Positions 1-43,443 of a stretch of DNA of 43,443 bases are shown here, in pieces. Within the stretch, counting starts at the first letter, position 1, and every line of letters starts with the position of its first letter. The stretch lies in the IMG/VR virus record IMGVR_UViG_3300042539_001365, positions 1-43,443 of that record, one strand, 5' to 3'. A program made the position numbers and the translations under genes. This stretch comes from a virus. The notes under the pieces are model-generated. The model was not told the DNA's origin and searched no databases. It saw only the letters and a list, made by a program, of their open reading frames with translations.

Positions 1-114
1 GCTATCGGGCAGCGTTGCCATTCCTTGCAAGCAATCGCCCGCAATGATCCGCGTTTCCGGCTGCATATCCTGCCCGTTTTGCCCATCGTCGCGGCCGGAT
101 TTGGGATTCCCCAT
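1..114 (-). CDS. DNA methyltransferase, N-terminal part (duplicate of 42208-43410)
   Basis: These bases encode the first 38 codons of the methyltransferase that is complete at 42208-43410. They appear twice only because of the terminal overlap. The reading enters from the left edge, with the ATG at 114 and the Shine-Dalgarno segment AAGAGGAG upstream of it. It is not a second gene. Confidence 0.85.
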   Translation of the reverse strand, partial: MGNPKSGRDDGQNGQDMQPETRIIAGDCLQGMATLPDS

Positions 115-147
115 AAATGCAAAAACTCCTCTTGACAGTAGTTTCCA
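1..147. repeat. Terminal direct repeat, left copy
   Basis: Identical to 43297-43443 except for one base (T21 versus C43317). A 147-base overlap of this kind is typical of a circular or circularly permuted molecule opened at an arbitrary point, because it falls inside the methyltransferase gene rather than at a gene boundary. The single mismatch fits population variation or an assembly error. Confidence 0.9.
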
Positions 148-161
148 ATGGTTCGTAGTAT
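132..161 (+). promoter_or_regulatory. Candidate early promoter
   Basis: TTGACA at 132-137 and TAGTAT at 156-161 are separated by 18 bases, a sigma-70-like arrangement pointing towards the early plus-strand operon. The -35 also overlaps the leader of the divergent methyltransferase gene. The operator palindrome of the 37-40 kb cluster is absent here. Confidence 0.5.
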
Positions 162-312
162 CCCCCCCACGTTGAACGTCGAAACCGTCGCTGGCTTCGA
201 TTTGTTCAACGCGCCGCCGCATGGAGCGACGGCAGGAACCATCGACGGGGCTGGCGGATGATTGCTACGCACGGACGCAGCGCCGCGGCCCTAGTTGCCA
301 ACTGGGGGGCGC

Positions 313-531
313 ATGGACATAGAGCAAACGGTGCGCGAATGGCTGGACGCAGGGCAGACAACGGCGCAGATAGCGCAGCGGCTAGGGATAAGCCGCGAGG
401 AGGTGCGCGGGCTGTCGCGGCAGATGAACGCATGGGCGCCAAGCCCCGAAGAAATACGCGCGGGCTGCGAGGCGATCCGCGCCGGCTGGACGGATTCGGA
501 TTGGGCAGCGGCGGCAGCGTTGCGGAGGTGA
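313..531 (+). CDS. Small helix-turn-helix-like protein
   Basis: 72 residues. Residues about 5-30 (TVREWLDAGQTTAQIAQRLG) read like a homeodomain-type helix-turn-helix, followed by a second helical part rich in Ala and Arg. This suggests a small DNA-binding protein, perhaps an early regulator or a stand-in for a small terminase subunit. Neither role can be shown. I chose the ATG at 313, which has a G-rich stretch just upstream; an upstream in-frame codon at 295 is possible. The stop overlaps the GTG of the next gene, which implies translational coupling. Confidence 0.6.
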   Translation: MDIEQTVREWLDAGQTTAQIAQRLGISREEVRGLSRQMNAWAPSPEEIRAGCEAIRAGWTDSDWAAAAALRR

Positions 532-920
532 CGAACCGCCGCACGCGGCTATCGGCCACGATCGGCCGGCGGCTTGCCGGATGGCTGCGGCGAACGTCGC
601 GCGTCCACGCTCACCTATGCAACGTCATTCGGCTTTATGGTCGCGAACGCAAGAGCGCGAGCGGCACGAATGAATGGCGGGCGCGGGCGCTGGCCGGGGA
701 TCAAACGATCCTCGCGGATGCGCTGATCGTCGCCATTGGGGAACTAACGTCGATTCACGATTCGATCGATAGCGCCATGCAGGCCACGCCGGCAACGGAT
801 GCCGCGCCGGGAACACCGGCAAAGGTTGAGGTAATGGCGCGGCGAGTTTCGCGCGGCTTCGCGCTGTTCATCGACGGCGACAAACCAACGGACGGGGGCG
901 CCGCGATGGATCGCGGCTGA
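528..920 (+). CDS. Hypothetical early protein
   Basis: 130 residues from a GTG start that overlaps the previous stop (GTGA). The same frame stays open back to an ATG at 258, but that extension lies over the preceding gene and has the composition of a shadow frame. The protein is basic at the N-terminus (several Arg in the first 35 residues) with a helical middle. No family was recognised. Its position ahead of csrA makes an early accessory role likely. Confidence 0.45.
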   Translation: MTNRRTRLSATIGRRLAGWLRRTSRVHAHLCNVIRLYGRERKSASGTNEWRARALAGDQTILADALIVAIGELTSIHDSIDSAMQATPATDAAPGTPAKVEVMARRVSRGFALFIDGDKPTDGGAAMDRG

Positions 921-938
921 CGGCACGGAGGCTGACGC

Positions 939-966
939 GACCGGCGGCAACGGAATGCCGCCGGTC
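939..966 (+). promoter_or_regulatory. csrA leader hairpin with ACGGA in the loop
   Basis: Perfect 11-bp stem (939-949 with 956-966) closing the hexaloop ACGGAA. The CsrA/RsmA family is known to bind A(N)GGA in hairpin loops. A second ACGGA at 984-988 abuts the csrA start codon. The two GGA cores are about 33 bases apart, within the range over which a CsrA dimer can bridge two sites. Autoregulation is inferred. Confidence 0.6.
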
Positions 967-988
967 ACTGCAAAAGAAGGGGCAACGG

Positions 989-1195
989 ATGCTTTGGCTT
1001 AGGCGCAGGGAAGGCGAGGCAATCGTATTGCCGGGGCTAGACGTTGAGATTGTAGTCGGCGGCATAGCCGGCGATACGGTGCGGATCGGCATTGAAGCGC
1101 CGGATAGCGTGTCGATTCATCGGCGCGAAGTTTGGCGGGCAATGCTGCGGGAGGACGGGGAACGAGTGTTCGAAGAAACCAAGGAAAGGAACTAG
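989..1195 (+). CDS. csrA: CsrA/RsmA-family RNA-binding translational regulator
   Basis: 68 residues, close to the usual length of about 60. The start MLWLRRREGEAIVLPG aligns with the canonical MLxLxRKxGExIxIG beginning. The core GDTVRIGIEAP and the following SIHRREVW are the signature of the family (RLGIEAP, VHRxEV). CsrA dimers bind GGA motifs near ribosome-binding sites and alter translation or mRNA stability. In this copy Trp3 and Leu4 depart from the usual residues. A strong ribosome-binding site (AAGGGG) precedes the ATG. The leader carries two candidate CsrA sites, so the gene may control itself. Targets could be host or phage mRNAs, including the small-gene leaders at 37-40 kb. Confidence 0.9.
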   Translation: MLWLRRREGEAIVLPGLDVEIVVGGIAGDTVRIGIEAPDSVSIHRREVWRAMLREDGERVFEETKERN

Positions 1196-1199
1196 AGCA

Positions 1200-2117
1200 A
1201 TGGGATTGCAGATTTCGCGAGGGGTTCAGAAGTCGGCCGCGCGTATCGTTGTCTACGGGGACGAAGGCAGCGGAAAAACAACGTTAGCCGCGCAGTTTCC
1301 GAAGCCGCTTTTTCTAGACGTTGAAGACGGCAGCCGCCATCTAGACGTTTCCCGCGTGCATTGCGCGACGTTCGCGGAAGTGGAGGCGGCAATGCACGAA
1401 CTGGTGCGCGATGCGCAGGGCTTCGAAACGGTGGTAATCGATTCGATCGATTGGGCAGAGCGCTCGCTGGTCGAAATGATTGTCCGCAACGCCAACAAGA
1501 AATCGATTGAGGATTTCGGCTTCGGCAAAGGCTGGACGCTCCTCGCGGAACGAATGGCAAAGTTTATTGCCGTGGCTGACGATCTGATCGCGCGCGGCGT
1601 GAACGTGGCTTTCATCGCGCACGCTGGCGTAAAGCGTTGCAGCCCGCCGGATCAGACAGACGGGTACGATCGCTACGAATTGAAACTATCGAAGCAATGC
1701 GCACCGCTGTTCAAAGAGTGGGCGGATTTGCTGTTGTTCGTGTCGTTCCAGACGCGGCTAGTCGAGGGGCAAGACGGCAGGAAAAAGGGCATCGGCGGAA
1801 AAAGCCGCGTCATGTACGCGGAACGCTCCGCGTCATTCGATGCCAAGAATCGTTTCGGTTTGCCGTCTGAAATGCCGCTTTCGATTGAGGCGCTGGCGCC
1901 CGTGTTCGTCGCGCCGCCGCTGAAGGTTGCAACGAAGCCGCAGTCGATCGAATCGACGCTCCAGGCTATCGCTACATCGTCCGCGGCTGCCCTGGATCGG
2001 CTCGCGCCGAAGGTTGCCGCACGGCAAACGGCCGGCGAAATAACGGCGGATCAACGGGCCACGATCGAAGCCGCGATCGATGCCCGCCGCGAGGAACTGG
2101 GAGCCGTCACAACATGA
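1200..2117 (+). CDS. RecA-like AAA ATPase, Sak4-type recombination protein
   Basis: 305 residues. Walker A is GDEGSGKTT at residues 20-28 and Walker B is VVIDSID at about 78-84; the family signature FLDVEDGS follows Walker A. This matches phage AAA ATPases related to Sak4, single-domain RecA-fold proteins that support annealing or strand exchange during phage recombination and replication. The C-terminal 70 residues are helical and lack motifs. The ATG at 1200 has AAGGAAAGGA nine bases upstream, so the longer in-frame ORF from 1092, which overlaps csrA, is not used. The next gene overlaps the stop (ATGA). A DUF669-like protein downstream supports a recombination/replication role. Confidence 0.85.
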   Translation: MGLQISRGVQKSAARIVVYGDEGSGKTTLAAQFPKPLFLDVEDGSRHLDVSRVHCATFAEVEAAMHELVRDAQGFETVVIDSIDWAERSLVEMIVRNANKKSIEDFGFGKGWTLLAERMAKFIAVADDLIARGVNVAFIAHAGVKRCSPPDQTDGYDRYELKLSKQCAPLFKEWADLLLFVSFQTRLVEGQDGRKKGIGGKSRVMYAERSASFDAKNRFGLPSEMPLSIEALAPVFVAPPLKVATKPQSIESTLQAIATSSAAALDRLAPKVAARQTAGEITADQRATIEAAIDARREELGAVTT

Positions 2118-2314
2118 GCACGAACGAATCCAGCACGCTCGCCGCGATTGCGGCAGACGTTCGAACCGGGGAAATAAGCATCGACTACGCGCTAGGCAAG
2201 GCTTACGCGCTGGGCTATGGGGCAGGGATGAGTGATCGACACGAAATGCAGGCCGATCGCATCGTGCGTATCGGCAATGGACATCAACCGGAGGTACAGA
2301 GCGATGCGAATTGA
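2114..2314 (+). CDS. Small hypothetical protein
   Basis: 66 residues, starting at the ATGA overlap with the ATPase gene and ending 11 bases inside the DUF669-like gene. Acidic N-terminus, then a helical segment (SIDYALGKAYALGYGAGM) of a kind common in small phage proteins. No family was recognised. Tight coupling on both sides indicates it is translated with the recombination genes. Confidence 0.6.
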   Translation: MSTNESSTLAAIAADVRTGEISIDYALGKAYALGYGAGMSDRHEMQADRIVRIGNGHQPEVQSDAN

Positions 2315-2819
2315 TTGGGACAAGTTTCCTAGCGACGAATTGGACGAAGCGCCTCCGGTTGCCCGCGAGCCGTTGTCACCTGGGGAGCATGACGGCACGA
2401 TCGAACAGGCCACGATTCAAACCGGCTGGCGCGTGAGCGATGACAACCCAACCGGGGACTGCCTTTCGATCTGGCTTGATTGCGTGGAGGATGGCGCGAA
2501 GAAGCGAGTTTTCGTCACGGTTCCGATCACGAACATTCGCCGCATTGCAGTGATCGCGCGGGCTTGCGGCCTGGAACCGCCGCAGCGTGGCGAACCGGAT
2601 TGGGACGAAACGCTGTTGATCGGCAAAACCTGCCGCGTGGAAACGAACACCTACACGGTGCAAAACGGGCCGAAGGCCGGCGAAGTTCGCGCGAGCGTAT
2701 CGCGGTGGATCATGCCGCAGGCCGCGCCGCCGGCTGCAAAGCAGGAAGCGAAGGCCGCGCCGAAGAAGCGCGGCGGAAAGCCCGCATGGGAAGGGGGAAG
2801 CGATGATATCCCGTTCTAA
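2304..2819 (+). CDS. DUF669-like protein, probable ssDNA-binding partner
   Basis: 171 residues. The layout (short N-terminus, LSPGEHDGTIEQATIQTG, then a beta-rich body) resembles phage DUF669 proteins that sit beside Sak-type ATPases. The C-terminus is a Lys/Ala-rich linker ending in SDDIPF, the acidic-hydrophobic tip typical of single-stranded DNA-binding proteins, where it recruits partner enzymes. GGAGG lies nine bases before the ATG. It probably coats single-stranded DNA and works with the ATPase encoded upstream. Confidence 0.7.
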   Translation: MRIDWDKFPSDELDEAPPVAREPLSPGEHDGTIEQATIQTGWRVSDDNPTGDCLSIWLDCVEDGAKKRVFVTVPITNIRRIAVIARACGLEPPQRGEPDWDETLLIGKTCRVETNTYTVQNGPKAGEVRASVSRWIMPQAAPPAAKQEAKAAPKKRGGKPAWEGGSDDIPF

Positions 2820-3036
2820 GAAACTGCCGCCCGCGGAGTTCGTCGGCGGGCCGGCTTGCGGGGCTACGTTTGACGCTCGCGGCGTCACGAAGTTTCCGCG
2901 GTCGATCCCGCTGCCGCATCGCGGCCGGTTGTATGGGTACGCGCTGCACTTTCGGCGGCAGGCTGGAAAGACGCTGTTTTCGTATCGGTTCCACGGAAAG
3001 GTTTCGGAATCGATTTCGTCGGATTTGATTGATTGA
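2803..3036 (+). CDS. Small basic hypothetical protein
   Basis: 77 residues, overlapping the end of the DUF669-like gene by 17 bases, with AAGGGGGAAG just before the ATG. Rich in Arg, Lys and aromatic residues. The C-terminal half (LYGYALHFRRQ...FSYRFHGKV) looks like a small beta sheet. No family was recognised. Confidence 0.6.
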   Translation: MISRSKKLPPAEFVGGPACGATFDARGVTKFPRSIPLPHRGRLYGYALHFRRQAGKTLFSYRFHGKVSESISSDLID

Positions 3037-3086
3037 GCCGCACGCGGTGTGAGGCTTGTGGGTTGGTTCTTTTAGGAGTTGTGGCA

Positions 3087-3512
3087 ATGGACAAGGAAGC
3101 GAATCGGCAGTTTGTGGTGGGCAGTATTACGGACGTTCCGCACGGATTTGTGCCGCTCGCGGACTACGGAACGCGCGTTTCTGGAAAGCCGGGAACGCCT
3201 GAATATGAATTGTTGCTAGACGCATGGCGCACAAAGCGCATCCGCGCCTGCAAGGTGATGCGAACGCCTAGCGACAAGTGCGGCCCCGTGTACGTTGACG
3301 CGAAACAAGCCGCCGCGTTGCTTGCCGCTGATCTTGATGCCGGCGATGAGCAATGCCGCGAGGCGGCAACGCAAGAAGCCGCGCCGCTGGCTGCCGATCA
3401 AGGCGCCTTGCTGGGGGTGATGCGGTCGATCCTGTTCGAAATGCGCCGCATTGGCGACACGCTGGAAACCGTCGCGAAGCGTCAGGCGGAACCGTGGCAG
3501 ACGATTGGTTAA
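3087..3512 (+). CDS. Hypothetical protein
   Basis: 141 residues from the ATG at 3087, which has AGGAG eight bases upstream; the frame is open back to 3033 but without a ribosome-binding site. The N-terminal half holds GSITDVPHGFVPLADYGTR and a segment that may fold as a small DNA-binding domain (RIRACKVMRTPSDKCGPVYV). The C-terminal 50 residues look like a coiled coil (LGVMRSILFEMRRIGDTLET). Function unknown; the position suggests a replication or regulatory accessory protein. Confidence 0.65.
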   Translation: MDKEANRQFVVGSITDVPHGFVPLADYGTRVSGKPGTPEYELLLDAWRTKRIRACKVMRTPSDKCGPVYVDAKQAAALLAADLDAGDEQCREAATQEAAPLAADQGALLGVMRSILFEMRRIGDTLETVAKRQAEPWQTIG

Positions 3513-3685
3513 CGCCGGCCGAATACCGCAGGCGCCGCGAAATGGCGGCGCTTGCGGATCGGCGGCGGCGCGACGAAGAAACGCGCGACCCGCTCACGGA
3601 ACAAGCATTCATAGCGTGGGCTGCGAGCGGGCGCGTGTTGGCGTGGAAAGAGTTCCTACGCGAGTTCATCAGGGCAAAGGGCTAG
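3494..3685 (+). CDS. Small hypothetical protein, GTG start
   Basis: 63 residues from a GTG inside the end of the previous gene. Highly charged: ADDWLTPAEYRRRREMAAL and a run of Arg, then FLREFIRAKG. One base separates its stop from the next ATG. The frame continues upstream with shadow-like composition, which is why the GTG is preferred. No family recognised. Confidence 0.5.
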   Translation: MADDWLTPAEYRRRREMAALADRRRRDEETRDPLTEQAFIAWAASGRVLAWKEFLREFIRAKG

Positions 3686-3686
3686 C

Positions 3687-4175
3687 ATGGACGCGAAGCC
3701 ACATAACGAAGACAAGGCCGCATGGTGCAGGCTAGGCGAACGCGCCGAAGCCGCGTTCCTGGGGCCGGCTTTTGCGTCTGGCTGTTCGCTGTTCGCGAAT
3801 CCAGCGAAGGCCGATTGCAAGTATTCGCACGATTGCTTTTTCGTCTGCCCCGCAGACTTGAAGACGATCCGCACGCGGTTTGATTCGGCCGAACGGTTGT
3901 ACGGCATCCCCGCGCGGTCTGCGGTCACGATCAATTGCAAAGACGTTGCCCGCTACGCGGAGCGCTGGCCGCATATCGTGTTGATTCTCGACGTTGACTA
4001 TGGCGATTACCGCACGCTCCGCGTGGCGCCACTTCGCGACATACAACGCGCGATCCGCCACGGCAAGGCGCAGCGGCACACCTACCAGCATCGCAGCCGC
4101 GACGGCAGCGGTAACGCGGTTGATTCATGGGTCTTTGATTGCGAGTGGTTCGCGGAACTGCATAGGAGCGCATAG
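3687..4175 (+). CDS. Hypothetical protein
   Basis: 162 residues. Cysteine-containing N-terminal half (CRLGERAE, GCSLFANP, CKYSHDCFFVCP). The middle segment VLILDVDYGDYRTLRVAPL is a hydrophobic strand with acidic residues, and the end DSWVFDCEWFAEL is aromatic. The acidic strand pair is reminiscent of nuclease-like folds, but I cannot assign a catalytic motif, so no function is claimed. It lies directly upstream of the replication initiator. Confidence 0.65.
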   Translation: MDAKPHNEDKAAWCRLGERAEAAFLGPAFASGCSLFANPAKADCKYSHDCFFVCPADLKTIRTRFDSAERLYGIPARSAVTINCKDVARYAERWPHIVLILDVDYGDYRTLRVAPLRDIQRAIRHGKAQRHTYQHRSRDGSGNAVDSWVFDCEWFAELHRSA

Positions 4176-4177
4176 GC

Positions 4178-5152
4178 ATGGCTGGGGAATGGATTCCGAT
4201 CGATATCGCGCTAGAGTCAAAACCGGAGGTTTTGAAACTTCTCGCGCGAACCGGGCTGCCGCGTGAGGTTGTGGTCTATCGCCTGTGGCGGCTATGGGGA
4301 TGGTTCGCGCTCAACTCCAGCGACGGCACGCTAGACGCAACGCCGGAACTAATGGCGCTCGCGTGCGGTGGGGATGCGGAGTGGTGGCGGGCTGTCGAGG
4401 CTGTCGGCTGGCTGCAATTCGATTTAGAGAATGAGCGGGCTACGCTGCCGGGGTGGGATACGCGATTTAGCAAAGCGGCGAAGGCTAGGCTATTAAATGC
4501 CCGCCGGCAGTCGGAATATCGGGCGCGGGAAAGCGGCGACAACGGCGAAGAAACCGCAAAAACCCCGGCAAATCCCTGTAGTAACGCTTCCGTAACGCAT
4601 GACCGTTACGGGAGCGTTACGAACCGTAACGGTGGTGAGACACTAAATAGAGGAAATAAAGGAGATAGAGGAGAGGAGGTAGAGGAGGAGCGGCAAGCCG
4701 CTCCAGCCACCACCACCACCACCCCAAAGGCTGCGCCATCCCCCGGCAAGCCACGGGCAGCCACGGAAGGCCCGCCCGAAGGCCCGCTAGCCCGCTGGTA
4801 TCGTCTACGAACCGCGTGGAACGCTGGGGCGGGCCAGCGGTGGGATTCCAGCCGGCCCCCGCCTAATGCGTTGCAGCGGCTCGCGGAGCCTGGGTGGCTG
4901 GATGCCGCCATCGCGGCCATTCCCAAACTCGCGGAAGCGAAGTTCTTCACCGATCCCGTGCCGCTGACGCAATTTTGCGGCGAGGGCTTCGCGGATCGGC
5001 TCGCGAACGATCACTACGCGCGGCCCAAGCGCGGCGCGGCCAGACATGGGGGCGACGAGCGCCCGCCGCCGGCACAATTCACGGGCGAAGACGCGGCAGC
5101 ATTCGAACGCACGAAACGCAAATTGGCGGCGCAACTCCGCGGGCAGGGTTGA
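4178..5152 (+). CDS. Replication initiator / helicase-loader-like protein containing the origin
   Basis: 324 residues. The N-terminal 110 residues (GEWIPIDIALESKPEVLKLLARTG ... YRLWRLWGWFALNSSDG) are a winged-helix-like domain common in phage replisome organisers. The middle is a low-complexity linker (residues about 115-205, with a Thr run) whose DNA holds the iteron cluster at 4581-4631. The C-terminal 120 residues are a helical domain probably used for helicase loading or oligomerisation. The arrangement (initiator gene with iterons followed by a purine-rich, AT-richer tract) parallels lambda O. The start is set by the ATG at 4178, two bases after the previous stop. Confidence 0.75.
   Translation: MAGEWIPIDIALESKPEVLKLLARTGLPREVVVYRLWRLWGWFALNSSDGTLDATPELMALACGGDAEWWRAVEAVGWLQFDLENERATLPGWDTRFSKAAKARLLNARRQSEYRARESGDNGEETAKTPANPCSNASVTHDRYGSVTNRNGGETLNRGNKGDRGEEVEEERQAAPATTTTTPKAAPSPGKPRAATEGPPEGPLARWYRLRTAWNAGAGQRWDSSRPPPNALQRLAEPGWLDAAIAAIPKLAEAKFFTDPVPLTQFCGEGFADRLANDHYARPKRGAARHGGDERPPPAQFTGEDAAAFERTKRKLAAQLRGQG
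4581..4631. other. Predicted replication origin: iterons inside the initiator gene
   Basis: Five copies of the hexamer GTAACG or its complement CGTTAC lie at 4581-4586, 4592-4597, 4604-4609, 4615-4620 and 4626-4631, spaced about one helical turn apart and in mixed orientation. A purine-rich, AT-richer stretch follows at about 4640-4690, suitable for unwinding. The position within the linker-coding part of the initiator gene matches lambda-type origins. Confidence 0.65.
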
Positions 5153-5154
5153 CC

Positions 5155-5445
5155 ATGAGCAACGTAGACCATCCATCCCACTACACCAGTTTCCCCGGCG
5201 CGTGTCTGCAATGCGGCCGGCACATCGAAGCCATCGACGTTGTCGAATGGCTGCCGGCAAACTTGGCGAACGTTGTGAAATACGTTTGGCGCCACGGGCT
5301 GAAGGACAACGGCGCGGCCGATGCGCAGTTGGCCGCAATCGAAGACCTTGAAAAAGCAATTTGGTATCTGCGGCGCGAAATCTCGCGCATTGAGCGGCAA
5401 GCCAACATGAAACACGTTGCCGAAAACTCTAGCCGGCGCGGCTAG
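5155..5445 (+). CDS. DUF3310 family protein
   Basis: 96 residues. It carries the family hallmarks in order: VDHPSHYT near the N-terminus, IDVVEWLPANLANVVKYVWRHG in the middle, and DLEKAIWYLRREI near the end. DUF3310 proteins are widespread in phages, often near nucleotide-metabolism or replication genes; T7 gp1.7, linked to nucleotide phosphorylation, belongs to a related group. An extra CxxC (CLQC) lies near residue 18. CAGGG precedes the ATG. Confidence 0.85.
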   Translation: MSNVDHPSHYTSFPGACLQCGRHIEAIDVVEWLPANLANVVKYVWRHGLKDNGAADAQLAAIEDLEKAIWYLRREISRIERQANMKHVAENSSRRG

Positions 5446-5473
5446 GCGGCAACGTTCCACGGAGGGTAAGAAA

Positions 5474-5770
5474 ATGAAACGGATTTTTCTTTCAGCGATG
5501 CTCGCGGTCGCCGGCTTGCCGGCGCTCGCTGCCGATCGCGTGGTCGTGAACGTGTTCACCGCGCAGGATGCCGCGAACGAAATGGCGCGAACCGGCATCC
5601 TGCGCCATTGCGGACGCAACGGCGGCTGCCGCGAGGGTATCGGTATGGGCAGCACGGCCCAGGAAGCCCTGCGCAATTGCTGCTACTACGGGCGCTACAC
5701 GATCCGTGAGCGTGCCGTGTCGCGCGGCGCCAACGGTCGTTATTACGCGGTCATTCGATACGGGAACTGA
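5474..5770 (+). CDS. Small exported cysteine-containing protein
   Basis: 98 residues with an excellent ribosome-binding site (GGAGGG) and a clear signal peptide: MKRIFLSAMLAVAGLPALA, with likely cleavage after ALA. The mature part is basic and carries four cysteines (HCG, GCR, NCC) that could form disulfides. No family was recognised. A secreted small protein in the early region suggests an envelope role, such as superinfection exclusion or lysogenic conversion, but this is inference. Confidence 0.75.
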   Translation: MKRIFLSAMLAVAGLPALAADRVVVNVFTAQDAANEMARTGILRHCGRNGGCREGIGMGSTAQEALRNCCYYGRYTIRERAVSRGANGRYYAVIRYGN

Positions 5771-5785
5771 ACCGGGAGCGGCCCG

Positions 5786-5821
5786 CCGCGGCGGTTGCGA
5801 GGGGTTGCGCAGCCGCCGCGG
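5786..5821 (+). terminator. GC-rich hairpin between small genes
   Basis: A 9-bp perfect stem (5786-5794 with 5813-5821) encloses an 18-base loop. No T-run follows, so this may be an attenuator or mRNA-stabilising hairpin rather than a full terminator. Confidence 0.35.
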
Positions 5822-5851
5822 TAGGGTTCGCGGGAAACGTTAGGGAAAACG

Positions 5852-6001
5852 ATGTGCAACCGCGAACGCTACACGCTGGCCTTTGTGATCGTGCTTGCGG
5901 CCTTTTGCGTTGGGCTGTTGAGCGGGTTGCGCTGCGGCTGCATTCCCTGCGCGCATTTTTGCGGATGGTGCGGAACACCTTTGGAGGCGAGGAATGAGTG
6001 A
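5852..6001 (+). CDS. Small cysteine-rich membrane protein
   Basis: 49 residues. A transmembrane helix (YTLAFVIVLAAFCVGLLSG) is followed by a compact cysteine cluster (CGCIPCAHFCGWCG), seven cysteines in all, which could bind zinc or form disulfides. AGGGAAAACG precedes the ATG, and the stop overlaps the next start by eight bases. No family was recognised. The membrane helix plus Cys-rich tail recurs in two late proteins (27311 and 35784). Confidence 0.6.
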   Translation: MCNRERYTLAFVIVLAAFCVGLLSGLRCGCIPCAHFCGWCGTPLEARNE

Positions 6002-6257
6002 GCAACAGAAAAGCCAAGCGGACGAGATGAGCGACCAGATCATTCTGGATGATCTGCGTGGTGACGCCGAGATAGCGAGGCTGCGACTTCAGGCGGCGCA
6101 CGCGGAGGTGGAGCGGTTGCGACTCACCGACGCGGAGCGGCAGGCGGTTGCGTGTGCTGCGGAGTCGTATGCGGACAACGACGATGACGAGGACTGCGCG
6201 AGGGTCGCGAGGACGCTTCGCGGCCTGTTGGAGCGGACTGGAGGCCGCAATGGCTGA
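5994..6257 (+). CDS. Coiled-coil small protein, paralogue 1
   Basis: 87 residues with a strong GGAGGCGAGG ribosome-binding site. Heptad-like helix EIARLRLQAAHAEVERLRL, then TDAERQAV, an acidic stretch and ARTLRGLLERTG. The same LRLTDxERxA ... TLRGLL arrangement occurs in the next gene, so the two are tandem paralogues. Proteins of this pattern are, from memory, common in planctomycete-associated sequences; I cannot confirm that here. Confidence 0.65.
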   Translation: MSEQQKSQADEMSDQIILDDLRGDAEIARLRLQAAHAEVERLRLTDAERQAVACAAESYADNDDDEDCARVARTLRGLLERTGGRNG

Positions 6258-6468
6258 CTCACAGGATACGGTGGACGCCGCCGACTGGCTGCGGCACGCT
6301 GTCGCCAGCGGCGCGATCCAGGTCGCGAAACTGGAGGCAGAGATCGCACGCCTGCGGCTCACCGACACGGAGCGGGAGGCAATTGCGGCGTGCGTTGCCG
6401 ACGACGAGGCGGCGACTGCGCATGAAAGGGCCGACACGCTGCGGGGGCTACTCAAGAGGCTAGGCTGA
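6250..6468 (+). CDS. Coiled-coil small protein, paralogue 2
   Basis: 72 residues, starting inside the end of paralogue 1 (8-base overlap). Shares EIARLRLTDTEREAIAA and DTLRGLLKRLG with its neighbour, while the N-terminus differs (DSQDTVDAADWLRHAVASG). Function unknown; the pair may form a heteromeric coiled coil. Confidence 0.65.
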   Translation: MADSQDTVDAADWLRHAVASGAIQVAKLEAEIARLRLTDTEREAIAACVADDEAATAHERADTLRGLLKRLG

Positions 6469-6476
6469 GGACACGC

Positions 6477-6743
6477 ATGAGTGATCCAACGACACCGCAG
6501 GACTCGGCAGCGACCCATGGCCTGGAGGGGCCGATGTGCTACGGATACACGCGCGACGGCGTGTGGCTGGACACACGCTACGGCTGGGTGATTCCTGATG
6601 ACGCCGTCGCTGATGTAGGCGAGGCTGGGCCGACCATCGAGCGAGACAGCCAGCGATCAGCGGCGCAGTCCGCTGCATCGCGTGGTTCTGTGGTTTGCGG
6701 GATGACACAACAGGAGAATCGAAATGCTCTACAACGCAATTAA
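6477..6743 (+). CDS. Small hypothetical protein reading through an attC-like hairpin
   Basis: 88 residues. The first 55 residues are aromatic (CYGYTRDGVWLDTRYGWVIPDDAV). The tail DSQRSAAQSAASRG is encoded by the 37-base repeat at 6649-6685, so the original gene probably ended elsewhere and was extended when the repeat was joined. It ends 20 bases inside the next gene. Confidence 0.5.
   Translation: MSDPTTPQDSAATHGLEGPMCYGYTRDGVWLDTRYGWVIPDDAVADVGEAGPTIERDSQRSAAQSAASRGSVVCGMTQQENRNALQRN
6649..6685 (+). repeat. attC-like hairpin repeat, copy 1
   Basis: 37 bases identical to 7009-7045. The repeat folds as an imperfect hairpin (arms CGATCAGCGG and CCGCTGCATCG) with loop CGCAGT and one extra unpaired base in one arm, the arrangement of an integron attC site. 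Confidence 0.7.
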
Positions 6744-6999
6744 GCGGCGAGACAACCTTATCTCGGGGCTGCGCGACTCGCAGGAGTTTTTTTGCAATGC
6801 CATGAACAGGCAGCATGGCAGCCTCATCGACTGGATGCGGTGGCAGATTGAGAAGCGCGAGACGCGGCTAGACACTATCGGCCTGATCGCAAAGGCAGGC
6901 GGCGAGCCGTTGACCGCAGATGCCGCTAGGACGGCTGGCGAGGTGGCGGCATTTCATGCCGTGCTGGCGTACATCCACAACGGGTGGAAGGCAGAGTAG
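6724..6999 (+). CDS. Hypothetical protein carried by the cassette
   Basis: 91 residues with CAGGAG before the ATG. Helical and charged: YNAIKRRDNLISGLRDSQ, then MNRQHGSLIDWMRWQIEKRE, then a helix ending in HNGWKAE. No family was recognised. Integron cassettes commonly carry one such promoterless ORF of unknown function. Confidence 0.65.
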   Translation: MLYNAIKRRDNLISGLRDSQEFFCNAMNRQHGSLIDWMRWQIEKRETRLDTIGLIAKAGGEPLTADAARTAGEVAAFHAVLAYIHNGWKAE

Positions 7000-7008
7000 C
7001 CACAGAAC

Positions 7009-7045
7009 GCCAGCGATCAGCGGCGCAGTCCGCTGCATCGCGTGG
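7009..7045 (+). repeat. attC-like hairpin repeat, copy 2
   Basis: Identical to 6649-6685. Its left flank extends the stem (CCACAGAAC) to match the right flank of copy 1 rather than its own right flank, as expected if recombination cut after GTGG. Confidence 0.7.
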
Positions 7046-7059
7046 AAAACAGAGAATCT

Positions 7060-7302
7060 ATGAAAACGAAAAATACCTATTGCGTTGATACCGGCACCTA
7101 TTGGGCGCACGCAGAAAAGCATTTTTGTTGCAAACGGTTTGGCGTGAGAATACATCGCACGCAAGACGGTTTTGCTGGCGCGAATGAATGCCGAAGGCTT
7201 GCCGATGCGTTGTTGAGGCTCGCGGCAACGTGCGACCATGAAAACGAAAAAATACGAAGGCGCGAGGAACGCGCAGCATTAAAGGCGGAAAAAATCAAAT
7301 GA
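7060..7302 (+). CDS. Small cysteine-containing hypothetical protein
   Basis: 80 residues starting 14 bases after repeat copy 2. Contains Cys, HFCCKR and a C-terminal charged helix (HENEKIRRREERAALKAEK). The codons are less GC-rich than those of the structural genes, which suggests separate origin. Function unknown. Confidence 0.55.
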   Translation: MKTKNTYCVDTGTYWAHAEKHFCCKRFGVRIHRTQDGFAGANECRRLADALLRLAATCDHENEKIRRREERAALKAEKIK

Positions 7303-7502
7303 GCGACATAGTGGAACGATTGCAGCAGTCGGCGCAACTCACAACCGACCACAACGCCGCGCATGCGCTCCATGCTGCCGTTGTCGAAATCCGCAGGCTA
7401 CGCGCGGCAGTCGATGCGCCCGCGGGCATGATCGACGATATGCGGCGCTTCAGTTGCGAACTCAAATGCAGAGCAAAGGGCAACGATGGGCAGAATGTCT
7501 AG
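7299..7502 (+). CDS. Small helical protein
   Basis: 67 residues from the ATGA overlap with the previous stop. MSDIVERLQQSAQL and AAVVEIRRLRAAV form amphipathic helices of a kind frequent in phages. Overlaps the next gene by 17 bases. Function unknown. Confidence 0.6.
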   Translation: MSDIVERLQQSAQLTTDHNAAHALHAAVVEIRRLRAAVDAPAGMIDDMRRFSCELKCRAKGNDGQNV

Positions 7503-7833
7503 GCAGAAGGGCAAGCGCGGCGAGCGCGACCTAGCCGCGGAGTTGAATCGCGTGTTAGGCGAACACACTAACGCTAGGCGAGGGGTTCAGTTTCAAGGCG
7601 GGCCAGACTCGCCCGACGTTGCCCTAGCGTTGCCCTTGCATATCGAATGCAAGCGAACCGAAACGCTGAACGCATATGCAGCGCTGGCGCAGGCCAACGC
7701 GGACGCGCCCGCGGGCATTCCCGCGATGGTGTGCCATCGTCGCAACGGGCAGAAATGGATAGCAATCGTGGAACTGGACGCATTGCCAGCGGTGGCCGAA
7801 AAAATCGCTGCCCATATAGCCACTAGGAAATAA
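7486..7833 (+). CDS. Holliday-junction-resolvase-like nuclease (PD-(D/E)XK fold)
   Basis: 115 residues. Starts MGRMSRQKGKRGERDLAAEL, where the conserved Glu of the first helix is seen, followed by ARRGVQFQGGPDSPDVALALPLHIECKR, the Asp ... Glu-X-Lys catalytic set of Hjc/RecB-like nucleases. Such phage enzymes resolve branched replication and recombination intermediates before packaging, which suits its place directly upstream of the terminase block. Starts at 7486 or 7495 are both possible; AAGGG lies before the first. Its last codons (ATRK) are duplicated in the non-coding repeat downstream. Confidence 0.75.
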   Translation: MGRMSRQKGKRGERDLAAELNRVLGEHTNARRGVQFQGGPDSPDVALALPLHIECKRTETLNAYAALAQANADAPAGIPAMVCHRRNGQKWIAIVELDALPAVAEKIAAHIATRK

Positions 7834-7880
7834 GGGGTTTTCGCACGCGATGTACGTTTCGCATCATAAAAAAGGGCATT

Positions 7881-7946
7881 TTATGGATATGTCATTTCGG
7901 CTTGCTCATGGCGTGCCGAATAGGCATAGAGCGAAAAACCCCATAA
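7881..7946 (+). ncRNA. Structured RNA motif, copy A
   Basis: Outer stem TTATGG/CCATAA (7881-7886, 7941-7946), inner stems ATGTC/GGCAT and TTCGGC/GCCGAA, a 13-base loop, and a possible pseudoknot between the loop TTGCTC (7902-7907) and GAGCGA (7929-7934). Copy B keeps each element although the outer-stem bases differ completely, which is covariation. Confidence 0.55.
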
Positions 7947-7978
7947 TTCCAGCACGAAACGCATATCAAGTGCTGGAA
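7947..7978 (+). other. Perfect hairpin after motif copy A
   Basis: TTCCAGCAC (7947-7955) pairs perfectly with GTGCTGGAA (7970-7978) around a 14-base loop. No T-run follows. It may end or stabilise the copy A transcript. Confidence 0.45.
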
Positions 7979-8055
7979 GCCCTATATTCCTGCATCCACT
8001 GATATTGCCACTAGGAAATACGGCACATTCGCACGCGATGTGCATAAAACACTAG

Positions 8056-8136
8056 AAAACAAGGTATAAACGCATCATGTCATTTCGGCTTGCTCGGAGC
8101 GTGCCGAAACGGCATGAAGCGAAAACCCCTTGTTTT
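8056..8136 (+). ncRNA. Structured RNA motif, copy B
   Basis: Outer stem AAAACAAGG/CCTTGTTTT (8056-8064, 8128-8136), inner stems ATGTC/GGCAT (8077-8081, 8111-8115) and TTTCGGC/GCCGAAA (8083-8089, 8103-8109), and a pseudoknot TTGCT/AGCGA (8090-8094, 8118-8122). The outer stem ends in a T-run, so the copy could also terminate transcription. Confidence 0.55.
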
Positions 8137-8180
8137 TAGGCACTTTCGCGCTATCATGCTCAAAAACCCCTATTTTTGTA

Positions 8181-8238
8181 GGCCCAAACGCACTGTAGCA
8201 TTTTGCTACACCCCAAGGTACTACCGCGGGTTTGGGCC
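8181..8238 (+). other. Nested hairpin element
   Basis: GGCCCAAAC (8181-8189) pairs perfectly with GTTTGGGCC (8230-8238) and encloses a second hairpin TGTAGCA/TGCTACA (8194-8200, 8204-8210). It resembles a structured RNA or a protein-binding site close to the terminase gene. Confidence 0.45.
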
Positions 8239-8502
8239 GGGAAGGGGGCCACGCGAGCCTACGCAAAAACAATCAAACTTTCTTTCGGCTGCCCCCCAGC
8301 CGGCCCCGGCGAACGCGCGCGGTTTCGGCTCCGTTCGCACCGCGCCGACGCCGCCGGCAGCCCGCGCGGCGATCGCGATGCCCTGCCCTGCGAACGCGCG
8401 GCCGGCATCCGCCGCGCGAAGTTGCCGCGCCGCGGCGACCTTCCGAAATCGTCGCGGTAGACTTGCCGCCTTCGGCGGCAACCGCGAGGCGGGCCGCATC
8501 TA

Positions 8503-10647
8503 ATGGCGAAACGTGGCGCGGCCAAAGCGAGCAAGCCCAAGCGCCAGCCGGCGAAGCCGGCCGCAGCCGCGCCGGATGCCGCCGTCAACCGGCAGCAATA
8601 CGAAGCCCACCGCGAGCGGATGGCGCGGCGGCAGGCGGAACTATCCGAAAGCGGTAGGGACATTGGGCCGCTTCCCGCGGTGGTCGATCCCGCGCGAAAG
8701 GCTGCCGCGGGCGAATCGTTCCGCGCGTTTTGCGAATCGTATTTCCCGGCGACCTTCGCGCTTGAGTGGTCGCCCGATCACCTTCGCGTAATGCAGGCGA
8801 TCGAATCATCCGTGCGGCTGGGTGATCTGTTCGCGTATGCGATGCCGCGCGGCAGCGGCAAGACCTCGCTTGCCGAAGTCGCCGCGTTGTGGGGCGCGCT
8901 CTACGGCTATCGCGATTTCGTCGCAATCATCGGCGCGGATGAGGAACACGCGCGGACGATGCTGGAATCGATCAAGGTGGAATGCGAAACCAACGAAAGG
9001 CTTTTGGACGATTTCCCCGAAGCCATCTTCCCGATTGCGGCATTGGAAAACATCCACCAGCGCGCCGCGGGCCAACTCTACAAAGGCAAAAACACCAACA
9101 TCGTTTGGACGGCAAACGAAGTGCAGTTCCCCACGATCGAAGGATCGAAGACGAGCGGCGCCATCATCCGCGTGGCCGGCATCACCGGACGCATCCGCGG
9201 GATGAGCGCGAAGCGCGCTTGCGACGGCAGGAAGGCGCGGCCTTCGCTTGTGCTAATCGATGATCCGCAGACCGACGAAAGCGCGGCTAGCCCATCGCAA
9301 GTAGCCACGCGCGAAAGCGTCTTAAAAGGCGCTATCCTGGGGCTTGCCGGCCCAGGCAAAAAGATTTCCGGCCTATGCACGGTCACGGTAGTGAAACCGG
9401 ACGATCTAGCCGATCGGCTACTAGACCGCTCACGCCACCCCGCGTGGCAAGGCGAGCGGATGCGGCTGGTCTACGATTGGCCGCAGGCGGAAGACCTTTG
9501 GGCGCAGTATGCGGAACTTCGCCGCGACGGGCAGCGGACGGGCCGGGGAACCGCGGAGGCCACGGAGTTTTATCGGCAGCGCCGCGCGGAAATGGACGCG
9601 GGCGCCCGCGTGGGCTGGGAGGCGCGGAAAAATGATGACGAACTATCCGCGCTCCAGCACGCTTACAACCTCCGCATTGACCGCGGCGAATCCGCGTTCG
9701 CGGCCGAATATCAAAACGATCCCGTAGTCGAGCAGAACGAAGCCGGCCGGCTGCAAAAGCGCGACGTTGCCGCCCGCGCGACCAACGTACCGCGCGGCGT
9801 TGTGCCGCTGGGGCATGACACGCTGACCGCGTTTATCGACGTTCAAGAAAAGTTGTTGTTTTGGCTTGTGGCTTCTTGGTCGCAATCGTTCGGGGGTCAC
9901 GTTGTCGCCTACGGCACATACCCCGATCAGTCGGTTTCATTCTTCGAAGCCTCGCACGCGAAGCGGACGCTTTCGCTCGCGAGCAACGGCGCCGGCTTCG
10001 AAGCCTCGCTATCGGCTGGCCTGGAAGCGGCTACGGTCGCGCTCATGGGCCGCGAGTGGATGCGCGAGGATGGAACGGCAATGCGCGTGCGGCAAATGAT
10101 GATCGATGCCAACTGGGGGCAATCGACTACCACCGTGCGAACGTTCGCGCGGCGCTCCGCGTTCGCGGCGAACATTCTCCCTAGCCACGGGCGCGGCATC
10201 GGCGCATCGGGGCAACCGCTCACCGACAAGGGCAAGGCGCGCGGCGATCGCATGGGGCTGAATTGGCGCGTAGGTCAAGTCAGCGCGGGCCAGCGATCCG
10301 CGCTATACGATACGAACTGGTGGAAATCATTCGTAGCCGCGCGGCTGCGGCTGCCGCTGGGTGATCCCGAAGCGCTCGCGCTGTGCGCTGGGCAGCATGA
10401 ACTACTCGCGGAACACCTCACCGCTGAATACCCGGTGCGCGTCGAGGCTCGCGGGCGCGTGGTCGATGAATGGAAGACCCTAGGCCGGGATAACCATTGG
10501 CTAGACTGCCTAGTGGGTAGCGCGGTGGCGGCATCGATCGCGGGGCTATCCCCAGCCGCCACCGAAACCGGCACGCGGACGCGCCGCCGCGTGGAACTGC
10601 CGAAGGGCAACGGCGGGAAAATCACGGTGCGCCGGCGAACTGGCTAG
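8503..10647 (+). CDS. terL: Terminase large subunit (GpA-like packaging ATPase/nuclease)
   Basis: 714 residues. The ATPase domain has Walker A PRGSGKT (115-121) and Walker B SLVLIDD (248-254). The nuclease half shows acidic strands FIDVQ and MMIDANWG and a C-terminal DNHWLDCLVG, consistent with the RNase-H-like nuclease of GpA-type terminases. It would drive DNA into proheads and cut the concatemer. A basic Ala/Lys-rich N-terminus precedes the ATPase. The start overlaps a TAA (TAATG). No small terminase subunit is recognisable beside it. A perfect 14-bp palindrome resembling the phage operator lies within it at 9408-9421. Confidence 0.9.
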   Translation: MAKRGAAKASKPKRQPAKPAAAAPDAAVNRQQYEAHRERMARRQAELSESGRDIGPLPAVVDPARKAAAGESFRAFCESYFPATFALEWSPDHLRVMQAIESSVRLGDLFAYAMPRGSGKTSLAEVAALWGALYGYRDFVAIIGADEEHARTMLESIKVECETNERLLDDFPEAIFPIAALENIHQRAAGQLYKGKNTNIVWTANEVQFPTIEGSKTSGAIIRVAGITGRIRGMSAKRACDGRKARPSLVLIDDPQTDESAASPSQVATRESVLKGAILGLAGPGKKISGLCTVTVVKPDDLADRLLDRSRHPAWQGERMRLVYDWPQAEDLWAQYAELRRDGQRTGRGTAEATEFYRQRRAEMDAGARVGWEARKNDDELSALQHAYNLRIDRGESAFAAEYQNDPVVEQNEAGRLQKRDVAARATNVPRGVVPLGHDTLTAFIDVQEKLLFWLVASWSQSFGGHVVAYGTYPDQSVSFFEASHAKRTLSLASNGAGFEASLSAGLEAATVALMGREWMREDGTAMRVRQMMIDANWGQSTTTVRTFARRSAFAANILPSHGRGIGASGQPLTDKGKARGDRMGLNWRVGQVSAGQRSALYDTNWWKSFVAARLRLPLGDPEALALCAGQHELLAEHLTAEYPVRVEARGRVVDEWKTLGRDNHWLDCLVGSAVAASIAGLSPAATETGTRTRRRVELPKGNGGKITVRRRTG

Positions 10648-10649
10648 CC

Positions 10650-10680
10650 GGGGCCGCGGCCGGAAGGCCGCGTTTCCCCC
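10650..10680 (+). terminator. Hairpin after terL
   Basis: CGCGGCC (10655-10661) pairs with GGCCGCG (10666-10672) around a GGAA tetraloop, extended by G-run/C-run pairing across TTT. The T-run is only three bases, so termination may be partial. Confidence 0.5.
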
Positions 10681-10717
10681 GCAAAAACCGGCCCCAAAAA
10701 AATAATTGGTGGAGGGC

Positions 10718-10746
10718 TGGACAGGCTATTGCCGATAGGCTATAGT
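10718..10746 (+). promoter_or_regulatory. Operator-containing promoter PG
   Basis: TGGACA (10718-10723) and TATAGT (10741-10746) with a 17-base spacer that holds the palindrome GCCGATAGGC (10731-10740) directly against the -10. An A-tract (AAAAAAATAATT) lies upstream like an UP element. The leader contains GTCGCG/CGCGAC (10753-10775) with GGA in its loop. This is the only plus-strand member of a seven-copy promoter family. Confidence 0.75.
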
Positions 10747-10795
10747 AGGGCAGTCGCGAGCAAATTGGACGCGACCAATTACGAAAGGGCTAGCA

Positions 10796-11056
10796 ATGCG
10801 TTTTCCTGTTTCTTCGGCTGTTGCAAAGGTAATCGGAATGACTGATGGGGAGTGCCATCGGTCGCCACAAAAGGCTGCCCGCCTTGCTGCGAAAATCCTT
10901 CGCCAGCACGGATACGTTAGCCGCTATTCCCATAGGTCATGGGATCGGGGCGTGCGCTGGTATCGTTCGGAAGCCGACAACTCGCCCGGTATCGCAGAGC
11001 AGGCAACGGCGGTTCTGGGGCGCGCTATCGCAAGCGGTGAAATCAAAATCAAATAA
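10796..11056 (+). CDS. Small basic protein under the phage operator
   Basis: 86 residues, preceded by AAAGGG. Begins MRFPVSSAVAKVIGM and contains basic helices (KAARLAAKILRQHG, WDRGVRWYRSEAD). Possibly DNA- or RNA-binding, but no family was recognised. It is expressed from PG, so although it sits among late genes it belongs to the same regulon as the minus-strand small genes at 37-40 kb. Confidence 0.65.
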   Translation: MRFPVSSAVAKVIGMTDGECHRSPQKAARLAAKILRQHGYVSRYSHRSWDRGVRWYRSEADNSPGIAEQATAVLGRAIASGEIKIK

Positions 11057-11105
11057 AATCAAAAAACAATTCCAACTGAAAAACCACAAACCGAAAGAGA
11101 ATCCA

Positions 11106-11252
11106 ATGAACGCAGTAAAAGAGATTAACGGCAAACGGATCTGGTTCGTTGACGGTCGCGCGGCATTCGTTTGGGTTGAGGGGCATCGCAAAACGTGCGG
11201 CATCACTGGGCGGAAAATGGTCATTGCTGGACACTGGAAAAAAGCCAAGTAA
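11106..11252 (+). CDS. Very small basic protein
   Basis: 48 residues (starts MNAVKEINGKRIWFVDGRA), with GAAAGAG before the ATG and an AT-rich 49-base gap after the previous gene. Two short beta strands and a Lys-rich end are likely. No family recognised. Probably co-transcribed from PG. Confidence 0.55.
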   Translation: MNAVKEINGKRIWFVDGRAAFVWVEGHRKTCGITGRKMVIAGHWKKAK

Positions 11253-11268
11253 TCGCAGGGCGCAACCC

Positions 11269-11580
11269 ATGCCACGCATCACGCGAATCCACGTTAATCA
11301 ACACGTTATCCGCCGCAACGCAAAGACCGGCGAGGCGGCGCCGGCGCTGACAGTCAAGGCAGGCGGCAGCAACACCTATTGCCACTCCGTGCAGATTCTT
11401 GGGCCTAGCGCGGTGGTCTATTCGCCGTGCAAGCCGCTTTCGTGCGGGGCTAGGGTCTGGATCGAAACCACCGCGCCGGTTGTGCTGGATGGTGGCGCCG
11501 CGCCGGCCGGCGGATCGACAAAGAAGCGCAAGCGTGGCGTTGGGCCGAAACCAACGCGATCGAATGGCGGGAACCGATGA
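11269..11580 (+). CDS. Hypothetical protein
   Basis: 103 residues with CAGGG before the ATG. The N-terminal 75 residues look like a small beta domain (VQILGPSAVVYSPCKPLSCGARVWIETTAPVVL), followed by a Gly/Lys/Arg-rich tail that may bind nucleic acid. No family recognised. Confidence 0.6.
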   Translation: MPRITRIHVNQHVIRRNAKTGEAAPALTVKAGGSNTYCHSVQILGPSAVVYSPCKPLSCGARVWIETTAPVVLDGGAAPAGGSTKKRKRGVGPKPTRSNGGNR

Positions 11581-11703
11581 TGCGATGCGCCGCGCGGTGC
11601 ATTCGCTCCTATTTGGCGGCTGCGGCTAGGGGTAAGGCGAGAATGTGGATTCCCCCGCACGATCACGATGCCCACCGGATTGCCGCGTGGGGCGACTAGG
11701 CCA

Positions 11704-11739
11704 CAGACCCGCAGGCCGCGCGGCCTCGCCGCGTAGCCT
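11704..11739 (+). promoter_or_regulatory. Late intergenic motif, copy 1
   Basis: CAGACC, 24 bases, then TAGCCT, ending six bases before the ATG of the GNAT gene. One of five copies of the same spaced motif. If TAGCCT is a -10 element, the mRNA would be nearly leaderless. Confidence 0.5.
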
Positions 11740-11745
11740 GCCGGC

Positions 11746-12168
11746 ATGGAAACAATTTCGCTCATCGCTGCCGATGGTCTAGCCGAATCCGATGCCGTGG
11801 CGATTGCTCGCCGGCTCACGCATTCGGGCAGCGAGTTCCAGATTGAGATTCTGCGCGTTCTCAACGGCGAGGGTTCCAGCGCCACCCCGATAGCCCTTTG
11901 GCATTCGGATGGCTGCCTAGCCGCGTGGGCTTGCTCCCACCGCTGGCGCGAAATGCAAACGCTGGAAATGTTCACGGACGAACGTTTCCACGGTCGCGGC
12001 ATTGCGTCCGCGCTGTCTACGTTCCTCATGGCTGCGGGCATTCTCGACCGCGGGCAGACGCTCGCGGTATTCAGCGAGACTACGCAGCGCATCGCGGAGC
12101 GGATGCTATTCCCAGACGTTAGGCGCTTCGAATGGAACGGCGCCGATTGGGTGCGCTCGCAGCCATAG
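11746..12168 (+). CDS. GNAT-family acetyltransferase-like protein
   Basis: 140 residues. The segment LEMFTDERFHGRGIASALSTFLMAAG matches motif A of GNAT enzymes (R/Q-x-x-G-x-G/A), where acetyl-CoA binds, preceded by a strand (CLAAWACSH). The substrate is unknown. Located between the terminase and connector genes, it may acetylate a virion or host protein. Its stop TAG forms the first bases of the next spaced motif. Confidence 0.7.
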   Translation: METISLIAADGLAESDAVAIARRLTHSGSEFQIEILRVLNGEGSSATPIALWHSDGCLAAWACSHRWREMQTLEMFTDERFHGRGIASALSTFLMAAGILDRGQTLAVFSETTQRIAERMLFPDVRRFEWNGADWVRSQP

Positions 12169-12200
12169 ACCCGTACACGCGGCGCGATAGCGCGTAGCGT
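12166..12200 (+). promoter_or_regulatory. Late intergenic motif, copy 2
   Basis: TAGACC (starting with the stop codon of the GNAT gene), 23 bases, TAGCGT, then eight bases to the ATG at 12209. Confidence 0.5.
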
Positions 12201-12208
12201 TAGGGCAT

Positions 12209-12406
12209 ATGGGCGACGAACTGCGCGAAGCGATCGAATCCACGGCGACCGGCCCCAGGAGGGTGCGCACGGATGCCGGGGAAGTCGAATCGCAGGACAT
12301 TTCCAAGCAGATCGAAGCGGACAAGTATTTGGCCGCGAAGGCTGCCGCCGGAACGAAGTCGCGCGGCCTTCGGTTCAACAAGTTGATTCCGCCGGGATCG
12401 TACTAG
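12209..12406 (+). CDS. gpW-like head-tail connector protein
   Basis: 65 residues. The pattern QDISKQIEADKYLAAKAAA ... GLRFNKLIPPGSY matches small proteins that sit directly before lambda-type portals and are related to head-completion protein gpW. It would join the head before tail attachment. The stop TAG shares its last base with the portal GTG. Confidence 0.7.
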   Translation: MGDELREAIESTATGPRRVRTDAGEVESQDISKQIEADKYLAAKAAAGTKSRGLRFNKLIPPGSY

Positions 12407-13836
12407 TGGGAATGCTGTCGCGTATGTTCGGGCAGAAGCGGGCGCGGGTTGCGGCGCCGCCCGCTCGCGTGCGCGCGGGCTTCGATGCGGCAGAATCAAC
12501 CGACGATCACCGGCATTGGGCCAATGCCGATTATCTGTCGATGGACGGGGCGCTTACGCCGCTGAAGCGGGCGCGGATGCGCAATCGCGCCCGATACGAA
12601 CGCATTAACAATTCCTATCTCGCCGGCATCGCGGAAACGCTCGCGGTGGATTTGGTGGGAACGGGGCCGCGGCTGCAACTCACCACCGGCGCGCCGGAAG
12701 CCGATCGCGAAGTCGAAAAGCGCTTTTTCGATGATATGTGGCGCATCGATTTGCCGGCGAAACTCCGCACGATGCGGCAGGCGAGGCTTATCGATGGCGA
12801 GGCATTCGCGCAACTGTTCAGCAATCCGGCGTTGGATGGCGTGCAACTCGACATTCGGCTTATCGAAGCCGAAATGGTTGCCACGCCGCTCGGCATGGAC
12901 GAAGGCATCACGCCCGAAGGCTCCGCGGTCGATGGGCTGGAGTTTGACGCCGCGGGCAACGTGATTGCCTACCGCGTGCTGCGCTACCACCCCGGTAGCA
13001 ACTGGTACACGGCAGCCACGGATTTCACGCGCGTGGACGCGCGGAATATGGTGCATTGGTTCAACCGCATTCGCCCGCAGCAAAACCGCGGCGTTTCGGA
13101 AATCGCGCCATCGCTGCGGCTGTTCGCGAATCTGCGCCGCTACACGGAAGCCACGATTGCCGCCGCGGAAACCGCGGCCGATCTTGCCGCGTTCATCCAT
13201 TCGAACAGCCCCGCCGCGGAAGTGGACGAGGTTACCCCGTTCGAATCGATGGACATTGAGAAGCGTTCGCTGGTGACGCTGCCGGAAGGCTGGAGCGTTT
13301 CGCAGTTGAAAGCGGAGCAACCGACTAGCACCTATGCCGCGTTCAAGCGCGAAATCGTAGGAGAAATCGGGCGCTCGGTAGGTCTGCCCTTCAACATTTC
13401 AGCGCTCGATTCGTCCTCATACAACTACGCTTCCGGCCGGATGGATTCGACCATCCATCAGGCGAACACGCGCGTTATGCGCGACGAGTTGGAACGCATC
13501 TGCCTTGATCGCGTGTTCCTCGCGTGGCTTGACGAAGCCGCGCTAATCGAAGGCATGATCCCCGCCGGCTTGCCGCCGATCGCGGAATGGAATTGGGCTT
13601 GGGTTTGGGACGGTCGCGAGCACGTTGACCCGGCGAAGGAAGCCACCGCGACCGAAACGCGGCTGCGCACGAACACGACAACGCTTGCCGCCGAATACGC
13701 GAAGGCCGGGAAAAACTGGGAAACCGAATTGCGGCAGCGTGCCGCGGAAATCGCGCTCCAGCGCGAACTAGGGCTGCCGGATATCGCGCCGGCTTCGCCC
13801 GCGATGCAACCCGAAGCGGAGCCGCAGGACGCATGA
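12406..13836 (+). CDS. Portal protein, lambda gpB family
   Basis: 476 residues, slightly shorter than lambda gpB. Typical features are the DDHRHWANADYLSMDGALTPLKRARMRNRARYE segment near the N-terminus, the core ETLAVDLVGTGPRLQL, and the C-terminal YNYASGRMD with a following helical crown. It forms the dodecameric DNA channel at one vertex. The GTG overlaps the previous stop; ATG at 12412 is an alternative. The stop overlaps the protease-capsid start (ATGA). Confidence 0.9.
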   Translation: MGMLSRMFGQKRARVAAPPARVRAGFDAAESTDDHRHWANADYLSMDGALTPLKRARMRNRARYERINNSYLAGIAETLAVDLVGTGPRLQLTTGAPEADREVEKRFFDDMWRIDLPAKLRTMRQARLIDGEAFAQLFSNPALDGVQLDIRLIEAEMVATPLGMDEGITPEGSAVDGLEFDAAGNVIAYRVLRYHPGSNWYTAATDFTRVDARNMVHWFNRIRPQQNRGVSEIAPSLRLFANLRRYTEATIAAAETAADLAAFIHSNSPAAEVDEVTPFESMDIEKRSLVTLPEGWSVSQLKAEQPTSTYAAFKREIVGEIGRSVGLPFNISALDSSSYNYASGRMDSTIHQANTRVMRDELERICLDRVFLAWLDEAALIEGMIPAGLPPIAEWNWAWVWDGREHVDPAKEATATETRLRTNTTTLAAEYAKAGKNWETELRQRAAEIALQRELGLPDIAPASPAMQPEAEPQDA

Positions 13837-15668
13837 AAACCAAAGTCTGTTTTTCGGAAATGCCGGTGGAGTTCGTCGCGGCTGCCGCTGCGGCCGAAGG
13901 CGAAAGCGTTGGCCCGCGCAAGGTTCGCATCGTCGCCTACACGGGCGGCGCCATCCGGCAGGGATGGTCGCGCGAGCCGATCGTGATTGACCTTGCCGGA
14001 ATGAAACTGCGGCAGCAAATCCCGATCGTGCTGGGCCACGATTACGCGCTCGGTTCCATCCTGGGGCAGACCACCGCAAACGGCATCGAAGGCGGGCAGT
14101 TGATCGTAGAAGCCGAAATGCTGGCTTCCACCGATAGCGCCTCGCGCGTGCTGGAGTTGGCCGATAAGGGCTTCCGCTGGCAAGCCTCCATCGGCGCCGA
14201 CGTTTCGCGCCATGAGCGCATCCCGGCCGATCAAACCGTAAGCGTGAACGGGCAATCGTTCCACGGCCCGATCCGAATCGTAAAAGCCTCCACGTTGCGG
14301 GAGGTTTCTTTTGTCACCCTTGGCGCGGATGACGCAACCGCCGTGCAAATCGCCGCAGACGCGGAGGAAACACCTATGGCGCACGACGCCAACGATACGC
14401 CCGTTGAGCCGATTTCGGCCGCAACGGAAGCCCCGGCGACCGTCGCCGTGGAAGCCCCCGCCATCACCGCTACCGCCGACGATTCCGCCGGCCTTAAGGC
14501 TGCGGTCGCTGCCCTTACGGAGAAAGTCGAAACCATGCAGAAGTTGCAGGCCACGCGCGAGAGTCGCGCCCCGGCCGTTCATGTTGTGGCCGATACGGTC
14601 GATCAGGGTCGCGTGGTCGAGGCCGCGCTGTGTCTCCAGGCCGGTCTGCCGAATGCTGATAAGGCTTTCGACGAGCGGACGATCGAAGCCGCGGAGAAGA
14701 TTAAGCGCACGGTTTCGCTTGGTGATGTGTTTGTCGAGGCTGCCCGCGCGAACGGCTACAACGGTTCGCACCGGATCAGCGCGACGAATCTCCCCCAGGT
14801 GATCCGCGCGGCCTTCGCCACGCACGCGATTTCCGACATTCTGTCGGCCGTCGCGAACAAGTTCCTCCTTTCCGGTTTCAATGCCGTGGAGCGGACTTGG
14901 GATTCGGTTTCGCAGACCCGTAGCGTTTCCGATCTGAAGGCGATTAACCTTTTCCGCTTGAACGGTTCGTTCAAGTTTTCGAAGGTTGGCAACGGTGGCG
15001 AACTGAAATCGGCTGACGCGAGCGATAGCAAGCGTTCCGTTTCGGCGGAAACCTACGGTGTCACTTCTAGCATCACGCGCACCGATCTGATCAATGACGA
15101 TATGAACGCGCTTAGCGCGGTCACTTCGCGCATTGGTCGCGGTGCGGCCCTCGCGATGAACGATGTGATCTGGGGTGAGTTCCAGAGCAGCAATAGCACC
15201 TATTACAGCAAGGCCACGGCTGGCAGCGGTAACGCGCTGTCGCTCACCTCGCTGAAGGCTGCCGCTACTGCCTATCGGAAGTTGACCGATCCCGATGGGA
15301 ACCCGCTCGGCATCGCGCCGCGCGTGCTTCTGGTTCCGCCGGAACTGGAGTTGACTGCCGCGGAAATGATGTCGAGTTCGCTCCTCATCAGCGGCAACAC
15401 GACGGCCCAGGGGAACGCCAACGTTCTCGCCGGTCGCTATCGCGTGGTTTCGTCCGCGTATCTCTCCAGCGCCTCTACTTGGTGGCTGTGTGCGGATGCG
15501 GCCGATCTGCCCGCGATGGACGTTGTTTTCTTGAACGGGCAGCAGGCGCCGACGATCGAACAGGTCGAGGCCGATGCTTCCGTGCTGGGCGTGACGCTCC
15601 GCGGCTACATGGACTTCGGTTGCGCCAAGGGCGAATCGCTCGCGGCCTACCGCATGGCGACCGCTTGA
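13833..15668 (+). CDS. Prohead protease fused to major capsid protein
   Basis: 611 residues in one frame. Residues 1-170 are an HK97-type prohead protease: catalytic His69 in VLGHDYALGS and Ser119 in WQASIGADV, close to His65/Ser114 of HK97 gp4. Residues about 185-260 form an Ala/Pro/Thr-rich linker and a short coiled coil that may act as scaffold. Residues about 270-611 are an HK97-fold capsid protein (RSVSAETYGVTSSITRTDLINDD ... ALAMNDVIWGEF). Self-cleavage would release protease, delta-domain and coat. A strong hairpin follows. The start overlaps the portal stop. Confidence 0.85.
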   Translation: MKTKVCFSEMPVEFVAAAAAAEGESVGPRKVRIVAYTGGAIRQGWSREPIVIDLAGMKLRQQIPIVLGHDYALGSILGQTTANGIEGGQLIVEAEMLASTDSASRVLELADKGFRWQASIGADVSRHERIPADQTVSVNGQSFHGPIRIVKASTLREVSFVTLGADDATAVQIAADAEETPMAHDANDTPVEPISAATEAPATVAVEAPAITATADDSAGLKAAVAALTEKVETMQKLQATRESRAPAVHVVADTVDQGRVVEAALCLQAGLPNADKAFDERTIEAAEKIKRTVSLGDVFVEAARANGYNGSHRISATNLPQVIRAAFATHAISDILSAVANKFLLSGFNAVERTWDSVSQTRSVSDLKAINLFRLNGSFKFSKVGNGGELKSADASDSKRSVSAETYGVTSSITRTDLINDDMNALSAVTSRIGRGAALAMNDVIWGEFQSSNSTYYSKATAGSGNALSLTSLKAAATAYRKLTDPDGNPLGIAPRVLLVPPELELTAAEMMSSSLLISGNTTAQGNANVLAGRYRVVSSAYLSSASTWWLCADAADLPAMDVVFLNGQQAPTIEQVEADASVLGVTLRGYMDFGCAKGESLAAYRMATA

Positions 15669-15685
15669 CGTTGATTCGAACCGTA

Positions 15686-15719
15686 GCCACCGCGGCGGCA
15701 TAGGCGCCGCCGCGGTGGC
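15686..15719 (+). terminator. Strong hairpin after the capsid gene
   Basis: A perfect 14-bp GC-rich stem (15686-15699 with 15706-15719) with the loop ATAGGC. There is no T-run, so it may also act as a stabiliser protecting the abundant capsid mRNA from 3' decay. Confidence 0.6.
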
Positions 15720-15757
15720 ATGACTAATCAAAACCAATCGATAGAAAGTAGGGTTTC

Positions 15758-16081
15758 ATGGCTTCTTTTGTGCAAGTTGGCAAGAAGTGGGACTACACGC
15801 CGGGGAGCGCGGTCGCCGTTGGCGCCGTGGTGGTTCTCAATGACACGATTGCCGTTGCGGATCGCCCGATCGCGGCGAACACGCTCGGCGCCGTCGCGGT
15901 CGATGGTGTGTTTTCGTTCCCCAAGGCTGCGGGCGCGATCGGTCAGGGTGCGCTGGTCTACTGGGATTCGGCCAATTCCAACATGACTACCACCGCCAGC
16001 GGCAACAAGCGCGCCGGTAAGGCCGCGGTCGCCGCGGCCAGCGGTGACGCTTCCGTGTTCGTTGCGATCAACATGGGTTGA
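15758..16081 (+). CDS. DUF2190-like head decoration protein
   Basis: 107 residues. The pattern MASFVQVGKKWDYTPGSAVAVGAVVVLN ... ADRPIAANTLGAVAVDGVFSFPKA matches DUF2190 proteins, small beta-rich phage proteins encoded next to the capsid gene and thought to cement or decorate the head. GTAGGG precedes the ATG. Confidence 0.8.
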   Translation: MASFVQVGKKWDYTPGSAVAVGAVVVLNDTIAVADRPIAANTLGAVAVDGVFSFPKAAGAIGQGALVYWDSANSNMTTTASGNKRAGKAAVAAASGDASVFVAINMG

Positions 16082-16090
16082 TTTTTGATT

Positions 16091-16146
16091 CCCACCGCAA
16101 GCCCCCGGCCGCGGCCCAACCGGGCGCGCCGGGGGTCTTGCGTGGG
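16091..16146 (+). terminator. Extended imperfect hairpin
   Basis: CCCAC, GCAAG and CCCCC on the left pair with GGGGG, CTTGC and GTGGG on the right, with two mismatches or bulges. It lies between the decoration and connector genes and ends about 15 bases before the next start. Confidence 0.5.
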
Positions 16147-16160
16147 ATGGGAGCGGCGCA

Positions 16161-16529
16161 ATGGCAGACACAATCCGCAGCGGCGCCGCGTGGCTGGCCG
16201 ATCAACTGAAAGCCAGCGCCGGAACCGCGGTCGAGTATCGCCGCGGCGTGGCTTCGGCCACGGCGACGGCGGTTGTCGGGCGCAGCGTGTTTGAATCGCA
16301 AGACCAATCCGGCGTTTCGGAAACCTGGGAAGCCCGTGACTACATTTTTCGCACGGCGGATTTTCCGCATAGCGAGCCGAAGCGCGGGGATCGCATCGTA
16401 GAAACGTTGGCCGGGGTTTCGGTTGTGTTCGAAGTGGTTTCGCCGCGCGGCGTGCCGCTTTACCATCACGGCGACCCGTTCCATTCGACTATCCGCGTGC
16501 ATACGAAGCGCGTGGGCGTGACAACGTAG
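16161..16529 (+). CDS. Head-tail connector / tail attachment protein
   Basis: 122 residues. ADTIRSGAAWLADQLKASAGTAVEYRRG near the N-terminus and RDYIFRTADFP ... RGDRIVE fit the family of phage head-tail joining proteins found between capsid and tail genes (gpFII-like position). It would seal the head and form the tail docking surface. GGGAGCGG precedes the ATG. Confidence 0.65.
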   Translation: MADTIRSGAAWLADQLKASAGTAVEYRRGVASATATAVVGRSVFESQDQSGVSETWEARDYIFRTADFPHSEPKRGDRIVETLAGVSVVFEVVSPRGVPLYHHGDPFHSTIRVHTKRVGVTT

Positions 16530-16539
16530 GAAGCAACTC

Positions 16540-17178
16540 ATGCCATTCTATTCGATCCCGGCGACCGGCGGCGGTGGTTCGTATGACCAATCACTAAACA
16601 CGACTGACAGTGTGACGTTCTCCGATGTGTCGCTTGGAAACGGCGGGGAGTTCGGTCTCTACAACGGAACCAAGATCCTTGTAGGCACGTTCGACAACAT
16701 GACCGGCGGGGCGAACGGCATCTCGCTGTTCTGCGCCGTGGGCTACGAACTGAACTGGCAGGGCGGTCGGATTCGCAGCGTGATGATCGGCGACCCATCG
16801 TTCGCGCCGCAAACGATTCATTTCGATTCGCCGGTTGCGTTCAACGCTGGCACGGCACCAAAAGTCGTCGCCCTGACTTACGCCGCCACCGTCACCACCG
16901 ACGCCAGTGCTGGCGACATCTTCGACCTCACCCTCACTGGCAACGTCACGCTCGCCAATCCGACGAACCCCGTCGATGGCAAGACGATCCGCTGGCGGAT
17001 CACACAGGATGGCACTGGCAGCAGGACGGTGACGCTGGGCAACAAGTTCGTCATCCCCTCGTCGGCCACATCGCCGCTGCCGTTCTCGACGGCGGCAAAC
17101 AGGATGGACATTCTGGCTGCAACGTATCACGCGGGGCGGGACAAGTGGGACATCATCGCATTTGTGATGGGGTACTAA
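16540..17178 (+). CDS. Fibre-like structural protein
   Basis: 212 residues. The C-terminal 100 residues (DIFDLTLTGNVTLANP ... RWRITQDGTGSRTVTLGN ... KWDIIAFVMG) form a beta-rich domain typical of phage tail-fibre or appendage proteins. The N-terminus is Gly-rich. With the next two genes it forms an insert between the connector and tail-completion genes, which suggests a laterally acquired receptor-binding or decoration module. Confidence 0.6.
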   Translation: MPFYSIPATGGGGSYDQSLNTTDSVTFSDVSLGNGGEFGLYNGTKILVGTFDNMTGGANGISLFCAVGYELNWQGGRIRSVMIGDPSFAPQTIHFDSPVAFNAGTAPKVVALTYAATVTTDASAGDIFDLTLTGNVTLANPTNPVDGKTIRWRITQDGTGSRTVTLGNKFVIPSSATSPLPFSTAANRMDILAATYHAGRDKWDIIAFVMGY

Positions 17179-17181
17179 GAC

Positions 17182-18471
17182 ATGGCAACTCTGTATTTTG
17201 ACAACAACGGCGGCGACTCCGATTGGCAAACTCTGGGCAACTGGTGGACAGACCCGCCCGAAGCCGATCCACGAAACGCTGCCGCAGCGCTGCCGACGAG
17301 CAGCGACAGCGTTCACATTTACGGCCCTGAATGCACCAACAGCGGGGCGCAGCCAACAGTAGCCAATCTGACCGCGAATCAAACGAATATCGACCTGGAC
17401 ATCACGGTCACCGGCACCGGCACTGTGGAGTTCGTTAGGGGATATCTCGCCGCAGGAAGGACGCTGACATATACCGGGCGAGCCAATTTTGTTGACGGCT
17501 GGGGCATCAACTACGGCACCGTCAGCGGAGACGCGACGTTCAACGGCAATTGGGAAAACAACGGCACCGTCAGCGGAGACGCGACGTTCAACAGCGTCTC
17601 GCGAAACAACGGCACCGTCAGCGGAGACGCGACGTTCAACGACGATTCTTCGTGCAACAACATCGGCGGCACCGTCGGCGGAGACGCGGAGTTTAACGGC
17701 ACTTTTTCAATCAACGACGGCACCGTCAGCGGAGACGCGGAGTTTAACGGCACTGATTCAGCCAACAGCACCAACGGCACCGTCAGCGGAGACGCGACGT
17801 TCAACGGCCACAATTCAGCCAACAACGGCACGGTTAGCGGAAGCGCGACGTTCTACGGCGACAACAACGGCACCGTCTGGGGCGGCGCCGCGTTCTACGG
17901 TGATGCAAAAAACTACGGCATCGTCGATATCAACGCGACGTTCCACACCGGTGCGACCGGCAACTACGGCACCGTCCTCGGAGACGCCACGTTTTACATA
18001 GATGCTGACAACTTTTATAGCGGCACCGTCAACGGCAGCGCCACATTCTACGGCACTGCGTCAAACAACGGCACTCTCGGCAGCGCGACATTCTATGAGT
18101 ATTCGACCAACGAGAACGGCGGCACCATCACTAACAACGCGACATTCAATGACTACTCGCAAAACTACAGCGCCACCGTCAATGGCAACGCGACGTTCTA
18201 CGACAACTCTCAAGGCTACGGCACCTTCAACGGAGCCGATACGAAGTTCTTCGACAACTCGTACTTCACTGGCGGCTCCGTCAGCGGCTTCGCGGAGTTC
18301 TACGATCGTTCGGACGTTCGTTCTGGCGGCTCGTTCAACGGCGGTCTCACAATCTATGGCGATCCTGTGATGGCTACCGCCGGACTCACAAATAGCATCA
18401 CAAATGGCACGTTCACCTTTTCCCGAGCGCAGTTAGGTATCAACGGTTCCTCTATTCTGGGAGTTATCTGA
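17182..18471 (+). CDS. Beta-solenoid repeat protein
   Basis: 429 residues. Residues about 110-390 are a tandem array of roughly eighteen short repeats of the form NGTVSGDATFNG, 16-19 residues each, rich in Asn, Gly and Thr with regular Val, Ala and Phe positions. This predicts a beta-solenoid. The N-terminal 95 residues form a different beta domain. At DNA level the first repeats are nearly identical, so unequal recombination could change repeat number. It probably acts as a surface fibre or host-binding appendage. No exact family recognised. Confidence 0.65.
   Translation: MATLYFDNNGGDSDWQTLGNWWTDPPEADPRNAAAALPTSSDSVHIYGPECTNSGAQPTVANLTANQTNIDLDITVTGTGTVEFVRGYLAAGRTLTYTGRANFVDGWGINYGTVSGDATFNGNWENNGTVSGDATFNSVSRNNGTVSGDATFNDDSSCNNIGGTVGGDAEFNGTFSINDGTVSGDAEFNGTDSANSTNGTVSGDATFNGHNSANNGTVSGSATFYGDNNGTVWGGAAFYGDAKNYGIVDINATFHTGATGNYGTVLGDATFYIDADNFYSGTVNGSATFYGTASNNGTLGSATFYEYSTNENGGTITNNATFNDYSQNYSATVNGNATFYDNSQGYGTFNGADTKFFDNSYFTGGSVSGFAEFYDRSDVRSGGSFNGGLTIYGDPVMATAGLTNSITNGTFTFSRAQLGINGSSILGVI
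17515..17856 (+). repeat. Near-identical coding repeats
   Basis: Starts of GGCACCGTCAGCGGAGACGC or close variants at 17515, 17563, 17611, 17668, 17719 and 17776, with a more diverged copy at 17827. Periods are 48, 48, 57, 51, 57 and 51 bases, all multiples of three, which preserves the protein frame. Confidence 0.85.
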
Positions 18472-18472
18472 C

Positions 18473-18781
18473 ATGAATCTGTCCCAGCCCGTCACCATTC
18501 AGCCTCCAGCGATCACCCGCGCCAGCGGCGAGGTTCGCACGTTTCAGCCAATCACGCTGACCGAAATAGATGTGACGATCATCGACAACGCGAAGACGAA
18601 GACCTGCGTGGCGCGGATTCGGCCCTGCCCGCAGGCAATCGCCCTGTGGGAAGGCGCCGCCTACGACACGGCTGGCGACTACACGCAGTCGCAGGTTGAA
18701 GCCCGCGTGCTGGAGTTGCTGGGCAGTGATGTGAAGGCGGGGCTGGAGGCTCTGTTTGTCAGGCCGCAGCCGGTGCGATAA
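18473..18781 (+). CDS. Hypothetical protein of the fibre insert
   Basis: 102 residues. Starts MNLSQPVTIQPPAITRASGEVRTF and ends in a helix (EARVLELLGSDVKAGLEALF). It may be a chaperone or base of the fibre-like proteins encoded upstream. Function inferred only from position. Confidence 0.55.
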   Translation: MNLSQPVTIQPPAITRASGEVRTFQPITLTEIDVTIIDNAKTKTCVARIRPCPQAIALWEGAAYDTAGDYTQSQVEARVLELLGSDVKAGLEALFVRPQPVR

Positions 18782-18810
18782 GTCGCGTCACACACCTCGG
18801 CGGCAAGCAA

Positions 18811-19077
18811 ATGATCGCGCAACTCACTCAATCGCTCGCCGCCCGGCTCGCGGAACTGCACGCGGAGCATGGCAATACGAATTGCGTTCCGATGCCGCGG
18901 ACGCTCATCGACGGCCGGCTCATGCTCTGCGGCGACGTTTTAACGGAAGTGGGCGAAGGCGGATTGCTGCACGGAATGTGGGCCGCGGCCGATCGGTCGG
19001 TTTTGCTGCCCGCGGTCGAGGTGATCCCGTGGGCGGATGCGCTGGCGTTGCTGCCGGCGGAAAGCGTGGAGGAATAA
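18811..19077 (+). CDS. Small hypothetical protein
   Basis: 88 residues. Two helical ends flank a central strand pair (DGRLMLCGDVLTEVGEGGLLHGMW). Located between the fibre insert and the tail completion genes. No family recognised. Confidence 0.55.
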   Translation: MIAQLTQSLAARLAELHAEHGNTNCVPMPRTLIDGRLMLCGDVLTEVGEGGLLHGMWAAADRSVLLPAVEVIPWADALALLPAESVEE

Positions 19078-19080
19078 CGA

Positions 19081-19524
19081 ATGGCTTCCCCACTCCTCGC
19101 GATCTGTGACGCGCTCGCCGGCTCGCTGACCGGAACGGCAATGGAGATTGCCAGCACTACGGTACAGCGCCGGAACTGGGCTGCCGTGTCCGCGGAGGAT
19201 ATGACGCATCCGATCGTCTTCGTCACCCCCGGCGGCATCCAATCGGAGCGGATCGGGCGCACGCAGCATCAAACCGATTACACGGCGAACGTGTTCCTAG
19301 GGCGCCACGTTACAGCGGACGCGGACGCGGACGGGATGCTCGACCTAGCCGAAGAAATCCTGGCGCTTGTGCGGGCGCACAACTGGCAATCGCCGTGGCC
19401 CTATGGCGTAACCTCGCCTATTTCGGTTTCCATCGAAATCAATCCTGACGATGCCCTAGATGAGCGCAACGTATGGCGCGCCGTGATCAGCGCGACCTAC
19501 CGCGTCTGCACTACGGAAACCTAG
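19081..19524 (+). CDS. Tail terminator-like protein
   Basis: 147 residues. The central part (DYTANVFLGRHVTADADADGMLDLAEEILALVRAHNW) and the final strand YRVCTTET are in the style of tail terminator proteins (lambda gpU position). It would cap the tail tube and bind the head connector. Order with the next gene supports this. Confidence 0.55.
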   Translation: MASPLLAICDALAGSLTGTAMEIASTTVQRRNWAAVSAEDMTHPIVFVTPGGIQSERIGRTQHQTDYTANVFLGRHVTADADADGMLDLAEEILALVRAHNWQSPWPYGVTSPISVSIEINPDDALDERNVWRAVISATYRVCTTET

Positions 19525-19525
19525 C

Positions 19526-20236
19526 GTGGCTCGCGTTCAGTCGGCCGAATATCAAGCGCGGCTCGCGATGCGGTTCCGCATGCGCCGCGGGTATTTCGAC
19601 GTTGCCAGCGTGCGCCGCACGCTGGGAGAAATGCAGTTCCGCGCGTTGAACAAAGCCGGCCACGATGTGCGCGAGGCGACAAAGCGCGCGATAGGCCAAA
19701 GGGCGCCAAAGAAAACGAAGACATGGAAAAAGGCCAGCAAGCAAGGCCGATTAGTCGAGTTCGTCGGCGGGCTTTATCAAGATATCACCCCCTACGGCAG
19801 CGGCAAGCCGCGGGCGGCTGGGCAGCCGGCGAAATCGTGGGAGCCGAAACGCTGGCTATATCGCGACGTTCGCGACTACTACGATCGCTCCACAAAAAGC
19901 GTAGTGATCGGGCCGGAAAAAGCCGCGTGGCTCAATCAACTCCATGAGTTCGGCGGCACGCTGACGCTCACCGCTTACCGCATCAACGTGCGTGCGGCCT
20001 ACATGGCACGCGAGCGCCGGCGCAAAGGCCGCGCGATCGCGCGGCGGGCCAATGGGCAATTGCACGTTGGATCGCTGCTATGGACTAGCCGCGGATTTCG
20101 TTCGCGGAACTGGGAACGTACCAGCATTTCCAAGCAGGCGCGATACCCGGCGCGGCCCTACATGGGGAGCGCGAGCGTGCAAAAGGCGCTCGCCAAACTG
20201 CCGCAGTATTTCCGCGACAAGGTACGCGCGGTCTGA
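19526..20236 (+). CDS. HK97 gp10-like tail completion protein
   Basis: 236 residues from a GTG start one base after the previous stop. The segment VVIGPEKAAWLNQLHEFGG and the end ARYPARPYMGSASVQKALAKLPQYFRD are typical of HK97 gp10/minor tail protein Z-like proteins. The N-terminal half is very basic. Acts at the head-tail interface during tail completion. Confidence 0.7.
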   Translation: MARVQSAEYQARLAMRFRMRRGYFDVASVRRTLGEMQFRALNKAGHDVREATKRAIGQRAPKKTKTWKKASKQGRLVEFVGGLYQDITPYGSGKPRAAGQPAKSWEPKRWLYRDVRDYYDRSTKSVVIGPEKAAWLNQLHEFGGTLTLTAYRINVRAAYMARERRRKGRAIARRANGQLHVGSLLWTSRGFRSRNWERTSISKQARYPARPYMGSASVQKALAKLPQYFRDKVRAV

Positions 20237-20239
20237 CCA

Positions 20240-20274
20240 TAGACCCGCGCGGATTGCTCCAGCCGCGATAGGCT
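20240..20274 (+). promoter_or_regulatory. Late intergenic motif, copy 3
   Basis: TAGACC, 23 bases, TAGGCT, then 29 bases to the ATG of the first tail-tube-like gene, with an AGGAG ribosome-binding site in between. Unlike copies 1, 2 and 4 this would give a normal leader. Confidence 0.5.
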
Positions 20275-20303
20275 CGCGGTATTGCCCCAGGAGCATTTTC
20301 AAT

Positions 20304-20627
20304 ATGCCTTCCGCGACGATTTTGCTGGGAAAAGATGTGACCGTTACGGGCATTAGCAATGCCCGCAGTTGCACGGTTACGAACACCGCAAGCGAAGTAG
20401 ACGTAACCAAGTTTGGCGACACTTCGCGGCGCTTTCGCAAGGCGCTCATTGAGCAGACTTGCGAAGTCGAATGCGTGGACGATCCCGGCGTCGAGGCCGG
20501 CGACACGTTCACGCTCGGCGGAACCGAAACCGGCTCCGCTGATTTCATCGTCACTTCCGTGAAGTCTGACGATCCGATCGACGGCATAAAAACCTATACG
20601 GTTTCGGCCGCTCGCGCGATTCAGTAA
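20304..20627 (+). CDS. Tail-tube-like protein 1
   Basis: 107 residues. ATILLGKDVTVTG at the N-terminus, and a beta-rich body ending TVSAARAIQ. The LGKD start and the DPIDGxxTYTV segment recur in one or both of the next two genes, so three tandem paralogues exist. Likely to form tail tube rings or a tube decoration. AGGAG precedes the ATG. Confidence 0.6.
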   Translation: MPSATILLGKDVTVTGISNARSCTVTNTASEVDVTKFGDTSRRFRKALIEQTCEVECVDDPGVEAGDTFTLGGTETGSADFIVTSVKSDDPIDGIKTYTVSAARAIQ

Positions 20628-20662
20628 TCAAGCAACCCCGCACCACATAGAGGATATGCCGC

Positions 20663-20983
20663 ATGGCTATTGCGCTCGGTAAGGATGGATCGGCGCCGCC
20701 GTTTGGCGCCGGCATCATCAGTGCTTCTTACACAGAAGATCAAGAAGTTGTCGATGTGACGAATCGCGACAACTGCGGCGGCTCGACCGGCGCCCCCGGC
20801 TACAAAGCAAACATGGCTGGGTTTACTACGCGAACGTGGGAAGTCGAATGCCACGACGCAACGGGGGTTATCACTAGCCTTCAGGCGCAAGCAACGAGCG
20901 GCCAGTTTTCCGTAATGAGCGTGAGCGAGAATATCAGCGTCGATGGCGCTGTGACCTATACGCTGACGATCAAGGAAGGCTGA
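20663..20983 (+). CDS. Tail-tube-like protein 2
   Basis: 106 residues, starting AIALGKDGSAPPFG and ending SVDGAVTYTLTIKEG. Parallels its neighbours in length, start and final strand, but lacks the DPIDG segment. Could be the major tube subunit or a duplicated variant. Confidence 0.6.
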   Translation: MAIALGKDGSAPPFGAGIISASYTEDQEVVDVTNRDNCGGSTGAPGYKANMAGFTTRTWEVECHDATGVITSLQAQATSGQFSVMSVSENISVDGAVTYTLTIKEG

Positions 20984-20987
20984 TAAC

Positions 20988-21341
20988 GTGGCGATTACGC
21001 TCGGCAAAGATTGCACCGTTTCATGCGGTGGAACCGTTGCCAGCGCTCGCAGTGTCACGTTTAGCGGCACGGCGCGAACAATCGAAATTGAGGAGTTCGG
21101 CAGCCGCGAGGCTGCCGTCTACTCTGTCGGCTGGGATGCGTCCGTTTCCATTGAGTTCAACGATAGCAGCGACCTGGGGGGCGCGTTTGACGCGCTGAAG
21201 GATGGGACGCTGTTGACTGTTTCCGGCGGCGCCGGCGGATGGTCTTTTCCCGCCATTGTCACTTCGGTTTCCGAAACCGATCCCATAGACGGGGTAGCAA
21301 CCTTCACGGTCGAAGCAAAATTGGGGCGGCAGATTTTCTAG
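20988..21341 (+). CDS. Tail-tube-like protein 3
   Basis: 117 residues from a GTG start. Begins AITLGKDCTVSCGG and contains ETDPIDGVATFTVEAKLG, which pairs with the DPIDGIKTYTV segment of protein 1. The third member of the array, directly before the tail chaperone gene, where the major tail protein is usually found. Confidence 0.65.
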   Translation: MAITLGKDCTVSCGGTVASARSVTFSGTARTIEIEEFGSREAAVYSVGWDASVSIEFNDSSDLGGAFDALKDGTLLTVSGGAGGWSFPAIVTSVSETDPIDGVATFTVEAKLGRQIF

Positions 21342-21369
21342 TCCGCACCATTTGCACGGAGGGTAGATC

Positions 21370-21948
21370 GTGATTGAGTTCCGCGATGATGAGGGGCGAC
21401 CGTGGCGGCTGGCGCTGACGATCGGCGCCGCGCTGCGTGTCCGCGATATGGTCAGCATCGACACGGTGGAGGAACAGCCGCAGGAAGACGGCACGATCAA
21501 GCGCGTTCGCGTGCAAGTGCCGTTCGATATTGGCGACGTTTCCACGATCGGCCAGACGTTCCAAATCCTGCGCAGCCAGTTCGTGAAAGCGGGCGAAGTG
21601 CTTTATGCAATCCTCATCGCACAGGTTGCGGAAAAAGGGCTGACGAAAGAGCAATTTCTAGACGGGCTGCGCGGTGATTCGCTGGAGAGCGCAACGCGGG
21701 CGCTTGAAAGCGAGTTAGCCGATTTTTTCCCGCAGCGCCTCCGAAAGATGGTTCGGCTGATCGGCGCGAAGATGGACGAAGTGAGCGCCGAAATGTTGGG
21801 CCGCGCGGAGGCGCAGGTAAACGAAGCGACGGCGGAAAGCCTCGCCGCACCATCTGGGATGCCGTCTGGGAATCTGCCGGCATCATCGGATGCCATCCCG
21901 GTGAATGGACAATCCGACAACTATTCGCCGCAAGGGATGCCCGCCTAG
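21370..21948 (+). CDS. Tail assembly chaperone, G-like
   Basis: 192 residues, with GGAGGG before a GTG start. Helical body typical of G-type tail chaperones (LALTIGAALRVRDMV ... FQILRSQFVKAGEVLYAILIAQVAEKG). The last 35 residues are Ser/Pro/Gly-rich and are the out-of-frame image of the conserved T domain in the -1 frame. It would hold the tape measure during tail assembly. Confidence 0.75.
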   Translation: MIEFRDDEGRPWRLALTIGAALRVRDMVSIDTVEEQPQEDGTIKRVRVQVPFDIGDVSTIGQTFQILRSQFVKAGEVLYAILIAQVAEKGLTKEQFLDGLRGDSLESATRALESELADFFPQRLRKMVRLIGAKMDEVSAEMLGRAEAQVNEATAESLAAPSGMPSGNLPASSDAIPVNGQSDNYSPQGMPA

Positions 21949-22130
21949 AAAGCGATTGGTGGCATACGGCAAACCTGTTGGCGCAGTTCTACAACGCCAA
22001 CAAGCCGCAGAGTAAACCAACCGCGGAGCCTTCGAAGTTTCATCCGTTCATCAAAAAGCCGAAGCCAAAGCAAGCCACGCCAGAAGACTTGAAGCGGCTT
22101 TTCGGCCCCGATTGGGCTAAGTTCGTATGA
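21723..22130 (+). CDS. Tail chaperone T extension, expressed by -1 frameshift
   Basis: The -1 frame is open from at least 21720 to the TGA at 22130 and encodes IWDAVWESAGIIGCHPGEW ... SDWWHTANLLAQFYNAN, the hallmark of T domains of G/GT tail chaperones. It has no ATG or GTG of its own, so a frameshift from the G gene is expected. T TTT TTC at 21723-21729 is a canonical slippery heptamer, though it lies about 40 codons before the T domain. The exact shift point is open. The stop overlaps the tape measure start. Confidence 0.65.
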   Translation, partial: FFPAAPPKDGSADRREDGRSERRNVGPRGGAGKRSDGGKPRRTIWDAVWESAGIIGCHPGEWTIRQLFAARDARLESDWWHTANLLAQFYNANKPQSKPTAEPSKFHPFIKKPKPKQATPEDLKRLFGPDWAKFV

Positions 22131-25100
22131 GCAGTTCGAAGGTACGCAGCGGGCAAGTCTATGTCGAAATCGGCGCCGATCCTTCGAAGTTTTTCGGCGC
22201 GCTGAAGAAGATTAACGCACGGATTGCCGGCCTAGGCCGCGACCTATCATCGATAGGCGCGCGCCTAGGCGGCGCCGGTGTTGGGCTGGCGGCGCCGTTC
22301 GTGGCGAGCATCGCGGCCGGCACGAAGTTTCAAGATACGCTGTTGGCGATCCGCGCATCGACCGGCGCCACCGCGGCGGAACTGGATGCGGTTCGCGCTG
22401 CGGCTATGCAAATGTCGCAGGCGCTCGGCGTTGGCCCAACGCAGGCCACGCAGGGAATGCTGGAGTTGCTAAAGGCTGGCATGAGCCTAGGCGACGTTCT
22501 TGGCGGCGCCGGAAAATCCGCGATTGAGTTTGCCAAGGTTGGCGAATTAGACGTTGCGACCGCTGCGGTGGTCATGTCTGACGCGATGACCGTTTTTGGC
22601 GTGTCGGCGGAAACCGCCGCGAACACGTTGAGCGCCGCGGCGGATTCGTCCAGCACATCGATTGCGAAAATGGCCGAATCGTTTTCGATGGTCGCCGCCG
22701 TGGCGGCGCAGTCGAATCAATCGATTGGCGACGTTTCCGCCGCGCTTGCCGTGCTGTCGAATAATGGCGTTAAGGGCAGTGACGCCGGCACATCGCTAAA
22801 GACAATGCTTTTGCGATTGAAGGCGCCGGTAGACGAAGCGCAGGAAGCGCTGGCGGAAATGGGCCTATCGGTTATGTCGTTCCGCAATGCGGATGGAACG
22901 ATGAAACCGATGGTGGACATTATTCGCACCATATCCGACGCCACGCGCGATATGGACAAAACACTGCGCGACGATATCTTTCGCCGCGTGTTTGGTCAGG
23001 ATGCGATTCGCGCTGCGGAAATCTTTACGCGGGTTGGCGTCGAAGGCTTCGAATCGATGACCGATGCGATGGGCAACGCAATGCCCGTATCGCAAAAGTT
23101 CCAGGCGCTGATGAGCGGCCTTTCCGGCGCTGGTATGAAGATTTCCGCCGCTATGGAGCGGCTAGCGATTGCCATTTCCGACGCGCTCGCGGGCGGCATT
23201 CAATCGACGCTGCCGCCGATCCTGGGATTGATTAATGCCATTACCAATTTCGCCACGAAAAACGCGGCGCTAGTTGCCACGCTTTCAAACGTAGCCTTTG
23301 GCGCGGTCGCTGCCGGCGGGGCGCTGGTGGGGCTGGGGGTAGTGCTGCAAACGGTGGCGTTTGGCCTGGGTGGCGTGCTGGGGGCTGCAAAAGCGGTGCT
23401 AGCGCCGGTGGGCTTGCTTGTGGGCCTCGCGTCCAGCCTCGCGACCGCGGCGGCATCCGCTGCCGTATCGCTCGCCGGGGTTGCCGTTGGGCTGGGTGGC
23501 AAGATGATTTCCGCCGCAACCGGGGCCGCGAGCGCGCTGGGATCGATGGCGGCGGCAATGGGTTCTGCCGTGCGGGCTTCGCTCGCGTTTGGGGCCGCAG
23601 GCGTCAACGCGCTGCGGACGTTCGGCGCGCTTGCGGCATCCACCGCGGCGGCAGCCTTCCCCGCGTTCGTCACCGGCTTTGGTCGCGCCACCGCTGCCGG
23701 CAGCGGGTTTTTCGTCGCCTTCGCTCGCGGGGTTCGCGGGCAGATTGCATCTATCGCGCTGTTGAGGAACGCAATCGGCGGCATTGGCGGTTTCGGCTCC
23801 GCGCTTGCCAGCGACCTTGCGCGGCTCACGGGGCCGGCTCGCCGCGCGGCTGCGGAGTTCGTCGCGATGGGCGTTGCCATTGGCCGCGAGGCGGGAACCG
23901 CCGTCGCCCGCTTCGCGGTCGAATCGACCGCAGGCATCCGCCGCTACGCGGCATCCGTGGCTACCGCGGTGGCCGCGACCGTCACCGGGGCCGCGCGGAT
24001 GGCTGCCGCGTGGGCCGCGACCGTCGCCCGCGCCGTGGCCGCGACCGTGGCGGCTGCCGGAACGTCGCTTGCGGTCTACGTTGGCGAGGTTGTCGCCGCT
24101 GTCGGGGCAACCGTCAGCGGGGCCGCGGCTATCGCCGGGGCATGGCTGGCGAAAACCTTCCCAGCGCTCACCGCTTTCGCTGTGCAGGCCGCAGCGTCCC
24201 TAGGGCGATACATTGCCCAGACGGCAGCCGCGGCGGCTGCAACCGTCGCTAATGCGGCCAGGATCGCGGCAGCCTGGGTAGCCGGCGGAATGCCGGGGCT
24301 GGCAGCGTTTGCCGGGGCGGCGGCTTCCGCATTCGGGGGCTATCTGGCCGGGGCCGCGCGAGTGGTCGCCGGATCGGTTGCCAGCGCCGCCGCGGTGGCT
24401 GCGGCGTGGCTGGCGCCCGCGGCGCCCATCCTCGCGATCGGCGCCGCCATCGCTGGCGCCGGGGCGCTGGTCTACAACTTCGGCGGGCAGATTCGATCGG
24501 CGCTCGCGCCGGTTGGTGATCTTGTCGGGCAAGCCGCCTCCGCGCTAGGGACGGGGTTTAATGCCGCCGTGGCCGATGGCGCGGTAGTGATGGGTGATCT
24601 TTACAGCACGGCCACGAAAACTTTCGGCGGCATCTACGAAGCGATCACCGCGGGCGACCTATCCGGCGCGATGGATATCCTTTGGGCTGGGCTTGTCGCC
24701 GGATGGCTGCGCGGCGTCGAAGCGATCATGTCCTATGTCGATCCGTGGATTACCGCGCTGCAAAACGTGTTCACGGATTTAGGAACGAATATCGCGATCC
24801 TTTGGGATCAAATGTGGACAACGCTTGCCACAACGCAAATCGGCGCCGCGATCATTGGCGTTTTTGACAACATCGCCAACACGGTAATGGCGACGTTTGA
24901 TTGGCTTGTCGCCAGCGTGCAAAAAGCCTGGATTCGCGTTCAAGGTTTCATTACCGGCGCGAAGGATACCGAAGAGCGCATCAAGGCGATCGACAACGAA
25001 AACGAAGCCCGCGCGGAGCAGCGGGCGCAGTCGCGGCCTGGGATTGAGGGCCGGCAACGCGCAGCCCGCGAGCAAGGCGACCAAATGAAAGCCGAAGCCG

Positions 25101-25654
25101 CGCAGCGTCAGGGCGCAATGGCTGCCGGCGCGGAGCAAACGAAGGCAGACCGCGAGCGCGAGAATCAGCGCCGCGCGGATGAGCGCCGCGCGGCTACGGT
25201 TGCCGCGGAAAGCAACCTTGACCAAAAGACGCGGGCCGGCAAGGAAAACCGCGTCCAGCGCGAGCAAGCCGCGGAACTAGAGCAAGGCATCGGCTCCGCG
25301 CAGACGATGGACGAATTGCACGACCTCGCCGCACAACTCCACGCATTGAACGCCGCCGGCCGGCTCACGGAGGAGGAGTTTCTGCGGATGCAGGAACAAC
25401 TTGGAATCAAGCAGGAGGAAATCGCGGCGCGCGAGCAAGACAACGCGGAGGCCACGCGGAAGGCGACCGAAGACGGCGCGCAGGCTGCGGGCAATGATTC
25501 GATGAAATCTAAAAGCGAGGTTGCCGGCACATTCTCCGCGGTCGCCGCGGCCGGCATGGGCTTCGGGTCAACGCTGCAAGAGCGGATCGCAAAGGCCACG
25601 GAGGAAACCGCGAAGAATACCCGCGATCCCAAGAAGCCAAAGGTGGGAGAATAA
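22127..25654 (+). CDS. Tail tape measure protein (TP901 type)
   Basis: 1175 residues. The first 400 residues carry the TP901-type core (AELDAVRAAAMQMSQALGVGPTQATQGMLELLKAG; SLKTMLLRLKAP; RDDIFRRVFGQDAIRAAEIF). Residues about 380-800 are long Ala/Gly-rich hydrophobic helices with several membrane-like segments, and the C-terminus is a charged coiled coil. It sets tail length, predicted at about 175 nm at 0.15 nm per residue. Overlaps the T stop and the next start. Confidence 0.9.
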   Translation: MSSSKVRSGQVYVEIGADPSKFFGALKKINARIAGLGRDLSSIGARLGGAGVGLAAPFVASIAAGTKFQDTLLAIRASTGATAAELDAVRAAAMQMSQALGVGPTQATQGMLELLKAGMSLGDVLGGAGKSAIEFAKVGELDVATAAVVMSDAMTVFGVSAETAANTLSAAADSSSTSIAKMAESFSMVAAVAAQSNQSIGDVSAALAVLSNNGVKGSDAGTSLKTMLLRLKAPVDEAQEALAEMGLSVMSFRNADGTMKPMVDIIRTISDATRDMDKTLRDDIFRRVFGQDAIRAAEIFTRVGVEGFESMTDAMGNAMPVSQKFQALMSGLSGAGMKISAAMERLAIAISDALAGGIQSTLPPILGLINAITNFATKNAALVATLSNVAFGAVAAGGALVGLGVVLQTVAFGLGGVLGAAKAVLAPVGLLVGLASSLATAAASAAVSLAGVAVGLGGKMISAATGAASALGSMAAAMGSAVRASLAFGAAGVNALRTFGALAASTAAAAFPAFVTGFGRATAAGSGFFVAFARGVRGQIASIALLRNAIGGIGGFGSALASDLARLTGPARRAAAEFVAMGVAIGREAGTAVARFAVESTAGIRRYAASVATAVAATVTGAARMAAAWAATVARAVAATVAAAGTSLAVYVGEVVAAVGATVSGAAAIAGAWLAKTFPALTAFAVQAAASLGRYIAQTAAAAAATVANAARIAAAWVAGGMPGLAAFAGAAASAFGGYLAGAARVVAGSVASAAAVAAAWLAPAAPILAIGAAIAGAGALVYNFGGQIRSALAPVGDLVGQAASALGTGFNAAVADGAVVMGDLYSTATKTFGGIYEAITAGDLSGAMDILWAGLVAGWLRGVEAIMSYVDPWITALQNVFTDLGTNIAILWDQMWTTLATTQIGAAIIGVFDNIANTVMATFDWLVASVQKAWIRVQGFITGAKDTEERIKAIDNENEARAEQRAQSRPGIEGRQRAAREQGDQMKAEAAQRQGAMAAGAEQTKADRERENQRRADERRAATVAAESNLDQKTRAGKENRVQREQAAELEQGIGSAQTMDELHDLAAQLHALNAAGRLTEEEFLRMQEQLGIKQEEIAAREQDNAEATRKATEDGAQAAGNDSMKSKSEVAGTFSAVAAAGMGFGSTLQERIAKATEETAKNTRDPKKPKVGE

Positions 25655-26529
25655 TGCCGGGATTAACCTGGATCGAAGACAAGGCAAGCCGCGCGGCGAC
25701 CATCGTGCGCGCCGGCACGCGCGGAACGGCTTCCTATACGAAGTCGTTCAAGATTTTCGGTAGCGACGATGATCAGGTTGTCCATGCCGACGTTTCGCAG
25801 ACCGTGATGGATAGCCTCTATTATTGGCAATACCCATACTCCACGGCGCAATGCACGGTCGAATCGTACACGCTTTCGTATTTGGGGGATCAGTGCTGGC
25901 AACTGACCATCAATTATGAAAAGAAAGGTGCGGACGATGACAACGAACCGGAGCCGCTGAAGCGCGCCCGCTCATTCGACACGGGCGGCGGCACGCATCA
26001 CATCACGCAAGCCATTTCGGAATCGCGGTTCGGCACGAACGCGCCCGATCAGAAAAAGGCAATCGGCGTTGACGATGAGCGCGTAGGCGGCGTCGATATC
26101 GTGGTGCCGGCGCTGCAATGGTCTGAAACCTACGATGTTCCGGCGCAATACGTTACAGCGGAGTGGATCAAGACCGTGGCTTCCCTCACCGGAACGACGA
26201 ATGAATCCGCGTTCCGCACGTTCGCAGCCGGCGAGGTGCTTTTTGTGGGGTGCAGCGGGCAACAGGAATGGGACGAAAAAAAAGGGGATGGGCCTTGGTC
26301 GCTCGCGTTTAAGTTTATCGCATCCCCAAACGCCGGATCGGGCGCCACGCTGCCGGCGCTGTCGATTGGCGATATTGCAGACATAGAGAAAAAAGGCCAC
26401 GAATATATGTGGGTGCGGTACGAAGCCGACGTATCACAAAAAACACTCATCAAAAAGCCGCGCCATGTTTATGTAAACAAGGTTTACCGCGACGGCGATT
26501 TTTCTAAATTGGGAATCGGCACGAACTAA
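25654..26529 (+). CDS. Tail tip structural protein
   Basis: 291 residues, TAATG overlap with the tape measure gene. Beta-rich with many Asp and aromatic residues (YYWQYPYSTAQCTVESYTLSYLG). Its place directly after the tape measure suggests a distal tail or hub protein. No sequence family was recognised. Confidence 0.6.
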   Translation: MPGLTWIEDKASRAATIVRAGTRGTASYTKSFKIFGSDDDQVVHADVSQTVMDSLYYWQYPYSTAQCTVESYTLSYLGDQCWQLTINYEKKGADDDNEPEPLKRARSFDTGGGTHHITQAISESRFGTNAPDQKKAIGVDDERVGGVDIVVPALQWSETYDVPAQYVTAEWIKTVASLTGTTNESAFRTFAAGEVLFVGCSGQQEWDEKKGDGPWSLAFKFIASPNAGSGATLPALSIGDIADIEKKGHEYMWVRYEADVSQKTLIKKPRHVYVNKVYRDGDFSKLGIGTN

Positions 26530-27317
26530 TGGCGGCGCCAAACGGACGCATTGAGCCGGGGCAGCCGTTGGAGTCGGCCATTTCGGCGCGCGCGTGGAAC
26601 CGCGCGCAGGATGCCGCCGATATTGTTCTTGGCGCAGGCGCTGGGATGAATGCGGCGGGGCCGCGGACGGCGATCGCTCCCTATGTTGTGCTGCCATGCA
26701 AAAACAATTCGGCGGAAGATGTTCCGCGGTACGGAGTGCTAGCAATAGAGAGTTTGGAGATTGAGCCTACATCAACGGCAAGCGATGCCGAAACGTTGCA
26801 ATTTCAATCGCAGCCCGTGATTCGCGGCGACTTGCCGTATGGCGAAGAAACGATTGCCGTAATTGCCATCCAGCCCATCCCCGCCGGCAGCGTTGGCATG
26901 GTCGCCGTGTCTGGCGTTGTGCAAGCGCGGATCGATATCAAATCGGCCTCGCATACGCTCGCGACAACGAAATACAACGAAGTCGCGGAAATGAAGACTT
27001 CCGGCTCCGTTGGGTATCCAATCATCTGGAAACAATCGGGAACCGGCGCCGGAAAATGGGCGCTGGTCATGCTGTCTTCGCGCGTTTCGCACGTTCCGCA
27101 GGGCATCCGGCTGGGCAAGATTTTAAGCACATGGGCCAAGGGATCGACAAAGACAGTCACGCGATACAACGGCGACGGCACGGAATACGAAGACGAGGAT
27201 TCTGATCCTACGTTCGAAGCGATTAACCGTTTCGCCACCGTCACGACAACGGCGCCACGCTGGGTGGCGTGCGCGAACATCGACGGCACATGGCATCTAG
27301 TGGCGGCGGAATGCTAA
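26529..27317 (+). CDS. Tail-associated structural protein
   Basis: 262 residues, TAATG overlap. N-terminal helix PGQPLESAISARAWNRAQDAADIVLG is of a type seen in virion appendage proteins, followed by beta-rich sequence with PAGSVGMVAVSGVVQARI. Function within the tail tip is inferred from position. Confidence 0.55.
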   Translation: MAAPNGRIEPGQPLESAISARAWNRAQDAADIVLGAGAGMNAAGPRTAIAPYVVLPCKNNSAEDVPRYGVLAIESLEIEPTSTASDAETLQFQSQPVIRGDLPYGEETIAVIAIQPIPAGSVGMVAVSGVVQARIDIKSASHTLATTKYNEVAEMKTSGSVGYPIIWKQSGTGAGKWALVMLSSRVSHVPQGIRLGKILSTWAKGSTKTVTRYNGDGTEYEDEDSDPTFEAINRFATVTTTAPRWVACANIDGTWHLVAAEC

Positions 27318-29731
27318 TCGAAATGCTGGCCGCAATTGCGGCCGATCCAACCGCGGTTCCGCTTTGGCTTGTGGTCGCACTGGCCGCGGGGATGTACCCC
27401 TTTGGATTTATGCTGGGTTCGGAGTGTAGCGCGTGCTGCGGCGCGTGCGGGCAATGCGCCGAGGGAACGCTGCCGGAAACGTTGACCGTTGCCATTTCGG
27501 GCATCCCGTCAACGACGCTCGGCCCGCCGCTTGTCACGCTTTCTTTCTCGTCTTGCTACGGCAGTGGTGCCGCCGGACACGCCGCGGCGCCGGTGCAGTC
27601 AGCGCCGGCCAGCGACTATGAAAATGACCGCGGCCCCATTACGGCCGCAACGGTCACAAACGGCGGCAGCGGCTACGCGAGGCTGGGGCGCGTGATTCCC
27701 ACCGTCACAGCGACCGCAGACGGCGGCAGCGGCGCGGAGTTATCCATAACGCTCGCGGCGGCAAAGGACTCTTGCAACCTTGACTATTGGAAAGTTTCCA
27801 AGGTTTCTGTGGTGACCGGTGGCTCGGGGTATGTTGACAATCAATCTATCACCTTTTCGGCTGCGGAGGGCGATTCGGAACAATCGGCCGCGGTGGCGCG
27901 GCTGCAAACAGTTCGCCTTGAGCCGGAAGCAACGATTGAGGTGAGTTCGGAGCAAGGCACAGGCGCGATGATAAGCGTATCGTTTGACGCTATCCCAGGC
28001 GATCCACCGCAATGGCGCGTCGATAGCGTCACCGTTGATACCGCTGGAGATTTGTACGTTACGGGCGACGTTGCCACGCTCACTCCATCCACGAACACGA
28101 TAACCGTGGGGCCGGCTGATTTCTTCGTGAAAGCCGCGCACGCGGAACCCACCGTTTCGGCTTCCGTTTCGACCACCGCAGGAACGGGCGCCGCGCTGTC
28201 GATCACGCTGGCGCCGGTTGTGTCCTACGATGGATCGGATGCGTGGGAGGTTTCCGCGATCACCATTGAAGATGCAGGCAGCGGATACGAGGTCTACAAT
28301 ACGGTCGATGTAATAGCGGATGATGGTATAACTCGGTATTCGTGCTTCGCATGGGTTGAATCCGTTGATGCTTCCGGCGCCATTCTGTCAATCACGCTAT
28401 GGAGCGGCGGCGAGTATCTAAAGGGAGGCCCAATCACCGCTGTCGAGGTTACTAACGGCGGCATCTACTACGGGGATTCCGGCGAGGCGGATAGTGTCGA
28501 TATCGATGAAGGCGGCTCTTACTACCGCGAAGATGCGGACGAACCGCCATATGTTGCGGAGGTCACTGCAAGCGCCTCTAACATTGCCCCAAGCAACGGG
28601 AGTGGGGCAGTTCTGTCTGGTGTGGTCGATGACGATCCAGAGAGCGAGACGTTTGGGCAGATCACGGGGGTCAACGTAGATGAAGGCGGCGACGGTTATC
28701 TGGCGCACGAAGTGTTTGAGAGTTGCCTCAACAGGTTCAACGGCCGATCCATCGTCGTGAAGCGGAAATACACATACTGGTCGGCTTCGATCTACGGGTT
28801 CTTCCCGATGGCAGGTTCGCCTGACGAATGTACCTACGGATACACATGCGCCAACATCGACAGTTGCGCGTTGGAAGCCGAAGCCGTGCTAGTGCAGTAT
28901 CGCGGGCCGGATGAACCAATGACCATCAATCTGTATTTGCATCAACGCGGGCAGGGGAATCTGCCGCTGGGTGGCGGTTATTTGTATCATGCGGCCTATG
29001 GCTACTTCGTAGCATCGGAGAACGTACAGGATTGCTCCGAAATTGACATCACGGCAAACGGCTTGCCAGTTCCGGCTTGGTCACATCCTGCAACGCAATC
29101 GACAGACGGCGCGACGGCGCACGTTCAAAGCGGCGGCGAATACGAGGAAGTGGACGCATGTAGGCGGATTTCGGCCGAAGACATGAATGCCCTTTACGCC
29201 GAAGTCACCTGGGGAGCCTTTTCTTCAAGCAGCGCAGACTCCGGTAGTGGGTGTGGATGGAGTTCGTCCGTTTCCATTGGTGGACAAGTAGATACCACCG
29301 GGCAGTGGTGCGAGGACTGGAAGGATATATTTGCGTCGGTAGGTGGACGATGCTTCGAATACCACGCCTTGCCTAGCGTCACCCTTCGCATTGTTCGCAC
29401 TGATACATGCGGATGGGAATGGAACAATCAGCCGGGATGGTTTCAAGACGGTTCTTTTGTGTGTGGCACGATTGAGCGGATGGTCGGGTTCGGCGGAAAC
29501 TGGAACAACACATACCGCCAATGCTTATGGTGCTATCCGATACTTCGTATCGTGCATGACGAAGAAACCATGACCCCGATCAGCATTGAACTAGGTGATG
29601 CCGTATTTAGCACATGGGGGCCGGGTGCGTGGTGGTTAGAAAACTACGACCCAGAAGGGAAATACATGACCGAGGATGCTGTCTGCCAAGACCCAGGGAA
29701 GCCGACTTTCACCTTCTCGGTGCTGCCGTGA
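27311..29731 (+). CDS. Large tail protein with membrane-like helix, Cys cluster and GGSGY repeats
   Basis: 806 residues from the ATG overlapping the previous stop. An N-terminal hydrophobic segment (PLWLVVALAAGMYPFGFML) is followed by the cysteine cluster CSACCGACGQC. Several repeats of the form ITAATVTNGGSGY (VTGGSGYVDN, EDAGSGYEV, VTNGGIYYG, VDEGGDGYL) occupy residues about 120-460. The C-terminal third is rich in Cys and Trp. Probably a tail fibre or adhesin. The membrane-like helix is unusual for a tail protein and may insert into the host envelope. Confidence 0.6.
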   Translation: MLIEMLAAIAADPTAVPLWLVVALAAGMYPFGFMLGSECSACCGACGQCAEGTLPETLTVAISGIPSTTLGPPLVTLSFSSCYGSGAAGHAAAPVQSAPASDYENDRGPITAATVTNGGSGYARLGRVIPTVTATADGGSGAELSITLAAAKDSCNLDYWKVSKVSVVTGGSGYVDNQSITFSAAEGDSEQSAAVARLQTVRLEPEATIEVSSEQGTGAMISVSFDAIPGDPPQWRVDSVTVDTAGDLYVTGDVATLTPSTNTITVGPADFFVKAAHAEPTVSASVSTTAGTGAALSITLAPVVSYDGSDAWEVSAITIEDAGSGYEVYNTVDVIADDGITRYSCFAWVESVDASGAILSITLWSGGEYLKGGPITAVEVTNGGIYYGDSGEADSVDIDEGGSYYREDADEPPYVAEVTASASNIAPSNGSGAVLSGVVDDDPESETFGQITGVNVDEGGDGYLAHEVFESCLNRFNGRSIVVKRKYTYWSASIYGFFPMAGSPDECTYGYTCANIDSCALEAEAVLVQYRGPDEPMTINLYLHQRGQGNLPLGGGYLYHAAYGYFVASENVQDCSEIDITANGLPVPAWSHPATQSTDGATAHVQSGGEYEEVDACRRISAEDMNALYAEVTWGAFSSSSADSGSGCGWSSSVSIGGQVDTTGQWCEDWKDIFASVGGRCFEYHALPSVTLRIVRTDTCGWEWNNQPGWFQDGSFVCGTIERMVGFGGNWNNTYRQCLWCYPILRIVHDEETMTPISIELGDAVFSTWGPGAWWLENYDPEGKYMTEDAVCQDPGKPTFTFSVLP

Positions 29732-30099
29732 TTCGCTGCCACCGAAAGCACCTTGAAGCGCGGTGCGAGCAGCGTGGCTATACGCTCGCGGAGGTGATGC
29801 CGTGCGTGGTCGAGCAGGACGGCGACCGCTGGCTCGTTGACGTTGACCACCCTGCCTACCCGCGGCCGAAAACTGACGATTGGAGGCCGATTGACGTTGG
29901 CGCGCTGGTGGAGCGCGGGCTTACCGCGATCGGCATCACGCAAGAGCGCGTCGAGAAATGGACGCGAACGGCCGGCAGGCCGGGGGGCTGCGGCTGCGCC
30001 GCCCGAAAGCGGTGGCTTACGGAGGCCGGGAACCGTGCGCAATATGCGGTCAGGGATGCCGCGAGGGCCGCGCAGCACTTCTATTTCGGCTCGCACTAG
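29728..30099 (+). CDS. Small cysteine-containing protein
   Basis: 123 residues from a GTG overlapping the previous stop (GTGA). Starts with Cys/His pairs (IRCHRKHLEARCEQRGYTLAEVMPCVV) and contains GRPGGCGCAARK, so a metal-binding fold is possible. The stop TAG is the first codon of the fourth spaced motif. Function unknown. Confidence 0.6.
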   Translation: MIRCHRKHLEARCEQRGYTLAEVMPCVVEQDGDRWLVDVDHPAYPRPKTDDWRPIDVGALVERGLTAIGITQERVEKWTRTAGRPGGCGCAARKRWLTEAGNRAQYAVRDAARAAQHFYFGSH

Positions 30100-30132
30100 A
30101 CCGGCCGGAACCCCTCCGCGGCCCCGTATAAC
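30097..30132 (+). promoter_or_regulatory. Late intergenic motif, copy 4
   Basis: TAGACC (including the stop codon), 24 bases, TATAAC, then six bases to the ATG at 30139. This copy has the best -10-like hexamer and would give a leaderless mRNA. Confidence 0.55.
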
Positions 30133-30138
30133 CGCGGC

Positions 30139-30417
30139 ATGGCTAGCGCGCGGACGATCTACGTTAACGGCGAGCGCTGGACGATTCGCCATTGCCGCGT
30201 ACCAAAAACGATACACGGCGATTGTGACTACAACACGCGCACTATCCGCGTGTCGAGCAAACTCCACGGCGAAGATTTCCTAAACGTGTTGCTACACGAA
30301 TGGATACACGCGCGGTGGCCTGATTTCTCCGAATCCGTGGTTTCGGAATCCGCGGACGAACTTTCCGCGGTCATTCACGCCTACCGCTTCCGGCAGCCTG
30401 ACGATCAAGAGGATTAA
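30139..30417 (+). CDS. HExxH metallopeptidase-like protein
   Basis: 92 residues. LLHEWIHARW contains the zinc-binding HExxH motif (HEWIH), followed by SESADELSAVI, where a Glu could be the third ligand. It resembles a minimal zincin/SprT-like fold. A small peptidase near lysis and tail genes could process a virion or cell-envelope protein. The stop abuts the next ATG. Confidence 0.65.
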   Translation: MASARTIYVNGERWTIRHCRVPKTIHGDCDYNTRTIRVSSKLHGEDFLNVLLHEWIHARWPDFSESVVSESADELSAVIHAYRFRQPDDQED

Positions 30418-31413
30418 ATGCCACTCGACCCGATCGCGCGAATTGCGCAACGCATCATCGCTCGCTACCCTGACCATCCGGCGCGATCGCTCGCGCGGGC
30501 GCTGGTCGAGAAATCAAACGGCGCGATTACGCTAGACGCGGCGCGCTCGCGGGTGCGCCGCGAACTTGGGTTGATAAACAACAAGGGGCGCAAACAGCCG
30601 GCATTCAAACGCGCCCCGCGCGAGCCTGGGCAGGGCATCGCGGCCCCGGTTTCCGTGGCGAAGCCGTGGCTGCGATATGAGTTCCCCGCAACCGGCCCCG
30701 TTGGCATCTTGTCGGATATCCACATTCCCTACCATTCCGATTTCGCGCTCGCGGCTGCGGTGGCAAAACTCAAGCGTGATAAGGTGCGCGGCATCCTCAT
30801 CAACGGGGATGCGGTTGATTTCTATTCGATTTCGCGATGGGAAAAGAATCCCGCGGAACGCGATTTCAAACGCGAACTAGATCAGTCGCGCCAATTTTTC
30901 GCGTGGCTGCGGCAAGAGTTCCGCCGGATTCCGATCGTTCTCAAATTGGGAAACCATGAGGAACGTTGGCAATCGTGGCTCTTTCAGCATGCGCCGGAAA
31001 TCTCCGATATGCCGGAAATGGGGCTATCGAATTGGCTGCATCTTGCGCGACACGGCATCGATCTAGTCGAGGATCAACGCCCGGTCATGCTGGGAAAACT
31101 CACCGTGCTGCACGGCCACGAATTGCCGCGGCAACTTGCGTCCCCCGTCAACGCCGCGCGGGGCGCGTGGGTGCGGACAAAAACAACCGTGCTAGTCGGG
31201 CATCATCACCGCACCAGCGGACACAGTGAGCCGAATATGTGGCACGAAGAAACGTTTTCGTGGTCTTGCGGCTGCCTTGCTGACCTCACCCCGGCCTATT
31301 CGGTTATCAACTCTTGGAATCATGGCTTCGCCATTTGCGACGTTGGCGCCGGCGGTTCCTTCGATGTGCGCAACTATCGCATTGCCGACGATGGTTCGGT
31401 TAGGTCTTCCTAA
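30418..31413 (+). CDS. Metallophosphoesterase
   Basis: 331 residues. A short helix-turn-helix-like N-terminus (IARIAQRIIARYPDHPARSLARAL) precedes a calcineurin-like phosphoesterase domain with all motifs: SDIHIPYH (DxH), NGDAVD (GDxxD), GNHEER (GNHE), HGHE and VGHHH. Two metal ions would be held for hydrolysis of phosphomonoesters or phosphodiesters; the substrate is unknown. No gap separates it from the peptidase gene. Confidence 0.85.
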   Translation: MPLDPIARIAQRIIARYPDHPARSLARALVEKSNGAITLDAARSRVRRELGLINNKGRKQPAFKRAPREPGQGIAAPVSVAKPWLRYEFPATGPVGILSDIHIPYHSDFALAAAVAKLKRDKVRGILINGDAVDFYSISRWEKNPAERDFKRELDQSRQFFAWLRQEFRRIPIVLKLGNHEERWQSWLFQHAPEISDMPEMGLSNWLHLARHGIDLVEDQRPVMLGKLTVLHGHELPRQLASPVNAARGAWVRTKTTVLVGHHHRTSGHSEPNMWHEETFSWSCGCLADLTPAYSVINSWNHGFAICDVGAGGSFDVRNYRIADDGSVRSS

Positions 31414-31443
31414 ACTCTGGCATTGCAGGGCTTCGCGTGGATA

Positions 31444-32055
31444 ATGGCGCTGCCGTATAAACTCAATGACGAGTATTTCGCGGCAGCCAAGCGCCGCGCG
31501 TTGCGGTTCGCGGGCTGCCTTGACGCGGGAACGTCTGGCAGCCTCGCGGCCGATGTGCTGCGGTTGCTGGGCTATATCGATGGGCTGCAAAAGGAGTTGC
31601 AAGCGATGAAACTAGACACGCAAGCCGGCATCCTGCCGCCGGTCGCGGAAGCGGCCACGGATGCCCACCCTTCCGATTGGATTCTGCGCGGGGATCGCGA
31701 GTTGCGAGCCGGCCGCGAGGAACCGCGCGAGCCGGCGCCGCGGATGCTGGGGGATGGGCTAACCGCGGCTGCCGAAAGCGAGGCGGAACGGCTGTTGCGG
31801 CTGGCCGCGGACACGACGCGCGAACGGCGGGCGAACTACTCGCCGCCGCGCGAGCATTTCGCGCGGACGGTTGGCGCGATCAATGCAATTTTCGCGGCGA
31901 AACTCCGCGAGCCGTTCACGGCTGCGGATTGGGCTTTGATTATGATTCTCGACAAAGCCGCGCGGCATCAAGGCGACCGGAAAACGAACGATACCCCCGT
32001 CGATATCGCGGGCTATGCCGGCTGCCTTGCCGAATGCGAAGCCGGCGAACCATAG
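31444..32055 (+). CDS. DUF6378-like protein
   Basis: 203 residues. The C-terminal part (RANYSPPREHFARTVGAINAIF ... FTAADWALIMILDKAARHQGDRKTNDTPVDIAGYAG) matches DUF6378, found in many phages. The N-terminal 110 residues are helical with a coiled coil. No good ribosome-binding site is seen; the ATG at 31444 is chosen as the first ATG. Confidence 0.7.
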   Translation: MALPYKLNDEYFAAAKRRALRFAGCLDAGTSGSLAADVLRLLGYIDGLQKELQAMKLDTQAGILPPVAEAATDAHPSDWILRGDRELRAGREEPREPAPRMLGDGLTAAAESEAERLLRLAADTTRERRANYSPPREHFARTVGAINAIFAAKLREPFTAADWALIMILDKAARHQGDRKTNDTPVDIAGYAGCLAECEAGEP

Positions 32056-32087
32056 ACCGGCCCACCGTAGCCCCCCGCGCGTAGGCT
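32053..32087 (+). promoter_or_regulatory. Late intergenic motif, copy 5
   Basis: TAGACC (starting with the stop codon), 23 bases, TAGGCT, then 18 bases including GGAGG to the GTG at 32106. Confidence 0.5.
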
Positions 32088-32105
32088 GAACGCGGAGGCG
32101 CTGGC

Positions 32106-32336
32106 GTGATTTCGCGTTGGAACCATTGGCGCCGCGGAGGCGCTGACGGGCGCGAAGCGATCGCCGCTGCCGGCGAATCGCAATCGGCAGTCAGCGACTA
32201 CACGGTATCGCATAACTGTTGGGGCAAGATCACAAGCCGCCCGCGGCTGACGCGGAGCGACCTTGAATATCTGGCCTGGAAACTGGGCTGCACGGTCGAG
32301 GCTGTTAAGCGGGCAATCGCGGAAGGGCTGTTGTAA
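32106..32336 (+). CDS. Small HTH-like protein, GTG start
   Basis: 76 residues. RLTRSDLEYLAWKLGCTVEAVKRAIAEG resembles DUF3606-type small helical proteins, with helices spaced like a helix-turn-helix. GGAGG precedes the GTG, and its stop overlaps the next ATG (TAATG). Confidence 0.55.
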   Translation: MISRWNHWRRGGADGREAIAAAGESQSAVSDYTVSHNCWGKITSRPRLTRSDLEYLAWKLGCTVEAVKRAIAEGLL

Positions 32337-32845
32337 TGGCGGATTCCACAAGCGACGTTTTCAGCGGATCGATTGCTACGCGGATGCAATGGGCGCGGGT
32401 CGATACGCAGGAAAACGGATCGATCACCAATCGAAACGTAGTCAGCGCGACCTACTCCATCGGTGACGGTTCCGGCACGGGCGCGGCCGATGTGGTCTGG
32501 GCCGATAGCCGCACGATCCCCGCAGAGTCGATTGACGCCATCGATCTGTTGTCGCTGACGCAAACGACGCTCGGCGTGTCCGTGCCTTGCACGATTCGGC
32601 AACTCCGCGCGGTGCGCATCGTCAACGCGGAAACGGAGCCGGGAATGTCGATCCGCGTGGGCGCCGACGCGACCGGCGAAACCTACGCATTCGAAGTTGG
32701 CCCAGGCTCCGAAATGCTGTCGATCAATAACGCGGACGCATGGCCGGTTGACGCGGCAAATAGCGTGCTGCGGATCGCGAACATCAATACCGATCCGGTT
32801 TCGTATTCGATCGTGCTGATCGGAACATCGGTCGAAGCGGAGTAG
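32336..32845 (+). CDS. Beta-rich structural protein, paralogue 1
   Basis: 169 residues. Contains SATYSIGDGSGTGAADVVWADSRTIPAESIDAIDLLSL and ends with a strand (YSIVLIGTS). The next gene has the same plan. Such proteins may decorate the virion surface or tail. No family recognised. Confidence 0.55.
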   Translation: MADSTSDVFSGSIATRMQWARVDTQENGSITNRNVVSATYSIGDGSGTGAADVVWADSRTIPAESIDAIDLLSLTQTTLGVSVPCTIRQLRAVRIVNAETEPGMSIRVGADATGETYAFEVGPGSEMLSINNADAWPVDAANSVLRIANINTDPVSYSIVLIGTSVEAE

Positions 32846-32851
32846 CCCCGT

Positions 32852-33352
32852 ATGCCGTCCACGTTTTCGCTGTCGGGCTTGCTGCGATTGGTGCCGCGGT
32901 GGGTTGACGATCTGACCGCAACCGCCGTTACCGATACGGCAACCGTGGTGCAATCGATCGCGCTTACGCATGGCAGCGCCGCAGGGCAGGCGAATGCCTA
33001 TTGGCGCGATCTGGTCGCGATCCCGGCCGGCGATTCGGTCACGCTGGATTTATACGCGCTGCCTATGGTCGCGTTCGGCGGAACGGGTACGGTCGCGCTG
33101 TGGAAAGTCAAAATGCTCGCGGTGATCAACCGTTCCGCAGCCGCCGCGGTTTCGTTTGGCGAAGCGGACGCGGATCGCTGGGCCGGCTATAGCGCCGGGG
33201 CTATCGCGCTGCCGGCCGGCGCCACGCTGTTCGCGCTGGATGCCGCGAGCGGCTACACGGTCAGCGGTTCGTCGCGAAAAGTTGTAATCGAAAACCTTTC
33301 CACAACCGCTGCCGCGTCCGTGGATATCTATATAGCGGGAGTCTTAGATTGA
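32852..33352 (+). CDS. Beta-rich structural protein, paralogue 2
   Basis: 166 residues. QSIALTHGSAAGQANAYWRDLVAIPAGDSVTLDLYAL parallels paralogue 1 in order and length, and the end VDIYIAGVLD matches its final strand. This points to tandem duplication and divergence. Its stop overlaps the TTG start of the next gene. Confidence 0.55.
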   Translation: MPSTFSLSGLLRLVPRWVDDLTATAVTDTATVVQSIALTHGSAAGQANAYWRDLVAIPAGDSVTLDLYALPMVAFGGTGTVALWKVKMLAVINRSAAAAVSFGEADADRWAGYSAGAIALPAGATLFALDAASGYTVSGSSRKVVIENLSTTAAASVDIYIAGVLD

Positions 33353-33720
33353 TTAGCGAAGCCCCCACCACCGCAGCCCGCGACCAATTGGGATTCGAAG
33401 ACAAGTTGGGCGCGTTCCTCGCTATTGCGAGGCTCAAGGCTTACGGTGGAATCACCGTCGCGGAGTTCGGGGAATTACTCATCGCGGCTATGCGGATGGC
33501 GATTGCCGCCGTCGATGCGCTGCCGTCAGACGGCGCCGCGAAAAAGGCAATGGTAATCGCCGCCGTTGGCGTGGTCTTCGATTCGCTTGCTGATTACGCG
33601 GTGCCGGCGCTCGCTTATCCGTTTTGGATCGTGGCGCGGCCTGCCGTGCGGTCGCTGGTGCTGATGTTTGCGGCCGGCGCCATCGAATCCCTGTTGCCGC
33701 TGGTGAGGCTCGCGAAATGA
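33349..33720 (+). CDS. Membrane protein, holin candidate
   Basis: 123 residues from a TTG start that overlaps the previous stop, with GGGAG upstream. The C-terminal 60 residues are strongly hydrophobic (AMVIAAVGVVF, YAVPALAYPFWIVA, SLVLMFAAGAIESLL), enough for two or three membrane helices. Its place before the membrane-anchored protease suggests a holin. No family recognised. Confidence 0.5.
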   Translation: MISEAPTTAARDQLGFEDKLGAFLAIARLKAYGGITVAEFGELLIAAMRMAIAAVDALPSDGAAKKAMVIAAVGVVFDSLADYAVPALAYPFWIVARPAVRSLVLMFAAGAIESLLPLVRLAK

Positions 33721-33962
33721 CGATTGCTCTAGCCCTTGCTGCGGCTGCCGTGGCGCTGTGGCCGATGCGGGCTGCCGCGCTGCCGTTCCGGCTGCCCGCC
33801 CCGGTTGTCCCCTCGCCGGCGCACGCCGGCTACGCAGACGCAATCCAAGCGCTTTCCGTTGTGCGCGGGCGGTTGCTGGCTACCGAATTGCTGGGGGACA
33901 AGGAGCGCTCCGCCGTCGATGCGTTGACGCTGGCGCTGGTCAACGGGAGTGATCGCGTATGA
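33717..33962 (+). CDS. Small protein with N-terminal membrane or signal helix
   Basis: 81 residues, ATGA overlap. MTIALALAAAAVALWPMRAAALPF is a signal peptide or membrane anchor with a possible cleavage after AAA. The remainder is a soluble helix. Part of the lysis-like cassette; a spanin-like role is possible but unproved. Confidence 0.55.
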   Translation: MTIALALAAAAVALWPMRAAALPFRLPAPVVPSPAHAGYADAIQALSVVRGRLLATELLGDKERSAVDALTLALVNGSDRV

Positions 33963-34420
33963 ACGCACGCACGCGGTACATTCTCGCGCTCGCGCTCGCG
34001 GCCGGCGCGTTGCTTTCGTATCTGTCGAATGCCGGCAGCCGCGCTCCCACGCCGGCGCCGCTGCCGGAAAACGATGTGCAGTTGCGCGGGCGATTCATCG
34101 GCCCCACCGCCAGCGCAGACGCGGCTACGCTGTCGGCGCTGACCGACGAACTGGGGGCGGTGGTCGAATATGACGGGATGCAACCGGAACCGCGGTTGCG
34201 GACGGGGGCCGCGCTGGACGATCTGCGGATGTGCGCCCGCGAAATCCGCCTTCGCGGCGATTCGCTCGGCGCGCGGCAGCCGAAGGTGCGAGCGGAAATC
34301 GATCGGTACATGACCGACACGCTGGGAACCGATGGCGGGCCAATCACGCCAGAGCAGCGGGCGCAATGGGTAGCCGCGTTCCGCACGATCGCGAGGGCTG
34401 CGGCCGATGCGGCGCGATAG
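33959..34420 (+). CDS. Membrane-anchored periplasmic-type protein
   Basis: 153 residues, ATGA overlap. Basic N-terminus and a single helix (YILALALAAGALLSYLS), then a Pro/Ala linker and a soluble helical domain. Architecture would suit an inner-membrane spanin subunit or lysis accessory factor. It overlaps the protease gene by 14 bases. Confidence 0.55.
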   Translation: MNARTRYILALALAAGALLSYLSNAGSRAPTPAPLPENDVQLRGRFIGPTASADAATLSALTDELGAVVEYDGMQPEPRLRTGAALDDLRMCAREIRLRGDSLGARQPKVRAEIDRYMTDTLGTDGGPITPEQRAQWVAAFRTIARAAADAAR

Positions 34421-35519
34421 TCAGCGAGTAGATTGGCTGTTGATTGGCGTTGCCATTGCTGGCATCGCGTGCGCGCTGTTTGCCGCAGCGATGATGCGGC
34501 GGATCGAATCTACGATCGACGGCAGGAACTTCGGCTACACGCCAAACCCCGAAGCCACGCGGCAATTTCTCGCGGAACTTGATAAGCCGCGGTTCGCGCA
34601 GGCCGGCGCCGAAGTTGTCGCGAAGGCGCAAGGCAAAGACGCTTTTCTGTGGCGCTTCGCGGACAAAGCGCACCGCGAAGTATACGGGCAGCCGTTCGGC
34701 CCCTGGAAACAGGGAATCGGGGACTGTGTTTCGATGGGCTGGGCTATGGGGTCATTCGTAGGCCAAAGCGTAGACCATGCGCTCGGCCGGCTTCCGGCCC
34801 CGCCGTTGCTGGTCGCAACGGAAGCGATCTATGGGGGAAGCCGTTGCGAATCGCGCGGCATCACATACGCCGGCTATTCGGATGGATCGTACGGGGCCGC
34901 GGCGGCGCGGTGGTGCGCCGGCATGAAATCGGGGATCGGCGGGATTCTCTATCGTCAGGACTACGGCAACGGCGCCGATCTTCGCGTGTACGATCCTGCC
35001 CGCGCGAAAGAATGGGGCGCGTATGGCTGCGGCGGAAAGAATGACGCCGGCCGGCTCGACAAACTCGCGAACGAACACCGCGCGCGAAACGTTGCCTTGA
35101 TTGAAACCGTCGAGCAATGCGCGGCCAGTTTGGAGTCTGGGTTTCCTGTGGTGATCTGTTGCGGGTTGTCCTTCTCCACGACACGCGACGAGGACGGTTT
35201 CGCGAAGCGCACGCCGCAGGGCTGGGCGCATTGTCAATGCGCGATAGCGGTTCGCTACGCAAAGAATGCCGCCGGCACGATGCGGAACCCGCGCGACGGA
35301 ATCCTAATTATCAATTCGTGGGGTTCGAACTGGCAGGGCGGCGGCAAGAATCCAGCCGATCAACCGGACGGCTCATATTGGATCACGTTCGAAGATGCGC
35401 AACGCGCGTTGAGTGAGGGCGATAGTTTCTCGATTGCTGGCGTCGATGGTTTCCGGTTCCGCGAACTAGATCACGGCGGCTGGGTGCAGCCGCCCATCGA
35501 AACAATTTCCAATCGCTAG
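34407..35519 (+). CDS. Membrane-anchored papain-like cysteine protease
   Basis: 370 residues. A signal-anchor helix (residues 10-30) leads into a C1-type protease: catalytic Cys107 in QGIGDCVSMG with Gln102 before it, His275 in GWAHCQCA, and Asn303 in INSWGSNW. Extra cysteines (147, 170, 208, 251, 252, 277) may form disulfides. Lying in the lysis-like region, it could act as the cell-wall or envelope-degrading enzyme, or process virion proteins. No muramidase or amidase was recognised in the genome, which favours the lysis idea. Confidence 0.8.
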   Translation: MRRDSQRVDWLLIGVAIAGIACALFAAAMMRRIESTIDGRNFGYTPNPEATRQFLAELDKPRFAQAGAEVVAKAQGKDAFLWRFADKAHREVYGQPFGPWKQGIGDCVSMGWAMGSFVGQSVDHALGRLPAPPLLVATEAIYGGSRCESRGITYAGYSDGSYGAAAARWCAGMKSGIGGILYRQDYGNGADLRVYDPARAKEWGAYGCGGKNDAGRLDKLANEHRARNVALIETVEQCAASLESGFPVVICCGLSFSTTRDEDGFAKRTPQGWAHCQCAIAVRYAKNAAGTMRNPRDGILIINSWGSNWQGGGKNPADQPDGSYWITFEDAQRALSEGDSFSIAGVDGFRFRELDHGGWVQPPIETISNR

Positions 35520-35526
35520 GGGTTTC

Positions 35527-35790
35527 ATGGTTACGATTAAGCCGCGCACGCTCGCGCTCATCTGCGCCGTCTGTCTCGCTGTCGGTTGGTGGCACTCGTC
35601 GCCGCCGAAGCCCGCGCCGCTGGCCGATCGGCCATTCCTCAAGGCGCTTGCGCGGCTCGCGAAAACCGGGCTTTGGATCATGCTTGCCGCGGAGCAACCG
35701 CCGCAGGATGACGGGCAGCCGGCGCAATTCGTTCACGCGCGGGCGCGGCCGGATGATGTGCGAACCGTTCGCCACGGGGAAGGATGGTAA
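35527..35790 (+). CDS. Small membrane-anchored protein
   Basis: 87 residues, with AGGGG before the ATG. N-terminal helix LALICAVCLAVGWW followed by a Pro-rich stretch and a soluble helix. Part of the lysis-like cassette; function unknown. Confidence 0.55.
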   Translation: MVTIKPRTLALICAVCLAVGWWHSSPPKPAPLADRPFLKALARLAKTGLWIMLAAEQPPQDDGQPAQFVHARARPDDVRTVRHGEGW

Positions 35791-36131
35791 TCATGCTGGC
35801 GCTATGGCGGTGGCTGACCGCGTTTCTGGTCTGGCTGTCCTCTGATCCGGCCGCGATCGATGCCGAAGCCCCAAAGGCTGCCGCCGCGTGCGCCGCTGCC
35901 TATGCGGCCTTTGCGGTCGAGGCCGCGCCCAATCCGGCCCCGGCCCCGCCGACCCCCTCCAAATGCTGCCAGGATTGCGCAGGAACGGGGGTTATCCGGC
36001 ATGGGGATGGACACACCACCCCCTGCCCTTGCCCGCCTAATTGCAAATGCAAGGCCGGCAAAACGAACTGCCCCGGCGGCAACTGCGCCCCGGCCGCATC
36101 CCCCGCGCCTGCGAAGCCGGCCAGCCATTGA
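35784..36131 (+). CDS. Membrane protein with DnaJ-type zinc-finger-like Cys cluster
   Basis: 115 residues. An N-terminal membrane helix (MLALWRWLTAFLVWLSS), an Ala/Pro-rich linker, then CCQDCAGTGVIRHGDG ... CPCPPNCKCKAGKTNCPGGNC. The CxxCxGxG element is the DnaJ zinc-finger repeat. It may bind zinc at the membrane. It overlaps the previous gene by seven bases. Confidence 0.6.
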   Translation: MVIMLALWRWLTAFLVWLSSDPAAIDAEAPKAAAACAAAYAAFAVEAAPNPAPAPPTPSKCCQDCAGTGVIRHGDGHTTPCPCPPNCKCKAGKTNCPGGNCAPAASPAPAKPASH

Positions 36132-36145
36132 CGCGGGAGGCTCCG

Positions 36146-36535
36146 GTGGGGGATGCGGCGGGGGTGCTAATCGGGCAACTGCAAGAGGAAGTTCGCGCCC
36201 GCATCGGCGCGCCGGCGGATGCGCTCGCGCATACCACCGATGTCATGGTGCAAGAGTGCCTACGCTGGTTTCCGATCGCACAAATGACCGTGCTAGCAAA
36301 AAAGCCGGAACCGCCGCGGGCTGGCGCCGATACGGTGGCGACGATTGCCGTTCTCACGGCGCGATGCCGCGAGCAACTAGAAGCGCGGTGGGGCGCGAAA
36401 CCGGCCACCGTGCGGGCAATTGATTTGCTGATGAAAGCGGTGGTGGTCGAGGTTTGCAACCTATGGTTTGGCAGCAAGGAAGCCCGCCACGCCATTTGCC
36501 AATGCGTTGCCGCCGTTAGAGCGCCATCGCGATGA
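36146..36535 (+). CDS. Hypothetical protein, last gene of the late block
   Basis: 129 residues from the GTG at 36146 with GGGAGG five bases upstream; a TTG at 36128 overlapping the previous stop is an alternative. All-helical with three cysteines near the end (VCNLWFGSKEARHAICQCV). Converges on the minus-strand cluster with a 20-base overlap. Confidence 0.55.
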   Translation: MGDAAGVLIGQLQEEVRARIGAPADALAHTTDVMVQECLRWFPIAQMTVLAKKPEPPRAGADTVATIAVLTARCREQLEARWGAKPATVRAIDLLMKAVVVEVCNLWFGSKEARHAICQCVAAVRAPSR

Positions 36536-36647
36536 TTGCGGAAATCGCATCGTGAACCGCCCGCGCGAGCGGCGAATCGGCGCCTAGTTCCTGCCCGATC
36601 TTGACCAGCAGCAGCGCCCGCAATGCCGCGTCAACGTGGCTTTTCAT
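36516..36647 (-). CDS. Very small helical protein
   Basis: 43 residues (starts MKSHVDAALRALLLVKIG). Starts with ATGA overlapping the previous gene's stop, so it is translationally coupled. Last gene of the PA unit. Its 3' end overlaps the convergent gene. Function unknown. Confidence 0.5.
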   Translation of the reverse strand: MKSHVDAALRALLLVKIGQELGADSPLARAVHDAISAIIAMAL

Positions 36648-36853
36648 GGCTGCCCGTCCTTTCCGATCCAGCCATCGCGCACGGGATCGGCGGTTTCGGC
36701 TTCCTCGCTATCCTCGCAGGCTTCCGCGCGGGCGGCATCAAAAGCCGCCGCGTCTGCATAGCAACGGTCGAGGTTGTCGGCCCACGCTAGCAGCATGGCG
36801 GCAAATGCCGGCGATTCCCAGCGGTCGAATAGTTGCGGCTTTCGGTTAGCCAT
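36644..36853 (-). CDS. Small acidic protein
   Basis: 69 residues. MANRKPQLFDRWESPAFAAMLLAWADNLD, then a strongly acidic stretch (EACEDSEEAETADPVRD). Overlaps its neighbours at both ends. An acidic early phage protein of this size could be a DNA mimic or an inhibitor of a host enzyme, which is speculation. Confidence 0.6.
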   Translation of the reverse strand: MANRKPQLFDRWESPAFAAMLLAWADNLDRCYADAAAFDAARAEACEDSEEAETADPVRDGWIGKDGQP

Positions 36854-37061
36854 TGCCGGCCCCCTCGCAATGCTGCGGAAAGTTCGCGCGGATCGCGGCC
36901 AGCACATCGGCACGCCATGCGCCGATCGTCGCGAGCAATCGCGGCAGTTCGTCCACGTTGCAGCGCCGAAGGCAATCGCTAGCGATTGCGGACGCAAGCC
37001 ACGCGGCATCCGCGCGGGCTAGGTTGGGATTCGTCATTAGATCGGCCAGCAGTTGCGGCAT
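36846..37061 (-). CDS. Small helical protein
   Basis: 71 residues with AAGGGGGGG upstream of the ATG. Starts MPQLLADLMTNPNLARADAAW, with a mid-protein cysteine pair (SDCLRRCNVD). Second gene of the PA unit, directly after the intercistronic hairpin. Confidence 0.6.
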   Translation of the reverse strand: MPQLLADLMTNPNLARADAAWLASAIASDCLRRCNVDELPRLLATIGAWRADVLAAIRANFPQHCEGAGNG

Positions 37062-37076
37062 TGGTAGCCCCCCCTT

Positions 37077-37100
37077 CCCCGGCGGCGGATGCCGCCGGGG
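37077..37100 (-). other. Intercistronic hairpin 1
   Basis: A perfect 10-bp stem (37077-37086 with 37091-37100) with a 4-base loop, 15 bases before the next start codon. No T-run, so it is more likely an mRNA-processing or stability element than a terminator. Confidence 0.55.
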
Positions 37101-37111
37101 GCGGTTGTCGG

Positions 37112-37456
37112 TTAGTCGCGGGAAAGGATTCCGTAGATGGTGCGAACGGCGGCCGCGCTCACGCCGGAAAGGTTCATCGTGAAACAACCGTGCAGGATCG
37201 CGGAGTAGCCGCCCACGCCGCTGCCGTCCGTTCCCCACATGGAACCGCCGCGGGCCGGCAGCCGCGAGAGAAGATCGTAATATTCGCCGTCGAGGGCGAC
37301 GAACGCGGCGTTATCGCCGGGGGCGAAATGCTTGGTGATGGTCACGACGCGGGTTTCCTCATCGGCGCGAACCGTCCAGCCTTGACGCTGGCAAGCGTTC
37401 AGAAACTCCAGGGCGGCAACCTTCGGGCTGGTCTTGGTCTTGGTGGCGGTCTTCAT
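37112..37456 (-). CDS. Small regulon protein of the PA unit
   Basis: 114 residues from the ATG at 37456 with GAAGGAACC upstream; an in-frame ATG at 37507 lies too close to the promoter. Basic N-terminus (KTATKTKTSPK), then an alpha-beta region (FLNACQRQGWTVRADEETRVVTITKHF) and a Gly-rich region. No family recognised. First gene behind promoter PA. Confidence 0.65.
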   Translation of the reverse strand: MKTATKTKTSPKVAALEFLNACQRQGWTVRADEETRVVTITKHFAPGDNAAFVALDGEYYDLLSRLPARGGSMWGTDGSGVGGYSAILHGCFTMNLSGVSAAAVRTIYGILSRD

Positions 37457-37513
37457 GGCTTTGGTTCCTTCGGAAATCCTGCCGCGAGTCTCATTTGCTC
37501 GCGTCATGTTCCC

Positions 37514-37541
37514 AGTATATAGCCGATCGGCAATAGGTCAA
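37514..37541 (-). promoter_or_regulatory. Operator-containing promoter PA
   Basis: Reads TTGACC, 16 bases, TATACT on the minus strand; the palindrome GCCGATCGGC is at 37522-37531 in the spacer. The leader forms GCGAG/CTCGC (37484-37502), the same hairpin as behind PC, before GGAAGGAACC. An A-tract lies upstream of the -35. Confidence 0.8.
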
Positions 37542-37626
37542 GCGGCAATCCAGATTTTTTTTGGAACCGTGATTTTCGCGGGCGAAACCGGGGGTTTCGG
37601 CCGGCAGCCGGCCGGGGGCCGGGAAC

Positions 37627-37655
37627 CCCCCGCCGGCCACCGCGGCCGGCGGGGG
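37627..37655 (-). terminator. Strong GC hairpin after the PB unit
   Basis: 12-bp perfect stem (37627-37638 with 37644-37655) with a pentaloop just after the stop at 37665. A second hairpin CGAAACC/GGTTTCG lies at 37583-37599. They separate the PB unit from PA. Confidence 0.6.
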
Positions 37656-37664
37656 CGGCTGCCG

Positions 37665-38051
37665 TCAGCCGATCACCGGCATGGGGATTTCAACGTCTGC
37701 AAAGTTCGTGCGGTTGCCGTAGGTGAAAACCCGCACCACCCCGCGGAGAATATCAAACGGGTAGTTGTAGACCGTGCCGCGGTTGATTTCGTTGTAGCCG
37801 CCGCCGGCCGCGACGATCGCCCGGACGCGATCGCAATGCTTCGCAAACTGGGTCAGATACTTTCCATCGGTCACGGTGCCACGCTCGCCGCGTGCCTTGC
37901 TGGCGCAAATCACGCCCCAGGCTTCGACCTCGCCGCGGTCGCCGTCCGCGTAGACCGGCTGAACGTAGACGCGGCGCTTCGGGCAGTTCGCGCCGCAATG
38001 CTCGCACTTGCCTTCTTCAGCCATCCCGCGAACCACATAATTCGTTGCCAT
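37665..38051 (-). CDS. Zinc-finger-like small protein of the PB unit
   Basis: 128 residues with AAAAGGAAACC before the ATG. CEHCGANC near residue 16 is a likely metal site, with later Cys110-type positions (ICAS, KHCD). The body is beta-rich (VYVQPVYADGDRGEVEAWGVI). No family recognised. Sole gene of its unit. Confidence 0.65.
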   Translation of the reverse strand: MATNYVVRGMAEEGKCEHCGANCPKRRVYVQPVYADGDRGEVEAWGVICASKARGERGTVTDGKYLTQFAKHCDRVRAIVAAGGGYNEINRGTVYNYPFDILRGVVRVFTYGNRTNFADVEIPMPVIG

Positions 38052-38103
38052 TGCTAGGTTTCCTTTTCTTTTGGGTTCCGCGGTTCCTCACCGCGTTGGA
38101 TAC

Positions 38104-38132
38104 ACTATAGCCGATCGGCAATATCAGGACAA
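38104..38132 (-). promoter_or_regulatory. Operator-containing promoter PB
   Basis: Minus strand TTGTCC, 17 bases, TATAGT, with GCCGATCGGC at 38110-38119 against the -10. The leader hairpin GCGGT/ACCGC (38080-38094) has the loop GAGGA, an AGGA motif suited to CsrA. AAAAAATAATT lies upstream. Confidence 0.8.
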
Positions 38133-38181
38133 GCCCTTGAGCCGAATTATTTTTTGGGCTGTTTTCCGCGGGGAAAACGGT

Positions 38182-38202
38182 GGCTGCCGGATTGCGGCAG
38201 CC
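38182..38202 (-). terminator. Terminator hairpin after the PC unit
   Basis: 8-bp perfect stem (38182-38189 with 38195-38202), followed on the minus strand by ACCGTTTTCC. A further hairpin GTTTTCC/GGAAAAC lies at 38161-38178. Confidence 0.6.
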
Positions 38203-38217
38203 CCCCGGCCGGGGCGG

Positions 38218-38502
38218 CTACTTATCGTTGCCGGAACAAATCCGCGCCGTTTCCTGCGCGGTGGCATGGACTAGCCGCGCCTGTAGTTTGGCATTGAGCG
38301 CGAGCAGTTCGGAAATCGTTGATAGGTTAAGTTCGATCGCCTTTTCGCAGGCTTGCGAATCGTGTTCAAAAATGCGCTTGCCGTTTGCGTCTTGCTGGCT
38401 ATCGATCACATAGTAACGGCCACGAAAAGCATCGTGGAAAACCTCAAAAGTTTTCCGTTCGGCTGCGGCGGCGATTTCGTTTTTGCTTGCGGCGCGTCCC
38501 AT
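38218..38502 (-). CDS. Small regulon protein
   Basis: 94 residues, AGGAAA before the ATG. GRAASKNEIAAAAERKTFEVFHDAFRGRYYVIDSQQDANGKRIF then a helical, coiled-coil-like C-terminus (NLSTISELLALNAKLQARL). Third gene of the PC unit. Function unknown. Confidence 0.65.
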   Translation of the reverse strand: MGRAASKNEIAAAAERKTFEVFHDAFRGRYYVIDSQQDANGKRIFEHDSQACEKAIELNLSTISELLALNAKLQARLVHATAQETARICSGNDK

Positions 38503-38542
38503 TGTTGTTTTCCTACTCGTTGAGCGTTGATAAGCGACCACC

Positions 38543-38567
38543 GCCCGCCGGCCCCGTGCCGGCGGGC
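38543..38567 (-). other. Intercistronic hairpin 2
   Basis: 10-bp perfect stem (38543-38552 with 38558-38567), pentaloop, between the second and third genes of the PC unit. Same design as the hairpins at 38908, 39550 and 40200. Confidence 0.6.
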
Positions 38568-38578
38568 TATCCTCTCGA

Positions 38579-38872
38579 CTACCAATCCCGGCGATCGGCC
38601 ACGCCATCGGCCACGCGATCCGCCCAGACCGTAGGCGACATGGAGTATCGGCCAAACGGGGCGAACGTTTCGCGCCCGTTGTATTCGCTGATCTTGCGGC
38701 GTTCAACCGTGGGGCCGCGGTCGCCTTCGTGGGCAATCCAAACGCTAGACGCGCTGCGGCGCACGATCGTGAAACGCCATATGCAATTGTGGTCGCCAGC
38801 GCTTCGCGTGTAGTAGGTTGTGCCAACGGCGAACTTAACGACGGCGGGGGCGGTTGCGGTTTCGGTGGTCAT
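38579..38872 (-). CDS. Small regulon protein, beta-rich
   Basis: 97 residues with GGAACCCCAGCA before the ATG, the shared start segment of this cluster. VGTTYYTRSAGDHNCIWRFTIVRRSASSVWIAHEGDRG suggests a small beta barrel. No family recognised. Second gene of the PC unit. Confidence 0.65.
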   Translation of the reverse strand: MTTETATAPAVVKFAVGTTYYTRSAGDHNCIWRFTIVRRSASSVWIAHEGDRGPTVERRKISEYNGRETFAPFGRYSMSPTVWADRVADGVADRRDW

Positions 38873-38907
38873 TGCTGGGGTTCCTGTTCTTTCCTGGGGT
38901 TGGGCTG

Positions 38908-38936
38908 CCCCCAGCCGGCAACGTGCCGGCTGGGGG
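38908..38936 (-). other. Intercistronic hairpin 3
   Basis: 12-bp perfect stem (38908-38919 with 38925-38936) with a pentaloop, between the first two genes of the PC unit. Confidence 0.6.
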
Positions 38937-38945
38937 TTGGTTTGG

Positions 38946-39125
38946 TTAGGCTGCGGTGATCGTCGCGATGATTCGGCCATCCAGCCGCACCTTGCAAACC
39001 CCGCCGATCCACTCGCCAATGTCGGCACGCCAGTTGACGCTAGGCCGATTCTGGATTTGCTGGCACGCAACGATGAAGTTGATTCCGCTTTCAACCGTTC
39101 CGTTTGCGAAGGTGATCCGATACAT
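38946..39125 (-). CDS. Small regulon protein
   Basis: 59 residues with AAAGGAACCCCAGCC before the ATG. YRITFANGTVESGINFIVACQQIQ then a beta pair (CKVRLDGRIIATITAA). First gene of the PC unit. Function unknown. Confidence 0.65.
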   Translation of the reverse strand: MYRITFANGTVESGINFIVACQQIQNRPSVNWRADIGEWIGGVCKVRLDGRIIATITAA

Positions 39126-39180
39126 GGCTGGGGTTCCTTTCGTTTCATTCCCGCGAGTCTCATTTGCTCGCGTTGGTTCT

Positions 39181-39209
39181 AGTATAGCCATTCGGCAATA
39201 TCGATACAA
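39181..39209 (-). promoter_or_regulatory. Operator-containing promoter PC
   Basis: Minus strand TTGTAT, 17 bases, TATACT, with a slightly degenerate palindrome GCCATTCGGC on the plus strand (39187-39196). The leader hairpin GCGAG/CTCGC at 39153-39171 is identical to that behind PA. The weaker operator may set a different response threshold. Confidence 0.75.
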
Positions 39210-39283
39210 GCCCTTGAGCGGAAAAATCTTTCGTGGGGTTTTCGGCCGGGAAACCGGGGGTTTGCCCCCGCGGCCCCCGGCCA

Positions 39284-39308
39284 CCCCCGGCCCGTCACGG
39301 GCTGGGGG
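39284..39308 (-). terminator. Hairpin at the end of the PD unit
   Basis: CCCCC and GCCCG pair with CGGGC and GGGGG around TCA, with one mismatch. It overlaps the last codons of the gene at 39295-39519 and precedes PC. Confidence 0.5.
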
Positions 39309-39519
39309 TGGGGGCTGCGGCTTTGGCATTGCGCTGGGCGGCTTCCCATGCGCGGTAGCGGGCTAGGTCGATTTCCAAAACCGCATCGCTCAAGCGCCGG
39401 CAGGAGCGGCATTGCCCGTCATTGATTGCAGGAACATACGTTCGGCTATGCTCGCCTCGCTCAATTCGAACGCCGCAATAAATCCAACTATTCGCGTCAA
39501 TCTTCGTTGCCTTCGCCAT
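39295..39519 (-). CDS. Small cysteine-containing regulon protein
   Basis: 74 residues with AAAAAGGAAAATC before the ATG. CGVRIERGEHSRTYVPAINDGQCRSCRRL could bind a metal through three cysteines and a His. C-terminal Ala/Pro tail. Second gene of the PD unit. Confidence 0.6.
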   Translation of the reverse strand: MAKATKIDANSWIYCGVRIERGEHSRTYVPAINDGQCRSCRRLSDAVLEIDLARYRAWEAAQRNAKAAAPTPSP

Positions 39520-39549
39520 TGTGATTTTCCTTTTTGCTTGTGGTCGATT

Positions 39550-39576
39550 GCCCCCGCGGCCCAATGCCGCGGGGGC
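39550..39576 (-). other. Intercistronic hairpin 4
   Basis: 11-bp perfect stem (39550-39560 with 39566-39576), pentaloop, between the two genes of the PD unit. Its stem sequence is the same as that at 40200-40226. Confidence 0.6.
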
Positions 39577-39585
39577 TTGTGATTC

Positions 39586-39900
39586 CTAGAGCGTGCAATC
39601 CAGCCCCGTCGCAGCCTTGAACGAAGCCCGCAGCGTGTCCGCATAAACGCCGGCTTGCGTTTTGATAACGCGATAGTTCAGCCCCCAGACCTTGCCGTAT
39701 TCGATCGTATAATCGTCGGCCGCGGTCAGCGTCACGCGAACCGCGTTGATGCCGCCGCGGGCGAACCGCGAGGGGAGGCGGAAGCGGAGGGCGCCCGCAT
39801 CATGGGCAATATTCTTTGCGCCTGTCATGGCGACGAATCGCCCCCCGCCCAACTGGTTGAGGATTTCGGTTGCAATCGCGTTGGATTCGGTCGCGGTCAT
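39586..39900 (-). CDS. Small regulon protein
   Basis: 104 residues with AAAAGGAACCCAAGCC before the ATG. Helical start (ESNAIATEILNQLGGGRFVAMTGAKNI) and a beta-rich middle (GINAVRVTLTAADDYTIEYGKVWGLNYRVI), with a final helix. Resembles small single-domain phage proteins found in several copies per genome. First gene behind PD. Confidence 0.65.
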   Translation of the reverse strand: MTATESNAIATEILNQLGGGRFVAMTGAKNIAHDAGALRFRLPSRFARGGINAVRVTLTAADDYTIEYGKVWGLNYRVIKTQAGVYADTLRASFKAATGLDCTL

Positions 39901-39958
39901 GGCTTGGGTTCCTTTTCTTTCGTGGGTTCCTCGCGGCTCGTTGCCGCGTCATGGTGGA

Positions 39959-39987
39959 AGTATAGCCGGACGGCAATAGCCCGTCAA
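39959..39987 (-). promoter_or_regulatory. Operator-containing promoter PD
   Basis: Minus strand TTGACG, 17 bases, TATACT, with the palindrome-like GCCGGACGGC (39965-39974). The -35 contains the TGA stop of the upstream gene (39984-39986). Leader hairpin GCGGC/GCCGC at 39933-39947. Confidence 0.75.
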
Positions 39988-40169
39988 GCGGATTTTTCCA
40001 CGGGGGCGATTCCTTCCGCTTCCCGCAGCATTTCCCAAATGATGCCGGCGATTTGCTGGTATCCGCCGGGGCCGAAAACCGCGTCCACGGCTTCGCGGAT
40101 GGTTTTCCCGGCGAGCCGGTGAGCGACGATGGCGGTTGAGATTGCGAGGTTTTTTTCGGCGGTGGTCAT
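39984..40169 (-). CDS. Small helical regulon protein
   Basis: 61 residues with GGAACCCCAGCC before the ATG. TTAEKNLAISTAIVAHRLAGKTIREAVDAVFG then a second helix (QQIAGIIWEMLREAEG). Its stop codon is part of the -35 of PD. Second gene of the PE unit. Confidence 0.65.
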   Translation of the reverse strand: MTTAEKNLAISTAIVAHRLAGKTIREAVDAVFGPGGYQQIAGIIWEMLREAEGIAPVEKSA

Positions 40170-40199
40170 GGCTGGGGTTCCTAGTGGCTGGGGGTTGCG

Positions 40200-40226
40200 G
40201 CCCCCGCGGCGAAGTGCCGCGGGGGC
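40200..40226 (-). other. Intercistronic hairpin 5
   Basis: 11-bp perfect stem (40200-40210 with 40216-40226), pentaloop, between the two genes of the PE unit. Confidence 0.6.
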
Positions 40227-40239
40227 GGTGGGTTTGCGG

Positions 40240-40479
40240 TCAAACAACCGTCACTTTGCGGCGGAAGATGCTGTGGAGGTTGTCGAGGGCCACGGAGTCA
40301 AACTCGCCGTTCAGCATCAAGCAATCCCAGCGAATCACGGCGGCGACGGTTTCCACGGTGGCAGCGACGGGGGCGAAGTTCCGCAGCCCGTAGCCGAAAA
40401 GGATTTCGGTATCAACGCGGGAAAGATCGGCGTTGCCCTTGGCGATTTCGACGGCAGCGGAAAACTGGGAGTTCGTCAT
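40240..40479 (-). CDS. Small regulon protein
   Basis: 79 residues with AAAAGGAACCCAAGCC before the ATG. TNSQFSAAVEIAKGNADLSRVDTEILFGYGLR and a C-terminal helix ending FRRKVTVV. First gene behind PE. Function unknown. Confidence 0.65.
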   Translation of the reverse strand: MTNSQFSAAVEIAKGNADLSRVDTEILFGYGLRNFAPVAATVETVAAVIRWDCLMLNGEFDSVALDNLHSIFRRKVTVV

Positions 40480-40533
40480 GGCTTGGGTTCCTTTTGAAGT
40501 TTGCCGCGGCTCAATCGTCCGCGTCATGCCAAC

Positions 40534-40562
40534 ACTATATCCGATCGGCAATACCCTGTCCA
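40534..40562 (-). promoter_or_regulatory. Operator-containing promoter PE
   Basis: Minus strand TGGACA, 17 bases, TATAGT, operator TCCGATCGGC on the plus strand (40540-40549). The -35 and -10 match those of PG at 10.7 kb. The leader has a short hairpin GCGG/CCGC (40506-40522). Confidence 0.8.
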
Positions 40563-40607
40563 GCCCTTAACCCAAAAAATCTTTCCCCTGGAAAAACCCC
40601 GCGAAAC

Positions 40608-40838
40608 CTAGGCTTTTTTGGGGCCGGCGGATTTTGCAGCCCGCGGCAGACGGGGGCGCCCCGTGTCGGAACGCTGGTATTTCTCGACCGCAGACCGCAG
40701 GGCAAACCATTGCCCGTCGATTTCCACGCCGGAAATCTTGCCGGCCTTGACGAGTTGCCGCATCCAAAATCGATCAACGTCTGCGATTCTCGCGGCGTTG
40801 CCGATCGTCACATATAGCGAGGGGTCGATTTTTGCCAT
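40608..40838 (-). CDS. Xis-like HTH protein (excisionase or regulator)
   Basis: 76 residues. YVTIGNAARIADVDRFWMRQLVKAGKISGVEIDGQWFALRSAVEKY follows the HTH_17/excisionase pattern: a winged MerR-like helix-turn-helix, wing glycine and final helix. A basic Lys/Arg tail ends the protein. It lies next to the integrase, so it could direct excision and bind att arms. It is itself under the shared operator (PF), so it is a second candidate for the protein that reads this operator. The ATG is only six bases after the -10. Confidence 0.7.
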   Translation of the reverse strand: MAKIDPSLYVTIGNAARIADVDRFWMRQLVKAGKISGVEIDGQWFALRSAVEKYQRSDTGRPRLPRAAKSAGPKKA

Positions 40839-40844
40839 GCCTAC

Positions 40845-40873
40845 AGTATTGCCGATCGGCTGCCAGCGGTCAA
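40845..40873 (-). promoter_or_regulatory. Operator-containing promoter PF
   Basis: Minus strand TTGACC, 17 bases, AATACT, palindrome GCCGATCGGC (40851-40860). The -35 holds the TGA stop of the integrase gene (40870-40872). Transcription would begin at about the ATG of the Xis-like gene, giving a leaderless mRNA. Confidence 0.75.
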
Positions 40874-41751
40874 GCGAGGGCGCGCGGCGTTGTTTTCCCG
40901 CGGGCTGCGGCAACCTGGGCAGGATCGACATAGGCCAAATAGGCGAGTTTGCTTCCTGGGGCGTGTCCTAAATGCCGGCCGGCTGATCCCGGTTCCTGTA
41001 TTTCGCATTCGGTCGCCCCCGTGCGGCGAATCCATTTCCATGTACCGCTGCGAATGCCCGCGCGGCGAACGATCGTTCGCACTTGATCGGAAAACGTTTC
41101 ATGGCTGCCCAGCCACGGGGTAGCGAGTTCGCGCGCGCAACGTTGCAGCGATAGCCGCAGCGCGGCCAACGTTGGTTCCGACAACTGGCAAACGACAACC
41201 CTCCCTGTCTTATGCTGCGGCCACGCTATGAAACCTTCCTCCGTGATTTGATCCACGCGAAGGCGGAACATTTGATCCTCCCACCGTAGCCCCGAATCGT
41301 AGGCAACGCGGATCGCGAGCGCCCACCATTCAGAGCGCCGCAGCCCGCAGCGATGCCACCGCGGGATAGCCGCGCACGCATTGATGAGCCGTTGCACTTC
41401 CTCGCGCGTCCATGCCACGGGCGGTTTCCACGGGCAGCGCACCGGGCGAACGCGGCGCATGAGCGCCACGGGATCGCATAGCCCATCATCGACCGCGGAG
41501 CGCCATAGGGAAACGATTTGGCGGCGCTTGCTCCGCGCGGTCTGCGGCGCCACCGTCTGCGAATAGTCCGCGATCCATTGCGAGACTAGCGGCGCGTCGA
41601 GTTCGTCAAGCCGCACGGCATGACCGGCCCAGCGGTCGAGGAGGCGAACGGCGATTTCGTATTGCCGAATGGATTCGCGCTCTAGCGGATGCGTGAGCGC
41701 ATACGCGGAAACGTAACCGGCAAGAGTCTTTGGCGAATTGCTGCGGATCAT
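40870..41751 (-). CDS. int: Tyrosine recombinase (integrase)
   Basis: 293 residues. The N-terminal SAM-like domain (residues about 8-95) is followed by the catalytic domain: Arg156 in SGLRWEDQ, Lys181 in QHKTGR, the WIRR tetrad position (Trp240, Arg243, where the usual residue is His), His263 in LGHAPG, and Tyr274 in YLAYVDP. The usual length for phage integrases is 300-400, so this is compact. It probably joins attP at 41883-41932 to the host tRNA-Arg gene. No clear ribosome-binding site; the ATG at 41751 is the first in frame. Confidence 0.85.
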   Translation of the reverse strand: MIRSNSPKTLAGYVSAYALTHPLERESIRQYEIAVRLLDRWAGHAVRLDELDAPLVSQWIADYSQTVAPQTARSKRRQIVSLWRSAVDDGLCDPVALMRRVRPVRCPWKPPVAWTREEVQRLINACAAIPRWHRCGLRRSEWWALAIRVAYDSGLRWEDQMFRLRVDQITEEGFIAWPQHKTGRVVVCQLSEPTLAALRLSLQRCARELATPWLGSHETFSDQVRTIVRRAGIRSGTWKWIRRTGATECEIQEPGSAGRHLGHAPGSKLAYLAYVDPAQVAAARGKTTPRALA

Positions 41752-41882
41752 GTGTGGCCGATATAGGTAGCGTCACTCCCTCGCGGTGACTAGCCCTTCC
41801 GCGTGGTGCGTTCCCCTCCCAATCAAAAAATTGGAAAGCAAAATCAACACAATCCCTACGGGTGGCCTCCCCCCCATATGTC

Positions 41883-41932
41883 GCATCGGTCTACGGAACC
41901 GAAGGTTGCAGGTTCGATCCCTGCCGGGTGTA
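41883..41932 (+). other. attP: attP core: 3' half of tRNA-Arg(ACG)
   Basis: Reads as an anticodon stem-loop TCGGT/CTACGGA/ACCGA with anticodon ACG, a 5-base variable loop, a T arm GCAGG/TTCGATC/CCTGC and the 3' acceptor strand CGGGTGT plus A. No matching 5' half is present. The tRNA 3' half lies between the integrase and the repressor gene, the classic place for attP, and would restore the host tRNA gene on integration. Confidence 0.8.
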
Positions 41933-42002
41933 TTCGGTTCCCGTCTGCCGCCATTGTGGCGGCGCGACGGGCGCCGGGTCAAACTCCAGGGATGGAATTG
42001 AA

Positions 42003-42272
42003 ATGGCGACAGTAAACAACGCAAAAGCCGGGGAACGCGGCGCGGGCGGAAGGCCGCGACAGTTGGAGCGCACGGAACTAGGGCGCCGCATTGAGCGGCT
42101 AGCCGCGCGGCGGCACAAACACCTAGACGAAATCGCGGAGGCGTCCGGCGTGAGCCTGGAAACGATCTACCGCATTTCAACCGGCCGCATTACCGATCCG
42201 CGCGTGTCTACGCTGTCCGCGCTGGCGGAAGCGCTTGGCGTTCCAGTGGCGAAACTGATCGCGCCTCGCTGA
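42003..42272 (+). CDS. XRE-family HTH regulator, candidate repressor
   Basis: 89 residues. A basic N-terminal arm is followed by a helix-turn-helix (LDEIAEASGVSLETIYRISTGR, residues about 41-62), with the XRE pattern continuing to STLSALAEALGVPVAKLIA. It is divergent from the integrase gene and separated from it by attP, the arrangement of lysogeny repressors. It has no protease-like C-terminal domain, so LexA-style self-cleavage is not expected. It converges with the methyltransferase gene with 65 bases of overlap. It is the leading candidate for binding the seven operators. CAGGGA precedes the ATG. Confidence 0.75.
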   Translation: MATVNNAKAGERGAGGRPRQLERTELGRRIERLAARRHKHLDEIAEASGVSLETIYRISTGRITDPRVSTLSALAEALGVPVAKLIAPR

Positions 42273-43410
42273 TCCGTTGTTCCGCGAGCGCGATATAGTC
42301 GGGGTTCAGTTCGCAGCCGATCCCGCTTCGGCCATTCGCCACGGCAACGGCTAGCGTAGTTCCGCTGCCGGCGAACGGGTCAAAGACGGTCGCCGGGATT
42401 CGCGCGGCGTTGCAGGCGCACGACGGTTCCCATCCAACCGTTTCGGTTTGCGTAACGTGCCGCAGCGGATCGCGGTTCCCTTCGCGCGCCGCGTTGCCGG
42501 TTGTCTTTGTGTCCGTGCCGGGGCGCGTGGCAACGCGCTCCCGCGAGACAACGCGGCGAATCGGAGCGCCGCATTCCGCACAGCAACCCGCGGCGCTGGT
42601 TCCCGCGCGAAGGCAGTCAGCAACTAATGCCGGCGGCATGACCGCGAAATGTGCGCCGCGGTATGGGCGCGTGGCAATCTTCCAAACTGAACGCCGGTTG
42701 CGTCTTCCAGAAGCGCCCCATACTCGCGCCATCGCATCCGTTCCAAAATCATTTCGAAGGTGGCCCCCATCTTTTCCTGCCTTGTTCCCAGGCGCATGGG
42801 GCTTTGTCGCTAGCGGTTCGTCGATTGCCTTTGCATCAAAAAAATAGTCAACGCTTTTCGCAAGCAAAAACACGTATTCGTGCGCCTTAGTGCAGCGATC
42901 GCGCACGCTTTCCGGCATAGGGTTGGGCTTGTGCCAGATGATATCCTGCCGCAGCCACCATCCGTCCGCCTGGAGGGCGAAGGCGACACGCCAAGGGATG
43001 CCTACGAGGTCTTTGGGCTTAAGGCCGTCGCCACGTTTTGTCGGAACCCCAACAACACGAACGGCAGGCCCGCCGTCGTTGGAGTTTTTGCCACCGCTGG
43101 AAGCGTTCCCGCTGTACGAATCCCCAAGGTTGATCCAGCAAGTACCGTCCTCCCGCAGCACTCGACGCACCTCGCGGAACACTTCCACCATGCGGGCGAC
43201 GTAGGCTTCCGGCGTGGGTTCTAACCCGATTTGCCCAGCGTTGCCGTAGTCACGAAGCCCCCAGTAGGGCGGCGAGGTGATCGCGCAATGCACGCTGCTA
43301 TCGGGCAGCGTTGCCACTCCTTGCAAGCAATCGCCCGCAATGATCCGCGTTTCCGGCTGCATATCCTGCCCGTTTTGCCCATCGTCGCGGCCGGATTTGG
43401 GATTCCCCAT
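42208..43410 (-). CDS. DNA methyltransferase (N4-cytosine or N6-adenine)
   Basis: 400 residues. TSPPYWG (45-51) is the catalytic motif IV and DPFAGSGTT near residue 345 is the AdoMet-binding motif I, in the order of beta-class enzymes. An insertion with CCAEC ... CAC (residues about 270-335) may bind zinc. No restriction enzyme is next to it, so it is an orphan, perhaps protecting phage DNA or altering regulation. AAGAGGAG precedes the ATG. The gene spans the junction of the circle; its N-terminal bases recur at 1-114. Confidence 0.85.
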   Translation of the reverse strand: MGNPKSGRDDGQNGQDMQPETRIIAGDCLQGVATLPDSSVHCAITSPPYWGLRDYGNAGQIGLEPTPEAYVARMVEVFREVRRVLREDGTCWINLGDSYSGNASSGGKNSNDGGPAVRVVGVPTKRGDGLKPKDLVGIPWRVAFALQADGWWLRQDIIWHKPNPMPESVRDRCTKAHEYVFLLAKSVDYFFDAKAIDEPLATKPHAPGNKAGKDGGHLRNDFGTDAMARVWGASGRRNRRSVWKIATRPYRGAHFAVMPPALVADCLRAGTSAAGCCAECGAPIRRVVSRERVATRPGTDTKTTGNAAREGNRDPLRHVTQTETVGWEPSCACNAARIPATVFDPFAGSGTTLAVAVANGRSGIGCELNPDYIALAEQRISEARSVSPLERQALPPARTA

Positions 43411-43443
43411 AAATGCAAAAACTCCTCTTGACAGTAGTTTCCA
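43297..43443. repeat. Terminal direct repeat, right copy
   Basis: Second copy of the 147-base overlap that closes the circle; see 1-147. It contains the start region of the methyltransferase gene and the start of the divergent early promoter. Confidence 0.9.

Follow-up and report, generated by a model that had tools for sequence, protein, structure and literature searches.

A predicted bent DNA array beside a lambda-like cos site in a clade of Planctomycetota-associated phages

What is the role of two similar repeats that lie just upstream of the terminase large subunit gene (terL) of an uncultivated phage? The original prediction described them as covarying copies of a pseudoknot-like RNA motif, and took the retained pairing as a sign of selection for RNA structure. 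Comparison with related phages points instead to DNA that forms part of a packaging site.

Repeats upstream of the terminase gene

The window (the whole stretch of 43,443 nucleotides that was analysed), an IMG/VR virus record, contains terminase, portal, head protease and tape-measure genes, as identified by gene and profile searches, and a BLASTN search of a phage collection gave no match. A DNA methyltransferase gene (42208-43410, minus strand; PHROG 67, E 2e-71) is located near the window end. Relatives were collected as 62 loci by a TerL search and as 80 loci by a profile search, the latter partly overlapping the 62. The genome matches of the profile search are nearly all to Planctomycetota, chiefly Phycisphaerae, and the few record titles that name other phyla may reflect misbinning; the relatives are apparently prophages of Planctomycetota, which are apparently also the hosts of the clade. 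Because the phages compared are related, the counts given below are not of independent events, and some contigs (e.g. L003 and L004) are one phage assembled twice. The genes and repeats at the locus are as follows.

7486-7833, plus strand: RusA-like / phage PDDEXK nuclease gene, 115 aa, the last gene before the cos region (PHROG 244, E 6e-16; Pfam PF24608 below cut-off)
7889-7941, plus strand: copy A of the repeat core, a duplicate of copy B (repeat search; an 88% relative has a single copy)
8077-8129, plus strand: copy B of the core, holding the small palindrome W TGCCGAAACGGCA at 8102-8114 (repeat search; W stands alone in L391)
8503-10647, plus strand: terminase large subunit (TerL) gene, lambda GpA type, 714 aa (PHROG 38, E 3e-36; PF20454 GpA_nuclease, E 3e-22)

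The two copies are present before the terminase gene as predicted; each is 53 nt long, they are 85% alike with a spacing of 188 nt, and the combined motif pattern has no chance match in 100 shuffles. The outer stems named for them also exist, TTATGG/CCATAA at 7881-7886/7941-7946 for copy A and AAAACAAGG/CCTTGTTTT at 8056-8064/8128-8136 for copy B. These stems differ in their distance to the core and are not homologous pairs, and the description of the copies as covarying is not confirmed. The copies are part of a larger tandem duplication that includes the 3' end of the RusA-like gene (7814-7879 versus 8002-8067, 73%).

Tests for a conserved RNA structure

Copy B folds strongly as RNA (z -7.1 against shuffles), but its minus strand folds on a par with the plus strand (z -6.8), and copy B is therefore better regarded as a DNA dyad. 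Copy A folds weakly, with a z of -2.1 and 8 of 200 shuffles as good. The loci in L106 and L204 have the surrounding layout in common with the window, though with one core arm only, and fold no better than shuffles (z +0.3 and -0.15). In the nearest relative (G003/L096, 88%) there is one copy, the outer stem is broken by a change of CCTTGTTTT to CCTATTTTT, and the proposed pseudoknot arm is lost (AGCGA to GCAGA). The AGCGA arm itself belongs to a recurring DNA element described below, of which it forms the GCGAAAA flank.

Across five sequences (A, B, L096, L106 and L204) pairing is 74.4% versus 74.5% in column-shuffled alignments, and covariation is 0.086 versus 0.085. The structure does beat slid registers, as is expected when a structure is read from these same sequences. 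At E < 0.01 a covariance model built from A, B and L096 recovers nothing beyond the sequences that it was trained on, and it recovers these on both strands. Rfam contains no match for the window at gathering scores, nor for positions 7780-8300 up to E 10, in agreement with the earlier statement that the motif matches no recognised RNA family. With no covariation, no fold in L106 and L204 and a model that finds only itself, the comparison with relatives gives no support for conserved RNA structure or for selection acting on it. Two further readings of the repeats were considered and dropped: an integron attC site, whose half-site order is unsuitable, and a tRNA, since no tRNA was found.

The cos site and genome ends

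The original prediction also located the repeats where packaging sites occur, and in this it is borne out by a cos site just downstream of them.

8217-8225, plus strand: cosQ-like box GGTACTACC (lambda GGGTCCTTTCC)
8247-8259, no strand assigned: probable cohesive-end stretch GGCCACGCGAGCC (left end set by 28 contigs that start at offset 0, right end by the single near-complete contig L391)
8274-8286, plus strand: T-rich box CAAACTTTCTTTC, a candidate terminase-binding site downstream of the cut (similar box in most relatives)

Contigs of relatives begin with the sequence right after ...GCGAGC[C/T/A], for which the window equivalent is 8259/8260. Contig starts of TerL relatives, set against relatives that read through the junction, fall at offset 0 in 28 cases and at +6 and +8 in two others (offsets -12 to +12 covered), placing the start of the left genome end at 8260. 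The regular expression used for cosQ and the cut was derived from a handful of early examples, and the contig starts are independent of it. For the right end, the near-complete contig L391 terminates 28 nt after the box start (29 in lambda), leaving, in this single contig, a gap of approximately 14 nt to the left start as the probable cohesive stretch, beside the 12-nt 5' overhang of lambda-type cos sites.

The box, GG(G)TnCTnCC(GG), is present in approximately 28 distinct junctions of relatives, of which L360 is doubtful. Its distance from the box start to the end of ...GCGAGC[C/T/A] is 42 nt in 25 cases and 43 nt in 4; many relatives have an exact GGGTCCT and the window has the variant AGGTACT, with the spacing constant. 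The lambda right end, ...GGGTCCTTTCCGGTGATCCGACAGGTTACG, carries the same box, and GGGTCCT is the lambda cosQ heptamer. In lambda cosQ is a conserved 7 bp signal required to end packaging (PMC4669245). The locus thus has fixed genome ends at one position, a large terminase of the GpA type (PF20454, E 3e-22), and a cosQ box upstream of the nick, all features of a lambda-type cos. We refer to the site as lambda-like rather than as a lambda cos because no small terminase of the Nu1 type (PF07471) was found in 19 records, in a search in which the E. coli control was positive. In L028 there are two blocks resembling cosQ plus cut (133-174 and 244-285), about 110 bp apart before one terL, which may be a duplicated or vestigial cos.

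The distance from cos to terL is often only ~40-80 bp in the clade. Part of the clade (L031, L052 and L009) has an apparent ParB-domain/DNA methyltransferase fusion gene, read from the sequence, between cos and terL. In most relatives the T-rich box is at about +14 to +24 from the cut, and thus resembles in position the site at +15 to +29 at which the HK97 small terminase (TerS) reads A-tract shape (PMC11331095). The box is a candidate counterpart of the TerS-binding R sites that make up cosB, downstream of cosN, in lambda-type cos sites.

A phased element array and its interpretation

The region between the last early gene and cosQ contains recurring elements that we designate U, V and W. U elements have the sequence CCTAnAAAACAAGG and often occur in twos or fours, 41-42 bp apart; the smaller palindromes V (TGTTGCAAAATGCTACA) and W (TGCCAnAATGGCA, TGCCGAAACGGCA) are found beside them. 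The following are present in the window.

7823-7835, plus strand: U element of duplicated unit A (CTAGGAAATAAGG), with 2 mismatches to CTAGAAAACAAGG
8011-8023, plus strand: U1, 41 bp before U2
8052-8064, plus strand: U2 CTAGAAAACAAGG, holding the 5' arm of outer stem B
8128-8140, minus strand: U3, inverted (CCTAAAAACAAGG), holding the 3' arm of outer stem B
8169-8181, minus strand: U4, inverted, 41 bp from U3
8194-8210, no strand assigned: V palindrome TGTAGCATTTTGCTACA, with V in relatives too
8011-8181, no strand assigned: dyad centred on 8096 (U1, U2, core arm / core arm, U3, U4), with 49 of 85 positions complementary

Outer stem B is thus U2 facing the inverted U3. With 85-bp arms, the dyad at 8096 ranks second of 43,000 window centres, for which the mean is 22.4. 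The best explanation of copies A and B is that they derive from the array, pieces of which underwent duplication and inversion in the lineage of the window.

In 19 phage records, 13 of 13 U matches are at or adjoin cos, and the reversed pattern gives none; V occurs in 13 of 37 phages, where it precedes cosQ by 23-46 nt. In L052 and L007 the cos together with its U elements is 1.4-1.7 kb before terL, showing that U tracks cos and not terL. A search of four planctomycete host genomes gave no paired U elements at the 41-bp type of spacing. When viral contigs were scanned with a 16-mer of U, most matches were single and unrelated, and matches were kept only where a second U lies ~41 bp away and a cos is present. 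In the 72-kb contig L093, AAAACCCCTAGAAAACAAGG (4369-4388) directly precedes what seems to be the beginning of a tRNA gene, at a distance from all cos sites that were examined. In L122 (5270-5285) and L169 (1293-1308), contigs that may lie outside this clade, a U is followed by the V-like GCATTTTGCTACAG; this may be a different kind of site. Several relatives (L023, L314, L320, L334, L354, L363, L364 and L372) have the same cosQ and cut and lack U elements or curvature, and the array is therefore not essential to cos.

The A- and T-tracts of the array are mostly spaced by 10-11, 20-22, 30-31 or 41-42 bp, and the mean cosine of neighbouring tracts peaks at a period of 10.25-10.5. At period 10.5 it is 0.62 for tracts of the same type (n=138) versus 0.02 elsewhere, and 0.44 for A with T tracts (n=54) versus 0.14 elsewhere. 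The tracts are in phase with the DNA helix, as is expected of an intrinsically bent packaging site. In a wedge model many relatives have a strong predicted bend: 17 of 36 phages exceed all 60 of their shuffles, and in 20 of 36 no other part of the contig is as curved as the array. For the window the predicted curvature is moderate (1.27, 99.4th percentile, reached in 1 of 60 shuffles), and there the model by itself is not decisive. Under the W=120 model, predicted curvature at window positions 40609, 38156 and 42783 exceeds that at cos.

The small palindromes upstream of cosQ have inner-pair mismatches in most phages; of 45 U elements, 32 have A.A at the inner position, and 9 of 13 V elements have T.T or A.A there, both counts including close relatives. 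A-tracts and T-tracts are also exchanged for one another, which preserves phase and destroys RNA pairing. These observations agree with a bend in the DNA and are at odds with an RNA stem.

On balance we favour the interpretation that a lambda-type cos has this region as its right-hand flank, and that in this clade of Planctomycetota-associated phages the flank consists of intrinsically bent packaging-site DNA that is modular and optional; the termini, the cosQ-like box and the phasing are in silico results, and we infer the bend in solution, the binder and the packaging role. A plausible mechanism is that U, W and V elements, placed at whole helical turns upstream of cosQ, would bend the double-stranded DNA and so wrap cos or present it, either to the terminase complex or to a bending protein of the host. 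Such a bend or wrap of the right genome end beside cosQ would help terminase to act as it cuts concatemers when packaging starts or ends, and no RNA function would be required. There are precedents in the static bends of lambda cos (I1/I2) and in SPP1 pacL, which is bent and wrapped by TerS (PMC4856287), as well as in the A-tract read by HK97 TerS. Counting against this interpretation are the relatives that have the cos but lack the array, the moderate curvature of the window and its more curved places elsewhere, the negative search for a Nu1-type small terminase as binder, and a conservation of the U sequence beyond the needs of bending. We tentatively suggest that a sequence-specific protein, other than a known small terminase, may bind U on one helix face in 41-bp steps and wrap the right end by cosQ, a recognition scheme that could replace or supplement cosB and be lost or amplified between related phages.

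A role in transcription is an alternative that we consider unlikely, in which the array would separate the early operon, whose final gene is the RusA-like one, from the late operon (terL), as a curved upstream promoter element and/or as palindromic terminators or regulator sites. The array is always located after the last early gene and before the late genes begin, promoters are known to be enhanced by phased A-tracts, and V and W resemble dimer operators; however, neither a sigma-70-like promoter nor a terminator-like site was found, and U remains with cos where cos is distant from terL. It is quite improbable that the elements are selfish or neutral palindromic repeats without function that pile up at the non-coding right end of the genome. 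Their copy number, from none to many, and the recent tandem duplication in the window lineage would fit this, but in these genomes they are confined to cos, and helical phasing is kept across A-tract/T-tract swaps and between element types.

A structured RNA with a pseudoknot, acting as a packaging RNA, antiterminator or leader, is very improbable: copy B folds strongly, A and B differ by one consistent double change (T-A to C-G), and L096 has a G.U to G-C change, all of which speak for it, and against it are the shuffled-level covariation, the lack of folding in L106 and L204, the equal fold of the copy B minus strand, the covariance-model result, and the inner mismatches of U and V. Finally, copy A is inside a 50-aa frame starting at 7850 and copy B starts a 20-aa frame at 8077, and both cores open with ATGTCATTTCGGCTTGCT in frame after a possible ribosome-binding site. 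That the copies are the starts of small genes is nonetheless scarcely credible, as 5 of 5 codon changes in the 20-aa frame of L096, read from the sequence, are non-synonymous and the frame is absent from L106 and L204.

The favoured bent cos flank shares with lambda-type cos sites a GpA-type terminase, the cosQ-like GGGTCCT box, static bends beside the cut (here predicted), and a GC-rich CGGCGA-type cohesive-end stretch at a similar distance. It differs in that the predicted bends are arrays of phased A-tract elements upstream of cosQ, as well as in the short distance from cut to terL, the small terminase search and the apparent hosts. HK97-type sites have the comparable T-rich/A-tract box, whereas here there is also a cosQ-like box plus a bent array upstream, and no small terminase was identified. 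The SPP1 pac site likewise has intrinsically bent DNA beside the cut, but here the cut is fixed, rather than followed by headful packaging, and the sequence elements recur. With the phi29 packaging RNA and other structured phage RNAs the locus has in common only its location near packaging genes, in contrast to which there is no Rfam match and no conserved structure.

This analysis reassigns what was claimed as an RNA motif to a site of DNA packaging, and derives base-level genome ends for an uncultivated phage clade from contig starts alone. It also widens the range of the lambda cosQ signal to phages whose apparent hosts belong to a distant bacterial phylum, and the related cos sites with and without predicted bent arrays provide a natural set for testing the role of DNA bending in packaging.
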